Made by a program: the position numbers and the translations under genes
From: Clostridium ljungdahlii DSM 13528
GTDB taxonomy: Bacteria > Bacillota > Clostridia > Clostridiales > Clostridiaceae
NCBI RefSeq assembly: GCF_000143685.1
Contig: NC_014328.1
Span: 1,984,001 to 2,048,000 of the forward strand
Length of the DNA: 64,000 bases
Direction: 5' to 3'
Notes under the pieces: model-generated
Seen by the model: only the letters and a program-made list of their open reading frames with translations
Databases searched by the model: none
What the model was told of the DNA's origin: nothing
Shown here: piece after piece, positions 1 through 64,000 of the stretch
How positions within the stretch are numbered: the stretch's first letter is position 1
How the letters are laid out: each line of letters opens with the position of its first letter

Positions 1-560
1 TTAAAGGATATTTTATTGCAGTTACATTGGGTATAAGTATGGGAATAAGTATGGGAATTTCAGAGAAAACAAATAAATTTTTTACTATAGTTTTTAATGG
101 AATAAGGCAAATACCACCATTGGCATGGATACCATTGTTTATACTTTGGTTTGGAATAGGTGAAACTTCAAAAGTTATTATGATAGCAATGGGAGCTTTT
201 TTCTCTATATTACTAAATACTATAAATGGTATTCAAAATACCCCAAAGCAGTATCTTGAAGTAGCAAGATTATATAAGATAAAGAAAGTAGATTTGTTTA
301 AAAAGGTATATCTTCCATCTGCGATTCCATCTATATTTGTTGGGTTGAGACTTGGAGCAGGAGCTTCATGGATGTCAGTAGTGGCAGCTGAGATGATAGC
401 TTCAAGTTCAGGTATAGGTTATAGAATAAATGATGCAAGAAGCTTAATGCAGTCTGATGTTGTAATAGTTGGAATTATAGTAATAGGTGTAGTTGGAGTT
501 TTGATGGATACTATTCTTAGAAAAATAGCACATTTTGCATCTAGATGGGAAAGACTCTAA
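1..560 (+). CDS. ABC transporter permease, sulfonate/nitrate/taurine type (5' truncated)
   Basis: The reading frame is open from the first bases of the window, so the gene starts upstream and only the C-terminal 185 or so residues are visible. The protein has several hydrophobic segments and the cytoplasmic coupling loop of BPD-type permeases (E-VARLY, then LFKKVYLPSAIPSI), as in SsuC/TauC/NrtB. It would form the membrane channel for the ATPase and lipoprotein encoded just downstream. The TTG at 27 and internal ATGs lie in a GIS repeat inside the frame and are not likely starts. The substrate cannot be read from the sequence, but the downstream arylsulfotransferase-like gene favours a sulfonate or sulfate ester. 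Confidence 0.88.
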   Translation, partial: KGYFIAVTLGISMGISMGISEKTNKFFTIVFNGIRQIPPLAWIPLFILWFGIGETSKVIMIAMGAFFSILLNTINGIQNTPKQYLEVARLYKIKKVDLFKKVYLPSAIPSIFVGLRLGAGASWMSVVAAEMIASSSGIGYRINDARSLMQSDVVIVGIIVIGVVGVLMDTILRKIAHFASRWERL

Positions 561-582
561 TAATTAATAGGAGGTGTACACT

Positions 583-1362
583 TTGGAAGAAAATGATAGA
601 GATTTAATTATAAAAAATTTAGATAAGAGTTATACGGTTAATTATAAAGAAATAGAAATTCTTAAAAATATAAATATACATATTGGAAAAGGAGAATTTA
701 TAAGTATTGTTGGGCATAGTGGGTGTGGGAAGAGTACATTGCTTAAAATTATAGCAGGACTTGTTGAGCATAATATTGGGTCTGTAACTTTAAATGGCGG
801 AGAAATAAGTGAACCTGGTACAAAAGTTGGAATGGTCTTTCAGGATCACAGGCTTCTGCCATGGCTTACGATTAAAGACAATATATCTTTTGGACTATAT
901 GATGTTTCTAATGATGAGAAAGAAAAGCTTGTGCTGGACCATATTGAACTAGTTGGATTAAAGGGATTTGAAAATGCATATCCTCATCAACTATCTGGAG
1001 GAATGGCACAGAGAGCCGCTATTGCAAGGGCGTTGGTTCATAAACCTGAAGTTTTACTTTTAGATGAACCCTTTGGTGCATTAGATGCACTTACAAGGAT
1101 ACAAATGCAAAGAGAAATCTTAAAGATTTGGGAAAAAGAAAAAACTACTATGATATTGGTTACTCACGACATTGATGAAGCTATATATTTAGGTGATAGG
1201 ATTGTGATAATGTCTTCAAGACCTGGAAAAATAAAAAAAGTCTTACCTGTTGAAATTGCGAGACCTAGAGATAGAAATAGTCATAATTTTTCTGTACTTA
1301 GGAAACATGTATTTAGTGAATTTTTTGTAGAAAATAACGTTGTATCGGATTATGTAATTTAG
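583..1362 (+). CDS. ABC transporter ATP-binding protein, SsuB/TauB-like
   Basis: A 259-residue ATPase of the nitrate/sulfonate importer family. Visible motifs are Walker A GHSGCGKST (residues 44-52), the Q-loop followed by LLPWLT, the signature LSGGMAQR, Walker B VLLLDEPFGALD and the switch histidine in LVTHD. It powers the permease ending 22 nt upstream. An in-frame GTG at 574 overlaps the Shine-Dalgarno AGGAGG (569-574) and cannot be the start. The TTG at 583 sits 8 nt after it and is the best start. It is part of an operon with the permease, the binding lipoprotein and the sulfotransferase-like gene. Confidence 0.92.
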   Translation: MEENDRDLIIKNLDKSYTVNYKEIEILKNINIHIGKGEFISIVGHSGCGKSTLLKIIAGLVEHNIGSVTLNGGEISEPGTKVGMVFQDHRLLPWLTIKDNISFGLYDVSNDEKEKLVLDHIELVGLKGFENAYPHQLSGGMAQRAAIARALVHKPEVLLLDEPFGALDALTRIQMQREILKIWEKEKTTMILVTHDIDEAIYLGDRIVIMSSRPGKIKKVLPVEIARPRDRNSHNFSVLRKHVFSEFFVENNVVSDYVI

Positions 1363-1398
1363 TATAGTTAAAATTTATATAAATTGGAGGATAAATAA

Positions 1399-2418
1399 AT
1401 GAAAAAAAAACTATTATCAGTAATTTTTGCAGGGATCTTTATATTTACACTTACAGCATGTTCTAAAGGTGGAGTCAGTTCAAGTAATTCAACAAATGAT
1501 AGTGAAAAGAAAGTTGTTAGAATAGGATATCCTGGAAGTCAATATTCTTTAGGTGGAGCAGCTGCTATAGCACAGCAAAAAAAGTTTTTTAAGGAACAAT
1601 TAAAAAAAATAGGTTATACAGTAGAATATAATCCTTTTTCAGGACAAGGCCCTGCAGTAAATGAAGCACTTACTAGTAATAAAATAGATATTGCAGTATA
1701 TGCAGATTTTCCTGGAGTTGTGTTAAAGTCAAAAGGAGTGCAAACAGATTTAATTGGAATAAGTCAAAATAAAATTTATTCTACTATTGTTGTACAAAAT
1801 AATTCTAAAATAAAGACAGTAGAAGATCTTAAAGGTAAAAAAATAGGATTTGCAAAGGGAACATATGCTCAGAAATTTTTATTAGAAATATTAAGTAAAA
1901 GTGGACTTTCAGATAAAGACGTACAGCTTGTAAATGTTACTACAGATGCAGAATCTTCACTTATTTCAGGAAATTTAGATGCACTTGTATTAACAGACGA
2001 TTCAGCACTTCAATTAACTGCTGTTAAAAAAGTAGCAAGGAATATTGTAAGTTCAAGACAGTATCCAGAAATAAGTGCTCAGAGTATTGTAGTTGCTAGA
2101 GATAGTTATATTAAGCAAAATTCCAAAGTACCTGTTGCTATAGACAAAGCGTTGATTGAAGCAAGAAACTACTTTAAATCAAATCCAGAGGAGAGTTATA
2201 AATTGTTAACTAAAGCTGGCTTAAGTTTGGAGGCTGTAAAACAACAATACAGTGGTGAATCACCTAATTTTAATGTATTACAAACGGAGATAAATCAAGA
2301 TACAATAAAAAGATTAGATGAAACGCAAAAGTTCTTGTTAGATCATAACTTAATAACAAACAAGTTTAATACTGCTAGTTGGGCAGATAAGTCATATTAC
2401 CAAGAAGCTATAAAATAA
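1399..2418 (+). CDS. ABC transporter substrate-binding lipoprotein, SsuA/NMT1 family
   Basis: A 339-residue exported lipoprotein. It has a basic N-terminus, a hydrophobic core and the lipobox LTAC, with Cys21 as the predicted lipidation site, then a Ser/Asn-rich linker. The mature part has the VRIGY start, the ALTSNKIDIAVYADFPGVV segment and the DLKGKKIGFAKGT segment of periplasmic-binding folds for sulfonate, taurine, nitrate or thiamine-precursor importers. It would deliver ligand to the permease/ATPase pair immediately upstream (36-nt gap). The start ATG is preceded by TTGGAGGAT. The ligand is not determined. Confidence 0.9.
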   Translation: MKKKLLSVIFAGIFIFTLTACSKGGVSSSNSTNDSEKKVVRIGYPGSQYSLGGAAAIAQQKKFFKEQLKKIGYTVEYNPFSGQGPAVNEALTSNKIDIAVYADFPGVVLKSKGVQTDLIGISQNKIYSTIVVQNNSKIKTVEDLKGKKIGFAKGTYAQKFLLEILSKSGLSDKDVQLVNVTTDAESSLISGNLDALVLTDDSALQLTAVKKVARNIVSSRQYPEISAQSIVVARDSYIKQNSKVPVAIDKALIEARNYFKSNPEESYKLLTKAGLSLEAVKQQYSGESPNFNVLQTEINQDTIKRLDETQKFLLDHNLITNKFNTASWADKSYYQEAIK

Positions 2419-2445
2419 TTATAAATATGAATGGAGAGGATAATT

Positions 2446-3909
2446 ATGGGATACCCAAGTGTTTATCCAACAGGAGTTACAATATACAATCCTGAAAAAT
2501 GTTGGAATGGTTATACTATTTTTCAAGCAAAAGATATAGGAGCATTATTAATCGATATGAATGGCCAGGAGGTTCAACTTTGGAAAAATCTTCATGGATT
2601 TCCTAATAAAATACTACCAGGTGGATATGTTATAGGAAGTACAGGAGAAAGGGATTCAAGGTATGGATTTCAGGATATGACTGACCTTGTACAGGTGGAT
2701 TGGAATGGAAACATAGTTTGGAAATTTAATAGGCATGAATATATAGAAGATCCCGGACAAAAGCCAAAGTGGATGGCAAGGCAGCATCATGATTATCAAA
2801 GAGAGGGAAATCCAGTAGGATACTATGTTCCTGGTATGAAACCAAAAGTTGATAAAGGGAATACTCTCATTTTATGTCATGAAAATATAAAAAATGATAG
2901 AATATCTGATAAAATATTACTGGATGACAAAATTATTGAAGTTAACTGGGATGGAAATATAATATGGAAGTGGAATGCCAGTGATCATTTTGATGAATTT
3001 GGCTTTGATGAAGCAGCTAAAAATATATTATATCGTAATCCAAACCTGAGGACAGCAGGCGGCGGCATAGGAGATTGGCTTCACATAAATTCTATATCGT
3101 TAATAGGACCTAACAAATGGTTTGATGGTGGAGATGAAAGATTTAATTCAGATAATATTATTTTAGACAGCAGAGAAGCCAATATTTTAGCTATTATAGA
3201 TAAGAAAACAGGAAAAATTGTCTGGAAGATAGGACCTCGTTATGATACAAGTGAGGAGCTCATTAATCTAGGTTGGATAATAGGACAACATAATGTACAT
3301 ATGATACCTAGGGGCCTTCCAGGAGAAGGAAATATACTTGTATTTGATAATGGTGGATGGGGAGGTTATGGTATTCCAAATCCAGGTTCTGTAAGTGGAA
3401 ATAGGAATGCTTTAAGAGATTATTCCAGAGTTATCGAATTTGATCCCATAACTTTGAAAATAATATGGCAGTATACTCCAGAAGAAGCTGGTTTTATAAA
3501 TCCACTGGACGCTGCAAGATTTTATAGCCCATTTATAAGTAATGCTCAACGTTTGCCAAATGGAAATACACTTATAACAGAAGGTTCAGATGGACGTAGT
3601 ATAGAAGTTACAGAGGATCATGAAATAGTATGGGAATATATAAGCCCATATGATGGAAAAAGTTCTACTAAGATGAATATGGTCTATAGATCATATAGAG
3701 TACCCTATAGTTGGATACCTCAACTTGATAAACCTTTAGAGAAACCGATAGAAAAGCTTGATAAAAATCAATTTAGGGTACCAGGGGCTGCCGGTCCAGG
3801 ACGCAAAAAAGAAACGATTGTAGATCAAACTGAAGAATATGAAGGAAGTGATTCGAACTTTTGTGTTATAACTTACGATGAATTGAAAAAAGAAAATAAG
3901 CTAGATTAA
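2446..3909 (+). CDS. Arylsulfotransferase (ASST)-like beta-propeller protein
   Basis: A 487-residue protein with at least five repeated blade motifs of the form G-x-I-V/I-W-K/Q/E: NGNIVWKFN, DGNIIWKWN, GKIVWKIGP, LKIIWQYTP, HEIVWEYIS. It also has QHHDYQ and LPNGNTLITEG segments typical of arylsulfotransferase/ASST-like proteins. Known ASST enzymes transfer sulfate between phenolic esters through a histidine. The ATG at 2431 overlaps the ribosome site GGAGAGG, so the ATG at 2446 is preferred. From that start there is no signal peptide, so the product looks cytoplasmic, unlike classical periplasmic AssT. Being last in the importer operon suggests it acts on the imported compound. The catalytic assignment is family inference. 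Confidence 0.7.
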   Translation: MGYPSVYPTGVTIYNPEKCWNGYTIFQAKDIGALLIDMNGQEVQLWKNLHGFPNKILPGGYVIGSTGERDSRYGFQDMTDLVQVDWNGNIVWKFNRHEYIEDPGQKPKWMARQHHDYQREGNPVGYYVPGMKPKVDKGNTLILCHENIKNDRISDKILLDDKIIEVNWDGNIIWKWNASDHFDEFGFDEAAKNILYRNPNLRTAGGGIGDWLHINSISLIGPNKWFDGGDERFNSDNIILDSREANILAIIDKKTGKIVWKIGPRYDTSEELINLGWIIGQHNVHMIPRGLPGEGNILVFDNGGWGGYGIPNPGSVSGNRNALRDYSRVIEFDPITLKIIWQYTPEEAGFINPLDAARFYSPFISNAQRLPNGNTLITEGSDGRSIEVTEDHEIVWEYISPYDGKSSTKMNMVYRSYRVPYSWIPQLDKPLEKPIEKLDKNQFRVPGAAGPGRKKETIVDQTEEYEGSDSNFCVITYDELKKENKLD

Positions 3910-3942
3910 AATATAATGTTTAATATTATCTAAAATTTTTAT

Positions 3943-3985
3943 AAGGAATTGCCGAGCACAGTAAAAGTTCAGCAATTCCTTTTTA
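3943..3985 (+). terminator. Rho-independent terminator after the importer operon
   Basis: Ten-base arms AAGGAATTGC (3943-3952) and GCAATTCCTT (3972-3981) enclose a 19-nt loop and are followed by TTTTATT. It closes the ABC importer/sulfotransferase operon. Confidence 0.85.
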
Positions 3986-4131
3986 TTATATGTTCTAAAT
4001 GTATATTTGTTTTTTAAGCAGCTTATTAAAATTAATAAAATATTAAATTCCATCAATTGATATTGATATATACTATAAATTTACTCATAATAAAGTATAT
4101 ATCATACAATTCCTAAAAAGAAGGTATAAAG

Positions 4132-5046
4132 ATGAGAGATGAAGTATTGTTACTGGATAATGTTACAAAAACAATAAAGGGCAGGCAGATAATTAAAGGA
4201 ATAAGTTTTTCAATGAAGCAAGGAGAAGTAATGGGATTTTTAGGCCCTAATGGAGCAGGAAAATCAACGACACTTCGTATGATTGTAGGACTTTCAAAGC
4301 CTACTTCCGGGAAAATAGATATATGTAGATACTCTATAACTAAAAATTATGTAAAAGCTATGTCAAATGTGGGTTGTATCATAGAAGGACCTGATTTATA
4401 TAACTATATTAGTGGAATAGATAATTTAAAGATGTTGGCATCCATGAGTAGAGATGTTACAGAAAAGGATATAATAAATGTAGTAGATTTGGTAGGCTTG
4501 AAAAATAGAATTAAAGACAAGGTAAGTACCTATTCTCTTGGAATGAAACAGAGGCTTGGAATTGCACAGGCTTTAATGCATAATCCCAAACTTCTCATTT
4601 TAGATGAACCAACTAATGGACTTGATCCATCTGGAATAAGTGAACTTAGAAACTTAGTAAAGCTATTGGCAAGTGAAAAAAATATTTCCGTACTTGTATC
4701 AAGTCATATTATTTCTGAAATTGAACTTATGTGTGACAAAGTAACCATAATTAAAAACGGGCAAACAGTTTTGGAAAGTGCAGATGTAGATAAATTATTA
4801 AGTAATCAAGGGGTATTCTGGGTTTTAAGTGACAATGAAAAGGGAAGAAAAATTTTAGAAAAAAATTGGAAGGTTAAAGGCAATGTGGTTGAAGAAAGGC
4901 TTGAAGCAAATGTCTCGTTAGAAAAACTTCAAGAGATAAATTCCTGCTTTGTAGAACGAGGACTTATGATAAAGTATGTTGACAACAAAAACAAGACACT
5001 AGAGGATTTGTTTTTGAATCTGACAGAGGGAAATCAAATTATTTAA
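4132..5046 (+). CDS. ABC exporter ATPase, bacitracin/lantibiotic-resistance type
   Basis: A 304-residue ABC-2 ATPase with Walker A GPNGAGKST (residues 38-46), signature YSLGMKQRLGIAQAL, Walker B LLILDEPTNGLDP and the H-loop in SSHIISE. The C-terminal 80 residues match the accessory domain of BcrA-like ATPases. It starts at an ATG with AGAAGG upstream and is followed 16 nt later by its membrane partner. Such pairs export or expel antimicrobial peptides, lipids or other hydrophobic compounds. The actual cargo is unknown, and no peptide or two-component system lies next to it. Confidence 0.9.
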   Translation: MRDEVLLLDNVTKTIKGRQIIKGISFSMKQGEVMGFLGPNGAGKSTTLRMIVGLSKPTSGKIDICRYSITKNYVKAMSNVGCIIEGPDLYNYISGIDNLKMLASMSRDVTEKDIINVVDLVGLKNRIKDKVSTYSLGMKQRLGIAQALMHNPKLLILDEPTNGLDPSGISELRNLVKLLASEKNISVLVSSHIISEIELMCDKVTIIKNGQTVLESADVDKLLSNQGVFWVLSDNEKGRKILEKNWKVKGNVVEERLEANVSLEKLQEINSCFVERGLMIKYVDNKNKTLEDLFLNLTEGNQII

Positions 5047-5062
5047 TTGGGGGGCATAAAAT

Positions 5063-6067
5063 TTGATAAGATTAATTGAAAATGAAGTACTTAAGATGCT
5101 TTCAAAGAAGAAATTAGTTCTTATTTCTGTAATTTTACTTGTACTTGTATCCCTTTTTTGTTATGGAGAAAATGCATCATATAAACATACGATAATGAGA
5201 TTTTCAGGTACACCGGGACAAACTCAAAATTATAATTGGAAGTCAATAGTGAATCAGCAGATATTATATTTGAAAAATACTATGAATAGCCAATATATAA
5301 AAGAGGACAGAAAAAATTCAATAAACATTCAGATTGAACAGCTGCAGTATTATATAAATCACAACATAAATCCAATAACTCCAACTAGTGCAAAATTTAC
5401 TATTGATTTTATGGATGAGGCAATCTATTTGTTTTTACCGCTGCTCATAATTATATTAGCAGGAGATGCTGTTTCTGGAGAATTTTCCTCCAAAACAATA
5501 AAGGTATTGTTAACTAGGGCTGTTCCAAGGTGGAAGATATTACTTAGCAAGTACATTGGGGTTTTGATTTTATCATGTATAGTAATTTTAGAGTCAGCAC
5601 TTATGTGTGTAATAATATCAAGCTTTGCATTTCACAGCGGTGGATGGAATGAACCTATGGCAACGGGATTTAAAGTTATAGGAAATAAGCTGGATTCCTC
5701 AAATGTAATAAGAATTTACCAATGGCAGTATGCTATCTTAGTATATTCACTTGGATGGTTTGTTTCTGTAAATATTGCAACTTTATCTTTTATGGTTTCT
5801 GTAATAGTGAGAAATACTGTCACATCTGTGGGTATAATGCTGGCAACTTTAATAGGAGGGGGATTCCTCCAGATGTTTTTGCAGGATTGGCCGATGATTA
5901 AATATTTCTTTGCTGTAAATTTGGATTTAACACAATATTTAACGGCATCTTATCAACCTGTTTCTGGAATGAGCCTTTCTTTTTCTGCATCAGTGCTGTG
6001 TTTATGGTCGATTGCAGCTTTAGTTATAAGTTTCAGCGTATTTCAAAGACAAGATGTGTTGGTTTAG
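5063..6067 (+). CDS. ABC-2 type permease
   Basis: A 334-residue membrane protein. A first membrane segment near residues 18-36 is followed by a roughly 90-residue extracytoplasmic loop and then about five more hydrophobic helices. The segment LLIIILAGDAVSGEFSSKTIK is the typical ABC-2 hallmark, here followed by VLLTRAVPRWKILLSKY. The start is TTG (5063) after a run of G residues (5049-5054). It pairs with the ATPase ending 16 nt upstream. Confidence 0.88.
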   Translation: MIRLIENEVLKMLSKKKLVLISVILLVLVSLFCYGENASYKHTIMRFSGTPGQTQNYNWKSIVNQQILYLKNTMNSQYIKEDRKNSINIQIEQLQYYINHNINPITPTSAKFTIDFMDEAIYLFLPLLIIILAGDAVSGEFSSKTIKVLLTRAVPRWKILLSKYIGVLILSCIVILESALMCVIISSFAFHSGGWNEPMATGFKVIGNKLDSSNVIRIYQWQYAILVYSLGWFVSVNIATLSFMVSVIVRNTVTSVGIMLATLIGGGFLQMFLQDWPMIKYFFAVNLDLTQYLTASYQPVSGMSLSFSASVLCLWSIAALVISFSVFQRQDVLV

Positions 6068-6088
6068 AGGCAGAGGGGGAAAAGTGTA

Positions 6089-6904
6089 ATGAATAAAAAA
6101 TCAAGATTTACAATTTTATCTATTGCTGCATGTATATTTACAATAGTATTTGCAGCAGGATTTGCATATTCTATTAGTATTACTAATGCATCGGGCATCA
6201 CCAGTAGTAAAGTTACAAATAAGGGAAGTGAGAATAAGGCTGTGGATACTAAAATAAAGAAATTAAACAGTAATTCCTATAATATTTTAGTTATGGGTGA
6301 TTCACTGGCAAGAGGAACCGGGGATGAAACTAATAGTGGATTTGCAAATGATTTTTCTAAACTTTGGAAAAGTAAAACTAAAAAATCTATAGACGTTACC
6401 AACATTGCTGTTAATGGTGATGTATCTTCTGGACTTTTAAATATAGTAAAAAGTAAACAGACCTTACAGTATGTACAGGATTCAAATATGATTTTTATTT
6501 CTATTGGTGGAAATGAAATAAAAAATTTTAAAAATTCAAGTACAGTTCCCTCTGCTGTTCAGACAGATAGTTTGAAGACAGTTGAAAATAAATACATGAA
6601 AAATCTATCAGATGTTTTTAAATTAATAAGAAGTAGAAATCAAAATAGTATAATTGTGTTTATTGGATTGTATAATCCTTTTGGAAGCGAGTTAACTGAA
6701 GATAAATTGGAACTTTTAAATGAGTGGAACTATAAAACAGACCAACTTGTATCGTCAGATGATAATGCCATATATATTCCTACATATGACCTTTTTAAAT
6801 ATAATTCAGGAAATTATTTTGCTGCAGATAATTTTCATCCTAATTCTATAGGTTATGAGGCCATTTCAAAAAGAATGTTTGAAGCATTGAAAAATTATAA
6901 ATAG
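6089..6904 (+). CDS. Membrane-anchored SGNH/GDSL hydrolase
   Basis: A 271-residue protein with an N-terminal signal anchor (about residues 8-30) and an SGNH hydrolase fold. Block I VMGDSLARG carries the nucleophile Ser, block III is ISIGGNE, and block V DNFHPNSIGY carries the Asp and His. The family contains esterases, lipases and deacetylases of lipids or cell-wall sugars, acting here outside the membrane. It starts 22 nt after the ABC-2 permease with AGAGGGGG upstream, so it belongs to that transporter operon. A role in modifying or releasing the exported substrate is inference. Confidence 0.85.
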   Translation: MNKKSRFTILSIAACIFTIVFAAGFAYSISITNASGITSSKVTNKGSENKAVDTKIKKLNSNSYNILVMGDSLARGTGDETNSGFANDFSKLWKSKTKKSIDVTNIAVNGDVSSGLLNIVKSKQTLQYVQDSNMIFISIGGNEIKNFKNSSTVPSAVQTDSLKTVENKYMKNLSDVFKLIRSRNQNSIIVFIGLYNPFGSELTEDKLELLNEWNYKTDQLVSSDDNAIYIPTYDLFKYNSGNYFAADNFHPNSIGYEAISKRMFEALKNYK

Positions 6905-6941
6905 TTATAAATTGTTAACAATATTGCCACCTAAATGAAAC

Positions 6942-6989
6942 AATTATTTAGTAACATAAGTCAATGAAATAATATGTTACTAAATAATT
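6942..6989. repeat. Perfect 17-bp inverted repeat
   Basis: The arms at 6942-6958 and 6973-6989 are exact reverse complements with a 14-nt AT-rich loop. There is no T-run after either arm, so it is not a canonical terminator. A second, smaller inverted repeat, TAACGGT/ACCGTTA (6993-6999 and 7014-7020), follows directly. The two palindromes fill the space before the membrane protein gene at 7046 and could be an operator or a leader structure. Confidence 0.7.
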
Positions 6990-7045
6990 AAATAACGGTA
7001 AATTTATAATATAACCGTTAAAGACAGAAGTGGAGATAAATTATT

Positions 7046-7522
7046 ATGAAAGTTAAAGATAAAACTGGATTAAAGAAATCAAACAAGATTTATGTTTCAA
7101 AAATTTTGAATGCTGCTGCTTTAGTTGTGGCAGTTCTTGGAATTGCATCATTAGCTAATAACATTTATTTGTTTAGGCAAGCTACTAATCAATATGTGGC
7201 TCAAGGATATTCTGCTGCTACTGTTGCTAAACAGCTGCTTTCATCACAATTGCTTCCAGGGATATTTGAACCAATTGCACTATATGGAGGTATTTCAATT
7301 GTTTTATTAGCTATTAATATGATAAATAAAAAAGTTTCAAAATGCTTAGAATTATTAACTCCAGCTGAAGTTTGTCAGGAAAATATAAGTGATGACATTA
7401 ATGCTGCTAGTAATGATGTTGAATCTGGTGACCATAGTATTCATACTGATGATAAGGAAAGCAGTGATAATGAAAAAAAACATAATCAATTACAAGGTTC
7501 AGAAAAACCTAGTAAAGCTTGA
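7046..7522 (+). CDS. Small membrane protein with acidic C-tail, unknown function
   Basis: 158 residues. I do not recognise a family. A basic N-terminus is followed by two hydrophobic helices (about residues 20-45 and 75-100), separated by a loop with YVAQGYSAATVAKQLLSSQLLPG. The last 45 residues are hydrophilic and acidic (SNDVESGDH, DDKESSDNEKK). It stands alone: palindromes lie upstream and a terminator downstream. The start ATG has TGGAG 10 nt upstream. Confidence 0.72.
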   Translation: MKVKDKTGLKKSNKIYVSKILNAAALVVAVLGIASLANNIYLFRQATNQYVAQGYSAATVAKQLLSSQLLPGIFEPIALYGGISIVLLAINMINKKVSKCLELLTPAEVCQENISDDINAASNDVESGDHSIHTDDKESSDNEKKHNQLQGSEKPSKA

Positions 7523-7550
7523 TTAAAATAAATTTGATATATGATTTATG

Positions 7551-7600
7551 CCCTATAAAGTAGACTTTTAAAGGTTTGCTTATAGGGTATATTTGTTTAT
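7551..7600 (+). terminator. Probable terminator after the 7046 gene
   Basis: Arms CCCTATAA (7551-7558) and TTATAGGG (7580-7587), followed by TATATTTGTTT. Confidence 0.65.
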
Positions 7601-7719
7601 GCTAATTAAAATATAGTAAATGAAACAAATTTGTATATTTTAAAAAAGTAGTTAACATTATAGGAAAATAATAATATAATTGTATCATTAAGTTATAAAT
7701 AAAATAGGAGGATACATAA

Positions 7720-7947
7720 ATGGTTGGGTTACAAAAATATTTGGGAGCTAAGGTTAATATATATATCTATGCTAGTATAGAATCTTATAATAATGAACAG
7801 GAAGATACGTCATTAAAGGATGTAACTGTTATGGGAGTAACAGATGATTTTATAGAAATAGAAGACGAAAGAGGACTTTCTCATTGTATAAATTTAAAAA
7901 AATGTTTTTCTGTTGTAGTTGAAAGGGAAGGGAGCCTTGGGTATTGA
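7720..7947 (+). CDS. 75-residue small beta protein, first gene of the ATP-grasp cluster
   Basis: A 75-residue acidic protein with alternating hydrophobic strands (KVNIYIYASI, DVTVMGVTDDFIEIEDERG, SHCINLKKCFSVVVE). The pattern resembles small SH3/Sm-like barrels; this is fold inference only. It starts at an ATG after AGGAGG. Its stop overlaps the next start in a TTGA tetramer, so the two genes are translationally coupled. As the first gene of a compact co-oriented set (7720-12029) it probably belongs to the same process as the double ATP-grasp protein. Confidence 0.7.
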   Translation: MVGLQKYLGAKVNIYIYASIESYNNEQEDTSLKDVTVMGVTDDFIEIEDERGLSHCINLKKCFSVVVEREGSLGY

Positions 7948-8561
7948 TAGATGAAGCTATTAAGGAATATTATTACAACATATATAAAAATTTTTATTTA
8001 AATGCAGGAGAAATGTCCTGCTTTATAAAATCTCTTGTTTTTACATCTGTTGTAAATTTAGAGAATGTAGATATTGAAAGTAACATACAATTAGATATGA
8101 CTAAAATTAAATCTGTTGGAAATGAAGAAAGTTTAGTTATACTGGATATACCAGGAGGCAGGGGACTTGAATACGGCTATAAGTATAGAGATAAATATAC
8201 TATAGTACCAGATTTTAATATGGTGTGCCACGATTTTGGAGTAGTTAAAAGCAAGCCTATATTAAAAAAGCTTGCTTTATTTTCAAGCACACGTTTAAAA
8301 AATTATGATAAATACATGATTATACTTGATAATAATCGATATGTGGATATTGAAATAAACAGTGTAAATCAATATAATAATCAATATGAAATAACAGAAG
8401 AGGATTTGCCGGAAGTTGAAATGTTGAATTTTTTAAAAATCCATAACGTACTATATGTATGCGATGAAAATATAAAAGAAGATGTAAAGGAGTATTTGAA
8501 TTACTTAAAGGCTAACAATATTGGAATTAATGTGAGTAAGTTAAAGGAAAAGAGGAATTGA
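7944..8561 (+). CDS. 205-residue protein of unknown function in the ATP-grasp cluster
   Basis: I do not recognise the family. The protein is soluble, with no signal peptide or membrane helix. It contains a mixed hydrophobic/charged core with LVILDIPGGRGLEYGYKY and an Asp/Asn-rich MIILDNNRYVDIEI strand. The start is TTG at 7944, overlapping the stop of the 75-residue gene by four bases. Six nucleotides separate it from the next gene. It could be a scaffold or carrier for the ligase, but nothing in the sequence proves this. Confidence 0.68.
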   Translation: MIDEAIKEYYYNIYKNFYLNAGEMSCFIKSLVFTSVVNLENVDIESNIQLDMTKIKSVGNEESLVILDIPGGRGLEYGYKYRDKYTIVPDFNMVCHDFGVVKSKPILKKLALFSSTRLKNYDKYMIILDNNRYVDIEINSVNQYNNQYEITEEDLPEVEMLNFLKIHNVLYVCDENIKEDVKEYLNYLKANNIGINVSKLKEKRN

Positions 8562-8567
8562 AGTTAG

Positions 8568-8942
8568 ATGAATAAGAAAAAAGCAGCATTAGGATTAATT
8601 ATATCAGCTTTGGTTGGAAGCTCAATATATACATACAATCAAAATTATATAACTGAGCAGGATCAGGAGAATGCAGCACAGCAGCAGTCTGGCTGCACTT
8701 CACCTTTTGTATACTATCCTAATAGTTTTTTTAAAGGATATAAGGTATCAAATGGAGGTAAATCAAATGTGGATTTTTATGGGTGGCACAGTTGGACAAA
8801 TTCTACCAGTGGAGTGGTAAGTCCATATACAAGCTCTAATATAAGCAGCATTAAAACTAGCAATGGAGGAGTTACATCTTCTTCAGATCATATAAGTACT
8901 TCTGGTTATAGTGGTGTACATGCTGGTAGTGTGGCTGGATAG
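8568..8942 (+). CDS. Small secreted/anchored Gly-Ser-rich protein, candidate ATP-grasp substrate
   Basis: 124 residues: a basic start (NKKKAA), one hydrophobic segment (residues 6-20) and a Gln-rich stretch. The exported region is dominated by Ser, Thr, Gly, Asn and aromatic residues and ends SGYSGVHAGSVAG. One Cys follows the Gln stretch. The layout resembles YgiB/DUF1190 proteins of enterobacteria, small surface proteins with Gly/Ser-rich tails encoded beside the ATP-grasp enzyme YgiC. The likeness is in layout and composition, not demonstrated homology. It lies 73 nt before the tandem ATP-grasp gene. Confidence 0.68.
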   Translation: MNKKKAALGLIISALVGSSIYTYNQNYITEQDQENAAQQQSGCTSPFVYYPNSFFKGYKVSNGGKSNVDFYGWHSWTNSTSGVVSPYTSSNISSIKTSNGGVTSSSDHISTSGYSGVHAGSVAG

Positions 8943-9015
8943 ACTATATACTGTAGTAAAAATTGGCTAAAAACAGGACAGCAAGTATGAGACTTATAAT
9001 AAGGAGTTTAGTAGG

Positions 9016-11466
9016 ATGAAATATAACAATGTGGTAGATGAATTACTTTTTGAATATTACTCAATACACTGCAGAAGAAAAGGAGATGTCTATTCTCCAT
9101 ATCCTTTTTATTTAACAGAAATTGAATACAATAAAATAAAGAATTACACTAATGTAATTAATAGACTGTCTTTAGATGTGTTAAATAACTTCAAAATTAA
9201 ATACAATGATTATGGCAGCATGATTCCTGATTTCCCTCTTAAAGATGAAATAATGCATTTGAATAGAGAAATTCCAGATATTTTTTGGACAAGATATGAT
9301 TGCTTTCTCCAGTATGATGGCAAAATATTTTTTAGTGAAGGCAACTATGACAAGCCCTGTGCCCAAAGGGAGCTCGCAGTAGGTGAATACTTTAATTGCA
9401 ATAATAATGTAAATAGAGGCTTTTCTGAAAATTTTAGAGAAAAATTTAATTCAATAATTCAAAAGTATTATGGCAGCAAAAAAATCAATGTATTAGTTCT
9501 GGCGGATCCATGTCATTATGAAGAAGTCCATTTATCAATGCTCTATAGAAAATGGCTTGAAGATGATAGGATAAATGTAATTTTTGGCGGAAGTAATAAT
9601 ATATACATTAAAGATGAAGAAGTATATTGTTTTAATAGGCACATAGATGTTATTTTGAGGCAATTTCCATGTGAAAATTTATATGAGGTTAATGACATTA
9701 AACTTCTTTTAAATTTATATGAAAAAAATAAGGTGCTTATATTAAATGATCCTAGAGTAATAATTCTTCAAAGTAAAAGTATATTTGCCTATTTTCACAA
9801 ATTATTGAGAGAAAATAGGTTAGATGAAGGTACTGCAAGTGTCGTAAGAGAATGTATCCCATATACAGAGTTATTAAGTGATACGAATTTTGATGAGGCT
9901 AGATATAATAAGGATAAATATGTAATAAAGCCTATACTTGGACGTTATAGCGAAGATGTATTTATAGGAAAGCTGTATTCAAAAGAAGAATGGAAAAGTA
10001 TTTTAGATGACATTAAAGAGTATAGGAATTATTACGTTCTTCAAGAGTTTAAGGAAATAAGAAAAGACAATATAGTTGAATTAAGAAGGGGATATCCTCA
10101 TACTGTTGATGCTTTTTGCAATTTGGGAGTTTATCTCACATGTAATGAAATAAGGGGAATATGCTCCAGATGGAACTATGACTATCTTACAAATAATGAA
10201 ACTACATTTATAACTCCAATAGGAATAAGAAATCCTAAACTAAATCTAAAATATAATAAAAATATAAAAGATAGACATGATGAATTTAAAAAGGTAAATT
10301 TAGATCTCGTAAAATTAGGATTTACAGGTGCTTATAATAATGCAAGGGAGTACATATCTTTAGATGAAGTCATCTTAAGTAGTGATAAATTTGAAGAGTT
10401 AAAAAATGCTTCCTGCGAAGTCTTGGACATATTTAGGAAGGTTTCTGAATTTGTATATAAAAATAAGGGATGGTTTGATGAAATTTTAGGAACATCAAAT
10501 GTAAGTGAAAATATATATTCATCAAAAGATTTTAAGTACTTGAGTATTTTGGGAAGAATGGACTGGGCTCTGGATACGGATAACAATTTGAAACTTATGG
10601 AGCTAAATAATGAAACTCCTGCTGGATTATATGAAAGTACTATTGTAAATGACTATCTTGTAAATAGATATAAACGTAATGTACAAAATCCAAATAATAA
10701 TTTCAAAAACATTTTAAGTGAAAATATTGAAGAATATATAATAAAATATTCCCCAAAGACTATAGGAATATTTAGTACATGTTATTATGAAGATTACTAT
10801 AATATAAATATTGTATATAACATAATAAAAAAAATAAGTGACAAATATGGAATTAGAGTGATAAGAGGTAATGTGTATAATCTAAGAGTCGAAAATGGTA
10901 AGTTGTATTATTTTGATGACAGGATTGATATGATTTATAGGTATTTTCCACTAAATTGGTTTGAAAAATTCAATATGCAGGATGTTGGAAAGTGGATAAA
11001 TAATAGAAATTGTATAAATCAACCTGTAACTATGATAGGGCAAAGTAAGTCCATTTTTGCTGTGGTATATGAAATGCTTGGAACAGATTTTTTTACACAG
11101 CGTGAAAAAGGTATAATACTAAAATATATTCCCTATACTGATTTTAGTAATAAATCTATGAAAACCATAGATTATATCTGTAAACCCATATTAGAAAGGG
11201 AAGGAGAGGGGATATACACTAGGGGACAGCTATCTTGTCAGGATATAAACAATCTGGATAACTATATTTTTCAAGAGAGAATTAATATAAAAACTTTAAA
11301 CTATATATGTAGATCAACATTTGGTGAAGAAAGAAAAAATTTATTTCCTATACTTGGATGTTTTTATAGCAAAAGTGAATTTATTGGAATGTACTGCAGG
11401 CTAGGAGATTTAATTACTAGAGAAAACTGCATATATATGCCTATATATATTGATGGAGTGGTATGA
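9016..11466 (+). CDS. Tandem glutathionylspermidine-synthase-like ATP-grasp protein
   Basis: 816 residues made of two similar halves. Each half repeats the same order: a substrate-side segment (DIFWTRYDCFLQYDG, then EGNYDKP; and GRMDWALDTDNN, then LMELNNETPAG), then IDVILRQFP/IDMIYRYFP, then QSKSIFA, IPYTELL/IPYTDFS, and the nucleotide-binding strand VIKPILGRYSEDVF/ICKPILEREGEGIY. This is the permuted ATP-grasp core of GspS/YgiC. Such enzymes form amide bonds between carboxylates and amines. The second half keeps the metal-ligand-like ELNNETPAG better than the first. There is no membrane segment. The start ATG follows AAGGAG. Its stop overlaps the next gene by ATGA. The substrate is unknown. 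Confidence 0.82.
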   Translation: MKYNNVVDELLFEYYSIHCRRKGDVYSPYPFYLTEIEYNKIKNYTNVINRLSLDVLNNFKIKYNDYGSMIPDFPLKDEIMHLNREIPDIFWTRYDCFLQYDGKIFFSEGNYDKPCAQRELAVGEYFNCNNNVNRGFSENFREKFNSIIQKYYGSKKINVLVLADPCHYEEVHLSMLYRKWLEDDRINVIFGGSNNIYIKDEEVYCFNRHIDVILRQFPCENLYEVNDIKLLLNLYEKNKVLILNDPRVIILQSKSIFAYFHKLLRENRLDEGTASVVRECIPYTELLSDTNFDEARYNKDKYVIKPILGRYSEDVFIGKLYSKEEWKSILDDIKEYRNYYVLQEFKEIRKDNIVELRRGYPHTVDAFCNLGVYLTCNEIRGICSRWNYDYLTNNETTFITPIGIRNPKLNLKYNKNIKDRHDEFKKVNLDLVKLGFTGAYNNAREYISLDEVILSSDKFEELKNASCEVLDIFRKVSEFVYKNKGWFDEILGTSNVSENIYSSKDFKYLSILGRMDWALDTDNNLKLMELNNETPAGLYESTIVNDYLVNRYKRNVQNPNNNFKNILSENIEEYIIKYSPKTIGIFSTCYYEDYYNINIVYNIIKKISDKYGIRVIRGNVYNLRVENGKLYYFDDRIDMIYRYFPLNWFEKFNMQDVGKWINNRNCINQPVTMIGQSKSIFAVVYEMLGTDFFTQREKGIILKYIPYTDFSNKSMKTIDYICKPILEREGEGIYTRGQLSCQDINNLDNYIFQERINIKTLNYICRSTFGEERKNLFPILGCFYSKSEFIGMYCRLGDLITRENCIYMPIYIDGVV

Positions 11467-12029
11467 AGATGAATAAGAAAAAAAAGAATAAGAAAAGAAT
11501 AAATAGCGAAAATAAAAATAGAAAATATATAGATGAAGAAAGTAAAAATAAAAAATGTAGAAAAAAAAGAGTTATAATTTATATTTCTCTCATAATGTTA
11601 GTTCTTTTTATCGTTATACATGTGAAAAATTATGAAAAACTTGTAAGTAAATCTTATGTTGGAACTTATCAGCTGCATGAAGTTGATGGATATTATCTGG
11701 GTAAAGGAACTAATGATGATGACAAGATGGAATATGTATTTCAAGTAGAACCTATAGATGAATCTAAAACCTTATCTGACAATGTAGATGTTACAGAAGG
11801 AGTAACTATAAAGGAAAGTTATACTGAGGGAGAAAAAGAATCAATATTAAAAATTGCAAATAAATCAATTGCAAAAAAATCCATGGATGTCTTTAAGAAT
11901 AACTTAGGAAAAAATGATACGGTTTCTGTTTTTGCGGCTTCATATAAAAACTGGAGTGGTAAAGTCAATACAAAGTATGAATATGAAATTTTGATTAACA
12001 AAAGTGATATAAAGGATTTTGATGATTAA
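11463..12029 (+). CDS. Single-pass membrane protein with exported domain, last gene of ATP-grasp cluster
   Basis: 188 residues. A very basic 35-residue cytoplasmic tail (Lys, Arg, Asn) is followed by one transmembrane helix (about residues 38-55) and a 130-residue outside domain. That domain has acidic patches and a C-terminal AASYKNWSGKVNTKYEYEI segment. I do not recognise the family. It overlaps the ATP-grasp gene by four bases (ATGA), which indicates translational coupling. A second ATG six bases downstream is an equal start candidate. It may anchor or receive a product of the ligase. Confidence 0.7.
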   Translation: MKMNKKKKNKKRINSENKNRKYIDEESKNKKCRKKRVIIYISLIMLVLFIVIHVKNYEKLVSKSYVGTYQLHEVDGYYLGKGTNDDDKMEYVFQVEPIDESKTLSDNVDVTEGVTIKESYTEGEKESILKIANKSIAKKSMDVFKNNLGKNDTVSVFAASYKNWSGKVNTKYEYEILINKSDIKDFDD

Positions 12030-12054
12030 AAAGGAGTAAAATGTGCTCCTTTTT
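12028..12054. terminator. Bidirectional terminator
   Basis: AAAAAGGAG (12028-12036) and CTCCTTTTT (12046-12054) form a stem between the convergent ATP-grasp cluster and gerC. It has A-runs and T-runs on both sides. Confidence 0.85.
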
Positions 12055-12081
12055 AAATATTCAACATAAAGTGTATAGAGC

Positions 12082-13209
12082 TTAATATTCTCCTCTTCCT
12101 TGGGTATCCACTTTAACTTTTACATTAACCTGTATATCAGACTTGCTTATTACTTCATTCCAATCTGTGCCTGTTTCCCTGCCGTATTTAGCAGCAGCAA
12201 CTCTTCCAAGATCCAAAATATCAACTTTATATTTGTTTTTTATTTGGCTTATGGTTCTGTTGCACATTTCTACTACTAATTTTTCAGTATTTTGTTCAAA
12301 TTCTTGTATATCTTTTGGGCTTTTGTACATATTTTTATATAATTCATTACTTATTATATCACCTTTTAAATCCAAATTTATTATAAATTTGTAATTGCCA
12401 TTTTCCCTATAGCATTTGACTTTTCTCTTAGATGTTGCGTAAAAGTCTATATATTTTTTTGAATTTTGTTGTAATGTTAAAATACCTTTTACATTATTTT
12501 CTTTTAGAAGATTTATGATTTTAGCTTCTTTAACATTTGTTTTTGCAATCATTTTATCTTTGTTAAATATAGCAACACCTGTAGTTTTAATTAGGGTACC
12601 TTCTCCACCATTTTCATCACCTGCAATTTCTACATAGGGGAGCAATGTATTTCTACCTTCTGCATCTATCCTTACCATAATATCCATTATAGTATATTGT
12701 GAAGGAAAAAAATTAAATTGATTTAAATTCTTTACCATTTCATAAATATATTCCGCAGAACTAGCATAACCTTTTACATTATAGTTAAATATATCTTCAA
12801 CTTTCCCTTTACATACTACAGAAAATGCTCTGTCATTTGTATTTGCATTATTAAGAATAATATCTATAAAATTTTTTATGCCATTTTTAGAAGCTTCTTC
12901 ACTGAAAATATATATTCTATTAATACCTAGTAAAAATTTTTTACTGGATTTTAGTTGTCTATTTTCTCTAGTTTTTCCTACAGTTGAGCCCTCTCCTGTA
13001 AGTACATTGCTTACTACTTTATTACCAGATTCAAATGAGTGCATAAGAATTGGTACAATATAAGTAGTATATGAAGAAGTTTTTTTTATATCACATCCAA
13101 CTCCCACAGGTATTTGTAGGTTTTCAACAAGTTCTCCTTTTGTGCCCATAAAGGATATTACAAAAATTAATATGATTAAAATCAGTATAAAAAATTTATT
13201 TTTTTTCAA
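12082..13209 (-). CDS. Ger(x)C-family germinant receptor C subunit lacking the lipobox cysteine
   Basis: 375 residues with the GerAC architecture: an N-terminal hydrophobic segment (residues 6-21), then a GELVENLQIPVGVG-type start of domain 1, KFLLGINRIYIFSEE, FNYNVKGYASSAEYIYEM, and a C-terminal domain ending with a KVKVDTQGRG strand. GerC proteins are normally lipoproteins with an L-x-G-C site just before this point. Here the position reads FMGTKGEL and no Cys is present, so the protein should be held by the uncleaved helix. The TTG at 13209, with AAAGGTGG upstream, is preferred to the GTG at 13218 inside that site. It overlaps gerB by 14 nt. Confidence 0.85.
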   Translation of the reverse strand: MKKNKFFILILIILIFVISFMGTKGELVENLQIPVGVGCDIKKTSSYTTYIVPILMHSFESGNKVVSNVLTGEGSTVGKTRENRQLKSSKKFLLGINRIYIFSEEASKNGIKNFIDIILNNANTNDRAFSVVCKGKVEDIFNYNVKGYASSAEYIYEMVKNLNQFNFFPSQYTIMDIMVRIDAEGRNTLLPYVEIAGDENGGEGTLIKTTGVAIFNKDKMIAKTNVKEAKIINLLKENNVKGILTLQQNSKKYIDFYATSKRKVKCYRENGNYKFIINLDLKGDIISNELYKNMYKSPKDIQEFEQNTEKLVVEMCNRTISQIKNKYKVDILDLGRVAAAKYGRETGTDWNEVISKSDIQVNVKVKVDTQGRGEY

Positions 13210-14290
13210 AACTACCACCTTTTTTAAAAGTTATTAAAATTACTATTAGTGAAATATAAATTAAGTTGTATATCAAATAAAATGACATTACCATGTCTGT
13301 ATAATTTCTTCTTTTAGTAGGAGGTCCATATAAGCTTGATAAAAATAAAACTATAGGGTATAAAATTAAGGTAAATGTTTGGGGGGATATTTCATTTATA
13401 AGTCTATTCATGCCATAGCAAGATGAAAAATAATAAATAGATATACACCTCAATACTACCAATGCCCATAATGATACAAATATGTACCTAAAACTATTGA
13501 TAATAGGTATATTTATACTATCAGCTAATGTTAATATTGGCCATAAATACTTAGGTGAAATTTCAATACCCAAATAATATATAGCTAAAAAAACAAACCA
13601 CGTATAAACAGACATAGTAATTACAGTGCTTATTAATCCATATTTTAGTAACTTTTTCTTATTTTCAAGGAAGGGGTAAATAAAAAAAGTAATTTCAGCA
13701 CCGCAATAAAAAAAAGTTGTTTCTTTTGAAGATATTAATATATTTTTAAAACCTGAACCCAATACAGGCATTAAATTCAAATAACTTCCGTATTTTAAAG
13801 TTGCAACGGGTAGCAAAAGTAGTATTAGGGTTAAATAAAAGGTTATTTTACATAATCTGCCTAAGGGTTTTATACCTTTATAAGCTGTGTAGGCTGTAAC
13901 AGTTAATATGGATAAAAATATTTGGTAATTTTTTAAAAATGGTGTGGCATATACTTTAAATGCATTAGCTAGGCCGGCAAGTTCTGTAGAGGTTACAAAT
14001 ATAAAAAATGTTATAAATATAAAATTCAAAATACTACCTAAGATTTTACCAAGAGATTTTTTACTGAGGCCGAATACGTCATCATTTGGAAATTTATTAC
14101 AGGTATAATTTGATAATATTAGTATATATAGGGGATATACTGCACCTATTATGCAACCTATCCATCCGTCTTGTCTGGCATCTTTTATAACAGAGTTAGG
14201 TAAATACAAAATTCCAATACCAATAAAAGATGAAAGTAAAAAAAGTGTAAATTCACTTGATGTTATAAATGTATTTTGAGTTTTATTCAT
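13196..14290 (-). CDS. GerB-family spore germination permease
   Basis: 364 residues with about ten hydrophobic helices. The start region TSSEFTLFLLSSFIGIGILYLP is typical of the endospore germination permease branch of the APC superfamily, the B subunit of Ger receptors in the spore inner membrane. The ATG start overlaps the gerA stop (14287-14289) by four bases, and the 3' end overlaps gerC. This is a classic co-translated A-B-C receptor operon. The germinant is not predictable. Confidence 0.9.
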   Translation of the reverse strand: MNKTQNTFITSSEFTLFLLSSFIGIGILYLPNSVIKDARQDGWIGCIIGAVYPLYILILSNYTCNKFPNDDVFGLSKKSLGKILGSILNFIFITFFIFVTSTELAGLANAFKVYATPFLKNYQIFLSILTVTAYTAYKGIKPLGRLCKITFYLTLILLLLPVATLKYGSYLNLMPVLGSGFKNILISSKETTFFYCGAEITFFIYPFLENKKKLLKYGLISTVITMSVYTWFVFLAIYYLGIEISPKYLWPILTLADSINIPIINSFRYIFVSLWALVVLRCISIYYFSSCYGMNRLINEISPQTFTLILYPIVLFLSSLYGPPTKRRNYTDMVMSFYLIYNLIYISLIVILITFKKGGSFEKK

Positions 14291-15762
14291 TTATTTTTCC
14301 CCCTAAAATGCTGCCTTATAGGATTTATATTAGGTATAATTTTAGGTCGTTTAATCATATCTTTAATGGGTGCTCTTATAAAAGTATCTTTCATATCACT
14401 TTTATTGAATTCAAAATAAGGTACTCCAAAGTTTTCAAGGGAGCAGAGATAGGATAATATAAAAAACCATCCTATAATTATCCCAAGTACACCAAGCCAA
14501 TTTGAAAGTATAAGCATGGGATACGCAAGAAACCTTATTGCAATAGACATTTGATAATTTGATATTACAAAAGAGGAAACAGTAGAAATACCAGCAACAA
14601 ATAGTGTAGTGGAACTTACTATTTTAGCTTTAATAGCAGCGTCTCCGATAATAATACCACCAACTACACTAAGAGTTTGGCCAATTTTACCAGGAAGTCT
14701 TAGACCACCTTCTCTTAAAAACTCTATAGTTAAATTCATAGCTAAAAGTGACATAAAAGGGGTTAGAGCTATTCCCTTTCTAGATTCCACAAGTGACTCT
14801 ATAAACTCAACAGGTATGAGTTCGGCGTTGAATTTAATAAAAGTTATATAAATTGCTGGAAAAGTTATTACTATGAAAGCAGCTATAAATCTTATTATTC
14901 TTATAAAAAATGCTTGAATCGTTCTTCCATAATAATCTTCAGGTGTTTGAAAAAATTCTATAAATGTAGTTGGATAAGTTGTAACGTAGGGGGTTCCTTC
15001 TAATAAGAAGGCTATCCTGCCTTCCATCAGTGCAGCTTCTATTATATCTGGTCTTTCAGATCCTATAGTTTGGGGAAAAACGCTGTAGGTATGTTCTTCT
15101 ATGAGCTGTTCAATTGTACTATTTGCGGCTACAAAATCCTTATCTATTTGACTTATTTTCTCCTCTATACTGCTTAAAAAGTCTTTGTCAACTATGTCTT
15201 CAATGTACATAATAACAAAATTACTTTGGCTTCTTCTCCCTAATTTAAATTTATGTAAAGTTAGCTTTTTATCTTTTATTCTTCTTCGTAGTATGCTTAT
15301 ATTTGTTTCAATATTTTCTACAAATCCTTCTCTTGGGCCTCTTAATGACACGTCGCTAACTGGTTCGGAAATTTGCCTGTAAGTACCACCTGAAGTATCT
15401 ATTACAATAAAATTTGAAATACCATTAAGTACTATTACAGTTTTACCACTATTTATACTATCTGGGATTGTATTTATATCAGTTTCTATACTTGTATTAC
15501 TTGCAGCAATATACTTTTTGCATAAATAGTCATCCACATTTTTAATAGTTGATATATCTTCATGTACGTGAAGCATTAGAGGATTTAGTATATCTCTATC
15601 TATAATATTCTTATCTGTTTGAGCATTCAAATATATAACAGCAGCTATTAAACTATTTTTATCTCCAATAAATATATATTTTATTACTAATTCGGATTTG
15701 TTACCAACCAAATTTTTTATATTATCAATGTTAGAATCAATTGCGGTTTCTGTGTTTTGCAT
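14287..15762 (-). CDS. GerA-family spore germination receptor A subunit
   Basis: 491 residues, the normal length for GerAA/GerKA. A soluble N-terminal domain (about residues 1-260) contains the conserved GPREGFVENIETNISILRRR segment and EGRIAFLLEGTPYV. Four to five membrane helices follow in the C-terminal part (RIIRFIAAFIVITFPAIYI, then REGGLRLPGKIGQTLS). The start ATG follows GGGGAGGTG. An upstream sigma-G-like promoter agrees with expression in the forespore. Confidence 0.93.
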   Translation of the reverse strand: MQNTETAIDSNIDNIKNLVGNKSELVIKYIFIGDKNSLIAAVIYLNAQTDKNIIDRDILNPLMLHVHEDISTIKNVDDYLCKKYIAASNTSIETDINTIPDSINSGKTVIVLNGISNFIVIDTSGGTYRQISEPVSDVSLRGPREGFVENIETNISILRRRIKDKKLTLHKFKLGRRSQSNFVIMYIEDIVDKDFLSSIEEKISQIDKDFVAANSTIEQLIEEHTYSVFPQTIGSERPDIIEAALMEGRIAFLLEGTPYVTTYPTTFIEFFQTPEDYYGRTIQAFFIRIIRFIAAFIVITFPAIYITFIKFNAELIPVEFIESLVESRKGIALTPFMSLLAMNLTIEFLREGGLRLPGKIGQTLSVVGGIIIGDAAIKAKIVSSTTLFVAGISTVSSFVISNYQMSIAIRFLAYPMLILSNWLGVLGIIIGWFFILSYLCSLENFGVPYFEFNKSDMKDTFIRAPIKDMIKRPKIIPNINPIRQHFRGKNK

Positions 15763-15792
15763 GTTTATTCACCTCCCCATTAATAATATAGT

Positions 15793-15821
15793 TAGTATGC
15801 TCTTTTTTTTTATATTTATCC
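15793..15821 (-). promoter_or_regulatory. Sigma-G-like promoter of the ger operon
   Basis: On the minus strand GGATA (15821-15817) is followed after 17 nt by CATACTA (15799-15793). The -10 matches the sigma-G pattern CATWHTA fully. The -35 differs from GHATR at one position. It lies about 30 nt upstream of the gerA start, the expected place for a forespore promoter. Confidence 0.6.
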
Positions 15822-15900
15822 CATGATTACTCGGGAGGATACCCCTATGAATAATTTAATTAATAGTTAAGAATGAAAAGTTAATAGTTATTGTACAAAA

Positions 15901-15926
15901 AACCAGAAGCTTTTAAACTTCTGGTT
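15901..15926 (-). terminator. Terminator of the alcohol dehydrogenase gene
   Basis: Arms AACCAGAAG and CTTCTGGTT (15901-15909, 15918-15926). On the minus strand it is followed by TTTTTTG. T residues on the plus strand too make it possibly bidirectional. Confidence 0.88.
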
Positions 15927-15944
15927 TTTATAGAATAAAATAGA

Positions 15945-17111
15945 TTAAAAATCAACCTTTTTACCATAATAGATGTATTCTAATAACTTTTTCATTTCAG
16001 TATCATTTATACTTCTAGGATTTGATCCAGTGCAGGCATCTAATACGGCATTGTGAGCTATAAAATCTTCACTATCTTTAAATTCTTTTTCATCTACTCC
16101 GTAATCTTTTAATGTTAAAGGAATATCCATACTCTTATTCATATCTTTAATCATGTTGGTTAATGAATCTACTAATTCATCATCAGTATTTCCTGGAAGT
16201 TTAAGACTCCTAGCTATTTCAGCATATCTTGGTGCACAAGCTTTTTTATTGAAATCTATAACATAAGGAAGATATATTGCATTGGCACATCCATGAGGGA
16301 TATGGAATACTGCACCTGTTTTATGTGCTAAACTGTGAGTTATTCCAAGAAGTGCATTTGAAAATGCCATTCCAGCTAAACATTGAGCTAAATGCATTTG
16401 GTTTCTAGCTTCTTTATCTTCATTGTAAGATTTAATTAAATACTGATTTACCATAACTATAGCTTGAATAGCAAGAGGATCTGAGAAAACTGAATGAAGT
16501 CCTGCAACATATGCTTCAATAGCATGGGTAAGTGCATCCATTCCAGTATGTGCAGTTAATTTAGGTGGCATTGTTTGAGCTAATGCTGGATCAATTATAG
16601 CTATATCTGGTGTTAAATTGAAGTCAGCTAAAGGATATTTAATTTTAGCTTTATAGTCTGTTATTACAGAAAATGCCGTTACTTCTGTTGCAGTACCACT
16701 TGTAGAAGGTATAGCTATAAATGTTGCTTTTTGTCTTAATTTAGGAAGACCAAAAGGAACCACAGCCTCTTTAAAAGTAAACTCAGGGTATTCATAGAAT
16801 ATCCACATAGCTTTTGCTGCGTCAATTGGTGAACCTCCACCTATTGATACTATTAAATCTGGTTCATATTCTCTCATTAGTTTAGCGCCATTCATAACAG
16901 TTTCTACAGATGGATCTGGTTCAACTCCTTCTATTAATTTTGATTCAATACCTGCTTCTTTTAAGTAGTTTACTACCTTATCAAGGAATCCAAATCGTTT
17001 CATGGATCCACCACCTACGACAATAACAGCTTTTTTTCCATCTAGGTCTTTCAAGGTTTCTAATGAATTTTCTCCAAAATAAATGTCTCTTGGTAAAGTA
17101 AATCTTGCCAT
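15945..17111 (-). CDS. Iron-containing (type III) alcohol dehydrogenase
   Basis: 388 residues, full length for the family. The N-terminal nucleotide domain has AVIVVGGGSM and SIGGGSPIDAAKA. TSGTATEVTAFSVI follows. The metal-binding helical domain has the Asp in the IIDPALAQ-to-MDALTHAIEAY region, His in that latter motif, and two His in THSLAHKTGAVFHIPHG. The enzyme reduces aldehydes or ketones, or oxidises alcohols, with NAD(P)H; butanol-dehydrogenase-like members dominate in clostridia. It is monocistronic, with its own promoter and terminator. The start ATG follows AAGGAGG. Coenzyme and substrate preference are not decided by the sequence. Confidence 0.94.
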   Translation of the reverse strand: MARFTLPRDIYFGENSLETLKDLDGKKAVIVVGGGSMKRFGFLDKVVNYLKEAGIESKLIEGVEPDPSVETVMNGAKLMREYEPDLIVSIGGGSPIDAAKAMWIFYEYPEFTFKEAVVPFGLPKLRQKATFIAIPSTSGTATEVTAFSVITDYKAKIKYPLADFNLTPDIAIIDPALAQTMPPKLTAHTGMDALTHAIEAYVAGLHSVFSDPLAIQAIVMVNQYLIKSYNEDKEARNQMHLAQCLAGMAFSNALLGITHSLAHKTGAVFHIPHGCANAIYLPYVIDFNKKACAPRYAEIARSLKLPGNTDDELVDSLTNMIKDMNKSMDIPLTLKDYGVDEKEFKDSEDFIAHNAVLDACTGSNPRSINDTEMKKLLEYIYYGKKVDF

Positions 17112-17175
17112 TTTTATCCTCCTTGTAAATACATAAAGTATTTTTTAAAAAGATTGTTAAAATATTATCTAACTG

Positions 17176-17204
17176 ATTATACTATACTTATATGGATTAT
17201 GCAA
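17176..17204 (-). promoter_or_regulatory. Sigma-A-like promoter of the alcohol dehydrogenase gene
   Basis: Minus strand TTGCAT (17204-17199), 17-nt spacer, TATAAT (17181-17176). It gives a leader of about 60 nt before the ATG at 17111. Confidence 0.6.
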
Positions 17205-17304
17205 ATCAGTTTTGGTAATATTTTGTTATGTTTTAGAACGTATATCTTTGTAAATATTAAACTATTGATAAGTATATTTCTATTATGTGAAGTAGAAAAT
17301 AAAA

Positions 17305-17335
17305 ATATACCGTATTATGAAGTAAAACGGTATAT
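17305..17335 (-). terminator. Terminator of the XRE/membrane-protein operon
   Basis: Arms ATATACCGT (17305-17313) and ACGGTATAT (17327-17335). On the minus strand the hairpin runs into TTTTTATTTT. Confidence 0.8.
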
Positions 17336-17342
17336 CTTTAGA

Positions 17343-17762
17343 TTAGTATTTTTTCATATAGTAGTTGGAAAAGATGAGATTCAATATAACTTTTAAAAGC
17401 ACAATAGCTGAAAGTGTAATACAAATTGTTCTAAATCCTAAAAGTCCAGTTACAATAATAACTGCTGATTCAAGGTAAATCATTATAGTGTAAACAAAAG
17501 ATTTTGTCTTTGCTTTTATGAATTGTGTACGCTCTTCTGTTTGTGCCATTTCAATTTTTGCTGCTTTTTTAGGATCCTTTAACAACTTTAGGCTGGTGGC
17601 AATGCCAATAACTCCAGCGATTGTAAAAGAGATGCCAATTCCTGAAAGTATATCTTTACTGTGATTGTTTGCAAAATCTCCAAATATAAAAAATAACAGT
17701 GCAATAATACCGAAAATAGTTTGAAATATAAAATATATAAGATTTCTTTTAGCATGATACAT
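17343..17762 (-). CDS. Small four-helix membrane protein, partner of XRE regulator
   Basis: 139 residues with about four hydrophobic helices, two near the N-terminus and two near the C-terminus, and a cytoplasmic loop rich in Lys/Glu/Thr (LLKDPKKAAKIEMAQTEERT). Many Firmicutes carry such a membrane protein directly after a short XRE regulator; the function is unknown. An upstream in-frame ATG at 17801 lies inside the regulator gene. The ATG at 17762, 9 nt after GAGGAGG, is the likely start. It forms a two-gene operon with the regulator. Confidence 0.78.
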   Translation of the reverse strand: MYHAKRNLIYFIFQTIFGIIALLFFIFGDFANNHSKDILSGIGISFTIAGVIGIATSLKLLKDPKKAAKIEMAQTEERTQFIKAKTKSFVYTIMIYLESAVIIVTGLLGFRTICITLSAIVLLKVILNLIFSNYYMKKY

Positions 17763-17766
17763 AAAA

Positions 17767-17967
17767 CTATTCCTCCTCTTCAAAAATAAATACTTGTTCA
17801 ATCGTCATGTTAAATATCTTTGCTATCTTATAAGCAAGAAAAATGGATGGATTATATTTACCATTTTCCAGTGATATTATTGTTTGTCTTGTTACATTGC
17901 AGAAATCTGCTAATTCTTCTTGTGTGATTTTTCTTTCTTTCCGAAGTTCCCTAATTTTATTTTTCAT
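17767..17967 (-). CDS. Short XRE-family HTH transcriptional regulator
   Basis: 66 residues, almost entirely one HTH domain: [19 protein letters not shown], then [18 protein letters not shown] and [12 protein letters not shown], the YozG/YvaP-like short type. It ends in an acidic run whose codons also provide the ribosome site of the next gene. An ATG at 17982 abuts the AGGAG and is less likely than the ATG at 17967. The promoter overlaps two 16-bp direct repeats, so the gene is probably autoregulated. Confidence 0.88.
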
Positions 17968-17992
17968 ATTTTGAAGATTCATCTCCTAAATG

Positions 17993-18031
17993 TATAGTAC
18001 ACTTTACAATTATAGTATAGTACACTTTACA
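17993..18031. repeat. Two 16-bp direct repeats, probable XRE operator
   Basis: TATAGTACACTTTACA occurs at 17993-18008 and 18016-18031, an exact repeat with a 23-bp period (about two helical turns). Both copies lie in and beside the -10/spacer region of the regulator's promoter, the normal position for repression by its own product. Confidence 0.72.
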
Positions 18032-18042
18032 TTTGGTATCAA
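18014..18042 (-). promoter_or_regulatory. Sigma-A promoter of the XRE operon
   Basis: Minus strand TTGATA (18042-18037), 17-nt spacer, TATACT (18019-18014). The spacer and -10 contain one operator repeat. Confidence 0.75.
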
Positions 18043-18095
18043 GCTAATTTTACAATTATGTATATGTTTATGAAGTTTTTAACTAAAAAATAAAC

Positions 18096-18124
18096 TTATG
18101 AGTAGAAATATTTAACTGTATAAT
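18096..18124 (+). promoter_or_regulatory. Sigma-A-like promoter of the soluble chemoreceptor
   Basis: TTATGA (18096-18101), 17-nt spacer, TATAAT (18119-18124). The -35 lies in a sequence (18085-18116) that is repeated with four differences in the left arm of the hairpin downstream of the gene (19579-19612). The leader would be about 130 nt. Confidence 0.5.
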
Positions 18125-18263
18125 ACATATAAGTAACTTTGTATTAAATTTAGGATGGAGTTAGGCAAAATTTTATACAAATTGGACAAGTATCGAATAA
18201 AGTATATAAAAATGTAATATTATGATATATAATGATATTAAATTTTGAAAAGGAGAATGTAAT

Positions 18264-19412
18264 ATGATTTCTATAAATGGAGTAAAATATGTAAAAGATA
18301 TGTGCCAAACGCAAGCAGATATGATACCAGGTGGTGTTATATATTTAACCAGTGATGGAACTACTTATACTTGGAGAAAAGCGTCTAAGGAATTTGATTT
18401 AAATATATTTCAAGTTGGTGAAAAGTTGAATTCAAATAGTATAACTGGTAAAGCTATGAGTCAAAATAAAATGATTATAGAAAATGTCCCACGTTCTTTA
18501 TATGGAATGAGACTGAAGATTGTGTCGGAACCAATAGTGAATGATGAAGGACAAACTGTAGGAGTGTTTTCTACTGTATTTCCAGTGCAGCATCCATTAA
18601 TGAAGGCATTTGATGATTTTGCACCAATATTATCTGAAATGTTTTCTGATGGTGCTATTATTTTTACTACAGACTTAAATAAATTTATAAGCATACAAGA
18701 TTCAAAAGATTTTAAGCTGTCTCAATTAAAGGTTGGAGATAATTTTAAGAAAGATACTACAGTTGCTGAAGCTGTGAAAACTAGAAAACCAGTGTCTGTA
18801 GAGCATGATGATTCAATGTATGGTGTACCAGTTTTATCAGTTTGCTATCCTTTATTTAGTGATGATACAGGTGAATTAATTGGAACTTTTGGTCTTATGA
18901 TTCCTAAAGTTGAAGCAAATAATTTGAAAGAAATGTCCAGGAGTTTAGAAGATAGTCTTGCCCAAATAACTTCTACTATTGAAGAATTAGCAGCATCGGC
19001 ATCTACTATACATGAAAATGAGCAGAATCTTAATAATAGTATTAATGAAATAACAGATTTATCACAAGAAATAAATGGTGTAGCTTCACTTATAAAGGGC
19101 ATAGCAGATCAAACTAAGATGCTTGGATTAAATGCCTCAATTGAAGCAGCTAGGGCCGGAGATGCTGGAAAAGGTTTTGGAGTAGTTGCTCAGGAAATTA
19201 GAAAATTATCGGAACAGTCAAGAAGCACAGTGCCTAAAATTGCAAAGTTAACGGATAATATTAAGGAAAAGGTTGAGTCTTCTAGCAAGATGAGTCAAGA
19301 TTCATTAACGTCAAGTCAAGAACAGGCAGCTGCTGCACAGGAAATCACAGCTAGTATAGAAGAAGTTACTTCTATGTCAGAAAAATTAAATGAAATTTCA
19401 CTTAAACTATAA
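18264..19412 (+). CDS. Soluble methyl-accepting chemotaxis-type receptor with tandem sensor domains
   Basis: 382 residues without any membrane helix. Residues 1-215 hold two successive copies of a roughly 95-residue sensor unit: [14 protein letters not shown] ... VGEKLN ... [16 protein letters not shown], then [14 protein letters not shown] ... VGDNFK ... [16 protein letters not shown]. Residues 220-382 form a short MCP signalling hairpin with the conserved tip [21 protein letters not shown]. It would sense an intracellular signal and regulate CheA. The start ATG follows AAAGGAG. Ligand unknown. Confidence 0.88.
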
Positions 19413-19442
19413 TATAGAATTTTAAATAAAAGTATTGATATT

Positions 19443-19480
19443 AAAGGGTGGACAGTAGTTTTTACTATAGCCCTTTTTAT
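19443..19480 (+). terminator. Terminator after the soluble chemoreceptor
   Basis: AAAGGG (19443-19448) pairs with CCCTTT (19471-19476), with inner pairing AGTAG/CTAT, followed by TTTAT. Confidence 0.7.
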
Positions 19481-19578
19481 TATCTTGTCATTGAATATAA
19501 TTTTAAGACGATCTAAAGATGTAATGGATACATTTTTAAATATAATATTTTATGTTTGAAAAATATTTGTATGCTTAT

Positions 19579-19676
19579 AAAAAAATAAACTTATGCGTAG
19601 AAATGTTTTACAATAAACAAGTATATTTAACCGTACTTGTGGTTGTAAAGTATTTGAAGCATAAGTTTATTTTTTG
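19579..19676. repeat. 98-bp long imperfect hairpin
   Basis: A perfect 17-bp outer stem (19580-19596 with 19659-19675) is continued by further paired blocks TTTACAA/TTGTAAA and ACAAGTA/TACTTGT. It has A/T-runs on both outer ends, so it can end transcription in both directions between the chemoreceptor and the interrupted oxidoreductase. The left arm resembles 18085-18116 upstream of the chemoreceptor. Confidence 0.8.
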
Positions 19677-19698
19677 TTCAGAAGCCTACTTAGAGCTA

Positions 19699-20724
19699 TT
19701 AAACTAATTTTTTATTAAATATATTTGAAAGACCAGTATTTTTAATTCTATTTTGTATTTCTTCTCTGTCTATGGAATATAGACCTTTTTCTTTCATTCT
19801 GTTAAAAAATTCTGCACCAGCAAAAGTATATCTATTTTTTCTTCCTTCTTTAGTGTGTATTTTGGAAGTTGCATAGCTTATGATATCTCCAATAGCTGTA
19901 TTAGTTGGAAGTGTTAGAGTAGGAATATTGAGTGCACATTTTACGGCATTATGACCGGCAAGAGATCCTGTACATATAGCTTCTGTGTGACCTACAAAGA
20001 GACCACTTTTTTCTCCACCGCAAAATAAGTTATCTATGCCATTTACTTTTAAGTCCACAGAAACGGGTGCGATGGAAAGATATCTTATGGAATTTCCCTT
20101 ACCTCCAGAATACGGATCTATGAATTTGACATTTTCTAGACCTTGTATTTTACGCAACTTTTCTAAAGGATAATAAGATGTCATTAACTTTACATGGCCT
20201 GTATCTAAAAGTATTACATTTTGTGCAAATTCTTTTAAAGCATACTGCTGGCATACTTTAGCCTTTAACTTATCCATATTTACATCTTCTTCTGGAACTT
20301 TAAGTACTACTGCACCTTTTTCTTCAATTTCATGTAAGAGATTTTTATCTATAGTATCTTTAGCAAGTTTACAGGAACCGCTGAAAGCTCCGTAAGTTCC
20401 ATCTAATCTCTCGCCGTGAAGATCTTCTACTCCAGCACATTTGCTTATGCTTATTCTAGGTCCGAAGGAAGGACATCTAAGTATGCACATGGAACAGCCG
20501 TTACCATATTTTATACAGTTTCCCATAGGACCTGTGGAACCTGTAGTCTCAACAAAGGCATCTGCTTCTTCATAATCTCCATTTGAGGTATATATGCCTT
20601 TTATTTTAGTCCCTTCCATTTTTACATCCACTACTCTTGATATTAGCTTTAGTTTTATGCCTTTACTTAAAATATATTTTCTAACAGCTGGTTCGATTTT
20701 ATTTACATCATAGAGCCAAGCATG
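19699..20724 (-). pseudogene. 3' part of an FAD-dependent oxidoreductase gene split by an intervening element
   Basis: This frame encodes the C-terminal 340 residues or so of a flavoprotein. It has Cys-rich segments YGNGCSMCILRCPSFGPR and ISKCAGVED, the FAD-contact segment GIDNLFCGGEKSG, and a helical end. It has no start and no FAD-binding N-terminus; those lie at 24300-24557. The frame continues upstream into the recombinase stop codon. Joining residue 86 of the N-terminal part to the Trp codon at 20718 gives one continuous 425-residue protein across the seam HKHA-WLYDVNK. GTG 20631 would be a possible but RBS-poor internal start. I class it as interrupted rather than decayed. Confidence 0.85.
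20719..20724. repeat. Left attachment core (att, recombinase side)
   Basis: AGCATG, read CATGCT on the coding strand. It encodes His-Ala at the fusion point and lies 28 bp from the recombinase stop codon. Confidence 0.7.
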
Positions 20725-20751
20725 AACATGATTTATGGTATTGCAGCAGAT

Positions 20752-22374
20752 TTAGGGAATACTAGGATGAAACTTGTGTACTTTTTCACTTCCCCATAAG
20801 TAAACATCAATATCACCTGTATTACCATTCCAGTAGATTTTGTCAATTATGTTTTCTAAGATATGCCTTTTGATTGACACATTTTTTATTAGGGCAAAGG
20901 ATGAATTGAAATTTTCTAAGGCTTTTTCTATTATATCTAGATCTACATTTTCTTCTTCAATATTTTTAGACTTGTCTAATTTCAAATTTAAATCCTTTAT
21001 TGTTTTTGCTAAGTTTTCTATTTTATTTAGGATAAATTCAGAAGCAGGGGAGTCATCTGCATTTATATTTGATAATTGTTGCAACAATGTGTTCATTTGG
21101 GTACTTTTATCTTCAATTTCTCTTTTTAGCATTTCAACAAAATTATTTTTAATAGAAGAAGTTGATTCATTTTTACGATATTGTAGTTCTTTTAAAAGCT
21201 TATTTATATTTAGTTTTTTAATATTTTCAGCAATAGCTTTTTCAATTTTTGGACCGTTGGCATTAGGGTTAACACATCTGGTTTTTCCAGAATGGGCTTT
21301 CATTGTACACACATAATAGTAAGTTCTTTTATTTTCACTTTTTTTAGATCTTCCATAAGAGACACGCATGGGTGAACCGCACAAAGCACATTTTAATATT
21401 CCAGATAATAAAGATTTTTTAGATGTTCCCTGTCTTGGACTAGATTTCCTTTTATTTTTATCTAATTGAAATTGCACTTCTAGCCAGGTAGTACTTTCAA
21501 TAATTCCTTTATGCTTGGCAACAGCAGCAATCCACTCACTTGTACTTCTAGTTATATATTTTGAATTGCGTTTATTATATGTAATGATTCCATTGCCATT
21601 AGGTATGCCGCAGGTAGTTATACCTAAGTCTTTTAAATATTTAAAAACTAAATCGTTTGACTTTACATAAACAGGATTTCTAAGAGTATCATTTATTGAC
21701 ATAGATGAGAAGTCTCCACCATTTTTGCCTTTTATGTTATTAGTAAGTAGATATTTAAGAACTAGGGATATAGAACCAAATTCCATGTATTTACCATATA
21801 TCAATTTAACTTTATCCAATTCCTTTTGTATAGGAGAAAGTTTATGCATAAATTTTTGTTTCATTTCAGAGTTATAATAAGTTACTTTCTTAGAGTTGAA
21901 ACCAAGGGGAGTTTGACCTCCCAGCCAGCGTCCGGATTTTGCAAGTTCTAACATATTATCTCGAACACGTTCTGCAATAGTTTCGCGCTCTAACTGTGCA
22001 AATACAGAAGCTATATATACCATGGCTTTACCCATAGGGGTACTTGTATCAAATTGTTCTTTTACACTTACAAAAGATATATTATGTTTCTGTAATAATT
22101 CTAATGTAGTAGAAAAATCAGCAACATTTCTACTAATCCTGTCTAACCTGTAGCATATTAAAAAATTAAATTTTTCTTTTCTAGCATCTTTTAAAAGTTC
22201 TTGAAATCTAGGTCTATTTGTATTGCCGCCAGAAAAACCTTCATCTTCATATATTATAAAACTGCTTATTTTCAAATTATTCTTTGCATATTCTTTACAT
22301 ATTTGTACCTGACTTTCTATAGACTCACCTTTGCATGTAAACTTGGATTTTCTGCTGTATACAGCTGCTATCAT
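20752..22374 (-). CDS. Large serine recombinase (site-specific integrase/excisionase)
   Basis: 540 residues with all the parts of a large serine recombinase. The N-terminal resolvase domain starts with AAVYSRKS (likely catalytic Ser10), then YEDEGFSGGNTNRP and CYRLDRISRN. A recombinase domain follows near residues 160-290. A zinc-ribbon region has LKCALCGSPM and a later C-x-C-containing stretch, followed by a coiled-coil-rich end. It should cut both att sites by a 2-bp staggered break and integrate or excise the surrounding element. It is the last gene before the left att core and runs in the same direction as the split host gene. Its stop codon is in frame with the host-gene remainder. Confidence 0.93.
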   Translation of the reverse strand: MIAAVYSRKSKFTCKGESIESQVQICKEYAKNNLKISSFIIYEDEGFSGGNTNRPRFQELLKDARKEKFNFLICYRLDRISRNVADFSTTLELLQKHNISFVSVKEQFDTSTPMGKAMVYIASVFAQLERETIAERVRDNMLELAKSGRWLGGQTPLGFNSKKVTYYNSEMKQKFMHKLSPIQKELDKVKLIYGKYMEFGSISLVLKYLLTNNIKGKNGGDFSSMSINDTLRNPVYVKSNDLVFKYLKDLGITTCGIPNGNGIITYNKRNSKYITRSTSEWIAAVAKHKGIIESTTWLEVQFQLDKNKRKSSPRQGTSKKSLLSGILKCALCGSPMRVSYGRSKKSENKRTYYYVCTMKAHSGKTRCVNPNANGPKIEKAIAENIKKLNINKLLKELQYRKNESTSSIKNNFVEMLKREIEDKSTQMNTLLQQLSNINADDSPASEFILNKIENLAKTIKDLNLKLDKSKNIEEENVDLDIIEKALENFNSSFALIKNVSIKRHILENIIDKIYWNGNTGDIDVYLWGSEKVHKFHPSIP

Positions 22375-22542
22375 TTTTTAAAATCACATCCTCAAAAATT
22401 AATATAGTCCTATATTAAATTACATGGCCTTAATTAACTTTTTATTCCTTTTTAAATTAAAAATTTTCATCACACAATAAGTTGAGGTGCATATAATATT
22501 GTAGGTAAATATGCTTAAAAAATAGCTGGGAGATGTTATTTT

Positions 22543-22716
22543 ATGGCCAAGCTAATAAAAGTAAGAATGCATTATTCAAAAGACCCTAAAATAATGGATG
22601 AACTGGAAACAAGAATGGCAAGAGTTTTTGCAAGAGCACTTATAAGCGAATTACGTGTTGAACAAATAGATGAACTCATAAAAACATTAAAAGAAAGACA
22701 AACATGGAAGAAATAA
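22543..22716 (+). CDS. 57-residue small protein inside the element
   Basis: A small basic, helical protein (LIKVRMHYSKDPKIMDELE, then FARALISELRVEQIDELI), too short for standard ORF lists. It has GGGAG upstream. It is divergent from the recombinase and first of a rightward set. A regulator or excision partner is possible from position; no family recognised. Confidence 0.55.
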   Translation: MAKLIKVRMHYSKDPKIMDELETRMARVFARALISELRVEQIDELIKTLKERQTWKK

Positions 22717-22798
22717 ATAAGTATAGACATATTGAAAACCATTCAAACTAAAATTAAGAATATGAAAAAAGTGAGTGTACCTTCAGAGGAGGTATAAG

Positions 22799-22924
22799 AT
22801 GGAAAACAAAACTAAAATGAGATTTGAAAATATAGAACAGAGAGATAAGCAGTTAAAAGAGTTTAGAACTATAAAATATATTATAGATAAGAAAAATCCT
22901 TTAATAGTATGGATATATATTTAA
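22799..22924 (+). CDS. 41-residue small protein inside the element
   Basis: A charged 41-residue ORF (MENKTKMRFENIEQRDKQLK, then a short hydrophobic end) with an excellent AGAGGAGG site 7 nt before the ATG. No family recognised. It lies just before the Gp157-like gene. Confidence 0.5.
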   Translation: MENKTKMRFENIEQRDKQLKEFRTIKYIIDKKNPLIVWIYI

Positions 22925-22947
22925 AAAGTAGTAGGGGAGGAATGAGT

Positions 22948-23442
22948 TTGAGTAAACTATATGAGATTTCAGAGAGATACAGAAATTTGGAAGATTTATT
23001 GGACAATCCGGAGTTAGAAAATGCCAAAAGTGATATAGAAAGATCCTTAGATTCAATTAACGAGGAATTTAATGTAAAAGCTGAAAATATTGCTAAAATA
23101 ATTAAATCGAAAGGTACGGACATTAAAGGTTTGGAGGAGGAAATTAAAAGACTTCAAGATAGAAAAAAAGTAACAGAAAATAAAGTCTTAAATTTAAAAA
23201 GTTATTTATTTGACCATATGAAGATATTAAAGAAAGAAAAAATAAATGGTAAACTATTTACTCTTTCAATAAGAAAAAATCCACCTTCTGTTAATGTAAT
23301 AGATGAAGATGCTATTCCACAAAGGTATAAGATTCCTCAACCATATAAACTGGATAAAACGGCTATATTAGAAGACTCAAAACAAGAAATAAAGATAGAT
23401 GGTGTGGAAATTAAACAATCCACAAGTTTAAGTATTAGATAG
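22948..23442 (+). CDS. Siphovirus Gp157-like phage protein
   Basis: 164 residues. The start SKLYEISERYRNLEDLLD, the long heptad-rich middle (IKGLEEEIKRLQDRKKVTEN, LKSYLFDHM) and the C-terminal FTLSIRKNPPSVNV followed by IPQRYKIPQPYKLDK all match the Gp157 family found in early regions of siphoviruses. It is linked in the literature to phage recombination modules and once to phage resistance. The TTG at 22948 is 7 nt from GGGGAGG. The ATG at 22942 is too close. Confidence 0.8.
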   Translation: MSKLYEISERYRNLEDLLDNPELENAKSDIERSLDSINEEFNVKAENIAKIIKSKGTDIKGLEEEIKRLQDRKKVTENKVLNLKSYLFDHMKILKKEKINGKLFTLSIRKNPPSVNVIDEDAIPQRYKIPQPYKLDKTAILEDSKQEIKIDGVEIKQSTSLSIR

Positions 23443-23457
23443 AGGAGGTGAAGCAAT

Positions 23458-24180
23458 ATGAATAAGGAGGTACGGCTTTTAAAAGCAGATGAAATTGAAA
23501 TAAGGGTACAGAGCTTAAAGAAAACTCCAAATGGTGTAGGGTGTGTTTTGCTCTTATATAAAGATGCAAGAGTTGATATGAAAATACTTGATGAAACCTT
23601 TGGAATGACAGGGTGGAAAAGAACCCATGAACTTATAAATGGAAGACTATTTTGTAATATAGATATTTGGGATGATGAAAAGAAACAGTGGATTAGAAAG
23701 CAAGATGTGGGAGTGGAAAGTTATACGGAAAAAGAAAAAGGTCAAGCTAGTGATAGTTTTAAAAGGGCAGGATTTAATATTGGAATAGGAAGAGAACTTT
23801 ATACAGCTCCTTTTATATGGATCGGTTTACAGCAGGGAGAATTTGCTGAAAAAGATGGTAAAGTTACTCTGTCGCCAAGGGTACATTTTCAAGTTAAGTC
23901 AATAGGATACAATAAGAATAGGGAAATTAATCAGTTGGAAATTCAAGATAATTATTATAGATTAAGATATTCTTTAGGAAAAGCTGCTGGTGACCAGAGT
24001 AAAACAGTTACTATAGACAACAAAGACGTAATAAATAAAAATGAACTTCACTGTGAAAAGTGTGGAAACATCATATCGGAAAAAGTAGCAGATTATAGCA
24101 ATAAAAAATTTGGAAAAATGTTATGTATGAATTGTCAGGTAAATATCAAAGGTGCCCGAATTTTAAGTACGGCAAAATAA
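23458..24180 (+). CDS. Rad52/Sak-like single-strand annealing protein (phage recombination)
   Basis: 240 residues. The core has VGCVLLLYKDARVDMKILDE, a GMTGWKRTH segment and KGQASDSFKRAGFNIGIGRELYTAP, the last typical of Rad52-like phage annealing proteins. A C-terminal zinc ribbon is visible (CEKCG, then CMNCQ). It would anneal single-stranded DNA for phage-type recombination. It starts 16 nt after the Gp157-like gene with GAGGAGGTGA upstream. The Rad52-like assignment is motif-based. Confidence 0.68.
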   Translation: MNKEVRLLKADEIEIRVQSLKKTPNGVGCVLLLYKDARVDMKILDETFGMTGWKRTHELINGRLFCNIDIWDDEKKQWIRKQDVGVESYTEKEKGQASDSFKRAGFNIGIGRELYTAPFIWIGLQQGEFAEKDGKVTLSPRVHFQVKSIGYNKNREINQLEIQDNYYRLRYSLGKAAGDQSKTVTIDNKDVINKNELHCEKCGNIISEKVADYSNKKFGKMLCMNCQVNIKGARILSTAK

Positions 24181-24216
24181 ACAGAGTTCTTGAAACCATA
24201 TGGATACTTATTATAG

Positions 24217-24256
24217 ACATGTCAAAACATCCTAGAAAGATGACCTTTTGACATGT
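24217..24256 (+). terminator. Hairpin at the element's right end
   Basis: Arms ACATGTCAAAA (24217-24227) and TTTTGACATGT (24246-24256), perfect 11 bp, then TGCTTTTATTT. It is probably the terminator of the rightward element genes; it is also 44 bp from the att core. Confidence 0.65.
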
Positions 24257-24272
24257 TGCTTTTATTTGAATT

Positions 24273-24557
24273 TTAATAAGATCGCAATACTGTAAGTGGA
24301 GCATGCTTATGACCGGGAAAATCTAAATTTTTGTGTCTAGTAAGGCTGTCTGTGATGCTTATTAGATCTCCTGCTCCAAGTGCAGTGATTTCTTCTGCAG
24401 CAGTGTATCTGCCGTTATTTCTCATTATTCCTCCTACATTTCCTAGGCCAAGTACCATGTCGGTTTTTTCATATATAACTACATCAGCACCTGCTTTTTT
24501 AGCAGATAAAGCTGCGGCACATCCAGACCATCCTGAACCAATTACTATTATTTTCAT
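24273..24557 (-). pseudogene. 5' part of the split FAD-dependent oxidoreductase gene
   Basis: The first 86 residues are the native N-terminus of an FAD/NAD(P) flavoprotein. It has the Rossmann motif IIVIGSGWSGCAAALSAKKAGADV and YEKTDM, then GNVGGIMRNNGRYTAAEE. After His-Ala at the att core, eight foreign residues and a stop (24273) follow from element DNA. The start ATG has AGGGGG upstream and lies 12 nt after the reductase-like gene, so the intact operon would be reductase followed by flavoprotein. The C-terminal part is at 19699-20724. Confidence 0.85.
24300..24305. repeat. Right attachment core (att, host N-terminal side)
   Basis: AGCATG again. The coding-strand codons CAT GCT end exactly at residue 86 of the host protein. 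Confidence 0.7.
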
Positions 24558-24569
24558 AAAAAATACCCC

Positions 24570-25556
24570 CTATAATAATCTTCTACCTTTAAATAAATCT
24601 CTTGGATCCATTTGCACCTTACATAGTCTTCTAACTATGTCACCATCATAGTGTTTGGTGCAGCTTGCACATATTCCTTCACCGCAGCTCATTTTGGAAT
24701 TATTGCAGCAGGAAAAATTTATGGATTTGTTTTTTGAATTGTTCATTTTATCTATAAAATCTATAATTTCATAACTCATTATATCCGGGCCCCCACAGTG
24801 AACTAAATTTATGGAATTTTCCCGCAGAATTTTTTTAAGCATTAATTTGAATTTCTCAGAGAGATTTCCCTCGTCTAATATAGTGCAATCTAACACTTTT
24901 GATTTGCATTCTTTAAAATAATCCTCATAAAAATTTTCTTTAAATTGTGTGTCAATAATAGATATAACCTTGTTCTTATTGGAATATAATTTTTTCATAA
25001 CTGGAATAGAAGGAGCAATTCCTATACCTCGGGCTATAATTAATGATGTACCATCTTTAGCATTAGAAATATTTGAAAGTCCCATTATTCCATTTGAAAA
25101 CGGTCCTCTAAGAAGTATTTTATCGCCTTTATTTAATTTAAAAAGAGCTTTAGTTTTTGTGCCGCTTGATTTTATTGCAACATCTAGGGTATTATTCGTA
25201 TTATCTGCATTTATAATAGAAATTGGTACGTCGTAATAATTTACACTTTCTTTATTTCTTAAAAATACGAAGCTTCCAGCATTGGATAATTCTCTTACTA
25301 GGTTTTCTGGTGCTTCTAAAGTAAACATGCAAAGAGAATCTTCAGCTACTTTTTTGTCTAATATAGGACAATCATAAGTTTTTCTTAAATTTTTTGCTTT
25401 TTTACCATTGGAAATATATTGTTCATATATACAAACTCCACACCAGTCTTTGCATTGGCAAAACTCTTCACCGGAAAGTTGAGAGCATAATATACAGTCA
25501 AGAGTCTCTGCCAGGTGGCATGGACAATAGTCACTTCCTGCATCAATACAATACAT
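24570..25556 (-). CDS. Ferredoxin-reductase-like / PyrK-like iron-sulfur flavoprotein
   Basis: 328 residues. The N-terminal 50 are rich in Cys (CPCH, CILC, CQCKDWCGVC), likely a metal or Fe-S site. Then comes an FAD/NAD(P)-binding reductase module: YDVPISI, LLRGPFSNGIMG, IIARGIGIAPSIPVMKKL, LVHCGGPDIMSYEIIDF. The end has CCNNSKMSCGEGICASC with a later Cys, as in PyrK/SudB-type [2Fe-2S] subunits. It would pass electrons between a nicotinamide cofactor and the flavoprotein encoded next, whose gene is interrupted. While the element is integrated the pair lacks one subunit. Confidence 0.82.
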   Translation of the reverse strand: MYCIDAGSDYCPCHLAETLDCILCSQLSGEEFCQCKDWCGVCIYEQYISNGKKAKNLRKTYDCPILDKKVAEDSLCMFTLEAPENLVRELSNAGSFVFLRNKESVNYYDVPISIINADNTNNTLDVAIKSSGTKTKALFKLNKGDKILLRGPFSNGIMGLSNISNAKDGTSLIIARGIGIAPSIPVMKKLYSNKNKVISIIDTQFKENFYEDYFKECKSKVLDCTILDEGNLSEKFKLMLKKILRENSINLVHCGGPDIMSYEIIDFIDKMNNSKNKSINFSCCNNSKMSCGEGICASCTKHYDGDIVRRLCKVQMDPRDLFKGRRLL

Positions 25557-25702
25557 GTAAATAACCTCCGTTGATATTATTATAAAACTATGTACAATAT
25601 TAGATTATTTTTCAGAATGATTTTTGTTACTTTAAAATGAAAAACTATGTTAGAATAAAAACATTGACTGCTAAATTTAATTACTTAGATAGGGGTGTTT
25701 TG

Positions 25703-26566
25703 TTGAAAAAAGGATACATATATTCCGCATTGTCTGCTATATTATTTGGAACTTGCGGAATCATAATAAAAATTGCTTTCTCGGAAGGGGCAAATTCTAT
25801 AAATATATTGACACTTCAATATATGATGTCAATTCCAATTATGTTTCTAGGCATACTTATAATAGATAGTAAGGCTTTAAAAATAGGGAAAAAGGATTTA
25901 TACCACACAGCAGTTCTTGGTATAGTGGGTAATACTTTCATGACTATTTTCTATTATATGGCTTTTAATTATCTTGATGTTTCAATGGTTACCATACTGC
26001 TTTATACATATCCCGCTATGGTTTTTATTTATTCAGTAGTATTTCAAAAAATGCAGGTAAGTTTTAATAAGATTTTTGCTCTTATTGCAACTTTTATAGG
26101 CTGTTTTTTAGCTTTGGGTCTTAACCAGAGCATAAAGACATTTTCAACAAAAGGTTTTATGTATGGAATTCTGGCAGCAGTATTTTATGCCTTTATGAAT
26201 ATATATACGGAGAAAAAAATGGACAAATTAAATCCACTTGCAGTTAACTTTTACTCCATTATATTTTCATTTTTATCATTAATAATTTTTAAGTTTCCAG
26301 TGGACGTGTTTAGACAGGATTTGAATGGAAAATTAATTGTTTGCATTATAATATTAGGAGTGTTTTGTGAGATAATACCTTTAACTTTGCTTTACGCGGC
26401 AATTAAACATATTGGATCTTTAAAAGTTTCAATAATAGGTAATTTAGAAATACCAACAGCTATGTTTCTTTCATTTCTTATTTTAAAGGAACCTTTATCA
26501 CTACTTCAAGTTTTTGGAGCAGCACTTGTTATTTATGCTATTTATAGTATAAAAAAAATGGATTGA
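25703..26566 (+). CDS. EamA/DMT-family transporter
   Basis: A 287-residue membrane protein with about ten helices in two EamA repeats. The first begins YSALSAILFGTCGIIIKIAF, the second FMYGILAAVFYAFMNIYTEK, and the last helix ends QVFGAALVIYAIYSI. It is a metabolite exporter of unknown substrate. A frame-open ATG at 25637 lacks a ribosome site. The TTG at 25703, 6 nt after AGGGGT, gives the usual family N-terminus. Confidence 0.87.
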   Translation: MKKGYIYSALSAILFGTCGIIIKIAFSEGANSINILTLQYMMSIPIMFLGILIIDSKALKIGKKDLYHTAVLGIVGNTFMTIFYYMAFNYLDVSMVTILLYTYPAMVFIYSVVFQKMQVSFNKIFALIATFIGCFLALGLNQSIKTFSTKGFMYGILAAVFYAFMNIYTEKKMDKLNPLAVNFYSIIFSFLSLIIFKFPVDVFRQDLNGKLIVCIIILGVFCEIIPLTLLYAAIKHIGSLKVSIIGNLEIPTAMFLSFLILKEPLSLLQVFGAALVIYAIYSIKKMD

Positions 26567-26574
26567 GTTTTATC

Positions 26575-26611
26575 TAGTTATCACAGTCATATTAGGTGAC
26601 TATGATAACTA
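26575..26611 (+). terminator. Probable terminator after the DMT transporter
   Basis: Fifteen-base arms 26575-26589 and 26597-26611 pair with a single wobble. The T-run is short. Confidence 0.6.
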
Positions 26612-26686
26612 TTTCAGACTGAAAATTGAGATTCATGCATTAATAGACAAAGTATATTAATGGAAGAGAATATTTAGATATGAAAA

Positions 26687-26806
26687 TTACTTTAAAGATT
26701 TTTGCTTTTTGCTGTAAGAACAAGCTTTCTTTTCGATAGTATCTAGGGATTCACTTAGACATTCTTCAATAACATCAGGTGTTATTAATATATTTTCCTT
26801 TTTCAA
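26687..26806 (-). CDS. 39-residue peptide gene, paralog of 58608-58739
   Basis: A small gene missing from normal ORF lists. The product has the core ILITPDVIEECLSESLD, then TIEKK and a basic Lys/Ser tail. It starts at TTG (26806) 7 nt after AAGGAGG and has a perfect sigma-A promoter 31 nt upstream. A second copy of the same core lies at 58608-58739. No signal sequence. I do not recognise the family. Function unknown, but expression is strongly predicted. Confidence 0.75.
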   Translation of the reverse strand: MKKENILITPDVIEECLSESLDTIEKKACSYSKKQKSLK

Positions 26807-26836
26807 ATTACCGCCTCCTTTTACTTAATAGACTTA

Positions 26837-26865
26837 ATTATATTCTAGTAAACGGAATATGTCAA
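26837..26865 (-). promoter_or_regulatory. Perfect consensus sigma-A promoter of the 39-residue peptide gene
   Basis: Minus strand TTGACA (26865-26860), 17-nt spacer, TATAAT (26842-26837). No mismatch. Confidence 0.85.
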
Positions 26866-27029
26866 CTAAATTATTTAAAAACACATCCTTTTACTGGAAC
26901 AATATATAGTATATAGTTATATAGCCTAAAATATGACTACGATATAACTAATAATTAAATATTCTGCTGTAATTTTTTTAATATGTAAATACTATAAATA
27001 GTAATATATTAAAAATAGGGGGGATATTA

Positions 27030-28484
27030 GTGAAGAAAACCATAGCTTTCATAATTTCAATAGTTATATCAACATGTGGAGGAGAATTTGTATATGCTAA
27101 AACTGCTTATGGTGTAAGTAGAATAAGTGGGGCAAATAGATATGAAACATCTGTAAATATAGCAAATAATTTTAGCAGTGATAAATTGAAAAATGTAATT
27201 ATTGTAAGTGGAAGTAATTTTCCAGATGCATTAGGAGGCTCTGTGCTTTCAAAAAAAGAGAATGCTCCTATATTGTTAGTAGGAAAAGACGTAAATTCCA
27301 GTGGAGATGCTATTAACTTTATAAAAAATAAGTTAAGTAGAGAGGGAACTATCTACATATTAGGAGGAGAATCGGCTGTAAGTGAAAATTTTGAGAGTTA
27401 TTTTAATTCATTAGGATACAGCAGCATTAAAAGATTAGGGGGAGGAGATAGATTTGGCACAAATTTTATAATTGACAGATACTTAATGACAGCAAAAGCT
27501 ACTCCAGTAGTTATAGTAAATGCTTTTGGATTTGCAGATGCTTTAAGTGTTTCAAGTATTGCTGCGTCAAAAGGATATCCTATTATCATGACTAATTCAT
27601 TTAACTTACCTGATGAAACAAAAGAAACACTGAAAAATATAGAGCCATCTAAAGTATTTATTATTGGTGGAGAATCATCAGTAGCAGGTAATATAGTAAG
27701 TCAGTTAAAGGAAACTGTCCCATCACTCAATAGTAATGACATAATAAGGATAGGGGGCATGAACAGATATGATACATCCTTAAATGTATGTAAATACTTT
27801 AATCAAACTTCAAATGAAGCTGTCATTGCAAGTGGTGAGAATTTTCCTGATGCGTTATCTGCAGGTGCACTGGCTGCAAAAAACAATGCACCAATAATAT
27901 TAACAGATGGAGCTAATATATCAGATCAAAAACAATATTTGGATGGATCCAACTGTGAAAAGGTTATTTTAGTAGGTGGCACTGTAGCTGTAAGTGAAGA
28001 TGTACAAGATGCTTTAGAGGGCAAAGCTGTTATTTCAAATGGGGATGCTAAAAAATTGCTGCTTCAGGGTGACGATGCTTTTAAGAAAGTATTAAAAATT
28101 AATGTGGATGGAAACTCCTATATGGATGTATCAGGCATAAGCTATGCTCCCGTAACAGATAACATAGGGGAATACAGTTCTATAAGTGAATATTTAAATG
28201 AAAACTATGGATTGAACAATTATTATACGAAGGATTTTGTAAGTGCTCTAATAAGTTTTGTATTTAAGGATATTGATGGTAAAGTTTATATGAGATATGG
28301 AAATCCTGAACCTGAACTTACTGTTGAAAATTCTGAAGTAGTTTCTAAGAAATATGATGGTAATAAAGCGGATATTACATTAAAGGGTTATTATTATGGA
28401 GAGTTATCCTATGCCAATGCCACTTTAGTTTACGATGGAAATAGGTGGCTCATAGATAAGTTTGATAACTGGGGAGTAGAGTAA
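27030..28484 (+). CDS. Cell wall-binding repeat 2 surface protein with IseA-like C-domain
   Basis: 484 residues: a signal peptide (about 1-24), then three cell-wall-binding repeat 2 units (residues about 30-340). These are recognised by repeated RISGANRYETS/RLGGGDRF/RIGGMNRYDTS starts, NFPDALGGS-type and IYILGGESAVS-type segments. CWB2 modules bind anionic wall polymer. The last 130 residues (GDDAFKKVLKI to LVYDGNRWLIDKF) resemble the IseA/YoeB inhibitor domain of DL-endopeptidases; this second assignment is moderate. The GTG start follows GGGGGG. It is monocistronic. Confidence 0.85.
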   Translation: MKKTIAFIISIVISTCGGEFVYAKTAYGVSRISGANRYETSVNIANNFSSDKLKNVIIVSGSNFPDALGGSVLSKKENAPILLVGKDVNSSGDAINFIKNKLSREGTIYILGGESAVSENFESYFNSLGYSSIKRLGGGDRFGTNFIIDRYLMTAKATPVVIVNAFGFADALSVSSIAASKGYPIIMTNSFNLPDETKETLKNIEPSKVFIIGGESSVAGNIVSQLKETVPSLNSNDIIRIGGMNRYDTSLNVCKYFNQTSNEAVIASGENFPDALSAGALAAKNNAPIILTDGANISDQKQYLDGSNCEKVILVGGTVAVSEDVQDALEGKAVISNGDAKKLLLQGDDAFKKVLKINVDGNSYMDVSGISYAPVTDNIGEYSSISEYLNENYGLNNYYTKDFVSALISFVFKDIDGKVYMRYGNPEPELTVENSEVVSKKYDGNKADITLKGYYYGELSYANATLVYDGNRWLIDKFDNWGVE

Positions 28485-28494
28485 TTTACCTTGC

Positions 28495-28542
28495 AATAAA
28501 AGAAGACTATGAATTTTTTAAATTTATAATCTTCTTTTTATT
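28495..28542 (+). terminator. Terminator after the CWB2 gene
   Basis: AATAAAAGAAGA and TCTTCTTTTTATT pair with one bulge and the T-rich arm ends the structure. Confidence 0.65.
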
Positions 28543-28758
28543 ACAAACTTTAGACAAAATAATCTCTTGAATAAGATGAAAAAGATGTTTATTTATACTA
28601 TTTTACTTTTATATTTCGGTCAATATCATGTTGAAGACTAGGTATAATAGGGCATACTAGAGCTGTTATATTTATATTATGGTACCTGTATTGATTTTTG
28701 ATATAGAGAATACTATAATAGCAACTATAGGCAGTTTGGGACGGAAGGTGCTATATTT

Positions 28759-30627
28759 ATGGTGAGTACTTTAGAAAAAGAGCTATTTTCCATAATTGAA
28801 AATTTGAAAATTGCAGGATATGTTTCTTTTTATAGTAGATATAAAACAGTATTTTTTATTGCAGTAACCATAGTTGCAGTACTATTATCATTTGTAATTA
28901 TATTTTATATAAATATAAAAAAAAGAAATTTAATGGAGCAAAGATATAAATTAGCTGCAGAAAGTTCTAACATTGCTATTTGGGAATATGACATAGAGAA
29001 AAATAATTTTTTTGCTTCAGATAAGTGGAAAGAAATTACTGGGTACAAAGTTAGTAAAAATGATAATCTTAAGATCATATTAGAAAAATTGTTACCAGAT
29101 GAAAATAAAAAGATAATGCTAAATTATTTGGAGAATCACCTAGCAGGGATAACTCCTTTTTATGAATGCGAGTTTAAATTAACAACTAAAGGTGGAAAGA
29201 AAAAATGGATTTTTATTAGAGCAAAGGCACTTAGGAATGCAAAAGGAAAAGCTTTAAAAATAGCAGGCTATGTTACTGATATTACAGAACAAAAGCTTAT
29301 ACAGGATAAAAATAAATATCTAGGCTATTATGATAGCTTAACAGATCTTCCTAATAGAAAAATGTTTCAAGATAAGCTAAATAAGGTATTGAAAAGCTCT
29401 AGTGAAAATGATAAAAAAGGGGCATTACTTTTTATAGATGTAGATAATTTTAAAAGGGTAAATGATACTTTAGGTCATCAATGTGGAGACAAGCTTCTTC
29501 AATATGTGGCAAATACATTAAAAAATATTATGGAAGAAGATAATACTGTATTTAGATTAGGCGGAGATGAATTCTTGATAATACAGCATGATATAAAGGA
29601 TAAGAATGATATTGTAAAAGTTTGTAATAAAATAATATTTGCATTTAAAGCACCATTTAAAATAAACGAAAATTTAATTCATATTAGTGCTAGTATAGGC
29701 ATCTCCATGTATCCTCAGGATGGGACTACAGCTGATTCTTTACTGAAAAATTCAGATATAGCTATGTATAAAGCAAAAGATTCATGTAAAGGCATATATA
29801 AATTTTATAATAGAAGGATGTCTTATGAGGTTTCGAGAAAAGCGGAACTAGAAGAGGGGCTTAGAACTGCTTTAGAAAATAATCAATTTCAGTTATATTA
29901 TCAGCCTGAAATTGACTGTAAAACTGGAAAAATCAAGGCTATGGAAGCTCTATTAAGGTGGAAAGTTGGGGAAAATGAATTCGTTTCTCCAATTGAATTT
30001 ATTCCCGTAGCTAAAGACACATCATTAATAGTTCCTATTGGTAAGTGGGTACTGGAAACTGCTTGTAAGCAGCATAAACAATGGTTAGATAAAGGGTATG
30101 ATTTTGGTATTATATCAATAAATGTCTCAAAGGTTCAATTACAGCATCCCAGTTTTTTTAAAATGGTAAAAACAGTTTTACATGAAAGTAATCTTCCACC
30201 AGAGCTTTTGGAAATTGAAATTACAGAAAGTGAAGTTATGCAATCTTTACAGTCTAATATAGCTGCCTTAGAAAAATTAAGAAGACTTGGAATAAGCATT
30301 GCTCTAGATGATTTTGGGACAGGCTATTCTTCATTAAATTATTTAAGATTACTTCCTATAAATACTCTGAAAATTGATAAGTTTTTCATTAATCGAATTC
30401 ATCTTAATTCCAGAGATTGTTCTGTGGTAGATGGCATAATAAATCTATCTCACAAGATGAATATAAGTGTAGTTGCTGAAGGAGTGGAGTTTGTAAAACA
30501 ATTTCAAATACTTCGATCTATGAACTGCAATAAAGTTGAAGGATACCTGTTTAGTAAGCCTATGCCTGTAGAAAATATTGAAAGTGTGGTTTATTCAATA
30601 GGTAAGTTTAATAATATGTTGGTATAA
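28759..30627 (+). CDS. Membrane-bound PAS-GGDEF-EAL cyclic di-GMP enzyme
   Basis: 622 residues: one transmembrane helix (about 29-50), a PAS domain (about 65-175), GGDEF (about 180-340, with intact RLGGDEF) and EAL (about 360-615, with MEALLRW, EIEITESEVM, DDFGTGYSS and VAEGVE). Both catalytic motifs look complete, so it could make or break down c-di-GMP. I see no RxxD inhibitory site before GGDEF. It likely links a PAS-sensed signal to motility/sessile switching, matching the many chemoreceptors nearby. ATG start after GGAAGGTG. Confidence 0.93.
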   Translation: MVSTLEKELFSIIENLKIAGYVSFYSRYKTVFFIAVTIVAVLLSFVIIFYINIKKRNLMEQRYKLAAESSNIAIWEYDIEKNNFFASDKWKEITGYKVSKNDNLKIILEKLLPDENKKIMLNYLENHLAGITPFYECEFKLTTKGGKKKWIFIRAKALRNAKGKALKIAGYVTDITEQKLIQDKNKYLGYYDSLTDLPNRKMFQDKLNKVLKSSSENDKKGALLFIDVDNFKRVNDTLGHQCGDKLLQYVANTLKNIMEEDNTVFRLGGDEFLIIQHDIKDKNDIVKVCNKIIFAFKAPFKINENLIHISASIGISMYPQDGTTADSLLKNSDIAMYKAKDSCKGIYKFYNRRMSYEVSRKAELEEGLRTALENNQFQLYYQPEIDCKTGKIKAMEALLRWKVGENEFVSPIEFIPVAKDTSLIVPIGKWVLETACKQHKQWLDKGYDFGIISINVSKVQLQHPSFFKMVKTVLHESNLPPELLEIEITESEVMQSLQSNIAALEKLRRLGISIALDDFGTGYSSLNYLRLLPINTLKIDKFFINRIHLNSRDCSVVDGIINLSHKMNISVVAEGVEFVKQFQILRSMNCNKVEGYLFSKPMPVENIESVVYSIGKFNNMLV

Positions 30628-30673
30628 GTTGAATATGATTGTATTTAAATACATTATATTGTTATACAAAAAT

Positions 30674-30778
30674 AAGGACTGTCACACTGAGAATAAATTT
30701 TACAACATATGGTATTAGCAAGCAAATTACAAAATAATATGTTGTATGTAAATTTCTTAGTGTAACAACCCTTTTTTT
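30674..30778. terminator. Long bidirectional hairpin terminator
   Basis: A roughly 35-bp imperfect stem (30674-30710 with 30736-30773) and T-run 30772-30778, between the convergent GGDEF-EAL and Mn-catalase-like genes. The closing block is TACAACATAT/ATATGTTGTA. Confidence 0.75.
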
Positions 30779-30788
30779 AATAAATTTA

Positions 30789-31484
30789 TTAATGTTTCCC
30801 TGTCAATTCCTGTTCTCTTTTAGGATTTGCAAAGCTAGGTTCTGTAGGATTAGGGTCTCCATAGTATCTACCTGGTGTTGAAAGGTCAAAATACAATTTA
30901 GAATCTTGGGTTACACCAAAATCCTTATTTGAACCTGTAGACTTAACGTTATTTAAGGCCTCTCTAAATAATGCATTGTGAGCTTCTTCACGATTTAGTA
31001 AGAAATCTATTGTCTCACGTACATATTTATCGTTGATTTGGCGATATAGGTATTCATATACTACTTTTGCTCTTTGCTCGGATGCTATATTTGAAAGCAA
31101 GTCTGCAACAAGATCTCCTGTAACGGTTACATAATTTGCAGTCCATGGTTCGCCAGAAGAGTTCATTAATACTGGTGCTAATCCACCTAATACATGAGTT
31201 TCAATTTCTCCACTACCTACTGAATTGAAATCAACTGAATGACCGTTCAACAAATTTACAGTCTGAGCAACCATTTCCATATGGCTGAGTTCTTCTGAAC
31301 CAATATCTAAAAATAAATCTTTTATTGCAGGATCATTTACTCTAAAACTCTGTGATAAGTACTGCATGGCAGCCTTGAGTTCGCCATTTCCACCACCTAA
31401 TTGTTCTTGCATTAGTACTGCATACTGTGGATTAGGTTTTTCTACCTTAACTTCTTTTAAAAGTGGTTTCTCATGTTTAAACAT
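30789..31484 (-). CDS. Manganese catalase family protein (CotJC-like)
   Basis: 231 residues. The four-helix ferritin-like core has the di-manganese ligand motifs GNGELKAAMQY, GSEELSHMEM, SEQRAKVVYEYL and NREEAHNALF. It is shorter than long Mn-catalases and close to the spore-associated CotJC group. Function: decomposition of hydrogen peroxide in the cytoplasm or spore coat. The C-terminal LSTPGRYYGDPNPTEPSF tail is typical. Its position next to a DUF2935-like gene supports a stress/spore role. ATG start with AAGGAGAGG upstream. Confidence 0.9.
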   Translation of the reverse strand: MFKHEKPLLKEVKVEKPNPQYAVLMQEQLGGGNGELKAAMQYLSQSFRVNDPAIKDLFLDIGSEELSHMEMVAQTVNLLNGHSVDFNSVGSGEIETHVLGGLAPVLMNSSGEPWTANYVTVTGDLVADLLSNIASEQRAKVVYEYLYRQINDKYVRETIDFLLNREEAHNALFREALNNVKSTGSNKDFGVTQDSKLYFDLSTPGRYYGDPNPTEPSFANPKREQELTGKH

Positions 31485-31671
31485 TAGTATATCAACCTCT
31501 CCTTCATTTTGTAATTTATATTCATAAATCTAATTTAGTTTTTACAAAATGAACAGATATAATACATCTCATAGTTGATGTAATTTCAATATATAAAAAA
31601 CTAAAGGAGAAGATTGAATAAAAACGTTATTGGCATTTTTAATTAATATGTTAGGAATTGTATTTAAAAGT

Positions 31672-32091
31672 TTATCTTATTTGCTGTCTTAAATTTTTAA
31701 ATAGCTCAAGCATAAAGGCTTGTTCATTAATTATGTGTCTAACTAGTTCCTGCCAAGCTTTATTTGCTTTTGCGAAAGTAAGCAATTGAGGATAAAAAGA
31801 TAGGGCACGGGTATCGTAATATATAAATTCATCAATTAATTTTTTTATATGCATAGTATATTGAGCAGGATTGGTGCTTGTAGATTTTTTCAGCTGAACT
31901 GCATTGTTATATAATTTTAAAAATGCATTGTGAATATTATTTAATCCATCTACTATAGGCTTTGGTAGTTTAATATTAGAAAGGGAAGCCACAGTTTTGA
32001 GAAAAATTGGATGGTCACTTGAAATATGAGACCACAGTTGAAGTTCGTTGAAAACGCAAGTAAATTGATTCATGTAAGTGTAACAATACAT
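31672..32091 (-). CDS. DUF2935-like single-domain protein
   Basis: 139 residues, all-helical. FNELQLWSHISSDHPIFLKT and the C-terminal RHIINEQAFMLELF resemble one half of the DUF2935 family, whose usual members have two such halves and may bind metal through the His/Glu pairs. It has AGGAGG 6 nt before the ATG. It lies between the Mn-catalase-like gene and yyaL, with more than 150 nt on both sides. Function unknown. Confidence 0.65.
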   Translation of the reverse strand: MYCYTYMNQFTCVFNELQLWSHISSDHPIFLKTVASLSNIKLPKPIVDGLNNIHNAFLKLYNNAVQLKKSTSTNPAQYTMHIKKLIDEFIYYDTRALSFYPQLLTFAKANKAWQELVRHIINEQAFMLELFKNLRQQIR

Positions 32092-32196
32092 GAGCTACCT
32101 CCTGATAAAATTATACATAATAATATAATATGCAGGTTATTACAAAAAGGTTACTGTAATAAAATTATTTTTAAACAGGCACATTAAGTTTTTTTA

Positions 32197-32240
32197 AGCA
32201 TCAGGTGGAGTCAAAACTCAACCTGATACTTAGAAATCTG
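32197..32240. repeat. Dispersed palindromic repeat, copy 1
   Basis: An imperfect hairpin (arms 32199-32210 and 32215-32226, loop CAAA) followed by TAGAAATCTG. The same unit occurs at 48552-48595 in the same orientation. It lies right at the 3' end of yyaL. On the yyaL strand it is followed by A residues, not T, so it is not an ordinary terminator. Confidence 0.65.
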
Positions 32241-32241
32241 A

Positions 32242-34269
32242 TTATAATATTTTCCTCAATAAATTAATGTCTGTTATAGGTTTTTTGCAGGTAAAGTTTT
32301 CACAAATGTATGTGGTAGTTTTGTTATTGATGTCTATATAGTTTTTTATAATAGGGGAAATAGTGCTCAAATCTTTATTTAAATTGCAGTACAAAATTGA
32401 AATTGTAAAAGGATTAAATTTCTCATTTATCATATGAACTACTTGCTTACCTTCCTCAATGTTGCTTCCTGCAGATACAATAATTTGCCTTATAGGTGAT
32501 TTTGAAAATAAAAGTGATATAAGAGAAAATGAGCATGCTCTTGGAAAGCTATTTATTTCTCTTGAAAAAGCGTCAAATAGCTGTTTAGCTTTATCTTCAA
32601 AATCATAACTGCTTGTTAAATGGGACAATCGCAGCAAATTTAATGTGGCTACGGAATTACCAGAGGGAATGGCACTATCATATATTTCCTTTGGCCTTGT
32701 AATTAACTTCTCACCGTCATTTCCATATAGGAAGAAGCCTCCATTTTCTTTATCCCAGAAAAGTTTTAATAAATCTTCATTGAGTTCCAGTGCTTTTTTT
32801 AGGTAATCTGTGCTGTAGGTTGTTTCATATAATTCTATAAGTCCCCATATTAAAAAGGAGTAATCATCTAGGTAGCCTAAAAAAGAAGCTTCTCCATCAC
32901 GATATCTTGCAAGGAGACGGCCGTCTGATTTAACTAAGTTTTTATAAATGAAGTCTACAGCTTTTTTGGCAGCTTTAGTGTATTTGGAGTTGTTTAAAAC
33001 TCTGGCAGCTATTGACATAGCACCAATCATAAGACCATTCCAGGAGGTTAAAATTTTATCATCTTTATAAGGATGTATTCTTTTTTCCCTTTCAGCAAAT
33101 AATTTTTCTCTGCAGTTTTCTATAAATTGCATATCATCTTCTGGAATAGAACTATTTATTAGATTCAAAATATTTTTGCCTTCGAAATTTCCGCCTTTTG
33201 TTACATTAAAATAAGAACAAAATTTGCCACTATCTTCTTCTTGAAGTATATCTTTTATTTCTTCCTCTGACCAGACATAAAATTTACCTTCTTCGCCTTC
33301 AGAATCAGCATCTTCTGCAGAGTAAAAACCACCTTCATTTGAAGTCATGTCCCTTAGTACATAACTCAGTATTTCTTCTGCTGTTTTACAGTATTTTTTA
33401 TTACCTGTAGCTTGAAAGGTTTCAATATAGGCTATAATTAAGAGCGCATTGTCATATAGCATTTTTTCAAAATGTGGAACAAGCCATTTTCTATCTACAG
33501 AATAGCGGCTGAAGCCAAAACCTATATGGTCATATATTCCACCTTTTCTCATGCAGTCCAATGTTTTTTCAACCATTTCTAAAGCAGAGGAATCTTTGGT
33601 TTTGTAAAAATATCTGAGCAGAAAAAGCAAGTTATGTGCTGAAGGAAATTTGGGAAAGTCTCCAAAGCCTCCATATGTAGGGTCAAAATCATATTTGAAA
33701 TTTAAAAAAGTTTTTTGAAAGATATCTTCATTAATGGTTTCATTAGAGGTTTCATTTGAATTTTTTAGGGAATCTAATATTTGTGTGCTGGCATTTAAAA
33801 GTTCACTTCTATTATTTTTCCATGCCTTTTTAATGTAGTCTAAAATAGACATCAACCCCATGAGCCCATCTCTATTATTTTTGGGGAAATAGGTACCTGC
33901 AAAAAAAGGTTTTTGATCAGGTGTCATGATAATTGTAAGGGGCCATCCGCCGCTTCCAGTGATGGACTGACATACATTCATATATATACTGTCTATATCA
34001 GGCCTTTCTTCTCTGTCCACTTTTATGGAGATGAAGCTGTCGTTTAGCATTTCAGCTACTTCTGTGTCTTCAAAACTCCCCTTTTCCATAACATGGCACC
34101 AGTGACATGTACTGTATCCTATGGATAAAAATATAGGTTTATCTTCTGATTTTGCCTTCTTAAATGCTTCATCTCCCCAAGGATACCAATTTACTGGATT
34201 GTGTGCGTGTTGTAAGAGATACGGAGATTTTTCATTTATTAATCTATTGGGTGTACTTGTTAGGTTCAT
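32242..34269 (-). CDS. yyaL: YyaL/DUF255 thioredoxin-domain protein
   Basis: 675 residues, full length for the YyaL/spermatogenesis-associated-20 family. The N-terminal thioredoxin-like domain begins [20 protein letters not shown] and has the CxxC in [10 protein letters not shown] long alpha/alpha-barrel resembling N-acylglucosamine epimerases follows ([43 protein letters not shown]). Its reaction is unknown. ATG start after TTAGGAGGTGA. Monocistronic. Confidence 0.93.
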
Positions 34270-34452
34270 AGAATCACCTCCTAAAATTTATTCTTATTAT
34301 AGATTTATCTTTTGGGGAGAAAATTATTCAAATAAAAGTATGTTTTGAGTGGTTTAATATTTAAAAATAAGGTAAAGCAGTTTATGAAAAATATTGAAAT
34401 TAGAGCTGGTAAAGGATTTTGAGATGAAATTGTTTTTTAGGTAAAATTGTTT

Positions 34453-34689
34453 ATGGTAAGTGTGGTATCTTTTAAGGTAGAGAAAAGCAGCGATGATAAA
34501 AATGTGATTAAGGTATGGGCAAAGCATATCTTCTATGACCTTTCTTATTATTTTATAGAAAGCATGAAAGCAGAAAACTGCAGTGTGAAAACATCTTTGG
34601 AGAAATCTTTAGTAGGAGATTTAATAACCATATATACAGCAGATAGTGATATTATAACTGCAAATACAATACTTAATAAAATGATTTAA
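34453..34689 (+). CDS. Hypothetical 78-residue protein
   Basis: A short ORF with balanced composition (VSVVSFKVEKSSDD, HIFYDLSYYFIESMKAEN, TIYTADSDIITANTIL). I see no recognised domain and no clear ribosome site (AGGTAAAA upstream of the ATG). It sits alone between yyaL and a CWB2 gene. It could be real; evidence is weak. Confidence 0.4.
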   Translation: MVSVVSFKVEKSSDDKNVIKVWAKHIFYDLSYYFIESMKAENCSVKTSLEKSLVGDLITIYTADSDIITANTILNKMI

Positions 34690-34769
34690 TTTACTTAAAT
34701 TTTATGACATAAGATAAGTGGCATTATTGATATAAAATGGTTATACTGGTTATAGTAGGGGGAATCAAC

Positions 34770-36245
34770 ATGAAAAAAAAATTATCAGGAATTATTTTTA
34801 CTGCAGCTATATTTTGTGGGATGTTTCTCACATCAAATGTTGTAAGTGCAGCAACACTACAAGATAGATTATGTGGTAATAATAGATATGAAACTAATTC
34901 TAAAATTGTAGACTCAGGTTGGACATCATCAGAATATGTTGTAATAGCAAGTGGAGAAGGCTTTGCAGATGCACTATGTGCGGCACCTTTAGCTGAGAAA
35001 AATAAAGCACCTATACTTTTAACTAGCAGGGATGCTTTAAGTTCAGAGGCTAAAGAACAATTAACAAGACTTAAAGTAAAAAGAGTATTTATTGTTGGTG
35101 GAACAGCATCCGTATCTGATAATGTAAAATCTGAAATAACAAATATGAATATTGAAACTACTAGAATATATGGACAAAACAGATTTGAGACATCATTAGC
35201 GGTAGCTAAGGCTTTAGGAAACATTAATGGTGTGGTAGTAACAAATGGATTTGGATTTGCAGATGCTTTATCTATAGCACCTATAGCAGCAAAAAAGGGA
35301 ATGCCAATATTACTTACTGACAAGGATGATTTATCAACACCAATTAAGGAGTTTTTGCATAATAGTTCTTATAATGAAAGTTATATAGTTGGTGGAACTG
35401 GAGTTATAAGTGACAAAATATCCTCACAGTTGAACAATGTTACAAGGCTTGGAGGAAATAGTAGATATGACACAAATTCAGCTATATTAAATCATTTTAC
35501 TAATGATTTTAGTTATGATAAAGTTTATATTGCGTCAGGAGAAAATTATCCAGATGCATTATCTGGCAGTGTATTAGCAGCTTCAAGTAACTCACCTTTA
35601 ATTTTAGTAGGATCTTACGTTGATCCTTCAGTAGAATCTTCAATAAAAGCTCAACACGAAAAATATAATAATGTAGTAGCTTTAGGAGGTACTGGAGTAG
35701 TCACAGATTCAGTAATAAATAGTATTGTCAGTGGGGTTTTTATACCAGGCATAAGCGATGATGAAATAAAAAATTTAATATATAATGCAGATCAAGCATA
35801 TATTCAGATTCATTCACTTGGATCATATGATGAGAATGACAGTATACCTACTGAACGAGAAGGAGAAACTTATTATAAACTAAAAGACAATGTAAATACC
35901 TATGATAAGCTATTTAATTATTATAATAAATATTTTTCAGAAAAAAAATCAAATTACTTTATAAATACAGATTTATTTATAAAGTCAAATAATATTTTTT
36001 ATATTCTTGGTTGTAATCCTGGAACAAGACCTTTATTTTTACAATCTAAAATAGAAAATAAAACCGTAGATAATAATAAAATAAATGTAACTTTAAATTG
36101 TTATCATGAGGACGATAATACTGAAGAGGAAAGTCCTTCTGATTGTACTTTTACTTTAATTTATGAAAATGGATGTTGGTTAGTAGATGACGCAACTAGT
36201 GGTATGGATTGGAATGATTTCAAGTATAGAGATAACCAGAACTAG
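34770..36245 (+). CDS. Cell wall-binding repeat 2 surface protein with IseA-like C-domain (second copy type)
   Basis: 491 residues: signal peptide ending near NVVSAA, then three CWB2 repeats (RLCGNNRYETN, RIYGQNRFETS, RLGGNSRYDTN, each followed by ASGEGFADAL-like and VFIVGGTASVS-like segments). The C-terminal domain of about 150 residues contains YDKLFNYYNKYFSE and ENGCWLVDD, resembling the IseA-like end of the protein at 27030. ATG 34770 is 7 nt after AGGGGG; the upstream in-frame start lacks a site. It is probably a wall-bound modulator of peptidoglycan hydrolases. Confidence 0.85.
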   Translation: MKKKLSGIIFTAAIFCGMFLTSNVVSAATLQDRLCGNNRYETNSKIVDSGWTSSEYVVIASGEGFADALCAAPLAEKNKAPILLTSRDALSSEAKEQLTRLKVKRVFIVGGTASVSDNVKSEITNMNIETTRIYGQNRFETSLAVAKALGNINGVVVTNGFGFADALSIAPIAAKKGMPILLTDKDDLSTPIKEFLHNSSYNESYIVGGTGVISDKISSQLNNVTRLGGNSRYDTNSAILNHFTNDFSYDKVYIASGENYPDALSGSVLAASSNSPLILVGSYVDPSVESSIKAQHEKYNNVVALGGTGVVTDSVINSIVSGVFIPGISDDEIKNLIYNADQAYIQIHSLGSYDENDSIPTEREGETYYKLKDNVNTYDKLFNYYNKYFSEKKSNYFINTDLFIKSNNIFYILGCNPGTRPLFLQSKIENKTVDNNKINVTLNCYHEDDNTEEESPSDCTFTLIYENGCWLVDDATSGMDWNDFKYRDNQN

Positions 36246-36519
36246 GATTACAAGAGAACAAGCAATTGAAATACAATAGAGTTATTATTGTAGGGAAGAA
36301 GATACATAGTTAACTTCTGCCTTTAATAATAGTTTTTACCTAAAATGACACGGTTTATATCTTATTTTTTATGGTAATTAAAGATATATTTATTAGCTTA
36401 CAAAATAACTTATGAATCTTAAAAATTGAATAGTATTTGACAATAAAAAGAATATGAATTTTTCAAATCTTGCATTTTACAAAAAATGAAAGAAAATTCA
36501 GGAAAATGACATATTTGCG
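36246..36519. other. Intergenic AT-rich stretch
   Basis: No ORF or strong terminator is visible between the CWB2 gene and the promoter at 36520. AT-rich sequence only. Confidence 0.5.
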
Positions 36520-36548
36520 TTGACAAAGACAAATATCAACATTATAAT
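36520..36548 (+). promoter_or_regulatory. Perfect sigma-A promoter of the 36721 chemoreceptor
   Basis: TTGACA (36520-36525), 17-nt spacer, TATAAT (36543-36548). The leader is about 165 nt. I found no riboswitch pattern in it. Confidence 0.82.
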
Positions 36549-36720
36549 TTTAAATAACAACATAAGTATCCACTTACTTTGGTTAAAATATATTGAGTAT
36601 TCTTAAGCATTTCTTTAGGCTCATGCATTTTAAAATTTTAATTGTCTGAATTTATTGAATATAAGAAATACAACAAAAAGATGAAATGTAAAAACTTAGA
36701 GAAAGAAGGAAGCTGGTATT

Positions 36721-38787
36721 ATGAATAAAAAGGTTATTGGAATAAAGGCAAGGATTTTAGTATCTTCAATGGTAGTTCTCTTGATAACTTTAGTAAGTAT
36801 TAGTAGTATTATAATTTATCAAATTAATAAAAAGGCTTATGAAGATTATTTTACTAATTCTAACGAGCAAATGAAAATCGTTTCTCAAGCAATTAACATT
36901 TTTTATGATCAAATTGACAAAAATATTGATATGTTAGCAAAAAATCCTGTGATAATGACAGTTGATAATAGTGTTACGACTTATAAAAATACAACTCAAG
37001 ATACTCCAATGAAACCTTCAGCTAAGGCAGGAATTGAACAGGAAATTTATAAAGTATTCGAGCAATATGCAAATAGCCACAAAGGTACAAGCTATGTATA
37101 TTTAGGAACAGAAGATGGAGGATATATACAATGGCCAGAAGAGAATATACCAGCAGGATTCGATCCTTCAAAAAGACCTTGGTTTAATGATGCAATGAAT
37201 AAAAAGGAAAGTGTTATTAGAACAGCTCCATACAGTTATAAGTCTCAACTGCTTACAAGTAATGCTCGTACATTTACTGATAAAAATGGCAAAATTATAG
37301 GTGCCATAGGAGTGGATGTACAGCAAACTAATATTAGCGATATGTTAAATAAAATGAAAATTGGTAAAACAGGGTATTCAATGATTGTGCATAGTAACGG
37401 ACTTATAATGGCAGATGGAAAAAATTCTAAAAACAATTTTAAAAAGGTTGGAGAAGTTGGTATTAATGGATTAGATAAGCTTTTAGCTAAAGACCCAAAA
37501 TCATTTGATGTTGTTGTTAATGGTGAAAAGTATATTGTTAATCCCTATAAAGTTGAAGGAACTGATTGGATATTAGCATCATTTATGACAGAAAAAGAGT
37601 TAGGAGCCAGTGCAAAAGCAATAGTAAATATAGTGATAGTTTCTGCAGTGGTCATGTTAATATTGGCAATTATTTTATTTAATTTTCTTTCGAGCAGTAT
37701 AACAAAGCCTATCTTAGCAGTGACAAAAAAAGTACAAGATTTTGCTAATTTGGATTTTTCAGTATGTGAAGAGTCAGATGAACTAAAATACTTAAACAGA
37801 AAAGATGAAGCAGGAGATATGGTGAGAGCCTTTGTAAGTATGAGAAAGAATGTATCAGAATTCATCATGAAAACTGCGGATTCAACAGAAAAAGTTGCAG
37901 CTTCATCGGAAGAGTTAACTGCTACTTCTGAACAAGCAGCTACTGCATCAAATGAAGTAAGTAAGGCTATTGAGGAAATTGCGAAAGGAGCTACTGATCA
38001 AGCTAAAGATACTCAAATGGCAGCTCATAATGTAGAGGATTTAGGTAATTTATTAGAAAAAGATTTAAATTATATTGAGGAATTGAATGTTGCAGCAGTT
38101 GAAATAGAAAGGCAAAAATCAGAAGGTTTTTCAATTTTGAAAGAGCTTGTTGAAAAAACTCAGAAAAATAATGATTCTGCAAATAGTGTTTATCATATTA
38201 TAATGAGTAATAATGAAAGTGCAGAAAAAATTCAAAATGCTAGCACTATGATTCAAAGTATTGCAGACCAGACAAATCTTTTAGCTTTAAATGCTGCAAT
38301 AGAAGCTGCAAGAGCAGGAGAAGCAGGTAAAGGCTTTGCAGTTGTTGCTGATGAAATAAGAAATCTTGCAGAACAATCAAATAATTTTACAAATGACATT
38401 AAAACAGTAATAACTGAATTAAAGGTAAAATCACAAAATGCAGTTGATTTGATGCAACAAACTAAGCAGATAATTGAGGAACAAGCTTCTAGTGTTGGAG
38501 AAACTGAAGGAAAATTTGAAGGAATAGCAGAGGCGATAGATTCTATAAAAACTGTAGTTAATAAACTTAATACTTCTGCCAATAAGATGACAGAAAATAA
38601 AGACAAAATCATTGAGGTAACTCAAAATTTATCTGCAATTTCTGAAGAGAATGCTGCTGGAACAGAACAAGCATCATCATCTGTGCAAGAACAAGTCACT
38701 ACAATTGAAGAAATTGCCAAAGCAGGAGAGAGCTTAGCTACAATTTCAGAAGAATTAAGAGTGTTAGTAGACAGATTTAAGGTCTAG
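36721..38787 (+). CDS. Transmembrane methyl-accepting chemotaxis protein with dCache sensor
   Basis: 688 residues: helix 1 (about 12-33), a large extracytoplasmic dCache-type domain (40-290, with [11 protein letters not shown] and [13 protein letters not shown]), helix 2 (about 299-322), HAMP, and a cytoplasmic MCP hairpin whose tip reads [28 protein letters not shown]. It would sense a small external molecule and signal to CheA/CheW. The start ATG follows AAGAAGGAAG. It has its own consensus promoter and terminator. Confidence 0.93.
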
Positions 38788-38833
38788 AAAAAAACTCTAT
38801 ACCAATTATATTTAAATCAAATTTTTTAAATTT

Positions 38834-38886
38834 AATGCACAAAGGGGGATGAAAGTTGGAAAATATAACTTCCCTTTTGTGCATTA
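38834..38886 (+). terminator. Terminator after the chemoreceptor
   Basis: AATGCACAAAGGG (from 38834) pairs with TCCCTTTTGTGCATT-type sequence ending near 38886. The loop is about 22 nt. Confidence 0.7.
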
Positions 38887-39148
38887 AGTTATATTTTTGA
38901 CAAATAGTACTATATATAAGTAATTGAGAAACCAACTGATAATAAATTTACTAGAATGTTAAGTAAGAAAATTATGATAAAACAGCAACACAGTTCCTTC
39001 CTTTGTAAATATGTTAATAACAGTAATTACGCAACATAAAAAGAACATTGAAAATTTGTTACTTTGGCTGATAAGTAAAAAATTGTTTATATAAGTGATG
39101 TATTAGTCTATAATATAATAAAAGTATTATTTGTTGGAGGAATTATTT

Positions 39149-39264
39149 TTGAAGGCGTCTTTTCCGAACGAAAAAATAATGACATACAGCCATCAATTAG
39201 TGATATTTATTATAATTTAGATGAATTGAGAGAATGCGTTGAGAAAATACGATATTTGATATAG
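39149..39264 (+). pseudogene. Small ORF with a single-base frameshift
   Basis: A TTG start 8 nt after GGAGG opens a frame (KASFPNEK) that shifts at a run of six A residues (39171-39176). One more A would give a 38-residue protein ending DIYYNLDELRECVEKIRYLI. It resembles no family I can name. It may be a decayed gene or an assembly error. Confidence 0.35.
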
Positions 39265-39284
39265 TATATGATTAAAGGATTAGG

Positions 39285-39330
39285 TAACAGAATCCCATAT
39301 TTAACATTGCCACAGCATTGAATTCTGTTA
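39285..39330 (-). terminator. Possible terminator of the 39357 gene
   Basis: TAACAGAAT (39285-39293) and ATTCTGTTA (39322-39330) form a 9-bp stem. Few T residues follow on the minus strand. Confidence 0.4.
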
Positions 39331-39356
39331 TCATTTTCTATAACATATTTCTATTA

Positions 39357-40976
39357 TTATTTTTTCTTTTTTCTAAATAAAATTGCCCGGCTCCAGATAA
39401 CATCAAAGATAGCTGGGGCAACATTTGTTTCCGGGTTTGCATAAATCCTGAAGCCTACATAAGCGTCCTCATTGTTATCAACACCATATGCTGATCCAGA
39501 GGGGTTACCGGTACTGTAGGGTATTATAACTTCGTTACCTTCCTCAACTTTTCTTGCCATCTTTACTGCATAATAGCATTTCGAGTTTTTATAATCTTTA
39601 GGAAAATACTCGGTAGCAGGATACTTTAACTCATCTGTAATATTGGCTCCTGCAACGCCGTTCCAGTATTCTTCGCCGTAAAAACTTATGTTGAAAAATG
39701 TTGCAAATTCAGCTTGTACGTGATCAACGCCATATAGTATCACAAAATCTTCATCGGTTTCTAATTGGAAATTGTCTGTTCTTATATAGAGCCCATCTCT
39801 GTTGTCATAATACACAGGAACATCCTGTAATATTCCCTCATAACCATCAAGTATCCAGAGTTTTGAATCCAGATCCACAGGTTTATATTCTTCATTTTGA
39901 TATTTCTCAATTATCTCATTTCGCAGGTAATTAAGTTCATTTCTTGCATAAGGAACTACCTGGAATTCAGTGGTACCAGTTTCATGCATTTTAAGGTTCG
40001 GTATTGGCCAGAGATTTGTATAGGAATAAGGAGTTTTTGGAGTAATACGTAATACCTTCACATAGTTTTTAAGGTTATTGATATAATTCCAGCCAGCATC
40101 ATGATCTAACCAAATTGCAGCTCTCATTATAAACGAGAAAGTATCTTTTCCCTTTTCAAGCCCAATGTTCGTAAGTCCCATAGGAATGTTGTCGTCATTC
40201 ATAATACCGGGATTAAATCCTGATTTAATTAGAGCATCACGCATTTGCTCGTTAATGCCTTTGTCTGCAGTTGTAATGATGATAGTAGAGCTGTTAAACG
40301 GATCTCCAGGGGAACCATAAGGTGTATTATCAGTCCAGATATTATGGTTATTGATTTGATCACCCATGCTGGCACCGATGTTGTGATAAAAACCAGTATA
40401 GTCATTGCCTACCGTAATAGTATTACTGTAATCTTTTGACGGTTCGTTTTCTATAAATCCAAGGTAGCTTTTGTAACTAAAGTTATATGCGGTTGGAGGG
40501 GTCTTTCCAATTAATACAATAGCTTCATCAGCACGCAGCTTATAGTCTAAACCAGGTGCTGCGTATTCTATATTAGCTGGATAATTATTAGGATTATTAG
40601 GATTATAGCCTTTTGGAGGTTTCTGAGCCGGAGATGGATCTTGGTTTGGTGCCGGTGGAAGGAGATAGGTTGCATATGGAGCACCTGCATTGTTTGCAAA
40701 TGCGGTGTCAATTATACCTTCACTGACTAGCTTTAGTATATCAAAATACTTCAGTTTACCCTCCTGAACAATAAAACCTCTGTCTTCTAATGTAGAGATA
40801 AAACCTGTTATCTTTGTATCCTCAGCATTTGTATAATTAGAGAATTGTCTCGAGAAGTTTCGGTTATACATTGGGGTATTAACGCAGTAAGGGCATGAAT
40901 ACGTTTTGCAACTATTACACATGGTGGAAGAACTATACGATGGAGTATTAAAGTAGTAAGAATGTGTCTTATGCAT
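39357..40976 (-). CDS. 539-residue protein of unknown family, G+C-richer than neighbours
   Basis: I do not recognise this protein. The N-terminus is Ser/Tyr/Cys-rich with CNSCKTYSCPYC (two CxxC-like pairs). A Pro/Asn-rich linker follows (PPAPNQDPSPAQKPPKGYNP). Then comes a large domain with ADEAIVLIGKTPPTAYNFS, IITTADKGINEQM and EDFVILYGVDHV segments, ending in Lys residues. No signal peptide or membrane helix. ATG 40976 follows AAAGGA; the TTG at 40994 overlaps that site. Two sampled 60-nt lines (39421, 40141) are 40-42% G+C versus 30% in the next gene (line 41401), which suggests acquisition by transfer. Confidence 0.7.
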   Translation of the reverse strand: MHKTHSYYFNTPSYSSSTMCNSCKTYSCPYCVNTPMYNRNFSRQFSNYTNAEDTKITGFISTLEDRGFIVQEGKLKYFDILKLVSEGIIDTAFANNAGAPYATYLLPPAPNQDPSPAQKPPKGYNPNNPNNYPANIEYAAPGLDYKLRADEAIVLIGKTPPTAYNFSYKSYLGFIENEPSKDYSNTITVGNDYTGFYHNIGASMGDQINNHNIWTDNTPYGSPGDPFNSSTIIITTADKGINEQMRDALIKSGFNPGIMNDDNIPMGLTNIGLEKGKDTFSFIMRAAIWLDHDAGWNYINNLKNYVKVLRITPKTPYSYTNLWPIPNLKMHETGTTEFQVVPYARNELNYLRNEIIEKYQNEEYKPVDLDSKLWILDGYEGILQDVPVYYDNRDGLYIRTDNFQLETDEDFVILYGVDHVQAEFATFFNISFYGEEYWNGVAGANITDELKYPATEYFPKDYKNSKCYYAVKMARKVEEGNEVIIPYSTGNPSGSAYGVDNNEDAYVGFRIYANPETNVAPAIFDVIWSRAILFRKKKK

Positions 40977-41378
40977 ATTATAAATTCCTTTCAAAGACTT
41001 TTTATCATCTTATGTTAAGTGAGTAAAATATGTGCACTAATATGTATAAATGATACGTTCTTGTGGTTATATCCAAAATGAGGAAAAAACTTGAAATAAA
41101 ACTTGAAATAATGTATTATCAAATAGTCATCGGATAAAAGTAGACAAAAACTGAAATAAAAAAAGTGAAGAAGATATAGAAGAAAATCTTAAGCAAAGAG
41201 CTTGAAAAAATCAATAGATTTTTTTATTGTATAAGAACATATTATAGACAAAAGTTAGTAATACGAATGGTTTGAAGCCCTTGAATGTATATACATTCGA
41301 GGGCCTTCGTATGTGAAAGAGGACAGCAAGAGGATTTGAATTGAATCTTTAAGAAGATTAATTAGAGGGGGATACATT
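40977..41378. other. Intergenic region with tandem short repeats and a hairpin
   Basis: No gene seen. It contains a short tandem AAACTTGAAAT-type repeat (about 41089-41112) and a strong inverted repeat (41273-41308, GAAGCCCTTGAATGTAT and its near-complement) without a T-run, upstream of the radical SAM gene. Confidence 0.5.
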
Positions 41379-42503
41379 ATGAAAATTTCAAAGAAAGATG
41401 CACTAAAATGGTTTGAATTTTTTTCGATATTACCAGAGGATGAAGAAGTTATGACAAAACAACAAGAAATCATTTACGCTACCTTTGCACAAATTGAAGC
41501 AGCAATTGATCATAGAAATGATACGTTAATGTCGGAAATTAGAGGTTTGAAAACTTTAAAGAATAGAACTTTTTTTGTGGGAAGTGAAAGCAAATTTCCC
41601 AAAGGATGTCGTTCTTGTTTGCTTGGAACTGGTTTGAGTGCAATTAGGAAAACGAACAAATGTAATTTAAAGTGTAAGTTCTGTTATGATTATGGAGAGA
41701 TAGAAGATATGCCTCCAATTGGTGAAGGTATGTGGGAAATTGGAGGAACAAAATTTTATGAGAAGGATATAGATTTACTTCTTTCCATCCACCAGAAACC
41801 TACAGGCATTTCTTACGTTTATTTAGAGCCATTTATGGAAATTGAAAAATACTATTTTATAATAAAGAAATTTAGTGATGCAGGGATTTATCAACATCTA
41901 TATACAAATGGTACTTTAGCTTCGGAAGAGACATTGAAAGCATTAGGTGAAGCTGGTCTTGATGAGATACGTTTTAACCTGGGTGCCACTAATTGCTCAG
42001 ACAAAGTTATTGAAAATATTGCAATAGCAAAAAAATATATTAAAAATGTGGGTATTGAAACTCCAATGACTCCTGAGTTTTTCAAAGCTTTTTTTGAGAA
42101 AAAGCAAGCAATCTTAGATACAAAACTTGATTTTATAAATTGTGCAGAATTACATTTAAATGAGAATAACATAGACAATTATTATGGGGAAAACATGTAT
42201 ATTGCAAGGCAGGGCTATATATCTCCAATTTGGAGTAGGGAATTAACTTTGAAATTTATGAAAATAGCCGATGAAGAAAACTGGGATTTAGCAGTTCATG
42301 ACTGCTCAAATCATACAAAGTTTGCCAGAGGCTTAAACTTGAGCAGCAAAGAGGGCAAGTGGTTTGGAGCTAGTGACTATGCCTGTGAGTTTCCTAGGAT
42401 ACCATACAAGATATTTTTACCAATACTGCGTGATGACAATTTTAAATTTTTAAGTGAAGAAGAATTGCCTGAGGGCTATAAACCAGGAGAGTTGATTTTT
42501 TAG
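41379..42503 (+). CDS. Radical SAM enzyme of unknown reaction
   Basis: 374 residues. The 4Fe-4S motif CX3CX2C is present as KCNLKCKFCYDYGE (Cys about 104, 108 and 111). An earlier GCRSCLLGTG pair may bind a further metal. GISYVYLEPFMEI, HLYTNGTLASEETLKAL and LDEIRFNLGA form the expected partial TIM barrel. The C-terminal half is specific to an uncharacterised clade. No precursor peptide is evident directly beside it. ATG start after GAGGGGG. The next gene, with HExxH, is 157 nt downstream and may be separately transcribed. Confidence 0.85.
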   Translation: MKISKKDALKWFEFFSILPEDEEVMTKQQEIIYATFAQIEAAIDHRNDTLMSEIRGLKTLKNRTFFVGSESKFPKGCRSCLLGTGLSAIRKTNKCNLKCKFCYDYGEIEDMPPIGEGMWEIGGTKFYEKDIDLLLSIHQKPTGISYVYLEPFMEIEKYYFIIKKFSDAGIYQHLYTNGTLASEETLKALGEAGLDEIRFNLGATNCSDKVIENIAIAKKYIKNVGIETPMTPEFFKAFFEKKQAILDTKLDFINCAELHLNENNIDNYYGENMYIARQGYISPIWSRELTLKFMKIADEENWDLAVHDCSNHTKFARGLNLSSKEGKWFGASDYACEFPRIPYKIFLPILRDDNFKFLSEEELPEGYKPGELIF

Positions 42504-42660
42504 AAGAGAAAATATAGATAGGGAGAGTTTTTGAGTATTAGTGATGCACTTGAGAGCTTTTTTTATGTTTAAATATGCTTTTTAGTTTAGGCATTACCAC
42601 GTAAAAATATGCTATAATTTCCTTAGATATAAAAAATATATATAAATGGGGATGTTTATC

Positions 42661-43635
42661 ATGAAATTGCAGAAAGAAAATTTAAGTAGTGAAATCTTGA
42701 AGTTATACGAAGAAGTAACAAAGAGTTTAGAAGGGAGAACGCTGCAAGTAGTAATGCAAAGACCTCCTATTGGTAACAGTGAAGCTCAATATATTCATAA
42801 TGATAAAGGCAATTTTGAAATATATATTACTCCAGAATTATATTCAGATTATATCTTCTCTCATGAATTATTACATGTTTATATTGCAGCTAATGGCACC
42901 TTACCTATATTAACTTCTTTTGATAAAAATGCTGATGAGACAAGTAAGTCTTTGGTATTATTGTTAAATGGTATAACTCAGCATAAGTGGATAATGAATG
43001 AGCAAAGGCGTAGAAATATATTGGGTGAAAAAGAATTTTTTAAATCTAAGCTTACTAATTTAATGGATATGTCATACAATGAGTCAAGCATAGCAAGTGA
43101 AAATTTTAATATAATAAATACTATATATGAATTCATTAATAACTATTATGAACATATTAATACCATTGAAGAAAGTTTAGGCAAAAAGTATCCTTTATCA
43201 TTAGCCTATGCAAAAGAATTATTTGAGGAGCAATCAAATTATGACTTAAGTTCTCCATTTTATGCTAGAAGGTATATTGTTAGAATTATTAATAAATGGA
43301 TTGAGTGGTTTGCTAAAGATGGCCAACAGCATGATTTTTTAAAAAGGGAAATTGTTGTAAAACCAGTTTTTAGTGAAAGACAACTAAACACAGTAGCAGA
43401 AGCTGTATTAGGCATGGACAGACGAAATGATGGTGCTTATTGTTTTTATACTAAAGTTGATAATCAAAAATGTTGTCCAAATTTCAAACCTAATATTAAT
43501 TCATTGGATCAGGGAAAGAAAATACTTAATGTAAATGTTTTAAGTCTATTATTAGACAAATTGGAATTACCATATTATATAGATGATAGAAAAGGTAATT
43601 GGATCCGAAAGAATTGCCGAGTATTAGCTTATTAG
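42661..43635 (+). CDS. Putative HExxH zinc metallopeptidase-like protein
   Basis: 324 residues with HELLH at about residues 69-73 (FSHELLHVYIA), the signature of gluzincin/minigluzincin peptidases. A helical middle part follows (NIINTIYEFINNYYEH). A C-terminal Cys pair (NQKCCPNF) may bind metal. No signal peptide, so it is cytoplasmic. ATG 42661 follows GGGGA; the upstream ATG at 42646 adds five residues without a site. Substrate unknown. The family assignment rests only on the motif. Confidence 0.6.
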   Translation: MKLQKENLSSEILKLYEEVTKSLEGRTLQVVMQRPPIGNSEAQYIHNDKGNFEIYITPELYSDYIFSHELLHVYIAANGTLPILTSFDKNADETSKSLVLLLNGITQHKWIMNEQRRRNILGEKEFFKSKLTNLMDMSYNESSIASENFNIINTIYEFINNYYEHINTIEESLGKKYPLSLAYAKELFEEQSNYDLSSPFYARRYIVRIINKWIEWFAKDGQQHDFLKREIVVKPVFSERQLNTVAEAVLGMDRRNDGAYCFYTKVDNQKCCPNFKPNINSLDQGKKILNVNVLSLLLDKLELPYYIDDRKGNWIRKNCRVLAY

Positions 43636-43648
43636 ACTATTGCATTAT

Positions 43649-43680
43649 ATATAGGGATGGCTAATTAGCTGTCCCTATAT
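43649..43680 (+). terminator. Terminator after the HExxH gene
   Basis: ATATAGGGATGGCT (43649-43662) pairs with AGCTGTCCCTATAT (43667-43680), with two wobbles. Confidence 0.7.
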
Positions 43681-43703
43681 TTAAAGAAGGTTAAGGAGGA
43701 AAA

Positions 43704-44980
43704 ATGAAAATTATTAAATATGTAAATAACTATAATATGGTTAGCAAATTCAAAAATGTAATTTTAATGACAGCTATTTTTAGTCTTTTTTTTCTAATAT
43801 CCTTTAATGTACAGGCAGCAAGCTTTACAGATAATCAAACAGTAGATTCTAATAAAACATGGACAATTAAATTTACAAGTGATATTGGATTTGACGATTT
43901 GACTAAACAAGGTATAACAGTAACAGACAGTAAAGGCACTAAAGTAAATGTAGGATTACAGCTGGGACAAGATGGCAGAACAATTACAGTGACAGCTCCA
44001 AAAGGTGGATATACAGCAGGGAAAAGTTATATATTGAACATTGGAAATAAGGTACATTCTACAAAAGGTAAGGTTTTGAATAAAGAATACAAATTGAACT
44101 TTAACATTAAGAGTAATGAAAATAGGATGTTGAGCGGAAAAAAGATTAAATCAGGTAATTTATCTACAGATTATAACATTAAACAAGCCTTAAAGGTAAG
44201 GATATAAACATAATATTAGAGCCCTATCCTTGGATCGCTGAAGGCACACAAAATGAGACAAAGTGGAATCCTGATAATATAAGCACTTTCTTTTCAAATT
44301 GGAAGGTAAATGTACTCAAACCATTAATAGACGATATTGCAAATCCATATAATGTAGATGCACTAAACATAGGAAGTAACTTTGTAAATATAGAACCCGA
44401 AGAAAAGAATTGGTGTGATACTATAGATTATGTTAGAACATATTATAAAGGATTAGTAACTTATAGAACTAATAGGTGGGATACAGCATCTTTTGATCCT
44501 AAAAGTATTACTGACTATAAAAATAAGCTAAATAATAAGCTGTTTTCAAAATTAGATTTTATATCTATTGCAGCTTATTTTGAGCTTACAAATAATGATA
44601 CAAATACCGTTGAAAATCTTGTAAGCGCAATAGAATGTTCTCAGGCAGAACCTAATAAAGGACAAGTCAGAAATCAAAATATAAAACGAGAAATAAAAAA
44701 CTTTTATGATAAATGGAATAAACCTATTTTCTTTGGAGAACTTGGATTCCCTAAGACTAACGGGGCTTCTATTCATCCATGGGATTCAGGAAAAAATAAG
44801 ATTGTAAATAACAGTGAGCAAGCTAGGTGCTTTGAGGCTTACAAGATAGAGTTTGAGAATGAACCGTGGGTTCTAGGGTTCTCTGTATTTGCAATAGGTA
44901 GCCAAGAGGGAGAAAAAAGCTATTATCCTAGTGAAGAAAGTACATCAGTTATCAGAAGTTGGTATAGTAAGGAACAGTAG
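43704..44980 (+). pseudogene. Frameshifted secreted SbsA-Ig / glycoside hydrolase (GH113-like) gene
   Basis: The first 168 codons encode a signal peptide (to about NVQAA) and a bacterial Ig-like (Big_5/SbsA) domain. The frame breaks near 44191. One extra A in the TAAAGG run would join it to a second frame that continues to 44980 with INIILEPYPWIAEGT, WNPDNISTFFSNWK, a YKGLVTYRTNRWD strand and FFGELGFPKTNG, TIM-barrel glycoside hydrolase features. The first beta-alpha units of the barrel seem missing, so there may also be an internal deletion. Start ATG after AAGGAGG. Confidence 0.7.
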
Positions 44981-45080
44981 GTAAATTATTTTTGCTAAAT
45001 ATCAAGTAAGAAAGATTAAGTGAACATTTCAATATTTATTTAGTATTATAATAGTGGTTAAAAATATAAGGAGAAGGTTT

Positions 45081-45722
45081 ATGTTTTATTGTCCATATGC
45101 TCGTAGAATAAATAATTATTATAGGGCTAATCAAATGAATTCTTCTATTAGGGTATTTCATGCTGCACCTAATGCACCAGCTGTAGATGTTTATGCCAAT
45201 GGAGAGCTTATCGTAAAAAATCTTTCCTATAAGGAACTCTCACAGTATATTTCTGTTGCTTCTGGCAGCTACAATATTATGGTTTATCCCTCAGGACAAA
45301 TGACAAACCCTGTTATAAATACTAATTTAAATATTCCTGGAAATACTGTATTTAATGCAGCTGTAATAGGAACTCTTCCTAATATTAGCTTATACCCTAT
45401 ACAGGAACCAACTACTGCTCAGAACTTTGGCAGACCTTGTGTAAGATTTGTTCATCTTTCTCCAAATGCACCAGCTGTTGATATAAAGTTGTCTGATGGC
45501 ACAAAGGTATTTACTGATGTTGGTTATAAAGGTATTACAGATTATGCCTGTGTTCCTACAGGAACGTATACTTTCACAGTTAGTCCTACTGGCAGGGAGA
45601 ATATAGTATTAACTGTTCCAAATGTTAAATTGGATCCTAATAATTACTATACCTTGTATGCAGTTGGTCTGGTTGGAAAATCTCCAGCTTTAGAAGTTAT
45701 GTTAGTGCCAGAACCAAGATAA
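45081..45722 (+). CDS. DUF4397 repeat protein
   Basis: 213 residues with two DUF4397 repeats: SIRVFHAAPNAPAVDVYANG (residues about 22-41) and CVRFVHLSPNAPAVDIKLSDG (residues about 122-142), each followed by beta strands of the type SGSYNIMVYP/TGTYTFTVSP. It has no signal peptide and an aromatic, Arg-rich N-terminus, like spore-surface versions in clostridia; a coat location is inference. ATG 45081 follows AAGGAGAAGG. Monocistronic. Confidence 0.85.
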   Translation: MFYCPYARRINNYYRANQMNSSIRVFHAAPNAPAVDVYANGELIVKNLSYKELSQYISVASGSYNIMVYPSGQMTNPVINTNLNIPGNTVFNAAVIGTLPNISLYPIQEPTTAQNFGRPCVRFVHLSPNAPAVDIKLSDGTKVFTDVGYKGITDYACVPTGTYTFTVSPTGRENIVLTVPNVKLDPNNYYTLYAVGLVGKSPALEVMLVPEPR

Positions 45723-45840
45723 AATAATTAGGAAGTGCATTATTACGAGTATAATAAGCAAGGTACTTTATAGAATTTCTATAGAAGGTGGAGGAATAGT
45801 AAAAAAAAGGTTTAATAGACAAACACAAAATTGTAGAAAG

Positions 45841-47424
45841 GTGAATGAAAAAGTACTATTTAAAATATTAAAATCAAATGCTAAAAGTGAAATAGGGATT
45901 AAGTTTAATTTTAAAGATATTAAGTCCATAGATGATTTTAAAAAACAAGTTCCACTAACACAATATGGATATTATGAAAGCTATATAGAGCGAATGGCAA
46001 ATGGTCAAAAGAATATTTTAACAAGTGACAATGTGGAATACTTTGGCCATACATCAGGAACTACAGGTAAACAAAAATTAATTCCTTGTACTAAAAGAGG
46101 TAGAAAAATTGCTTCAAAGTATATGGCACTTCTTATTAATAAATATTCTTATGATAACTTTAAGGAAAATTGGAATTATGGAAAAGGATTAATGATAGCT
46201 GATATAGTTATGACAACTTACACTAAAGGTGGGATTCCAATATGCTCTGCTACTTCTGGAGGAATGAATGGTATAAAGTATATATTGCCATATTTATATA
46301 CTTCGCCACTAGAAGTTATGACAATAAAAGATAGGGAAGATGCTCTTTACCTTCACTTATTATTTGCGTTAGAAGAAGTTAAACTTTTATATATAAGTGG
46401 GGTTTTTATCTCCAATATTTTAGATTTATTTAGAGTCTTGGAGAGTAAATATGAAAGTTTAGTAAGGGATATAAGAAGAGGATGCATAAGGAGCAGCTTA
46501 AATATTGATGAAAATACTAGAATAAATTTAAATAAGCATCTTTCACCTAATGCCAGTAGGGCTGATCAATTAGAGAGAGAATTTAAGAAAGGATTTAAGG
46601 GGATAAGCGTTAGAATATGGCCTAATATGGCCTATATTGCTACAGTAACTGGAGCAAACTTTTCAATATATGATGATAAAGTTAACTATTATACTAATTC
46701 ACTCCCAATCTATTCTCCAGGTTATGCTGCTACGGAAGCTATGATTGGAATTAATCCTTATGTAAATAAGATAAGATATGTAATTATTCCTGACACTGTT
46801 TTTTATGAGTTTATTCCTATTAAAGAGAAAAATAAAAAAAGCGAGGATACCTTTTGCTTAGATGAATTAGAAATAGGAGAAAAATATGAAATAGTTATTA
46901 CTAATTATGCAGGCCTTTATAGATACAGAATGGGTGATGTTATTAAGGTGGTGGATTTTTATAATAATTGTCCAGAAATTGAATTTTTATATAGGAAAAA
47001 TCAAGTACTTAATATGGCAGCAGAAAAGACTAATGAAGAACAATTGACTAATGCAATAAGAAATACAATGAAAAAATTAGACTTAAACCTAGTAGATTAT
47101 ACTACGATACCAGATAACTCAATTACACCTGGAAGGTACAGTTTTTATTTTGAATTTAAAAATAATATACCTAATTATAAAGTCAAGCTATTAGAAGAGA
47201 CATTGGATTATGAAATAAGAAAATCAAACTTGGCCTATGATAGAGCAAGGAATAATAAGAGATTAGGTAGGGTAAAAGTAATGCTTTTGGCACCAAACAC
47301 TTTTAACTTAGTAAAGGAATCCTTGTTTAATAAAGGAGTATCAAAAAATCAAATTAAGATTCCAAGAGTTGCAATTAATAATAGAAATATATTAAATATT
47401 GTTAATAAATCAAAAATACTGTAG
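45841..47424 (+). CDS. GH3 auxin-responsive-promoter family acyl-adenylate enzyme
   Basis: 527 residues. The ATP-binding motif GHTSGTTGKQKLIPCT, then YAATEAMIGIN and the YRMGDVIKVV hinge are those of the GH3 family. In plants it couples amino acids to acyl substrates via an adenylate; in bacteria the product is mostly unknown. The GTG at 45841 overlaps AAAGG. The frame is open about 14 codons upstream with family-like residues (FNRQTQNCRK) after GGTGGAGGA but no ATG/GTG/TTG, so the real start may be a rare codon near 45796-45799. Confidence 0.85.
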   Translation: MNEKVLFKILKSNAKSEIGIKFNFKDIKSIDDFKKQVPLTQYGYYESYIERMANGQKNILTSDNVEYFGHTSGTTGKQKLIPCTKRGRKIASKYMALLINKYSYDNFKENWNYGKGLMIADIVMTTYTKGGIPICSATSGGMNGIKYILPYLYTSPLEVMTIKDREDALYLHLLFALEEVKLLYISGVFISNILDLFRVLESKYESLVRDIRRGCIRSSLNIDENTRINLNKHLSPNASRADQLEREFKKGFKGISVRIWPNMAYIATVTGANFSIYDDKVNYYTNSLPIYSPGYAATEAMIGINPYVNKIRYVIIPDTVFYEFIPIKEKNKKSEDTFCLDELEIGEKYEIVITNYAGLYRYRMGDVIKVVDFYNNCPEIEFLYRKNQVLNMAAEKTNEEQLTNAIRNTMKKLDLNLVDYTTIPDNSITPGRYSFYFEFKNNIPNYKVKLLEETLDYEIRKSNLAYDRARNNKRLGRVKVMLLAPNTFNLVKESLFNKGVSKNQIKIPRVAINNRNILNIVNKSKIL

Positions 47425-47447
47425 TTTTAAGTAACTGCAGTATTTTT
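47412..47447. terminator. Bidirectional terminator overlapping the GH3-family stop
   Basis: AAAAATACTG (47412-47421) and CAGTATTTTT (47438-47447), with inner pairing AGTT/AACT. It lies between convergent genes. Confidence 0.82.
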
Positions 47448-47456
47448 GGTTAAATA

Positions 47457-47953
47457 TTATATTTGACAAATAACAACAACTTTATAAGGCGTTGTTTGAG
47501 CTGGTATACTCTTCGTAGAAGCTCCATAGATACGATTAGATTACGATTTGCAGGATTTTTAGTAAAGTCTTGATCATTTTCCAGAACTATTTCAGTATCT
47601 GGCTCAATGTTTAATTTTAACTTATTGTCACTGCTCACTAAGTTACTATTAAAATAGTCTACATTTACATTTTGGTATTCAACATCTCGTGCTATAACAA
47701 TTGCCCTAAATTGTGGTGGAAAAATAAGAGGAACAGCTGCATTCGCATTATAAAAACCAGTTATTGTATCTCCAACTGACACTGTTACATGATCTACAAA
47801 ATAAGTTGATGGTCCTACAATAAAATTTACCAAATCACCTAGTCTGTTTTCTACAGATATTAATTTATAACATCCTGCGCTTTCTTCACGCTTACTTATG
47901 AAAAAGTCATTAATCATGGTAATCACACCATGGAAAGGTTGAAATTTTTTCAT
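47457..47953 (-). pseudogene. Frameshifted small conserved clostridial protein
   Basis: A product of about 165 residues beginning KKFQPFHGVITMINDFF, with a beta-rich middle (FVDHVTVSVGDTITGFYNANA, PLIFPPQFRAIVIARD) and NPANRNLIV. Near 47525-47530 one base is missing. The alternate frame then reads YGASTKSIPAQTTPYKVVVIC before a stop at 47457, which fits the end of this family better than the annotated run-on to 47450. Homologs are beta-rich; the function is unknown to me, possibly spore surface. The ATG at 47953 is preferred to a GTG at 47968 that overlaps AGGAG. Confidence 0.6.
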
Positions 47954-48002
47954 TGTATATTTCTTCACTCCTATTTAAAAAATCTGTTTATCCCATTATC
48001 CG

Positions 48003-48020
48003 ATGCCAAGAACTCTGTTT
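48003..48020. repeat. Partial copy of the dispersed repeat tail
   Basis: GATGCCAAGAACTCTGTT (48002-48019 region) matches the tail of the unit at 48581-48598 (GATGCTAAGAATTCTGTT) with two differences. Confidence 0.4.
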
Positions 48021-48202
48021 ATATATACTATGCATATTTAAAATATTATGATCATTTCAAAAAAGAAATCTGTAAATTATATGATATTACAAAAACAAAA
48101 TATTATTATATATGATTTCCCAGGGGGAGTGAGAACATCAAATTTATTTCATGTAGAAATTAAGCATAAAAATATTCACAATGTTATGCAAATATATAAA
48201 AA

Positions 48203-48493
48203 TTGCAGTATAATTTTACATTATTTAATAAAAATTGTAATAGAGGTGACGTTGTAGAAACTTTATGCAGTACATGCAGTTTACGTAATGATATAGAAAA
48301 ATATAGCGGCATTAGATGGATTGGACAACCTTCTTACGCGATTAAAAGCACTTCTCAAAATGACTTTTTAGCTTTTGAAACAAATCTAACTAAAGGAATG
48401 ATAATCTATAATCCCCCCATTTATCCGATGACTAGCGGCTCTAATACTCCCCTTTTCCAAGTTTACGTTGCGAGCAGCTATGCCCCTGGATAA
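48203..48493 (+). CDS. Hypothetical protein, start uncertain
   Basis: The frame encodes ETLCSTCSLRNDIEKYSGIR, KGMIIYNPPIYPMTSG and FQVYVASSYAPG. Composition and G+C are gene-like from 48252 on. GAGGTGA (48243-48249) is a good ribosome site, but no ATG/GTG/TTG follows in frame at the right distance; the TTG at 48203 lies before it. A GTT/GTA start or loss of the start codon is possible. No family recognised. Confidence 0.4.
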   Translation: MQYNFTLFNKNCNRGDVVETLCSTCSLRNDIEKYSGIRWIGQPSYAIKSTSQNDFLAFETNLTKGMIIYNPPIYPMTSGSNTPLFQVYVASSYAPG

Positions 48494-48516
48494 CGATTTT
48501 TCCTAAAGGATAACGC

Positions 48517-48545
48517 CTTCTAAGTGCTGAAGCACTAAGAAGCCT
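48517..48545. repeat. Hairpin next to the dispersed repeat
   Basis: CTTCTAAGTGCT and AGCACTAAGAAG form a 12-base stem with one mismatch and a 2-nt loop. It may end the 48203 gene. Confidence 0.55.
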
Positions 48546-48551
48546 GTTAAT

Positions 48552-48595
48552 AAGCATCAGATAGAGTCAAAACTCCATCTGATGCTAAGAATTCT
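48552..48595. repeat. Dispersed palindromic repeat, copy 2
   Basis: AGCATCAGATAGAGT-CAAA-ACTCCATCTGATGCT (48553-48585) is a near-perfect hairpin followed by AAGAATTCTG. Copy 1 is at 32197-32240. Confidence 0.7.
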
Positions 48596-48725
48596 GTTTA
48601 TTAAGTGGAATACACATTATAAAATCCCATTAATATGATATGCAGGAATGAACATACTTCTTCAAATTATGCATATTGTGTTCGATAATTTAATTGATAT
48701 TTAATTGATATTGGGGGGAGATAAA

Positions 48726-50630
48726 TTGAAAAAAATATGTATTTTATTTTGTTTTTTATTTATAACATTTTTTATGGCAGCGCAAGATTCAGCAGCAGCT
48801 CCGTCCAATATCAGATTTGGTGGAATGAACAGATATGAAACTTCGGTAAATGTTTCGAAAAGTAATTTTGAAAAATCAGAGTATGTGGTTTTAGTTTCAG
48901 GAGAAAATTTTCCAGATGCTATTTCTGCAGCACCTCTTGCAAAAAAATATAATGCACCTATTTTAATAACAGAAGGTACTAATTTAAATTCTAATGTAGA
49001 TGAAGAAATTAAAAGATTAGGAGCTAAAAATGTTTTTATAGTAGGCGGTAATGGCGCAGTATCCCAAAATATTGAAGAACAATTAACTGCCCTAAATATT
49101 CAAGTTACACGTATAAGTGGACAGGACAGATATGAAACGAGCACTAAGGTGGCAGAAAATATAGGTACAAGTAATGGAGTAGTACTAGCTTCAGGAGAAA
49201 ATTTCCCAGATGCTTTATCTATAGCTTCTATAGCAGCGGCAAAACAAATGCCAATACTTCTTACACAAAGTAAGATATTGCCTGATAGTGTTAAATATTA
49301 TATAAGTAATAATAGTATTTCTAAAAGTTATGTAGTTGGTGGTACTGATGTAATTAATGCTAATGTTGTTAAAGATTTACCTAATATGAAAAGACTTAGT
49401 GGAATAGATAGATATGAAACAAATTTAAATGTAATAAATGAATTTTTGGAAGATTTTAATTTTAACAATCTATATTTAGCATATGGGGGAGATTTTCCAG
49501 ATGCTTTATGTGCTTCAGCTGCAGCAGCAAAAGATTTTGCACCTATTGTTTTAGTTAGTAAAAGTTATACTAAGGCACAGTCCTTAATCAGATCAAAGAT
49601 AGATTCAATAGCTTCATTAAAGATATTAGGTGGTACATTTGCTATACCAGATACTTTAGTACAATCTATTTTGTATCCAAATAAAACTGTACTAGGATAT
49701 ACTACTTACTATTATGTAGGAGATAGTTCTTCCTATAATTCTATAATAAATCATTCACAGGCAATTGATTCAATTGCTACAGATACTTATATTATGGATA
49801 GTACAGGTAATATAAAAGGTTTAGTACCATATAATCAGGTAAACTATGCAAATGATAACAAAATTAAGACATATGCCATGGTATCAAATAGTTTTAATGC
49901 AGATACAGCAAAAGGTGTACTGGAAAATTCAACAAATAGGCAAAAACTTATAAATAATATATTACAAAGTTTAAAAGCAAACAATTATAAAGGTGTAAAT
50001 ATTGATATAGAGAATGTTTACTATTATGATAGAAATTATTTTACCACATTTATGACCGAACTATATAATACGCTGAATCCACAAGGATTTGAAGTGACAA
50101 TAGCGCTTCCTGCTAAAACAAGTGATAGTATGTGGCAGAGCTGGATTGGAGCTTATGATTATGCTGCACTTGCAAAGGTTTCAGATAAGATTATATTGAT
50201 GACTTATGATGAACATTGGTCTGGCGGAGCACCTGGTGCCATAGCATCTATAGGATGGGTGCAAAATGTAATAAATTATGCAATTACAGTTATTCCTAGA
50301 GATAAAATACTATTGGGATTAGCAGCCTATGCTTATGATTGGCCATCAAATGGAGCAAAAGCAAAATCTTATGGCATAAGTCAAGCATATAATATAGCTT
50401 CACAAAAAGGTGCTCAAGTTAAATGGGATTCTGCAGCTAAAAGTCCATACTTCAATTATACTGATAGTTTAGGTGTATATCATACTGTATATTTTGAAAA
50501 TAGTACAAGCATTTCATATAAGCTAGACATTGTAAATAATTATGATTTAGGTGGAGTTTCTATATGGAGATTAGGATTGGAAAACTCTGATTACTGGGAA
50601 ACTATTAGTAACAAATTTAACAGATACTAA
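48726..50630 (+). CDS. CWB2 surface protein fused to a GH18 (SleL/YaaH-type) domain
   Basis: 634 residues: signal peptide, three CWB2 repeats (RFGGMNRYETS, RISGQDRYETS, RLSGIDRYETN; residues about 30-315) and a GH18 barrel (about 325-634). The barrel carries YKGVNIDIENVYYYD at the catalytic site, where the Glu is the acid, and ILMTYDEHWSGG, GGVSIWRLGLE near the end. GH18 domains of this type cleave peptidoglycan N-acetylglucosamine bonds in spore cortex or wall. The TTG at 48726 after GGGGGGAG is preferred to the start at 48705, which overlaps it. Confidence 0.9.
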   Translation: MKKICILFCFLFITFFMAAQDSAAAPSNIRFGGMNRYETSVNVSKSNFEKSEYVVLVSGENFPDAISAAPLAKKYNAPILITEGTNLNSNVDEEIKRLGAKNVFIVGGNGAVSQNIEEQLTALNIQVTRISGQDRYETSTKVAENIGTSNGVVLASGENFPDALSIASIAAAKQMPILLTQSKILPDSVKYYISNNSISKSYVVGGTDVINANVVKDLPNMKRLSGIDRYETNLNVINEFLEDFNFNNLYLAYGGDFPDALCASAAAAKDFAPIVLVSKSYTKAQSLIRSKIDSIASLKILGGTFAIPDTLVQSILYPNKTVLGYTTYYYVGDSSSYNSIINHSQAIDSIATDTYIMDSTGNIKGLVPYNQVNYANDNKIKTYAMVSNSFNADTAKGVLENSTNRQKLINNILQSLKANNYKGVNIDIENVYYYDRNYFTTFMTELYNTLNPQGFEVTIALPAKTSDSMWQSWIGAYDYAALAKVSDKIILMTYDEHWSGGAPGAIASIGWVQNVINYAITVIPRDKILLGLAAYAYDWPSNGAKAKSYGISQAYNIASQKGAQVKWDSAAKSPYFNYTDSLGVYHTVYFENSTSISYKLDIVNNYDLGGVSIWRLGLENSDYWETISNKFNRY

Positions 50631-50813
50631 GTAAACTTTCTATTTGTTAAAATAATCGTCTATTTACATGATTTGAGGGCAAAAATGAAGGCAGTGTACC
50701 ATAATTGTGCTGGGCACAAGAGTATTGTTTTTAAATATTGTAAATTGATTATTAGGGATACCTGTAACACTGAACAGTACAGTATGTGTATATTAAATTT
50801 GTTTATATGAAAA

Positions 50814-50835
50814 AACTCAAGGTTGCCCTTGAGTT
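50814..50835 (-). terminator. Terminator of the DUF4489-like gene
   Basis: AACTCAAGG and CCTTGAGTT (50814-50822, 50827-50835). The minus strand continues TTTTTTCATA. Confidence 0.85.
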
Positions 50836-50849
50836 ATATAGTAATTTTA

Positions 50850-51395
50850 TTAGCAGCATGACTCTGATCCAGATGTAACTATTGCTCCTAGCATAGCATT
50901 GTTTATAGAAAGCGTTCCAACGGTAACTGCACTAGTAACAGTTGCCACTACGGTATACGTACAGCAATCGTTAAAGCAGCTGCAGTCGCAATCGCAAACG
51001 AAGAAGGAAAATGTTTGACTAGAAAGTAATGCTACTAAGTTAAAAGTGTAAGCTGGTCCAACAGGAGTAGGTGTAATTTGATTCCTGCATTGTTTAAACA
51101 CTTGGAAATTTATAGTACCAGTAAATGCCACGGCTGCAACAAGGTTACTGGCAAATTCAAGCTTAATACATGGATTATCGAATTTGCAACCATTTATTGT
51201 TAAGGAAGTAAGAGTAAAGGCTGTTCCTAAAACTGTGGCAGCTGGTATTGTAATTGAATTAGGGCAGCTGCATTTTATAATGGTAGCACCTATTTTTTTG
51301 CTTTTACAAGGATCAAAGTGATGCTTACAAGGATCAAAATCCTCTTTGCAAGGGTTGCAATCGTCTTTATAATAATATCTTGACATAGAATTCAT
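50850..51395 (-). CDS. DUF4489-like Cys-rich presumed spore-surface protein
   Basis: 181 residues. The N-terminus is Cys/His/Asp-rich with repeated DPCK units (DCNPCKEDFDPCKHHFDPCK). Then come CSCPNSITIPAATVLGTAFT, CIKLEFASNL, FTGTINFQVFKQCRNQ and a C-terminal CDCDCSCFNDCC, the DUF4489 pattern. A sigma-K-type promoter lies upstream (51489-51515), which supports late mother-cell expression and a place in the coat or exosporium. ATG 51395 follows AAGGAGG; the longer frame start at 51467 has no site and lies nearer the promoter. Confidence 0.82.
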   Translation of the reverse strand: MNSMSRYYYKDDCNPCKEDFDPCKHHFDPCKSKKIGATIIKCSCPNSITIPAATVLGTAFTLTSLTINGCKFDNPCIKLEFASNLVAAVAFTGTINFQVFKQCRNQITPTPVGPAYTFNLVALLSSQTFSFFVCDCDCSCFNDCCTYTVVATVTSAVTVGTLSINNAMLGAIVTSGSESCC

Positions 51396-51488
51396 GGATA
51401 AAATCCTCCTTTTTATATTAAAAAATGAAATAAGTTGATTAAAAATAACATCAAAATATATTGGCAATCTTGCTATTATCTTCTACTA

Positions 51489-51515
51489 TAATATATGATT
51501 TCATTAAAAAATGGT
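51489..51515 (-). promoter_or_regulatory. Sigma-K-type promoter of the DUF4489-like gene
   Basis: Minus strand AC (51515-51514), 16 nt, CATATATTA (51497-51489), matching AC-N16-CATAnnnTA. Confidence 0.7.
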
Positions 51516-51570
51516 GATGATAGTTTTTGCAATTTATTTGTTTTATGATAGTGTTATTCTATCATTTTTA

Positions 51571-52353
51571 TTATTCCATATGATTTTTGTCGAAATCATC
51601 ATTTGAAACTTCTTTGTTATAATAGGAAAATAGCGGTTCTAAATTTTGCTCAGGATAGAATTTTGGAACAGGAGATTTTTCGAATATTTCACGTGGGTTT
51701 TCTTTAGCATTTTCTCCAGAAGCTTCTTTTGGAATCACGGTGTAACTGTAAGCTGGTATAAGAAGCTGTACAACAAATTCACTTTTTACAACAATATAAT
51801 ATCCTAAGGTTATATCAAGTACGTAATTACCATCGTTATCTTTGATAAGTTCACCGTCTAATGCATTTGCAACCATTTCCAAATTAATAATATTGGAATC
51901 CTGATCTTTGGTTTTTATGCTGCTATAAGCTTCAGAAACTGGATCAGGACAATATAAGCTTTCTATATAATCTGTTCTATTAATTTCATAAAATTCACTC
52001 TTATTCACACCATTAATATCTACGTAATCGGCGTAAAATGAAATTATATAAGAAAGAATTATTTTTTTAAAACCTTCTTTCTTTTTTAGAGGAATTTTAT
52101 CTATAGAAATTAATTTTATATTAAAATCTCTGGAGTCTATATATCTTTTTGGATTCACAATGATATTGCTCCTTAATTCACAATCTGTTTTATCTGTATC
52201 TGGTCCTTCACTGTATACAAGACATTTTTTGATTAAGCATTGATCAAATATTTTTGGAACTTCGATACAAACAAGTTCGGAAGGATCAGGTAATTGTCCT
52301 TGTTTGTTTACAAGACCAGGTCGTGGCTCAAATTTATTAAAATTAATGGACAT
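51571..52353 (-). CDS. Presumed coat/exosporium protein, paralog of 54264-55082
   Basis: 260 residues starting SINFNKFEPRPGLVNKQGQL, then DPSELVCIEVPKIFDQCLIKKCL, a central beta-rich part with SYIISFYADYVDINGVNKSE and DITLGYYIVVKSEFVVQLLI, and KSPVPKFYPEQNLEPLF near the end. The architecture is SPOCS/DUF3794-like, but this family name is tentative. No signal peptide. The sigma-K-type promoter and AGGAGGA before the ATG argue for late sporulation expression. The close paralog has 272 residues. Confidence 0.75.
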   Translation of the reverse strand: MSINFNKFEPRPGLVNKQGQLPDPSELVCIEVPKIFDQCLIKKCLVYSEGPDTDKTDCELRSNIIVNPKRYIDSRDFNIKLISIDKIPLKKKEGFKKIILSYIISFYADYVDINGVNKSEFYEINRTDYIESLYCPDPVSEAYSSIKTKDQDSNIINLEMVANALDGELIKDNDGNYVLDITLGYYIVVKSEFVVQLLIPAYSYTVIPKEASGENAKENPREIFEKSPVPKFYPEQNLEPLFSYYNKEVSNDDFDKNHME

Positions 52354-52408
52354 AAATTATCCTCCTTTTAAATATTAATATAATAGAAAAATATATAATT
52401 ATCACTTA

Positions 52409-52435
52409 TATATTATGTTTTATTGACATAATTGT
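52409..52435 (-). promoter_or_regulatory. Sigma-K-type promoter of the 51571-52353 gene
   Basis: Minus strand AC (52435-52434), 16 nt, CATAATATA (52417-52409). Confidence 0.72.
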
Positions 52436-52478
52436 GATTTAATAAATTTTTTTATGGAAATAAAAGAGGTGAAATAAT

Positions 52479-53939
52479 ATGGGAAATAGTTATCCGTGGG
52501 TATTTATTGGCAGTAATAATAATATGTGGAAAGTTTATTTAAATAGTTCAAGTGAGTTGATGTATAAAATAATATATGAGAATGGAAAATGGACAGAGGA
52601 AAAACTTATTGATACTAATGTAGTTGAGTTTTCTATATGCATACAAGACCAAACTATCCATATAGTATATGCAAATAAAAAATGTGAATTGAGATATTGT
52701 ACTAGAAAAGATGAAAAGTGGTTTGGAGAAAAAATTTGTGATATACAAAAAAATGATTTTGAAATTCAGACTTTAAAAGCTTTGATTTCACAGGATAAAA
52801 TGCATATATTCTATTTGCTTAAATCAAAGGGCAGTAGTAACCGTGGAATTTTAAAACATTGCATATGGGATGGAAAAAAAGTAAAGCAGTATAATATACA
52901 ATATATTGTTTTGTCAGATAGAATTAAGACATATTATCAAGTTTATGCTGAAAAAAAAAATTTAATCAAAATTTTTTTTGTTTCAAATAACAAAGATGAA
53001 CTTTCTCTTGGTTATTCTGAATATAAGGAAGGACTATGGACAGATTCAAAGAGACTTTATGGAATTCATGGCAGTAATGTAACATTTAAAGTTTTAAAAA
53101 CTCACTATACTATAAATATAATCAATAAGATGAAAGAGAATTTTACATATTCATTGGAGCATGTATGTATTGAAGAAGATACTATGAATATGAAAAATTA
53201 TAAAATCTATGCAGGAAAAGAGGAACCTGTTGAACCAATTATATTTTCGGTAGAGGATACTTTATTTACTTCTTGGCTTAAAGAAGATAATGTATTTTGT
53301 TCAAAATATAATCTAGATAAGTGGGAAACGCCTATTGAAATTAATAAAGATTTAAAGGAATCAATTAATGCATATGTTTTTTTAGACAACAAAAAGTTAA
53401 ATGATGCTTATATAGTATATGGGATAGAAAATACCAGTTTAAAAATTATTTCCTTTGAACAAATTTCAAAAAATACAGTTAAAGCATTAAGCAAAGAAAA
53501 ATCTGATATGTCTAATTATGATGAATATGTTGAGAGACTAAAACAAAAATCAAAAACCATATATTATGAAAACAATATTCTTAAAGAAAAAATAAATTTT
53601 TTAAATAAGGAAATAAAACAAAAAAAACTTAATATAAATGAATATGAAAATAGGCTTATTAAAATTGGTGGAGAAAAAAAGGTACTGAAAGAAAATTATG
53701 ATTTTTTTATACAGGTAAAAGAAAATATACAAAAAGAACTTGAAAATACAAAAAATCAATTGGAAAATTATAAACTATTTATTAATAAGTTACAAGGTAA
53801 TTTGGACAAGAAAGAAAGGAACAATAATAGATTGAAACAAGAAATTACTTATTTAATGAAAGAAAATTTAAAAGTAAAACAGGAATTGAAATTTGAAAAA
53901 AATAAATCTATTGTAGATAAGTTATTTAAAAAGAAATAA
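52479..53939 (+). CDS. Propeller-like repeat protein with C-terminal coiled coil
   Basis: 486 residues. Residues 1-330 consist of repeated short beta units (YENGKWTEEKL, KDEKWFGEKI, YKEGLWTDSKRL, YNLDKWETPIEI), an asparagine/tryptophan-box pattern like sialidase-type propellers. Residues 345-480 are a long Lys/Glu-rich coiled coil ending in basic residues. No signal sequence. It lies divergently between the two paralogous coat-like genes, so a structural role in the spore surface is likely but unproved. ATG after AGAGGTGA. Confidence 0.72.
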   Translation: MGNSYPWVFIGSNNNMWKVYLNSSSELMYKIIYENGKWTEEKLIDTNVVEFSICIQDQTIHIVYANKKCELRYCTRKDEKWFGEKICDIQKNDFEIQTLKALISQDKMHIFYLLKSKGSSNRGILKHCIWDGKKVKQYNIQYIVLSDRIKTYYQVYAEKKNLIKIFFVSNNKDELSLGYSEYKEGLWTDSKRLYGIHGSNVTFKVLKTHYTINIINKMKENFTYSLEHVCIEEDTMNMKNYKIYAGKEEPVEPIIFSVEDTLFTSWLKEDNVFCSKYNLDKWETPIEINKDLKESINAYVFLDNKKLNDAYIVYGIENTSLKIISFEQISKNTVKALSKEKSDMSNYDEYVERLKQKSKTIYYENNILKEKINFLNKEIKQKKLNINEYENRLIKIGGEKKVLKENYDFFIQVKENIQKELENTKNQLENYKLFINKLQGNLDKKERNNNRLKQEITYLMKENLKVKQELKFEKNKSIVDKLFKKK

Positions 53940-53945
53940 TAAAAT

Positions 53946-53984
53946 AATCCACCTAGAGTTTAAGGTCCTAGGTGGATTTTTTAG
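53946..53984 (+). terminator. Terminator after the propeller/coiled-coil gene
   Basis: AATCCACCTAG (53946-53956) and CTAGGTGGATT (53968-53978), then TTTTTAG. Confidence 0.9.
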
Positions 53985-54263
53985 TAAGGCATAATATCTG
54001 TAATCCCATCTTTATTTAAATGCCGTTTGACACTGTGGTGATAAATATGATTTTTTATATTAGTTTGAGTGTATCTAATCATAAGGATAAAAAATGCTCT
54101 CTTGGAAAATTACATGGTAAGTTTAATTTTAAAAATAATTTACACATGATCCATAATGATTGTTTTTACTCTATTATGAATATTATAATAAGTAAAGTTA
54201 AAATTTAACGTTATTTTGAAGTAAGCTTTTATCCATAAGTTTACTTGTACACTAGATTTTCAA
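53985..54263. other. Intergenic stretch without a supported gene
   Basis: A 62-codon open frame (54020-54208) lacks a ribosome site and family. A weak hairpin (AAGTAAGCTT with AAGTTTACTT, about 54222-54249) may end the minus-strand gene. Confidence 0.45.
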
Positions 54264-55082
54264 TCATTCCATAGGGTCATTCTCTCCATAATCACATCCA
54301 TTCATTTCATCGTCATTTGCTTCGTCTTCACCTTCATCAGATTCTGGGAATAGAGGCTCTAAGTTTTGATTTGGATAAAATTTAGGTACAGGAGATTTAT
54401 TAAATCTATTACAGATATTTTCTTCTGGTTCAGGCTGACAAGGTTCTTTAGGTATTGGGCAATAATCATAAGCGGGTATTAAAAGTTGAACTATTATTTG
54501 GCATTTGACTACTATATAATAACCTAAAGTGATATCTAAAAATTTGTTATCATCACATTTAGTTATCTCTCCATGAAGTGCATCTGCTACCATTTCAAGT
54601 TTTATCATACTTGTATCACAATCTTCTAATCCTTTAGAATGCATTCTACTGCTTGACATTTTAGCAACAGAATCAGGACAATAAAAATTCCAAATTACAT
54701 CTTCCCTGTTAATTTCAAAAAATTCACTTTTGTTTACTGCATTGCAATCAACATAATCAGCATAAAATGATATCACATAACATATTACTAGTTTTTTATA
54801 ATCTTTCTTTCTTGGTATAGGTATTTTTTCTACAGATTTTAATGAAATTTTGAAATCTCTACATCCTAAAAATATTTTAGGATTTTCTAAAGGATTACTC
54901 CTTAATTCACAATCTGTAGTATTTGTGTCAGGTCCTTCACAGTAGGATAGACATTTTTTAATCAAACATTGGTCAAAAACCTTAGGTACCTCGACACAGA
55001 CTAATTCTGATGGATCTGGTAGGCATCCTTGCTTATTTACACGTCCGGGACGTGGTACGAATTTATTAAAGCTTATTGACAT
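54264..55082 (-). CDS. Presumed coat/exosporium protein, Cys-richer paralog of 51571-52353
   Basis: 272 residues. It matches the 51571 protein over its length: SISFNKFVPRPGRVNKQGCL, DPSELVCVEVPKVFDQCLIKKCL, SFYADYVDCNAVNKSEFFEI, KSPVPKFYPNQNLEPLF. It has about eleven more-or-less scattered Cys that the other copy partly lacks, and an acidic tail (ESDEGEDEANDDEMNG). A sigma-K-type promoter and AGGAGGAA precede the ATG. It could cross-link through disulfides in the coat or exosporium. Confidence 0.75.
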   Translation of the reverse strand: MSISFNKFVPRPGRVNKQGCLPDPSELVCVEVPKVFDQCLIKKCLSYCEGPDTNTTDCELRSNPLENPKIFLGCRDFKISLKSVEKIPIPRKKDYKKLVICYVISFYADYVDCNAVNKSEFFEINREDVIWNFYCPDSVAKMSSSRMHSKGLEDCDTSMIKLEMVADALHGEITKCDDNKFLDITLGYYIVVKCQIIVQLLIPAYDYCPIPKEPCQPEPEENICNRFNKSPVPKFYPNQNLEPLFPESDEGEDEANDDEMNGCDYGENDPME

Positions 55083-55121
55083 AACCTTCCTCCTTTTAAA
55101 AAGTATACAATATTTACATTA

Positions 55122-55148
55122 TATATTATGCTTGAAAATTATAGTTGT
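55122..55148 (-). promoter_or_regulatory. Sigma-K-type promoter of the 54264-55082 gene
   Basis: Minus strand AC (55148-55147), 16 nt, CATAATATA (55130-55122), the same layout as the paralog's promoter. Confidence 0.72.
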
Positions 55149-55233
55149 GATTTTTTATATTATACTATAGTTAAGAAAATTTCATAACATATATTTACAG
55201 TAAAAGAATTTATATTTTTATTTAATAAGTGTA

Positions 55234-55259
55234 ACTTTTAGAAATTTTAGAATAGTATA
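55234..55259 (+). promoter_or_regulatory. Sigma-K-like promoter of the 55318 gene
   Basis: AC (55234-55235), 15 nt, AATAGTATA (55251-55259). One base shorter spacing and C to A in the -10, so it is weaker than the others. Confidence 0.45.
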
Positions 55260-55317
55260 ATATCAGGATATAAATTATTGTAGTAATATCCTAAACTTTT
55301 AAGAAGGAGATAATAAA

Positions 55318-56109
55318 ATGGATAATGCTAATTTTTGTCCTGAACCTACTTGTAGTGCTAGAGTTATAAGTGCAGATACACTATCAGGTGCTAATAATTA
55401 TCCTTTACCAAGAGGAGCATACAAGGTTCCAAAGGTTCTTGCAGAATTTGTAGTTCAATTGGATTCAGAATCAAAAATCAGACTCAATGAGCCTGCTTAT
55501 GAAATAAAAAGAATAGAAAAACAAATATTTTTAACTGAATGCAGATATATCGCTCCAACAGATAAAGTTTTTATTCAAGGCTATATAAGAAAAAATATAG
55601 AATATGCTGCAAAAGAATGCATAACTCGTTCTGGGATAAGTGGAGCTATTAGGGATACTACCGTTCATATTCCAATTAAAGCATACACTCAAGTAAATTT
55701 CACTAATTTACCAAGAGTTTTTCCAAATCTTCCTCCAGTAGTAGCTAGATATTTTGATGCAAAAAGAAAAGGAAAAAATATAAGAGAAGCAGACAGGGGA
55801 AATATTGAAATTTTTAATGAGCCTGTTTTTTGTGAACTTGAATGGTCTGCAATTTTTGATGCAGATATTGACGATAAGGGCATGCCAATTGAAGGATTTA
55901 GGAATGAAGAAGAATTTCAAGAGTTTACTGATAAGTCAGTAGTATATCTATGCTTAAAATTATTGCAAAAGCAGCAAGTTTGGTCTTTAGATGATAAAAC
56001 TGGCAAGTGCTGTGGTAGAAATGATATTAAAAAATCAACTAGAAGTGATGATATGCCATTAAAATCTAATTGGAATTTTTCCATTAATGATTTTATTCAA
56101 AGAAAATAG
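55318..56109 (+). CDS. CsxC/DUF3794-like exosporium-type protein
   Basis: 263 residues. VPKVLAEFVVQLDSESKIRL, EPAYEIKRIEKQIFLTECRY and KVFIQGYIRKNIEYAAKEC match the pattern of CsxC-family proteins of the C. sporogenes exosporium and of SPOCS/DUF3794 domains (here about residues 35-130). A C-terminal Cys pair is present (GKCCGRN). No signal peptide. ATG after AAGAAGGAG; sigma-K-like promoter upstream. A related gene follows 102 nt downstream. Confidence 0.72.
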   Translation: MDNANFCPEPTCSARVISADTLSGANNYPLPRGAYKVPKVLAEFVVQLDSESKIRLNEPAYEIKRIEKQIFLTECRYIAPTDKVFIQGYIRKNIEYAAKECITRSGISGAIRDTTVHIPIKAYTQVNFTNLPRVFPNLPPVVARYFDAKRKGKNIREADRGNIEIFNEPVFCELEWSAIFDADIDDKGMPIEGFRNEEEFQEFTDKSVVYLCLKLLQKQQVWSLDDKTGKCCGRNDIKKSTRSDDMPLKSNWNFSINDFIQRK

Positions 56110-56120
56110 TAATTATTTAT

Positions 56121-56151
56121 AAAGGGGCTGGTTATTTATAACCAGTCCTTT
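56121..56151 (+). terminator. Hairpin between the two CsxC-like genes
   Basis: AAAGGGGCTGGTTA pairs with TAACCAGTCCTTT. Only a short T-run. It separates the first gene from the next promoter at 56158. Confidence 0.65.
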
Positions 56152-56157
56152 AAGTCA

Positions 56158-56184
56158 ACAAAATATATTAAAATGCATATTATA
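56158..56184 (+). promoter_or_regulatory. Sigma-K-type promoter that overlaps the apparent start at 56173
   Basis: AC (56158-56159), 16 nt, CATATTATA (56176-56184). The -10 overlaps the ATG at 56173, so translation must begin downstream, at 56212. Confidence 0.7.
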
Positions 56185-56211
56185 GATGGAAAGCAAAATT
56201 GGAGCAAGAAT

Positions 56212-57075
56212 ATGCGAAAAAGTAAATTTAAAAACAAGAAATATTTAACTTCTTCAAATGCAGAAAAAAATCAACATAATAAATACTGTGTTAAAACAAA
56301 ACAGAAGGATACTTCTAAAAATAAAATTAAGGTTAGAAAAAATAGTGAACTCCATAAGGAGAAATTAAAAGTTAATGTTAAGATGAAAACTGATGAAACG
56401 AAATCTACTGATTTAAAATCAAATATGTGCAAATCTAAAATGATTGTAGAATGTAATAGCAATATAGTAAAACCCTTTGTCAATAATGGGCTTTTTCCTG
56501 TAAGATTGCCTGTTATAATATCAGAATCTGCTATTAGAATTAATATTGAAAATACTGTGAGTTTTTCAAAACCAGTTGCCTATATAAAGTCTATTAGGAG
56601 AACAGCTTTTATTACTCAATGTAGTTTAATTCCTGATATGGGGAAACTTTTCTTAAGTGGAATTGTAAAAAAGAGTATTGAGTACTCAGAATCAATGGTA
56701 GATAATACTGATTTGAATGGACAAATTAAGAATATTGTAATAAAAGTTCCCTTTGATTGTGTTACTAAAATTAAATATATTGTCAACCCGTTGATGTTTG
56801 AAAAAAATTATAAAAATAAATCTGCATTAGCTAATGCTCAAAACTGTGAGCAAATTTTTTATGAAAGTTATAATGAACCGTCTAAAATATCATGCGATCT
56901 TATTCATGCTAGTTTCGAGGAAATAAACATAAAAGATATTCAAAGTACTTACAATAATTTTAACGGAAAAACGTTTTTTAAAACAATCAGCCAAAAAATG
57001 GCTATGATATTAACTATAAGACTAACTCAAAATCAAAATGTTTATGTAGCAAGTCGTATTAATTGTGAGCAATAA
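56212..57075 (+). CDS. Second CsxC/DUF3794-like protein with a basic N-terminal tail
   Basis: 287 residues. The first 85 are Lys/Asn/Ser-rich with no predicted structure. The rest has VRLPVIISESAIRINIENTV, KPVAYIKSIRRTAFITQCSL and GKLFLSGIVKKSIEYSES, parallel to the 55318 protein. An in-frame ATG at 56173 lies inside the sigma-K -10, while the ATG at 56212 has TTGGAG 8 nt upstream and is the start. It is probably a spore-surface protein made late in the mother cell. Confidence 0.68.
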   Translation: MRKSKFKNKKYLTSSNAEKNQHNKYCVKTKQKDTSKNKIKVRKNSELHKEKLKVNVKMKTDETKSTDLKSNMCKSKMIVECNSNIVKPFVNNGLFPVRLPVIISESAIRINIENTVSFSKPVAYIKSIRRTAFITQCSLIPDMGKLFLSGIVKKSIEYSESMVDNTDLNGQIKNIVIKVPFDCVTKIKYIVNPLMFEKNYKNKSALANAQNCEQIFYESYNEPSKISCDLIHASFEEINIKDIQSTYNNFNGKTFFKTISQKMAMILTIRLTQNQNVYVASRINCEQ

Positions 57076-57403
57076 TAATGAATTTAGATATGGTTATTGA
57101 TTTCTAAAGGAACACATTAGCTCACCCAGATGATGTTAAACATAAATTATGTGCTAGAAGTTTTTTTAGTAAAATTACAATTTGAATTTTTATAAGCTTA
57201 ATTTTAAAGTTAACTATATATATGCAGATTTTTTACCGCTAAATTTCATGAAAATAATTCTTGTGGAGAATTATTTTATATATATAAAATATGCTTGAAG
57301 GTTGTAGTATTATAACAAAAAATATTTGAAATTGTAATGATTAAAAATTTGATATGTAAAATGTTAGTGTAGAAAAAAGTACTTTTAAAAGGAGAGATAA
57401 TAA
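57076..57403. other. Intergenic AT-rich stretch
   Basis: No gene seen. One AC-N15-CATAAATTA match (57124-57149, plus strand) may be a sigma-K promoter, but it is about 255 nt from the next start. Confidence 0.4.
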
Positions 57404-58009
57404 TTGAAAGACATTCAGAAAATAGTGATGGAAGTAGATAATATAACTAAAAATCAATTAGCTGTGGATTTAAGTGAAGATGAAAAAAAGGAACTAGAGG
57501 GGTTAATTGAATCTGGTTCTGGGGAAACCTTACAACAAAGCGTTCCTTATACTTGCTGTAATTGTGATTCGGCTATACCGCCATCCTGTACTCCGGGAAC
57601 TTTTAGCTGCTTAATTAGTGTTCCTACTGATTTTACATTTGTACCTGGGGATTTACATGCTGGTGTTTCTCAGCACACTAATTTTACTGTTACTCAGGTA
57701 AGTGGTAAATGTACGGCGACACTTTCCAATGGATGTACTATAGCATTGAATAGTGCAAAAGTAACTGGAAGTGTTAAGGTATTTGCAAGTTTAGGATTTA
57801 AAGATCCAAGTGGAAATTGTGCTTTTCTATGCTGTACGGATGTTGTATGTTTCTGTAATTCGGATGTAGTTTGTTACGGAACTATAGATCCAAATGCTAT
57901 AAAATTTCTAGTCAGTGATTTAAGTTATCAAAATTTAGGAACTACACGATCTTCATACCCTAAAATAAATATATACGAGGTTACGGGCAAAATTACACCT
58001 ACTTTTTAG
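57404..58009 (+). CDS. Cys-rich presumed spore-surface protein
   Basis: 201 residues. A charged helical N-terminus (MKDIQKIVMEVDNITKN, LSEDEKKELEGLIESGSG) precedes a Cys-rich beta domain (YTCCNCDSAIPPSC, GTFSCLISVPTDFTFVPGD, CAFLCCTDVVCFCNSDVVC). I do not recognise a named family. The start is TTG with AAGGAGAG 7 nt upstream. Its location after four presumed spore-surface genes suggests a related role. Confidence 0.65.
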   Translation: MKDIQKIVMEVDNITKNQLAVDLSEDEKKELEGLIESGSGETLQQSVPYTCCNCDSAIPPSCTPGTFSCLISVPTDFTFVPGDLHAGVSQHTNFTVTQVSGKCTATLSNGCTIALNSAKVTGSVKVFASLGFKDPSGNCAFLCCTDVVCFCNSDVVCYGTIDPNAIKFLVSDLSYQNLGTTRSSYPKINIYEVTGKITPTF

Positions 58010-58307
58010 TATTTACTTTAAATTAAAAAGGGTATATCAAAAATATTTCAGAAGAAATTATTTGGGATAATCTTTATTCTTATAATTAATGCTTGTCTAA
58101 AATGAGATCACTTCTTTAAATTTATTCATTTAGTTAATATCAAAAGTGCATTTGCATTTTTTAATGCTATTTATGTCTATAACTGTTGTATTATGTTATA
58201 TATTAATCGATATAGGCTAGATAGCATATTTTTTTCTTCTATTATTTTTAGCGAGAATTTGATTTTATTTTATATAGCGTCCTAGATAATATTATGACAG
58301 TTTATAT

Positions 58308-58456
58308 TAATTACTCAACTTTTGTACATATAAAATTTTGATTAGTTGAAAGTGGACAATTGACAGTGAGAAATGATTTTTAGCTATTACAAAAAATCCA
58401 CATTAACTATTAATTCCTAATTTTTAACTATTAACTAACAAAGTTGAGTTAATTAT
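58308..58456. repeat. MITE-like segment with terminal inverted repeats
   Basis: The ends TTAATTACTCAACTTTTGT and ACAAAGTTGAGTTAATTA are near-complements, 149 bp apart outside to outside. The interior has no ORF and repeats TTAACTATTAA-like words. Confidence 0.5.
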
Positions 58457-58556
58457 TTGCATGGTAAATAAAATGAGAAAAGAAAGGTCAAAGTTGAATT
58501 GAAAATTTATTATATAAAGATATCCATTTGATAATTATATGTAGTAAGGATAAACC

Positions 58557-58605
58557 TTGTATAGTCTATTCTATTTTTAAAATAAAAATAGAATAGGGTA
58601 TACAA
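58557..58605. repeat. 49-bp palindrome after the 43-residue peptide gene
   Basis: A perfect 14-bp inner stem (58566-58579 with 58583-58596, 3-nt loop) plus outer TTGTATA/TATACAA. It lies just beyond the stop of the minus-strand peptide gene and may end or stabilise its transcript. Confidence 0.75.
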
Positions 58606-58607
58606 AG

Positions 58608-58739
58608 TTATTTCACTTGTTTTTTACTTTTATTATGTGATGCAGTTTCTTTTTCAATAATATCTAGAGATTCAGATAAACATTCTTCAATAACATCAGA
58701 AGTTATTAATATCGATTCCTTATCTTTTAGTTTATTCAA
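58608..58739 (-). CDS. 43-residue peptide gene, paralog of 26687-26806
   Basis: The product shares the core ILITSDVIEECLSESLDIIEK with the first copy (ILITPDVIEECLSESLDTIEK there) and has a Lys/Asn-rich tail. TTG start after AAGGGG and a perfect sigma-A promoter 20 nt upstream; the 49-bp palindrome follows. No signal peptide or known family. Confidence 0.75.
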   Translation of the reverse strand: MNKLKDKESILITSDVIEECLSESLDIIEKETASHNKSKKQVK

Positions 58740-59153
58740 AGTTACCAACCCCTTTATTATTATATACTCATAAAAAGAAAATGTCAATTAAAATTATCAC
58801 TAAAATTAAAAGATTTTTATATTGTAAAATTAAAATTCAGAATTTAATGAATTTTCACATTAAATGTACAAGCTTCTATGCTTTAAAGATATTTGGGATA
58901 AAAGCTCTATTTTTCTATTGGAGAATATAAATAAATTTGCAAAAAAAGTATTATTTAAAATTTATTTATATGAATTTTTATGAAATTTTATATAACATTA
59001 AATGTCAATAAGTTAATATAAGTAAATTCAACATAAATGAAAAGTTTTTTGGAAACACTACAAAAAATATGTTAATATAATTATAAGTAAGTCGATTATC
59101 TAAAGTGTAGAAAATAAAGGAATAACATTTAAATTAAGAAAGTTGGTGGAATT
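58740..59153. other. Promoter of the 43-residue gene and AT-rich spacer
   Basis: Apart from the promoter at 58759-58787 I see only AT-rich DNA. The promoter of the CheY-CheX gene is not identifiable with confidence. Confidence 0.4.
58759..58787 (-). promoter_or_regulatory. Perfect consensus sigma-A promoter of the 43-residue peptide gene
   Basis: Minus strand TTGACA (58787-58782), 17-nt spacer, TATAAT (58764-58759). Confidence 0.85.
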
Positions 59154-60029
59154 ATGAAAGATATTAAAGTAGTAGTTGTGGATGATTCACCTTTTTCAAT
59201 TGCATTACTCAGGGATATGCTTACTGATAATGGACTTGATGTTGTTGGTGAAGCTACTTCCCTTGAAGAGACTATTGAAGTGGTAGGTAAATTAAGACCA
59301 AATATTGTAACAATGGATATGACTATACCAGGTACAGATGGTATTGAATGTACTAAAGCAATTCATTCTATAGATCCAAACATAAATGTCATAATAGTAA
59401 GTTCAATGATGGATGATGAAATAGTGAAAAAAGCTAAAAAAAATCATGCTTGTGGATATATTCAAAAACCGGTTGACCCTGAAGAACTTACTTTATTGAT
59501 AAATAGAATAATGGCAGATGATGAATTATTTAAGGATCTTGATGAAGTTTATTACAAGGTTTATAAAGAGTCCTTTATGGATGTTTTTAATAAATTAATG
59601 AAAACAGTACCAAAGTTTGGCGAAGAGAGTAACTCGGATGTAGAGCTAGTATCCAGGGGGATATCAGTTGTTATGGGCATTATAGGTAAGTATTCAGGAA
59701 GAATGTTGCTAGACATGTCTTATGATACTGCAGAGAAACTTTCTGAATTTGCATTAAGGAGAAAGCCTAAAGATGCAGAGGAAATGTTAAACATTATGGG
59801 AGAAATTTGCAACATGGTAGCAGGAAATGCATCCTCTGTACTCAATAGAAAAGATAAATTGTTAGGACTGCGTGTAGCACCTCCAAGTATATTTTATGGA
59901 AATTCCATAAATATATCTAAAGCAGAATTAGATACAACTACATCTTCTGTAGCTAATACTGAATTTGGTGAGATCTATGTAAACGTAGGATTTCAAAGGG
60001 GGTCTGGAGAATGGATGTCAAATATATAA
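59154..60029 (+). CDS. CheY-CheX fusion: receiver domain joined to a phosphatase-like domain
   Basis: 291 residues. The receiver (1-120) has the acidic pair at Asp10/Asp11, the phospho-site Asp55 in TMDMTIPG and the Lys in YIQKPVDP. The rest is a CheX-like domain with GEICNMVAGNAS, the E-x2-N pair used by CheX/CheC phosphatases on CheY-P. It may be a self-limiting or sink-type chemotaxis regulator. The next gene encodes a separate CheX and overlaps by 19 nt. ATG start, weak GTTGGTGG upstream. Confidence 0.9.
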   Translation: MKDIKVVVVDDSPFSIALLRDMLTDNGLDVVGEATSLEETIEVVGKLRPNIVTMDMTIPGTDGIECTKAIHSIDPNINVIIVSSMMDDEIVKKAKKNHACGYIQKPVDPEELTLLINRIMADDELFKDLDEVYYKVYKESFMDVFNKLMKTVPKFGEESNSDVELVSRGISVVMGIIGKYSGRMLLDMSYDTAEKLSEFALRRKPKDAEEMLNIMGEICNMVAGNASSVLNRKDKLLGLRVAPPSIFYGNSINISKAELDTTTSSVANTEFGEIYVNVGFQRGSGEWMSNI

Positions 60030-60475
60030 ATCCATTTTTTGATGCGTTTTTAAATGTTATGCCTGAACTTGGAATAAATGATATAAAAAGAGGAAAGATT
60101 AGTCTTAGGGGAAAGACTATAGAAAGTATGGGAGTTTTAATTATTATTGGAATTGTAGGCGATTTGAAAGGTAACATTATATATGAAACTACTATAGAAA
60201 ATGCAAAAGCTATAGCTTCTAAGATGATGATGGGAGCTCCAGTTAAAGAATTAGATGAAATGGCACAAAGTGCAATTGAAGAGCTTACAAATATGCTTAC
60301 AGCCAATGCATCCACATCATTTTCAAATGAAGGTATTAGGATAGATATATCAACCCCTACATTGATGTATGGAAATTTTAAAGCTTCATCAAATGCAGAT
60401 AAGACTATATGTGTGGAAATGATTATAGATGGTCTTTCATTTCGAGTAAATGTTGCAATAGAGAAATGTAAGTAA
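60011..60475 (+). CDS. cheX: CheX-family CheY-P phosphatase
   Basis: 154 residues, the usual CheX length. It has IIIGIVGDLKGNIIYET, an E-x2-N catalytic pair in AIEELTNMLTANAS and TPTLMYGN. It overlaps the CheY-CheX gene by 19 bases and starts at an ATG with AAAGGGGG upstream. It would remove phosphate from CheY-type regulators and end the chemotaxis signal. Confidence 0.9.
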   Translation: MDVKYINPFFDAFLNVMPELGINDIKRGKISLRGKTIESMGVLIIIGIVGDLKGNIIYETTIENAKAIASKMMMGAPVKELDEMAQSAIEELTNMLTANASTSFSNEGIRIDISTPTLMYGNFKASSNADKTICVEMIIDGLSFRVNVAIEKCK

Positions 60476-60541
60476 AGGACTGTTTATTTAAGATTAAGAA
60501 TTTAATGTAAATGTTTTGAAAAATTATTATTTAGATATATG

Positions 60542-60574
60542 AAAAGTGGAGGATAAGGTATATTCTCCACTTTT
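60542..60574. terminator. Bidirectional terminator
   Basis: AAAAGTGGAG (60542-60551) and CTCCACTTTT (60565-60574) between convergent cheX and lysE-like genes. Confidence 0.88.
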
Positions 60575-61301
60575 AATGATGTATTGACATATTATATTTA
60601 ATATTTAAAAATATTTTAAATATTTTGGAATGTAATATAAAATGAGGTTTCATTGGACCAAAATATTTGAAGCCTGCTAAAATTATTACAACTCCTGAAA
60701 AAATTATTATCGAGCTTAAAATTTTATCTATAAATTTTACATTTTTTACATTAAGCTTATTATTAAATTTACCCATGGTAAATACTAATAGAATCCACCA
60801 CAACATGCTTCCTATAAATACTCCTATTATCAAAAGTAATTTATGATCTGGTTCTTGTCCGATATGTGCCAAGCGCAGCCCTGTAAATACAGCTATAAAA
60901 GAAAAAATTGTTGCCGGGTTTGCTAGAGCAATAAAAAATGTTGATATAAAAGCTTTAAACATAGAACCGTTAGGTGAATAAGATTTTATATTTCCTGTTT
61001 TATCTATATCTTTGCTCGGACTTTTTTTAATAAAAGAGTAGACACCAAAACAAATTAATATAATCCCTCCTATTATATGAAAATACAATTTATGAATAAG
61101 AATGAATTTTTCTATTAATATAAAACCTAATGCTGCAATTGTTGCATAAATAGTGTCTGTAAGTGCTGAACCGAGTCCGGAGACTAAACCACATTTACGT
61201 CCAAATGTGATAGTGTTTCTAAGGCACATTGCACCAATGGGGCCTAAGGGCATACCTGTTATCAATCCTATAAGTATTCCTTTAAATAAATTTATTAACA
61301 T
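60573..61301 (-). CDS. LysE-family amino-acid/metabolite exporter
   Basis: 242 residues with six hydrophobic helices. The N-terminus LINLFKGILIGLITGMPLGPIGAMCLRNTI is the LysE/RhtB hallmark with the PxGP loop. FGVYSFIKKSP and FFIALANPATIFSF follow. It exports amino acids or similar small molecules; the substrate is unknown. The ATG at 61301 gives the family start; the TTG at 61319 would add six residues. The stop lies in the terminator. Confidence 0.85.
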   Translation of the reverse strand: MLINLFKGILIGLITGMPLGPIGAMCLRNTITFGRKCGLVSGLGSALTDTIYATIAALGFILIEKFILIHKLYFHIIGGIILICFGVYSFIKKSPSKDIDKTGNIKSYSPNGSMFKAFISTFFIALANPATIFSFIAVFTGLRLAHIGQEPDHKLLLIIGVFIGSMLWWILLVFTMGKFNNKLNVKNVKFIDKILSSIIIFSGVVIILAGFKYFGPMKPHFILHSKIFKIFLNIKYNMSIHH

Positions 61302-61707
61302 ATAGTTTCTCACTTTCAATATAGTATTTAAAATTTAGTCTAATGAAAATATTTTATTCATACCTTATTATTTTATCCTTAACTAGATGCATATTCAACA
61401 TAATATGTTCCATTTCTATAAATTTTATAGCATAAATTTATTGTACCGTAAAATACGACAAAAATTAACATGTAATTTAAATAATATAGAGAATAAATGA
61501 CATAACAATCAGGTGATTAAAAATATGGTTGTTAAGTATAAATGAAGTGATGTACAATGAAAAATTTCATAGCTTAAGATGCTTATAGATTTTTTTTACG
61601 AATAATGTTATTATTAACAATAATATTAGTAATAATGTCAACAATTATGTGTAAATATATGCATTATTGTTAATAATTATGACTACAAATAAGGGAGAGT
61701 GACATTT
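61302..61707. other. Intergenic region with a 15-bp inverted repeat
   Basis: ATTATTAACAATAAT (61611-61625) and its exact complement (61664-61678) flank a 38-nt loop close to the chemoreceptor ribosome site. Otherwise AT-rich; no gene seen. Confidence 0.5.
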
Positions 61708-63687
61708 ATGGTAAGGAAAATTTCATTACAGCATAAATTGGTGGGAATATTGATACTTTTTGTTATAGTACCATTATTAGTAATATCATTTTTATCTTTT
61801 TACATGGAAACAAAACTTGTAAGTAACAAGGCTTATCAACTAACTAGTCAAATAGCAAGAGAAAAAGCTTCATTTATTGATTTACATAACAATTCCTTAA
61901 AACAGAATATACAGTCTTTATCAATTAATAATAATATAATAAGTGAAAATAAAGCTGATGTAATGAATGCTCTTGGGAGCGTAAATGAGAGCAATAAAGA
62001 TATAATGCAGTGCTATGTAGCAGATGAAACAAAACAGATGTTAATATATCCTGAAAGTGTTAAGCTGCCAGAAGGTTATGATCCAACTAGTAGACAGTGG
62101 TATAAAGATACCATGGCTGCAGATGGACAAGTATTTGTAACTAAACCTTATAAAGATGCATTTACTGGTAAGATTATTATAACTATTGCAAAAAAAGTAA
62201 CTTTTAGTAATGGAAAACAAGGTGCTGTGGGAGCAGATGTGGATTTATCTGCTTTGCAGAAAAAGTTAACGGAAACTAAAGTCGGAGAAACTGGATATGC
62301 CATACTTACTTTAAGTGATGGAACAATAATTGCAGACTCCAATAATAGTAACATAATGCACAGTATAAAAAATGAAGTTGAGGGTGGACAAAAAATTATA
62401 GATGAGAAAAATGGTAACTTTAAGTGTGGTTTAGGGAAAAAATCTCAAGTAATTGGATTTAGCCAATCCAAAGCAACAGGATGGATAGTTGTGACCATTC
62501 TTCCACAAAGTGATTATGCACAGGATTTAAATAAGAGTGAATGCATAAGCCTTATAGTTCTTATAATTATGTTAGCAGCTGCAGTGATTTGTGGAATATT
62601 CATTGCAAAATACATATGTAAACCGCTTTTAAAGATACAGGTATTTGCCAAAAGGTTATCTTTATGTGATTTTACTACTCCTATAAAAATGAACAGACAT
62701 GATGAATTTGCAGATACTGCTAATTCCTTAAACAAAGCTCAAGAAAATGTAAGGTCACTAGTTAAAGTAATAGTTGCAAATTTTAAAAATATTAATGCTT
62801 CAAGTCAGCAGCTTTCTGCAACGGTTCAGGAAATGACGTCAAAATTTGAAAATATAAATAATTCCATAAATCGTATAGCAGATGGATCTCAGGAAACAAC
62901 TGCTTCTGTAGAAGAAATTACTGCATCTATAGAAGAGATAGATTCCAGTACAGTACAGCTTACAAATAGGACTGAAAATGAAAATAAAACCGCAAGTAAA
63001 TCTCAACAAAATGCTCTCTCTGTTCAACAAAATGCTCAAAGTGCCATAAACCAATGTAAAAATATCTATAAGGATGAGGAGGAAAAGATATTAAAAGCTA
63101 TAGATGATGGAAAAGTAGTTTTACAAATAAAAGAAATGGCGGATGTAATAGAAAGTATTGCAGATCAAACTAACTTATTAGCATTAAATGCAGCTATTGA
63201 AGCACAAAGGGCTGGTGAGCAGGGAAAAGGATTTGCTGTAGTTGCTGAAGAAGTGAGAAGTCTAGCAGAACAGTCTTCTGAAACAGTTTCTACAATTCAA
63301 AGTACGGTATTAAAGGTTCAGCAAGTTTTTGATAATCTTTCAAAAACTAGTCATAATTTGCTGCAATTTATTGATAAAAGCGTAAATATGCAATTGGATA
63401 ACTATTTGAGTACAGGACAACAATATTATGAAAACTCTAAACTTACAGCTAATAATATAGAACAAGTGGCTTCTATGGCTGAAGAAATAGCAGCTACAGT
63501 AAATGAGATTACAAAGGCTATTGGCGGCATGTCTGAAGTTGTACAAAAGTCTTCGGAAAGTACCAATGAAATTCGAAATGCTATAAATGATGCAACAGAG
63601 AAAATGGCTCAATTTGGTAAAAATATGCAAAGTCAAGCAGAATTAGCTGAGACTTTAAATAGTACAATTAAAAAATTTAAGATTTAA
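61708..63687 (+). CDS. Transmembrane methyl-accepting chemotaxis protein with dCache sensor
   Basis: 659 residues: helix 1 (about 10-30), dCache domain (35-270, with [16 protein letters not shown] and [12 protein letters not shown]), helix 2 (about 275-300), HAMP, then the MCP hairpin with [28 protein letters not shown]. The tip has Gln in place of the common Ala in EAQRAG. The ATG at 61708 is preferred to the GTG at 61699, which is only 2 nt from GGGAG. It is probably a receptor for amino acids or organic acids. Confidence 0.92.
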
Positions 63688-63730
63688 ATTTTTAAAATGG
63701 AAGTAAGCAAAACATGTTAATCCAAGGACT

Positions 63731-63788
63731 AGCCCTTCTAATAGTTCTACTTTTTAAAGGGGAGATATTAGAGAGGCTATGTCTTTAT
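63731..63788 (+). terminator. Terminator after the last chemoreceptor
   Basis: AGCCCTTCTAATA (63731-63743) pairs with TATTAGAGAGGCT (63766-63778) with two mismatches, followed by TCTTTATTTTTTT. Confidence 0.72.
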
Positions 63789-63936
63789 TTTTTTGTTAAC
63801 AATAATGTAATAAAAAAGATATTGATAAAAAAAAGCATTAGTAGTAAAATATTTTACACATAAAGGTTCGCATACGAAAGATTTCAATACAAAATATTAT
63901 GGAATACTTAATTAAAAATGTAAAAGAGGTGAGTAC

Positions 63937-64000
63937 ATGGATGATAATAAAAGTATTGTAATAATGAGGGAAATAAAAACAATACTATGTTTTTTAAAAA
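63937..64000 (+). CDS. Start of a gene cut by the window end
   Basis: AAAGAGGTGAG precedes an ATG. The frame (DDNKSIVIMREIKTILCFLK) is open to the last base. Too short to name. Confidence 0.55.
   Translation, partial: MDDNKSIVIMREIKTILCFLK

What the first reader, a model, noticed from the sequence alone, without database searches (positions are those of the whole stretch)
19699..24557. A serine-recombinase element splits an oxidoreductase gene and its removal restores the frame exactly
The FAD-binding N-terminus (24557-24300) and the C-terminal part (20718-19699) of one flavoprotein are separated by 3581 bp. Both junctions carry AGCATG. Recombination there gives codons CAT GCT TGG (His-Ala-Trp) and a single 425-residue frame with no stop or frameshift, across GHKHA-WLYDVNK. 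The recombinase gene ends 28 bp from the left core, runs in the same direction as the host gene, and shares its frame at the stop. This is the layout of an excisable gene switch, as in sigK skin elements, but in a metabolic redox gene. The adjacent Fe-S reductase would regain its partner only after excision.
Basis: partly seen in the sequence, partly recalled or inferred. Interest (0 to 1): 0.9.

Follow-up and report, generated by a model that had tools for sequence, protein, structure and literature searches.

The report
Removable DNA insert splitting sporulation-linked gene
A small piece of DNA with its own cutting enzyme sits exactly inside a redox gene kept by spore-forming clostridia, and relatives of it have entered the same gene pair at three exact spots in many species, so the gene is probably switched on by cutting the DNA out, most likely during spore formation.

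Summary
A flavoprotein gene (FAD; halves 24557-24300 and 20718-19699) is split by a 3,581-bp element flanked by AGCATG. In 35 distinct loci not split at this point the halves abut with no residue lost or gained. The element carries a large serine recombinase, an unannotated 57-aa protein, and Gp157 and Erf-like phage genes.

The layout recurs. Ten other species or strains have related recombinases (51-91% identical) at the same codon. Seven relatives sit in the same gene near codon 333 and 13 in the first codons of its Fe-S partner: 30 of the 80 best-matching relatives. Others abut sigK, yabG and yunB.

The halves are not decaying: omega 0.035-0.06 between two element-bearing strains, and 10 of 10 half-pairs are open. 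The gene tracks SpoIVA, so it looks sporulation-linked rather than simply metabolic.

The 57-aa protein belongs to a family in 44 of the 80 loci, mostly on the strand opposite the recombinase, about a quarter behind a mother-cell-type promoter: a candidate excision factor.

Best reading: a minimal skin-like element excised in the sporulating mother cell. Excision itself is not shown. New variant of a known kind.

The parts
24300..24557 (-). N-terminal half (86 codons) of FAD-dependent oxidoreductase (GidA/TrmFO-like flavoprotein)
   Evidence: Pfam GIDA and FAD-binding hits; contiguous with the C half in 35 distinct loci
19699..20718 (-). C-terminal half (339 codons plus stop) of the same gene
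   Evidence: Pfam GIDA 2.4e-24; 425-aa homologs; no internal stop
20719..24299 (.). 3,581-bp intervening element
   Evidence: AGCATG at both junctions; same-site elements in relatives
20719..20724 (.). left core AGCATG, with arm hexamer TATTGC at 20739-20744
   Evidence: sequence; this arm is exact in 6 of 9 same-site elements and within one mismatch in 8 of 9
24300..24305 (.). right core AGCATG, with arm hexamer GCAATA at 24284-24289 (inverted repeat of the left arm)
   Evidence: sequence; this arm is exact in 4 of 9 same-site elements and within one mismatch in 9 of 9
20752..22374 (-). large serine recombinase, 540 aa
   Evidence: PF00239, PF07508, PF13408; Ser10 and its context invariant in 9 sequences; omega 0.20 against strain ERI-2
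22543..22716 (+). 57-aa protein, candidate recombination directionality factor, divergent from the recombinase
   Evidence: family of 45 ORFs in 44 of 80 relatives' loci, 43 of 45 on the strand opposite the recombinase and 44 of 45 upstream of it; no hit in reversed or control ORFs; no Pfam, PHROG or NCBIfam match and no convincing PDB match
22471..22498 (+). sigma-K/E-type promoter-like site CACA-N15-CATATAATA before the 57-aa gene
   Evidence: 11 of 46 family upstreams carry the motif against 27 of 1999 other ORFs; the strain ERI-2 copy has A for the first C of the -10
22799..22924 (+). 41-aa ORF, identical in strain ERI-2
22909..23442 (+). Siphovirus Gp157 / Gam-like protein; deleted in strain ERI-2
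   Evidence: PF05565 4.8e-48, phrog_253; gap in the ERI-2 alignment
23458..24180 (+). Erf/Rad52-like single-strand annealing protein
   Evidence: phrog_1097 1.4e-19, Rad52_Rad22 0.0002
24570..25556 (-). partner gene (FES): PyrK/AsrB-like FAD/NAD Fe-S reductase, first gene of the operon
   Evidence: NCBIfam NF004470 above its cut-off; its first codons abut the recombinase in 13 relatives
25593..25630 (-). conserved promoter-like block before FES, GTAACA...AATAATCTAATATTGTA, with a SpoIIID-like core
   Evidence: GTAACA in 30 of 46 distinct upstreams

Best explanation
This is a minimal skin-like gene-intervening element. A large serine recombinase element integrated at an attB site inside a sporulation-linked flavoprotein gene and shrank to 3.6 kb, while its recombinase, its attachment arms, a small partner protein and both gene halves stayed intact. 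Proposed working: the recombinase alone is directional and leaves the element in place during growth. When the mother-cell sigma factors (sigma-E/K, with SpoIIID) act during sporulation, the 57-aa protein is made, binds the recombinase and turns it toward attL x attR excision. The flavoprotein frame is then restored exactly and can pair with its Fe-S reductase partner, whose operon carries a conserved promoter-like block with a SpoIIID-like core. Loss of the element from the mother cell costs nothing because that cell dies. Shown here: anatomy, exact seam, repeated same-site insertion, purifying selection, association with spore formers, the small-protein family and its promoter enrichment. 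Inferred: that excision happens, that the 57-aa protein is the excision factor, and the timing.
For: Exact seam in 35 distinct loci. Same-codon insertion in the window plus 10 named species or strains, element sizes 3.1 to 41.7 kb in the seven measured end to end. Site-A recombinases fall in one clade (SH-aLRT 99; 11 site-A rows plus L124, which could not be assigned). Related recombinases abut sigK (5), yabG (2), yunB (2) and a manganese catalase (1). Halves under strong purifying selection between two element-bearing strains: 6 nonsynonymous against 38 synonymous changes, P 2e-19; the recombinase 50 against 56, P 7e-14. The element's dS (0.17-0.20) is near the host's (0.13-0.17), consistent with vertical inheritance. 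10 of 10 half-pairs have no internal stop. The gene is in 185 of 194 SpoIVA-positive and 2 of 12 SpoIVA-negative family genomes, and in 110 of 336 against 2 of 62 in the phylum sample. Small-protein family and promoter. Precedent: in C. difficile skin the RDF, not the recombinase, is under sigma-E and SpoIIID (PMC5025042, passages).
Against: No excised junction or circle was seen; read data were not available. Vertical inheritance of the element is likely, not proven: the intact G131 is as close to the window in the C half (dS 0.134) as ERI-2 is (0.145), though ERI-2 is closer in FES (0.128 against 0.215). The -10 of the small-protein promoter is weakened in ERI-2 (AATATAATA), and 35 of 46 family members lack the full motif. 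The full SpoIIID consensus is not enriched before the operon (27 of 46 against 21.3 shuffled), only its GTAACA core. About 16 of the 80 relatives abut transporter-like or secretion-like genes (mostly assigned by eye), so the clade is not confined to known sporulation targets. Main-text searches of three sporulation papers did not identify this gene. Sporulation is said to be rarely seen in acetogenic clostridia (PMC8102284, passages).
Confidence: 0.7

Rival explanations
1. An ordinary defective prophage sits in a conserved attB; the gene is simply broken in this strain and excision is accidental or absent.
For: Gp157 and Erf-like phage genes remain; three same-site elements are 23-42 kb, prophage-sized; a Terrisporobacter phage has a 49.7% identical integrase; serine integrases often use attB sites in conserved genes (general knowledge).
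Against: Halves stay under strong purifying selection (omega 0.035-0.06) between two strains that both carry the element; 10 of 10 half-pairs checked are intact; the recombinase is also constrained.
Confidence: 0.17
2. A phage-type regulatory switch that excises in response to another cue (stress, oxygen, DNA damage) rather than sporulation, comparable to active lysogeny.
For: The target is a redox enzyme pair; several clade members abut transporter-like genes.
Against: Association of the gene with SpoIVA; mother-cell-type promoter motif enriched before the small gene; sigK, yabG and yunB beside relatives.
Confidence: 0.1
3. The two halves are made as separate polypeptides that assemble without DNA rearrangement; the C half has its own ATG inside the attachment arm and follows the recombinase gene.
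For: A 350-aa protein with a start in the arm is predicted for the window's C half.
Against: The split falls inside the GIDA domain, which matches both halves; in L059 there is no ATG between the preceding stop and the seam; 35 loci show a single frame.
Confidence: 0.04

Closest known systems
skin element of Clostridioides difficile (sigK; CD1231 recombinase, CD1234 RDF; PMC5025042, passages)
   Same: Large serine recombinase next to one moiety of a split gene; catalytic Ser10; small partner protein; mother-cell programme proposed for both
   Different: Target is a redox gene, not sigK; about 5 genes against 19; no relation of the 57-aa protein to the 72-aa CD1234 was tested; excision not tested here
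SP-beta / spsM of Bacillus subtilis (PMC4191935, start of abstract in a listing; SprA/SprB roles from PMC5595907 passages)
   Same: Gene restored by precise serine-integrase excision with a small RDF
   Different: Full active prophage; the 57-aa profile did not match the PDB chain holding the SP-beta integrase and YotN (recalled as SprB)
gin element in gerE of B. cereus (PMC5595907, passages)
   Same: Gene-intervening element with recombinase plus RDF
   Different: 28.6 kb, no phage genes, three recombinases; different target
yin element in yabG of a Clostridium botulinum strain (PMC10747680, introduction and passages)
   Same: Clostridial element in a sporulation gene; two relatives of this recombinase also abut yabG
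   Different: Described there as a putatively functional prophage; different gene
fdxN, nifD and hupL elements of cyanobacteria (recalled)
   Same: Excision restores a redox or nitrogenase-related gene in a terminal cell type
   Different: Different hosts and cell types; the recombinase scores below the XisF cut-off (113.6 against 375 bits)

Membership tests
Large serine recombinases | Resolvase, Recombinase and zinc-ribbon domains | tested here: met
   PF00239, PF07508, PF13408 above cut-offs
Large serine recombinases | Catalytic serine and conserved arginines intact | tested here: met
   S10, R8, R76, R79, R82 invariant in 9 sequences; Ser10 is the nucleophile of CD1231 (passages)
Sporulation gene-intervening (skin-like) elements | Element inside a coding sequence, short direct repeat, frame continuous across the seam | tested here: met
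Sporulation gene-intervening (skin-like) elements | Recombinase gene encoded in the element beside one junction | tested here: met
   27 bases from the core
Sporulation gene-intervening (skin-like) elements | Host gene belongs to sporulation | tested here: inconclusive
   Presence tracks SpoIVA and a SpoIIID-like core precedes the operon; no expression data
Sporulation gene-intervening (skin-like) elements | Precise excision during sporulation | not testable with these tools
   needs PCR or reads from sporulating cells
Sporulation gene-intervening (skin-like) elements | Restored gene functional in spore formation | not testable with these tools
   needs mutants
Recombination directionality factors | Sequence relation to a known RDF (SprB) | tested here: not met
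   profile A2 does not list the PDB chain with SP-beta YotN (recalled as SprB) up to E 10; the authors of PMC5025042 say known RDFs share no significant similarity
Recombination directionality factors | Turns the recombinase to excision | not testable with these tools
   needs a recombination assay
fdxN element XisF family | NCBIfam equivalog cut-off | tested here: not met
   113.6 against 375 bits
SCCmec Ccr recombinases | NCBIfam equivalog cut-off | tested here: not met
   CcrB 135.5 against 900 bits

The most novel reading that the evidence does not exclude
A two-gene redox operon of spore formers is a developmental DNA-rearrangement hub comparable to sigK. One clade of serine-recombinase elements, sharing a previously unnamed family of about 55-aa excision factors under mother-cell promoters, has settled at three separate attB sites in it (FES in its first codons, FAD after codon 86, FAD near codon 333), even twice in one gene copy, and the host excises them only in the dying mother cell. 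The window holds one of the smallest such switches, reduced to little more than recombinase, excision factor and arms.
Probability: 0.5. Interest if true: 0.87.

Novelty: new variant of a known kind. Interest (0 to 1): 0.78.

Why it matters
It would extend developmentally timed gene rearrangement from regulators and coat genes to a redox enzyme pair, suggest a sporulation function for a widespread unannotated operon, and supply a family of recombinase and candidate-RDF pairs with known target sites. Many recombinases with matched small proteins and attachment sites would let directionality control be tested across a whole clade. The selection evidence also offers a general way to tell live switches from dead prophages: look for constrained halves in element-bearing sister strains.

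Tried and rejected
A strict operon promoter pattern searched in 13 genus genomes matched in 8, one site each, all before this operon, so no wider regulon came from it. The full SpoIIID consensus was tested and is not enriched; only the GTAACA core is. An attP-like pattern in viral contigs gave 26 stretches, none with a related recombinase, so they are treated as chance. A PDB search with the small-protein profile gave no convincing hit (best E 0.016, an interleukin enhancer-binding factor 2 homolog). Main-text searches of two C. difficile papers and one C. acetobutylicum paper did not identify this gene; supplements could not be read. A C. perfringens paper names an oxidoreductase CPR_1769 as sporulation-associated (PMC4433262, one passage); I could not test whether it is this gene and do not claim it. 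Paper searches found no report of this gene as an integration target (listings), within the open-licence library only. I considered simple gene death and rejected it because of the selection result. Two of the ten fragments sent to Pfam (L098, L115), grouped by eye as transporter parts, had no Pfam match.
Full report
What is there. The window is G000 C1 1984001-2048000 of a single 4,630,065-bp contig; that length and its relatives fit Clostridium ljungdahlii DSM 13528 (recalled, not looked up). The minus-strand gene starting at 24557 matches its family for 86 codons, to 24300; the rest of it, 339 codons, runs from 20718 to 19699. Between them lie 3,581 bp with AGCATG at both joints. Both halves match the GIDA family; most of the 120 listed homologs of the C half are 425 aa, that is 86+339. 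The gene upstream (24570-25556), here called FES, is a PyrK/AsrB-like FAD/NAD Fe-S protein above its family cut-off (NF004470).

The seam. Aligning them separately to every fetched locus that holds both within 100 bases, the N half ends and the C half begins with a gap of 0 in 36 of 36 comparisons, which are 35 distinct loci; some of these are interrupted elsewhere in the operon. A close relative, G131, has the halves contiguous.

The element. It encodes a 540-aa large serine recombinase with the catalytic Ser10 context invariant among nine relatives, a 57-aa and a 41-aa ORF, Gp157 and an Erf/Rad52-like protein. Inverted arms flank the core. Among nine same-site elements the C-side hexamer is exact in 6 and within one mismatch in 8; the N-side hexamer is exact in 4 and within one mismatch in 9.

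It recurs at the same codon. In 206 family genomes, 187 hold the C half at E 1e-60 or better. The listed matches include nine with an open frame of only about 350-378 aa away from contig ends: G000, G129, G156, G093, G168, G107, G059, G177 and G040. Two more short frames are at contig ends and the match list was cut, so nine is a lower bound. In the eight besides the window the N half was found with an open frame of only 91-120 aa, and the junctions are at the same codon in all nine. Element lengths are 3,581, 3,090, 6,879, 13,582, 22,976, 41,732 and 34,080 bp for the seven with both halves on one contig. Ten of these 80 have the FAD gene split at this site A: C. ljungdahlii ERI-2, Tepidibacter formicigenes, Clostridiaceae 14S0207, Clostridium sp. 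BSD9I1, C. tunisiense, C. vincentii, Clostridium sp. C8-1-8, C. frigidicarnis, Clostridium sp. DSM 8431 and Clostridium sp. SIG253. Of 80 viral-collection loci, 5 show site A, 2 site B, 25 end at the contig edge and 48 show none of the three motifs.

Two further sites in the same operon. Seven of the 80 (L062, L064, L069, L070, L071, L073, L076) sit in the FAD gene at the motif GHTEA, near codon 333. Thirteen have the first codons of FES directly beyond the recombinase: 12 by a motif scan, plus L072, read by translation. For 6 of these 13 (L084, L089, L094, L099, L133, L072) the rest of FES and an unsplit FAD gene lie a few kb away on the other side; for the other 7 the far side is not in the fetched stretch. 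So 30 of 80 hit this operon. Others abut sigK (5), yabG (2), yunB (2) and a manganese catalase (1), named by NCBIfam. Two abut T2SSE genes and one an NMT1-type gene by Pfam; I grouped 9 more as substrate-binding proteins, 4 as ABC ATPases and 2 as nucleotidyltransferases by eye. Of these, L126 was confirmed by Pfam and L098 and L115 had no match. The remaining 22 are unassigned, four of them beside a Pfam-named gene that may be intact. In the tree the site-A recombinases fall in one clade with SH-aLRT 99 (12 rows: 11 site A and L124, whose 64-bp flank could not be assigned); site B and FES recombinases need 3 and 4 label changes.

Is the split gene alive? The window and strain ERI-2 both carry the element. 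Between them the halves show dN/dS 0.062 (N) and 0.035 (C), the recombinase 0.20 and Erf 0.05. The element's dS (0.17-0.20) resembles the host's (0.13-0.17), consistent with descent from a common carrier, though site-specific re-insertion cannot be excluded: the intact G131 is as close to the window in the C half (dS 0.134) as ERI-2 is (0.145), while ERI-2 is closer in FES. Six nonsynonymous against 38 synonymous changes in the halves departs from neutrality at P 2e-19; the recombinase at 7e-14 (sites treated as independent). In 10 of 10 loci where both halves were at hand (the window and nine others; T. formicigenes left out), each half has its full length and no internal stop. ERI-2 has lost Gp157 but kept recombinase, 57-aa gene, arms and halves.

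Sporulation link. SpoIVA is absent from 12 of the 206 family genomes; only 2 of these (78% and 70% complete) have the FAD gene, against 185 of 194 with SpoIVA (Fisher 2e-10). In a phylum sample of 398, 110 of 336 SpoIVA-positive and 2 of 62 SpoIVA-negative genomes have it, the two being 75% and 61% complete (lists matched by eye; Fisher 1e-7). Shared ancestry inflates both tests. Before FES a block fitting AACA-N14..17-NATAnnnT[AG] recurs in 43 of 61 loci, some of them duplicates; this loose pattern had no shuffled control. GTAACA occurs in 30 of 46 distinct upstreams against 2.3 in shuffles. The C. difficile SpoIIID consensus is KRTAACARK (PMC5025042, passage), but the full consensus is not enriched (27 of 46 with 8 of 9 positions, against 21.3 shuffled), so this is a lead.

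Candidate excision factor. The 57-aa protein has no Pfam, PHROG or NCBIfam match and no convincing PDB relative. A profile from seven seeds finds 30 ORFs at E 1e-3 in its first round and 47 after four rounds: the window, one duplicate locus, and 45 ORFs in 44 of the 80 relatives' loci. Of the 45, 43 lie on the strand opposite the recombinase and 44 upstream of it, some as far as 7 kb. Reversed sequences and 1,554 control ORFs give none. Database relatives are hypothetical or named 4-alpha-glucanotransferase, which a protein of about 55 aa is unlikely to be. A sigma-K-type site mACm-N14..17-CATAnnnTA lies within 120 bp upstream in 11 of 46 (four of them from closely related elements) against 27 of 1999 other ORFs and 2 of 80 recombinase genes. 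C. difficile examples are CATATAAT with AC for sigma-K and ATA-N16-CATATATA for sigma-E (PMC3789822, passages), so which mother-cell factor acts is open. In SP-beta and C. difficile skin the recombinase is constitutive and the RDF sporulation-controlled (PMC5595907, passages), the pattern proposed here.

Conclusion. I file it by working principle with skin-like elements; formal membership waits on an excision test.

Noticed in passing
L165 and L172 (ends of one 63,083-bp IMG/VR contig): One strain close to C. ljungdahlii appears to carry a site-A and a site-B element in the same FAD gene, leaving it in three pieces.
   Followed up: partly
L057 14319-14498 (C. ljungdahlii ERI-2): A relic of a site-B junction: a second partial copy (C-half residues 240-299) behind a site-B-type arm, 1.6 kb past the complete C half.
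   Followed up: partly
same-site elements, e.g. L033, L036, L039 against L037, L042, L043: The recombinase lies beside the C half in some elements and beside the N half in others, reading toward the nearby core; the two arrangements are interspersed in the tree. How orientation flips while the site stays fixed is unexplained.
   Followed up: no
L002 (G000 C1 3850050-3850514): A second recombinase relative (42% identical) elsewhere in the window's genome; its target was not examined.
   Followed up: no
L098, L102, L111, L112, L120, L122, L128, L132, L134, L135: Ten recombinase relatives abut what look like transporter substrate-binding protein genes (by eye; L112 confirmed by Pfam, L098 without a Pfam match), a second recurrent target.
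   Followed up: partly
PP197244.1 (L137): Terrisporobacter phage TPELB_ph1 carries the closest phage integrase found, 49.7% identical.
   Followed up: no
P0122, P0125, P0126, P0139, P0144, P0145, P0162, P0164, P0188: Members of the small-protein family carry the improbable name 4-alpha-glucanotransferase in public databases.
   Followed up: no
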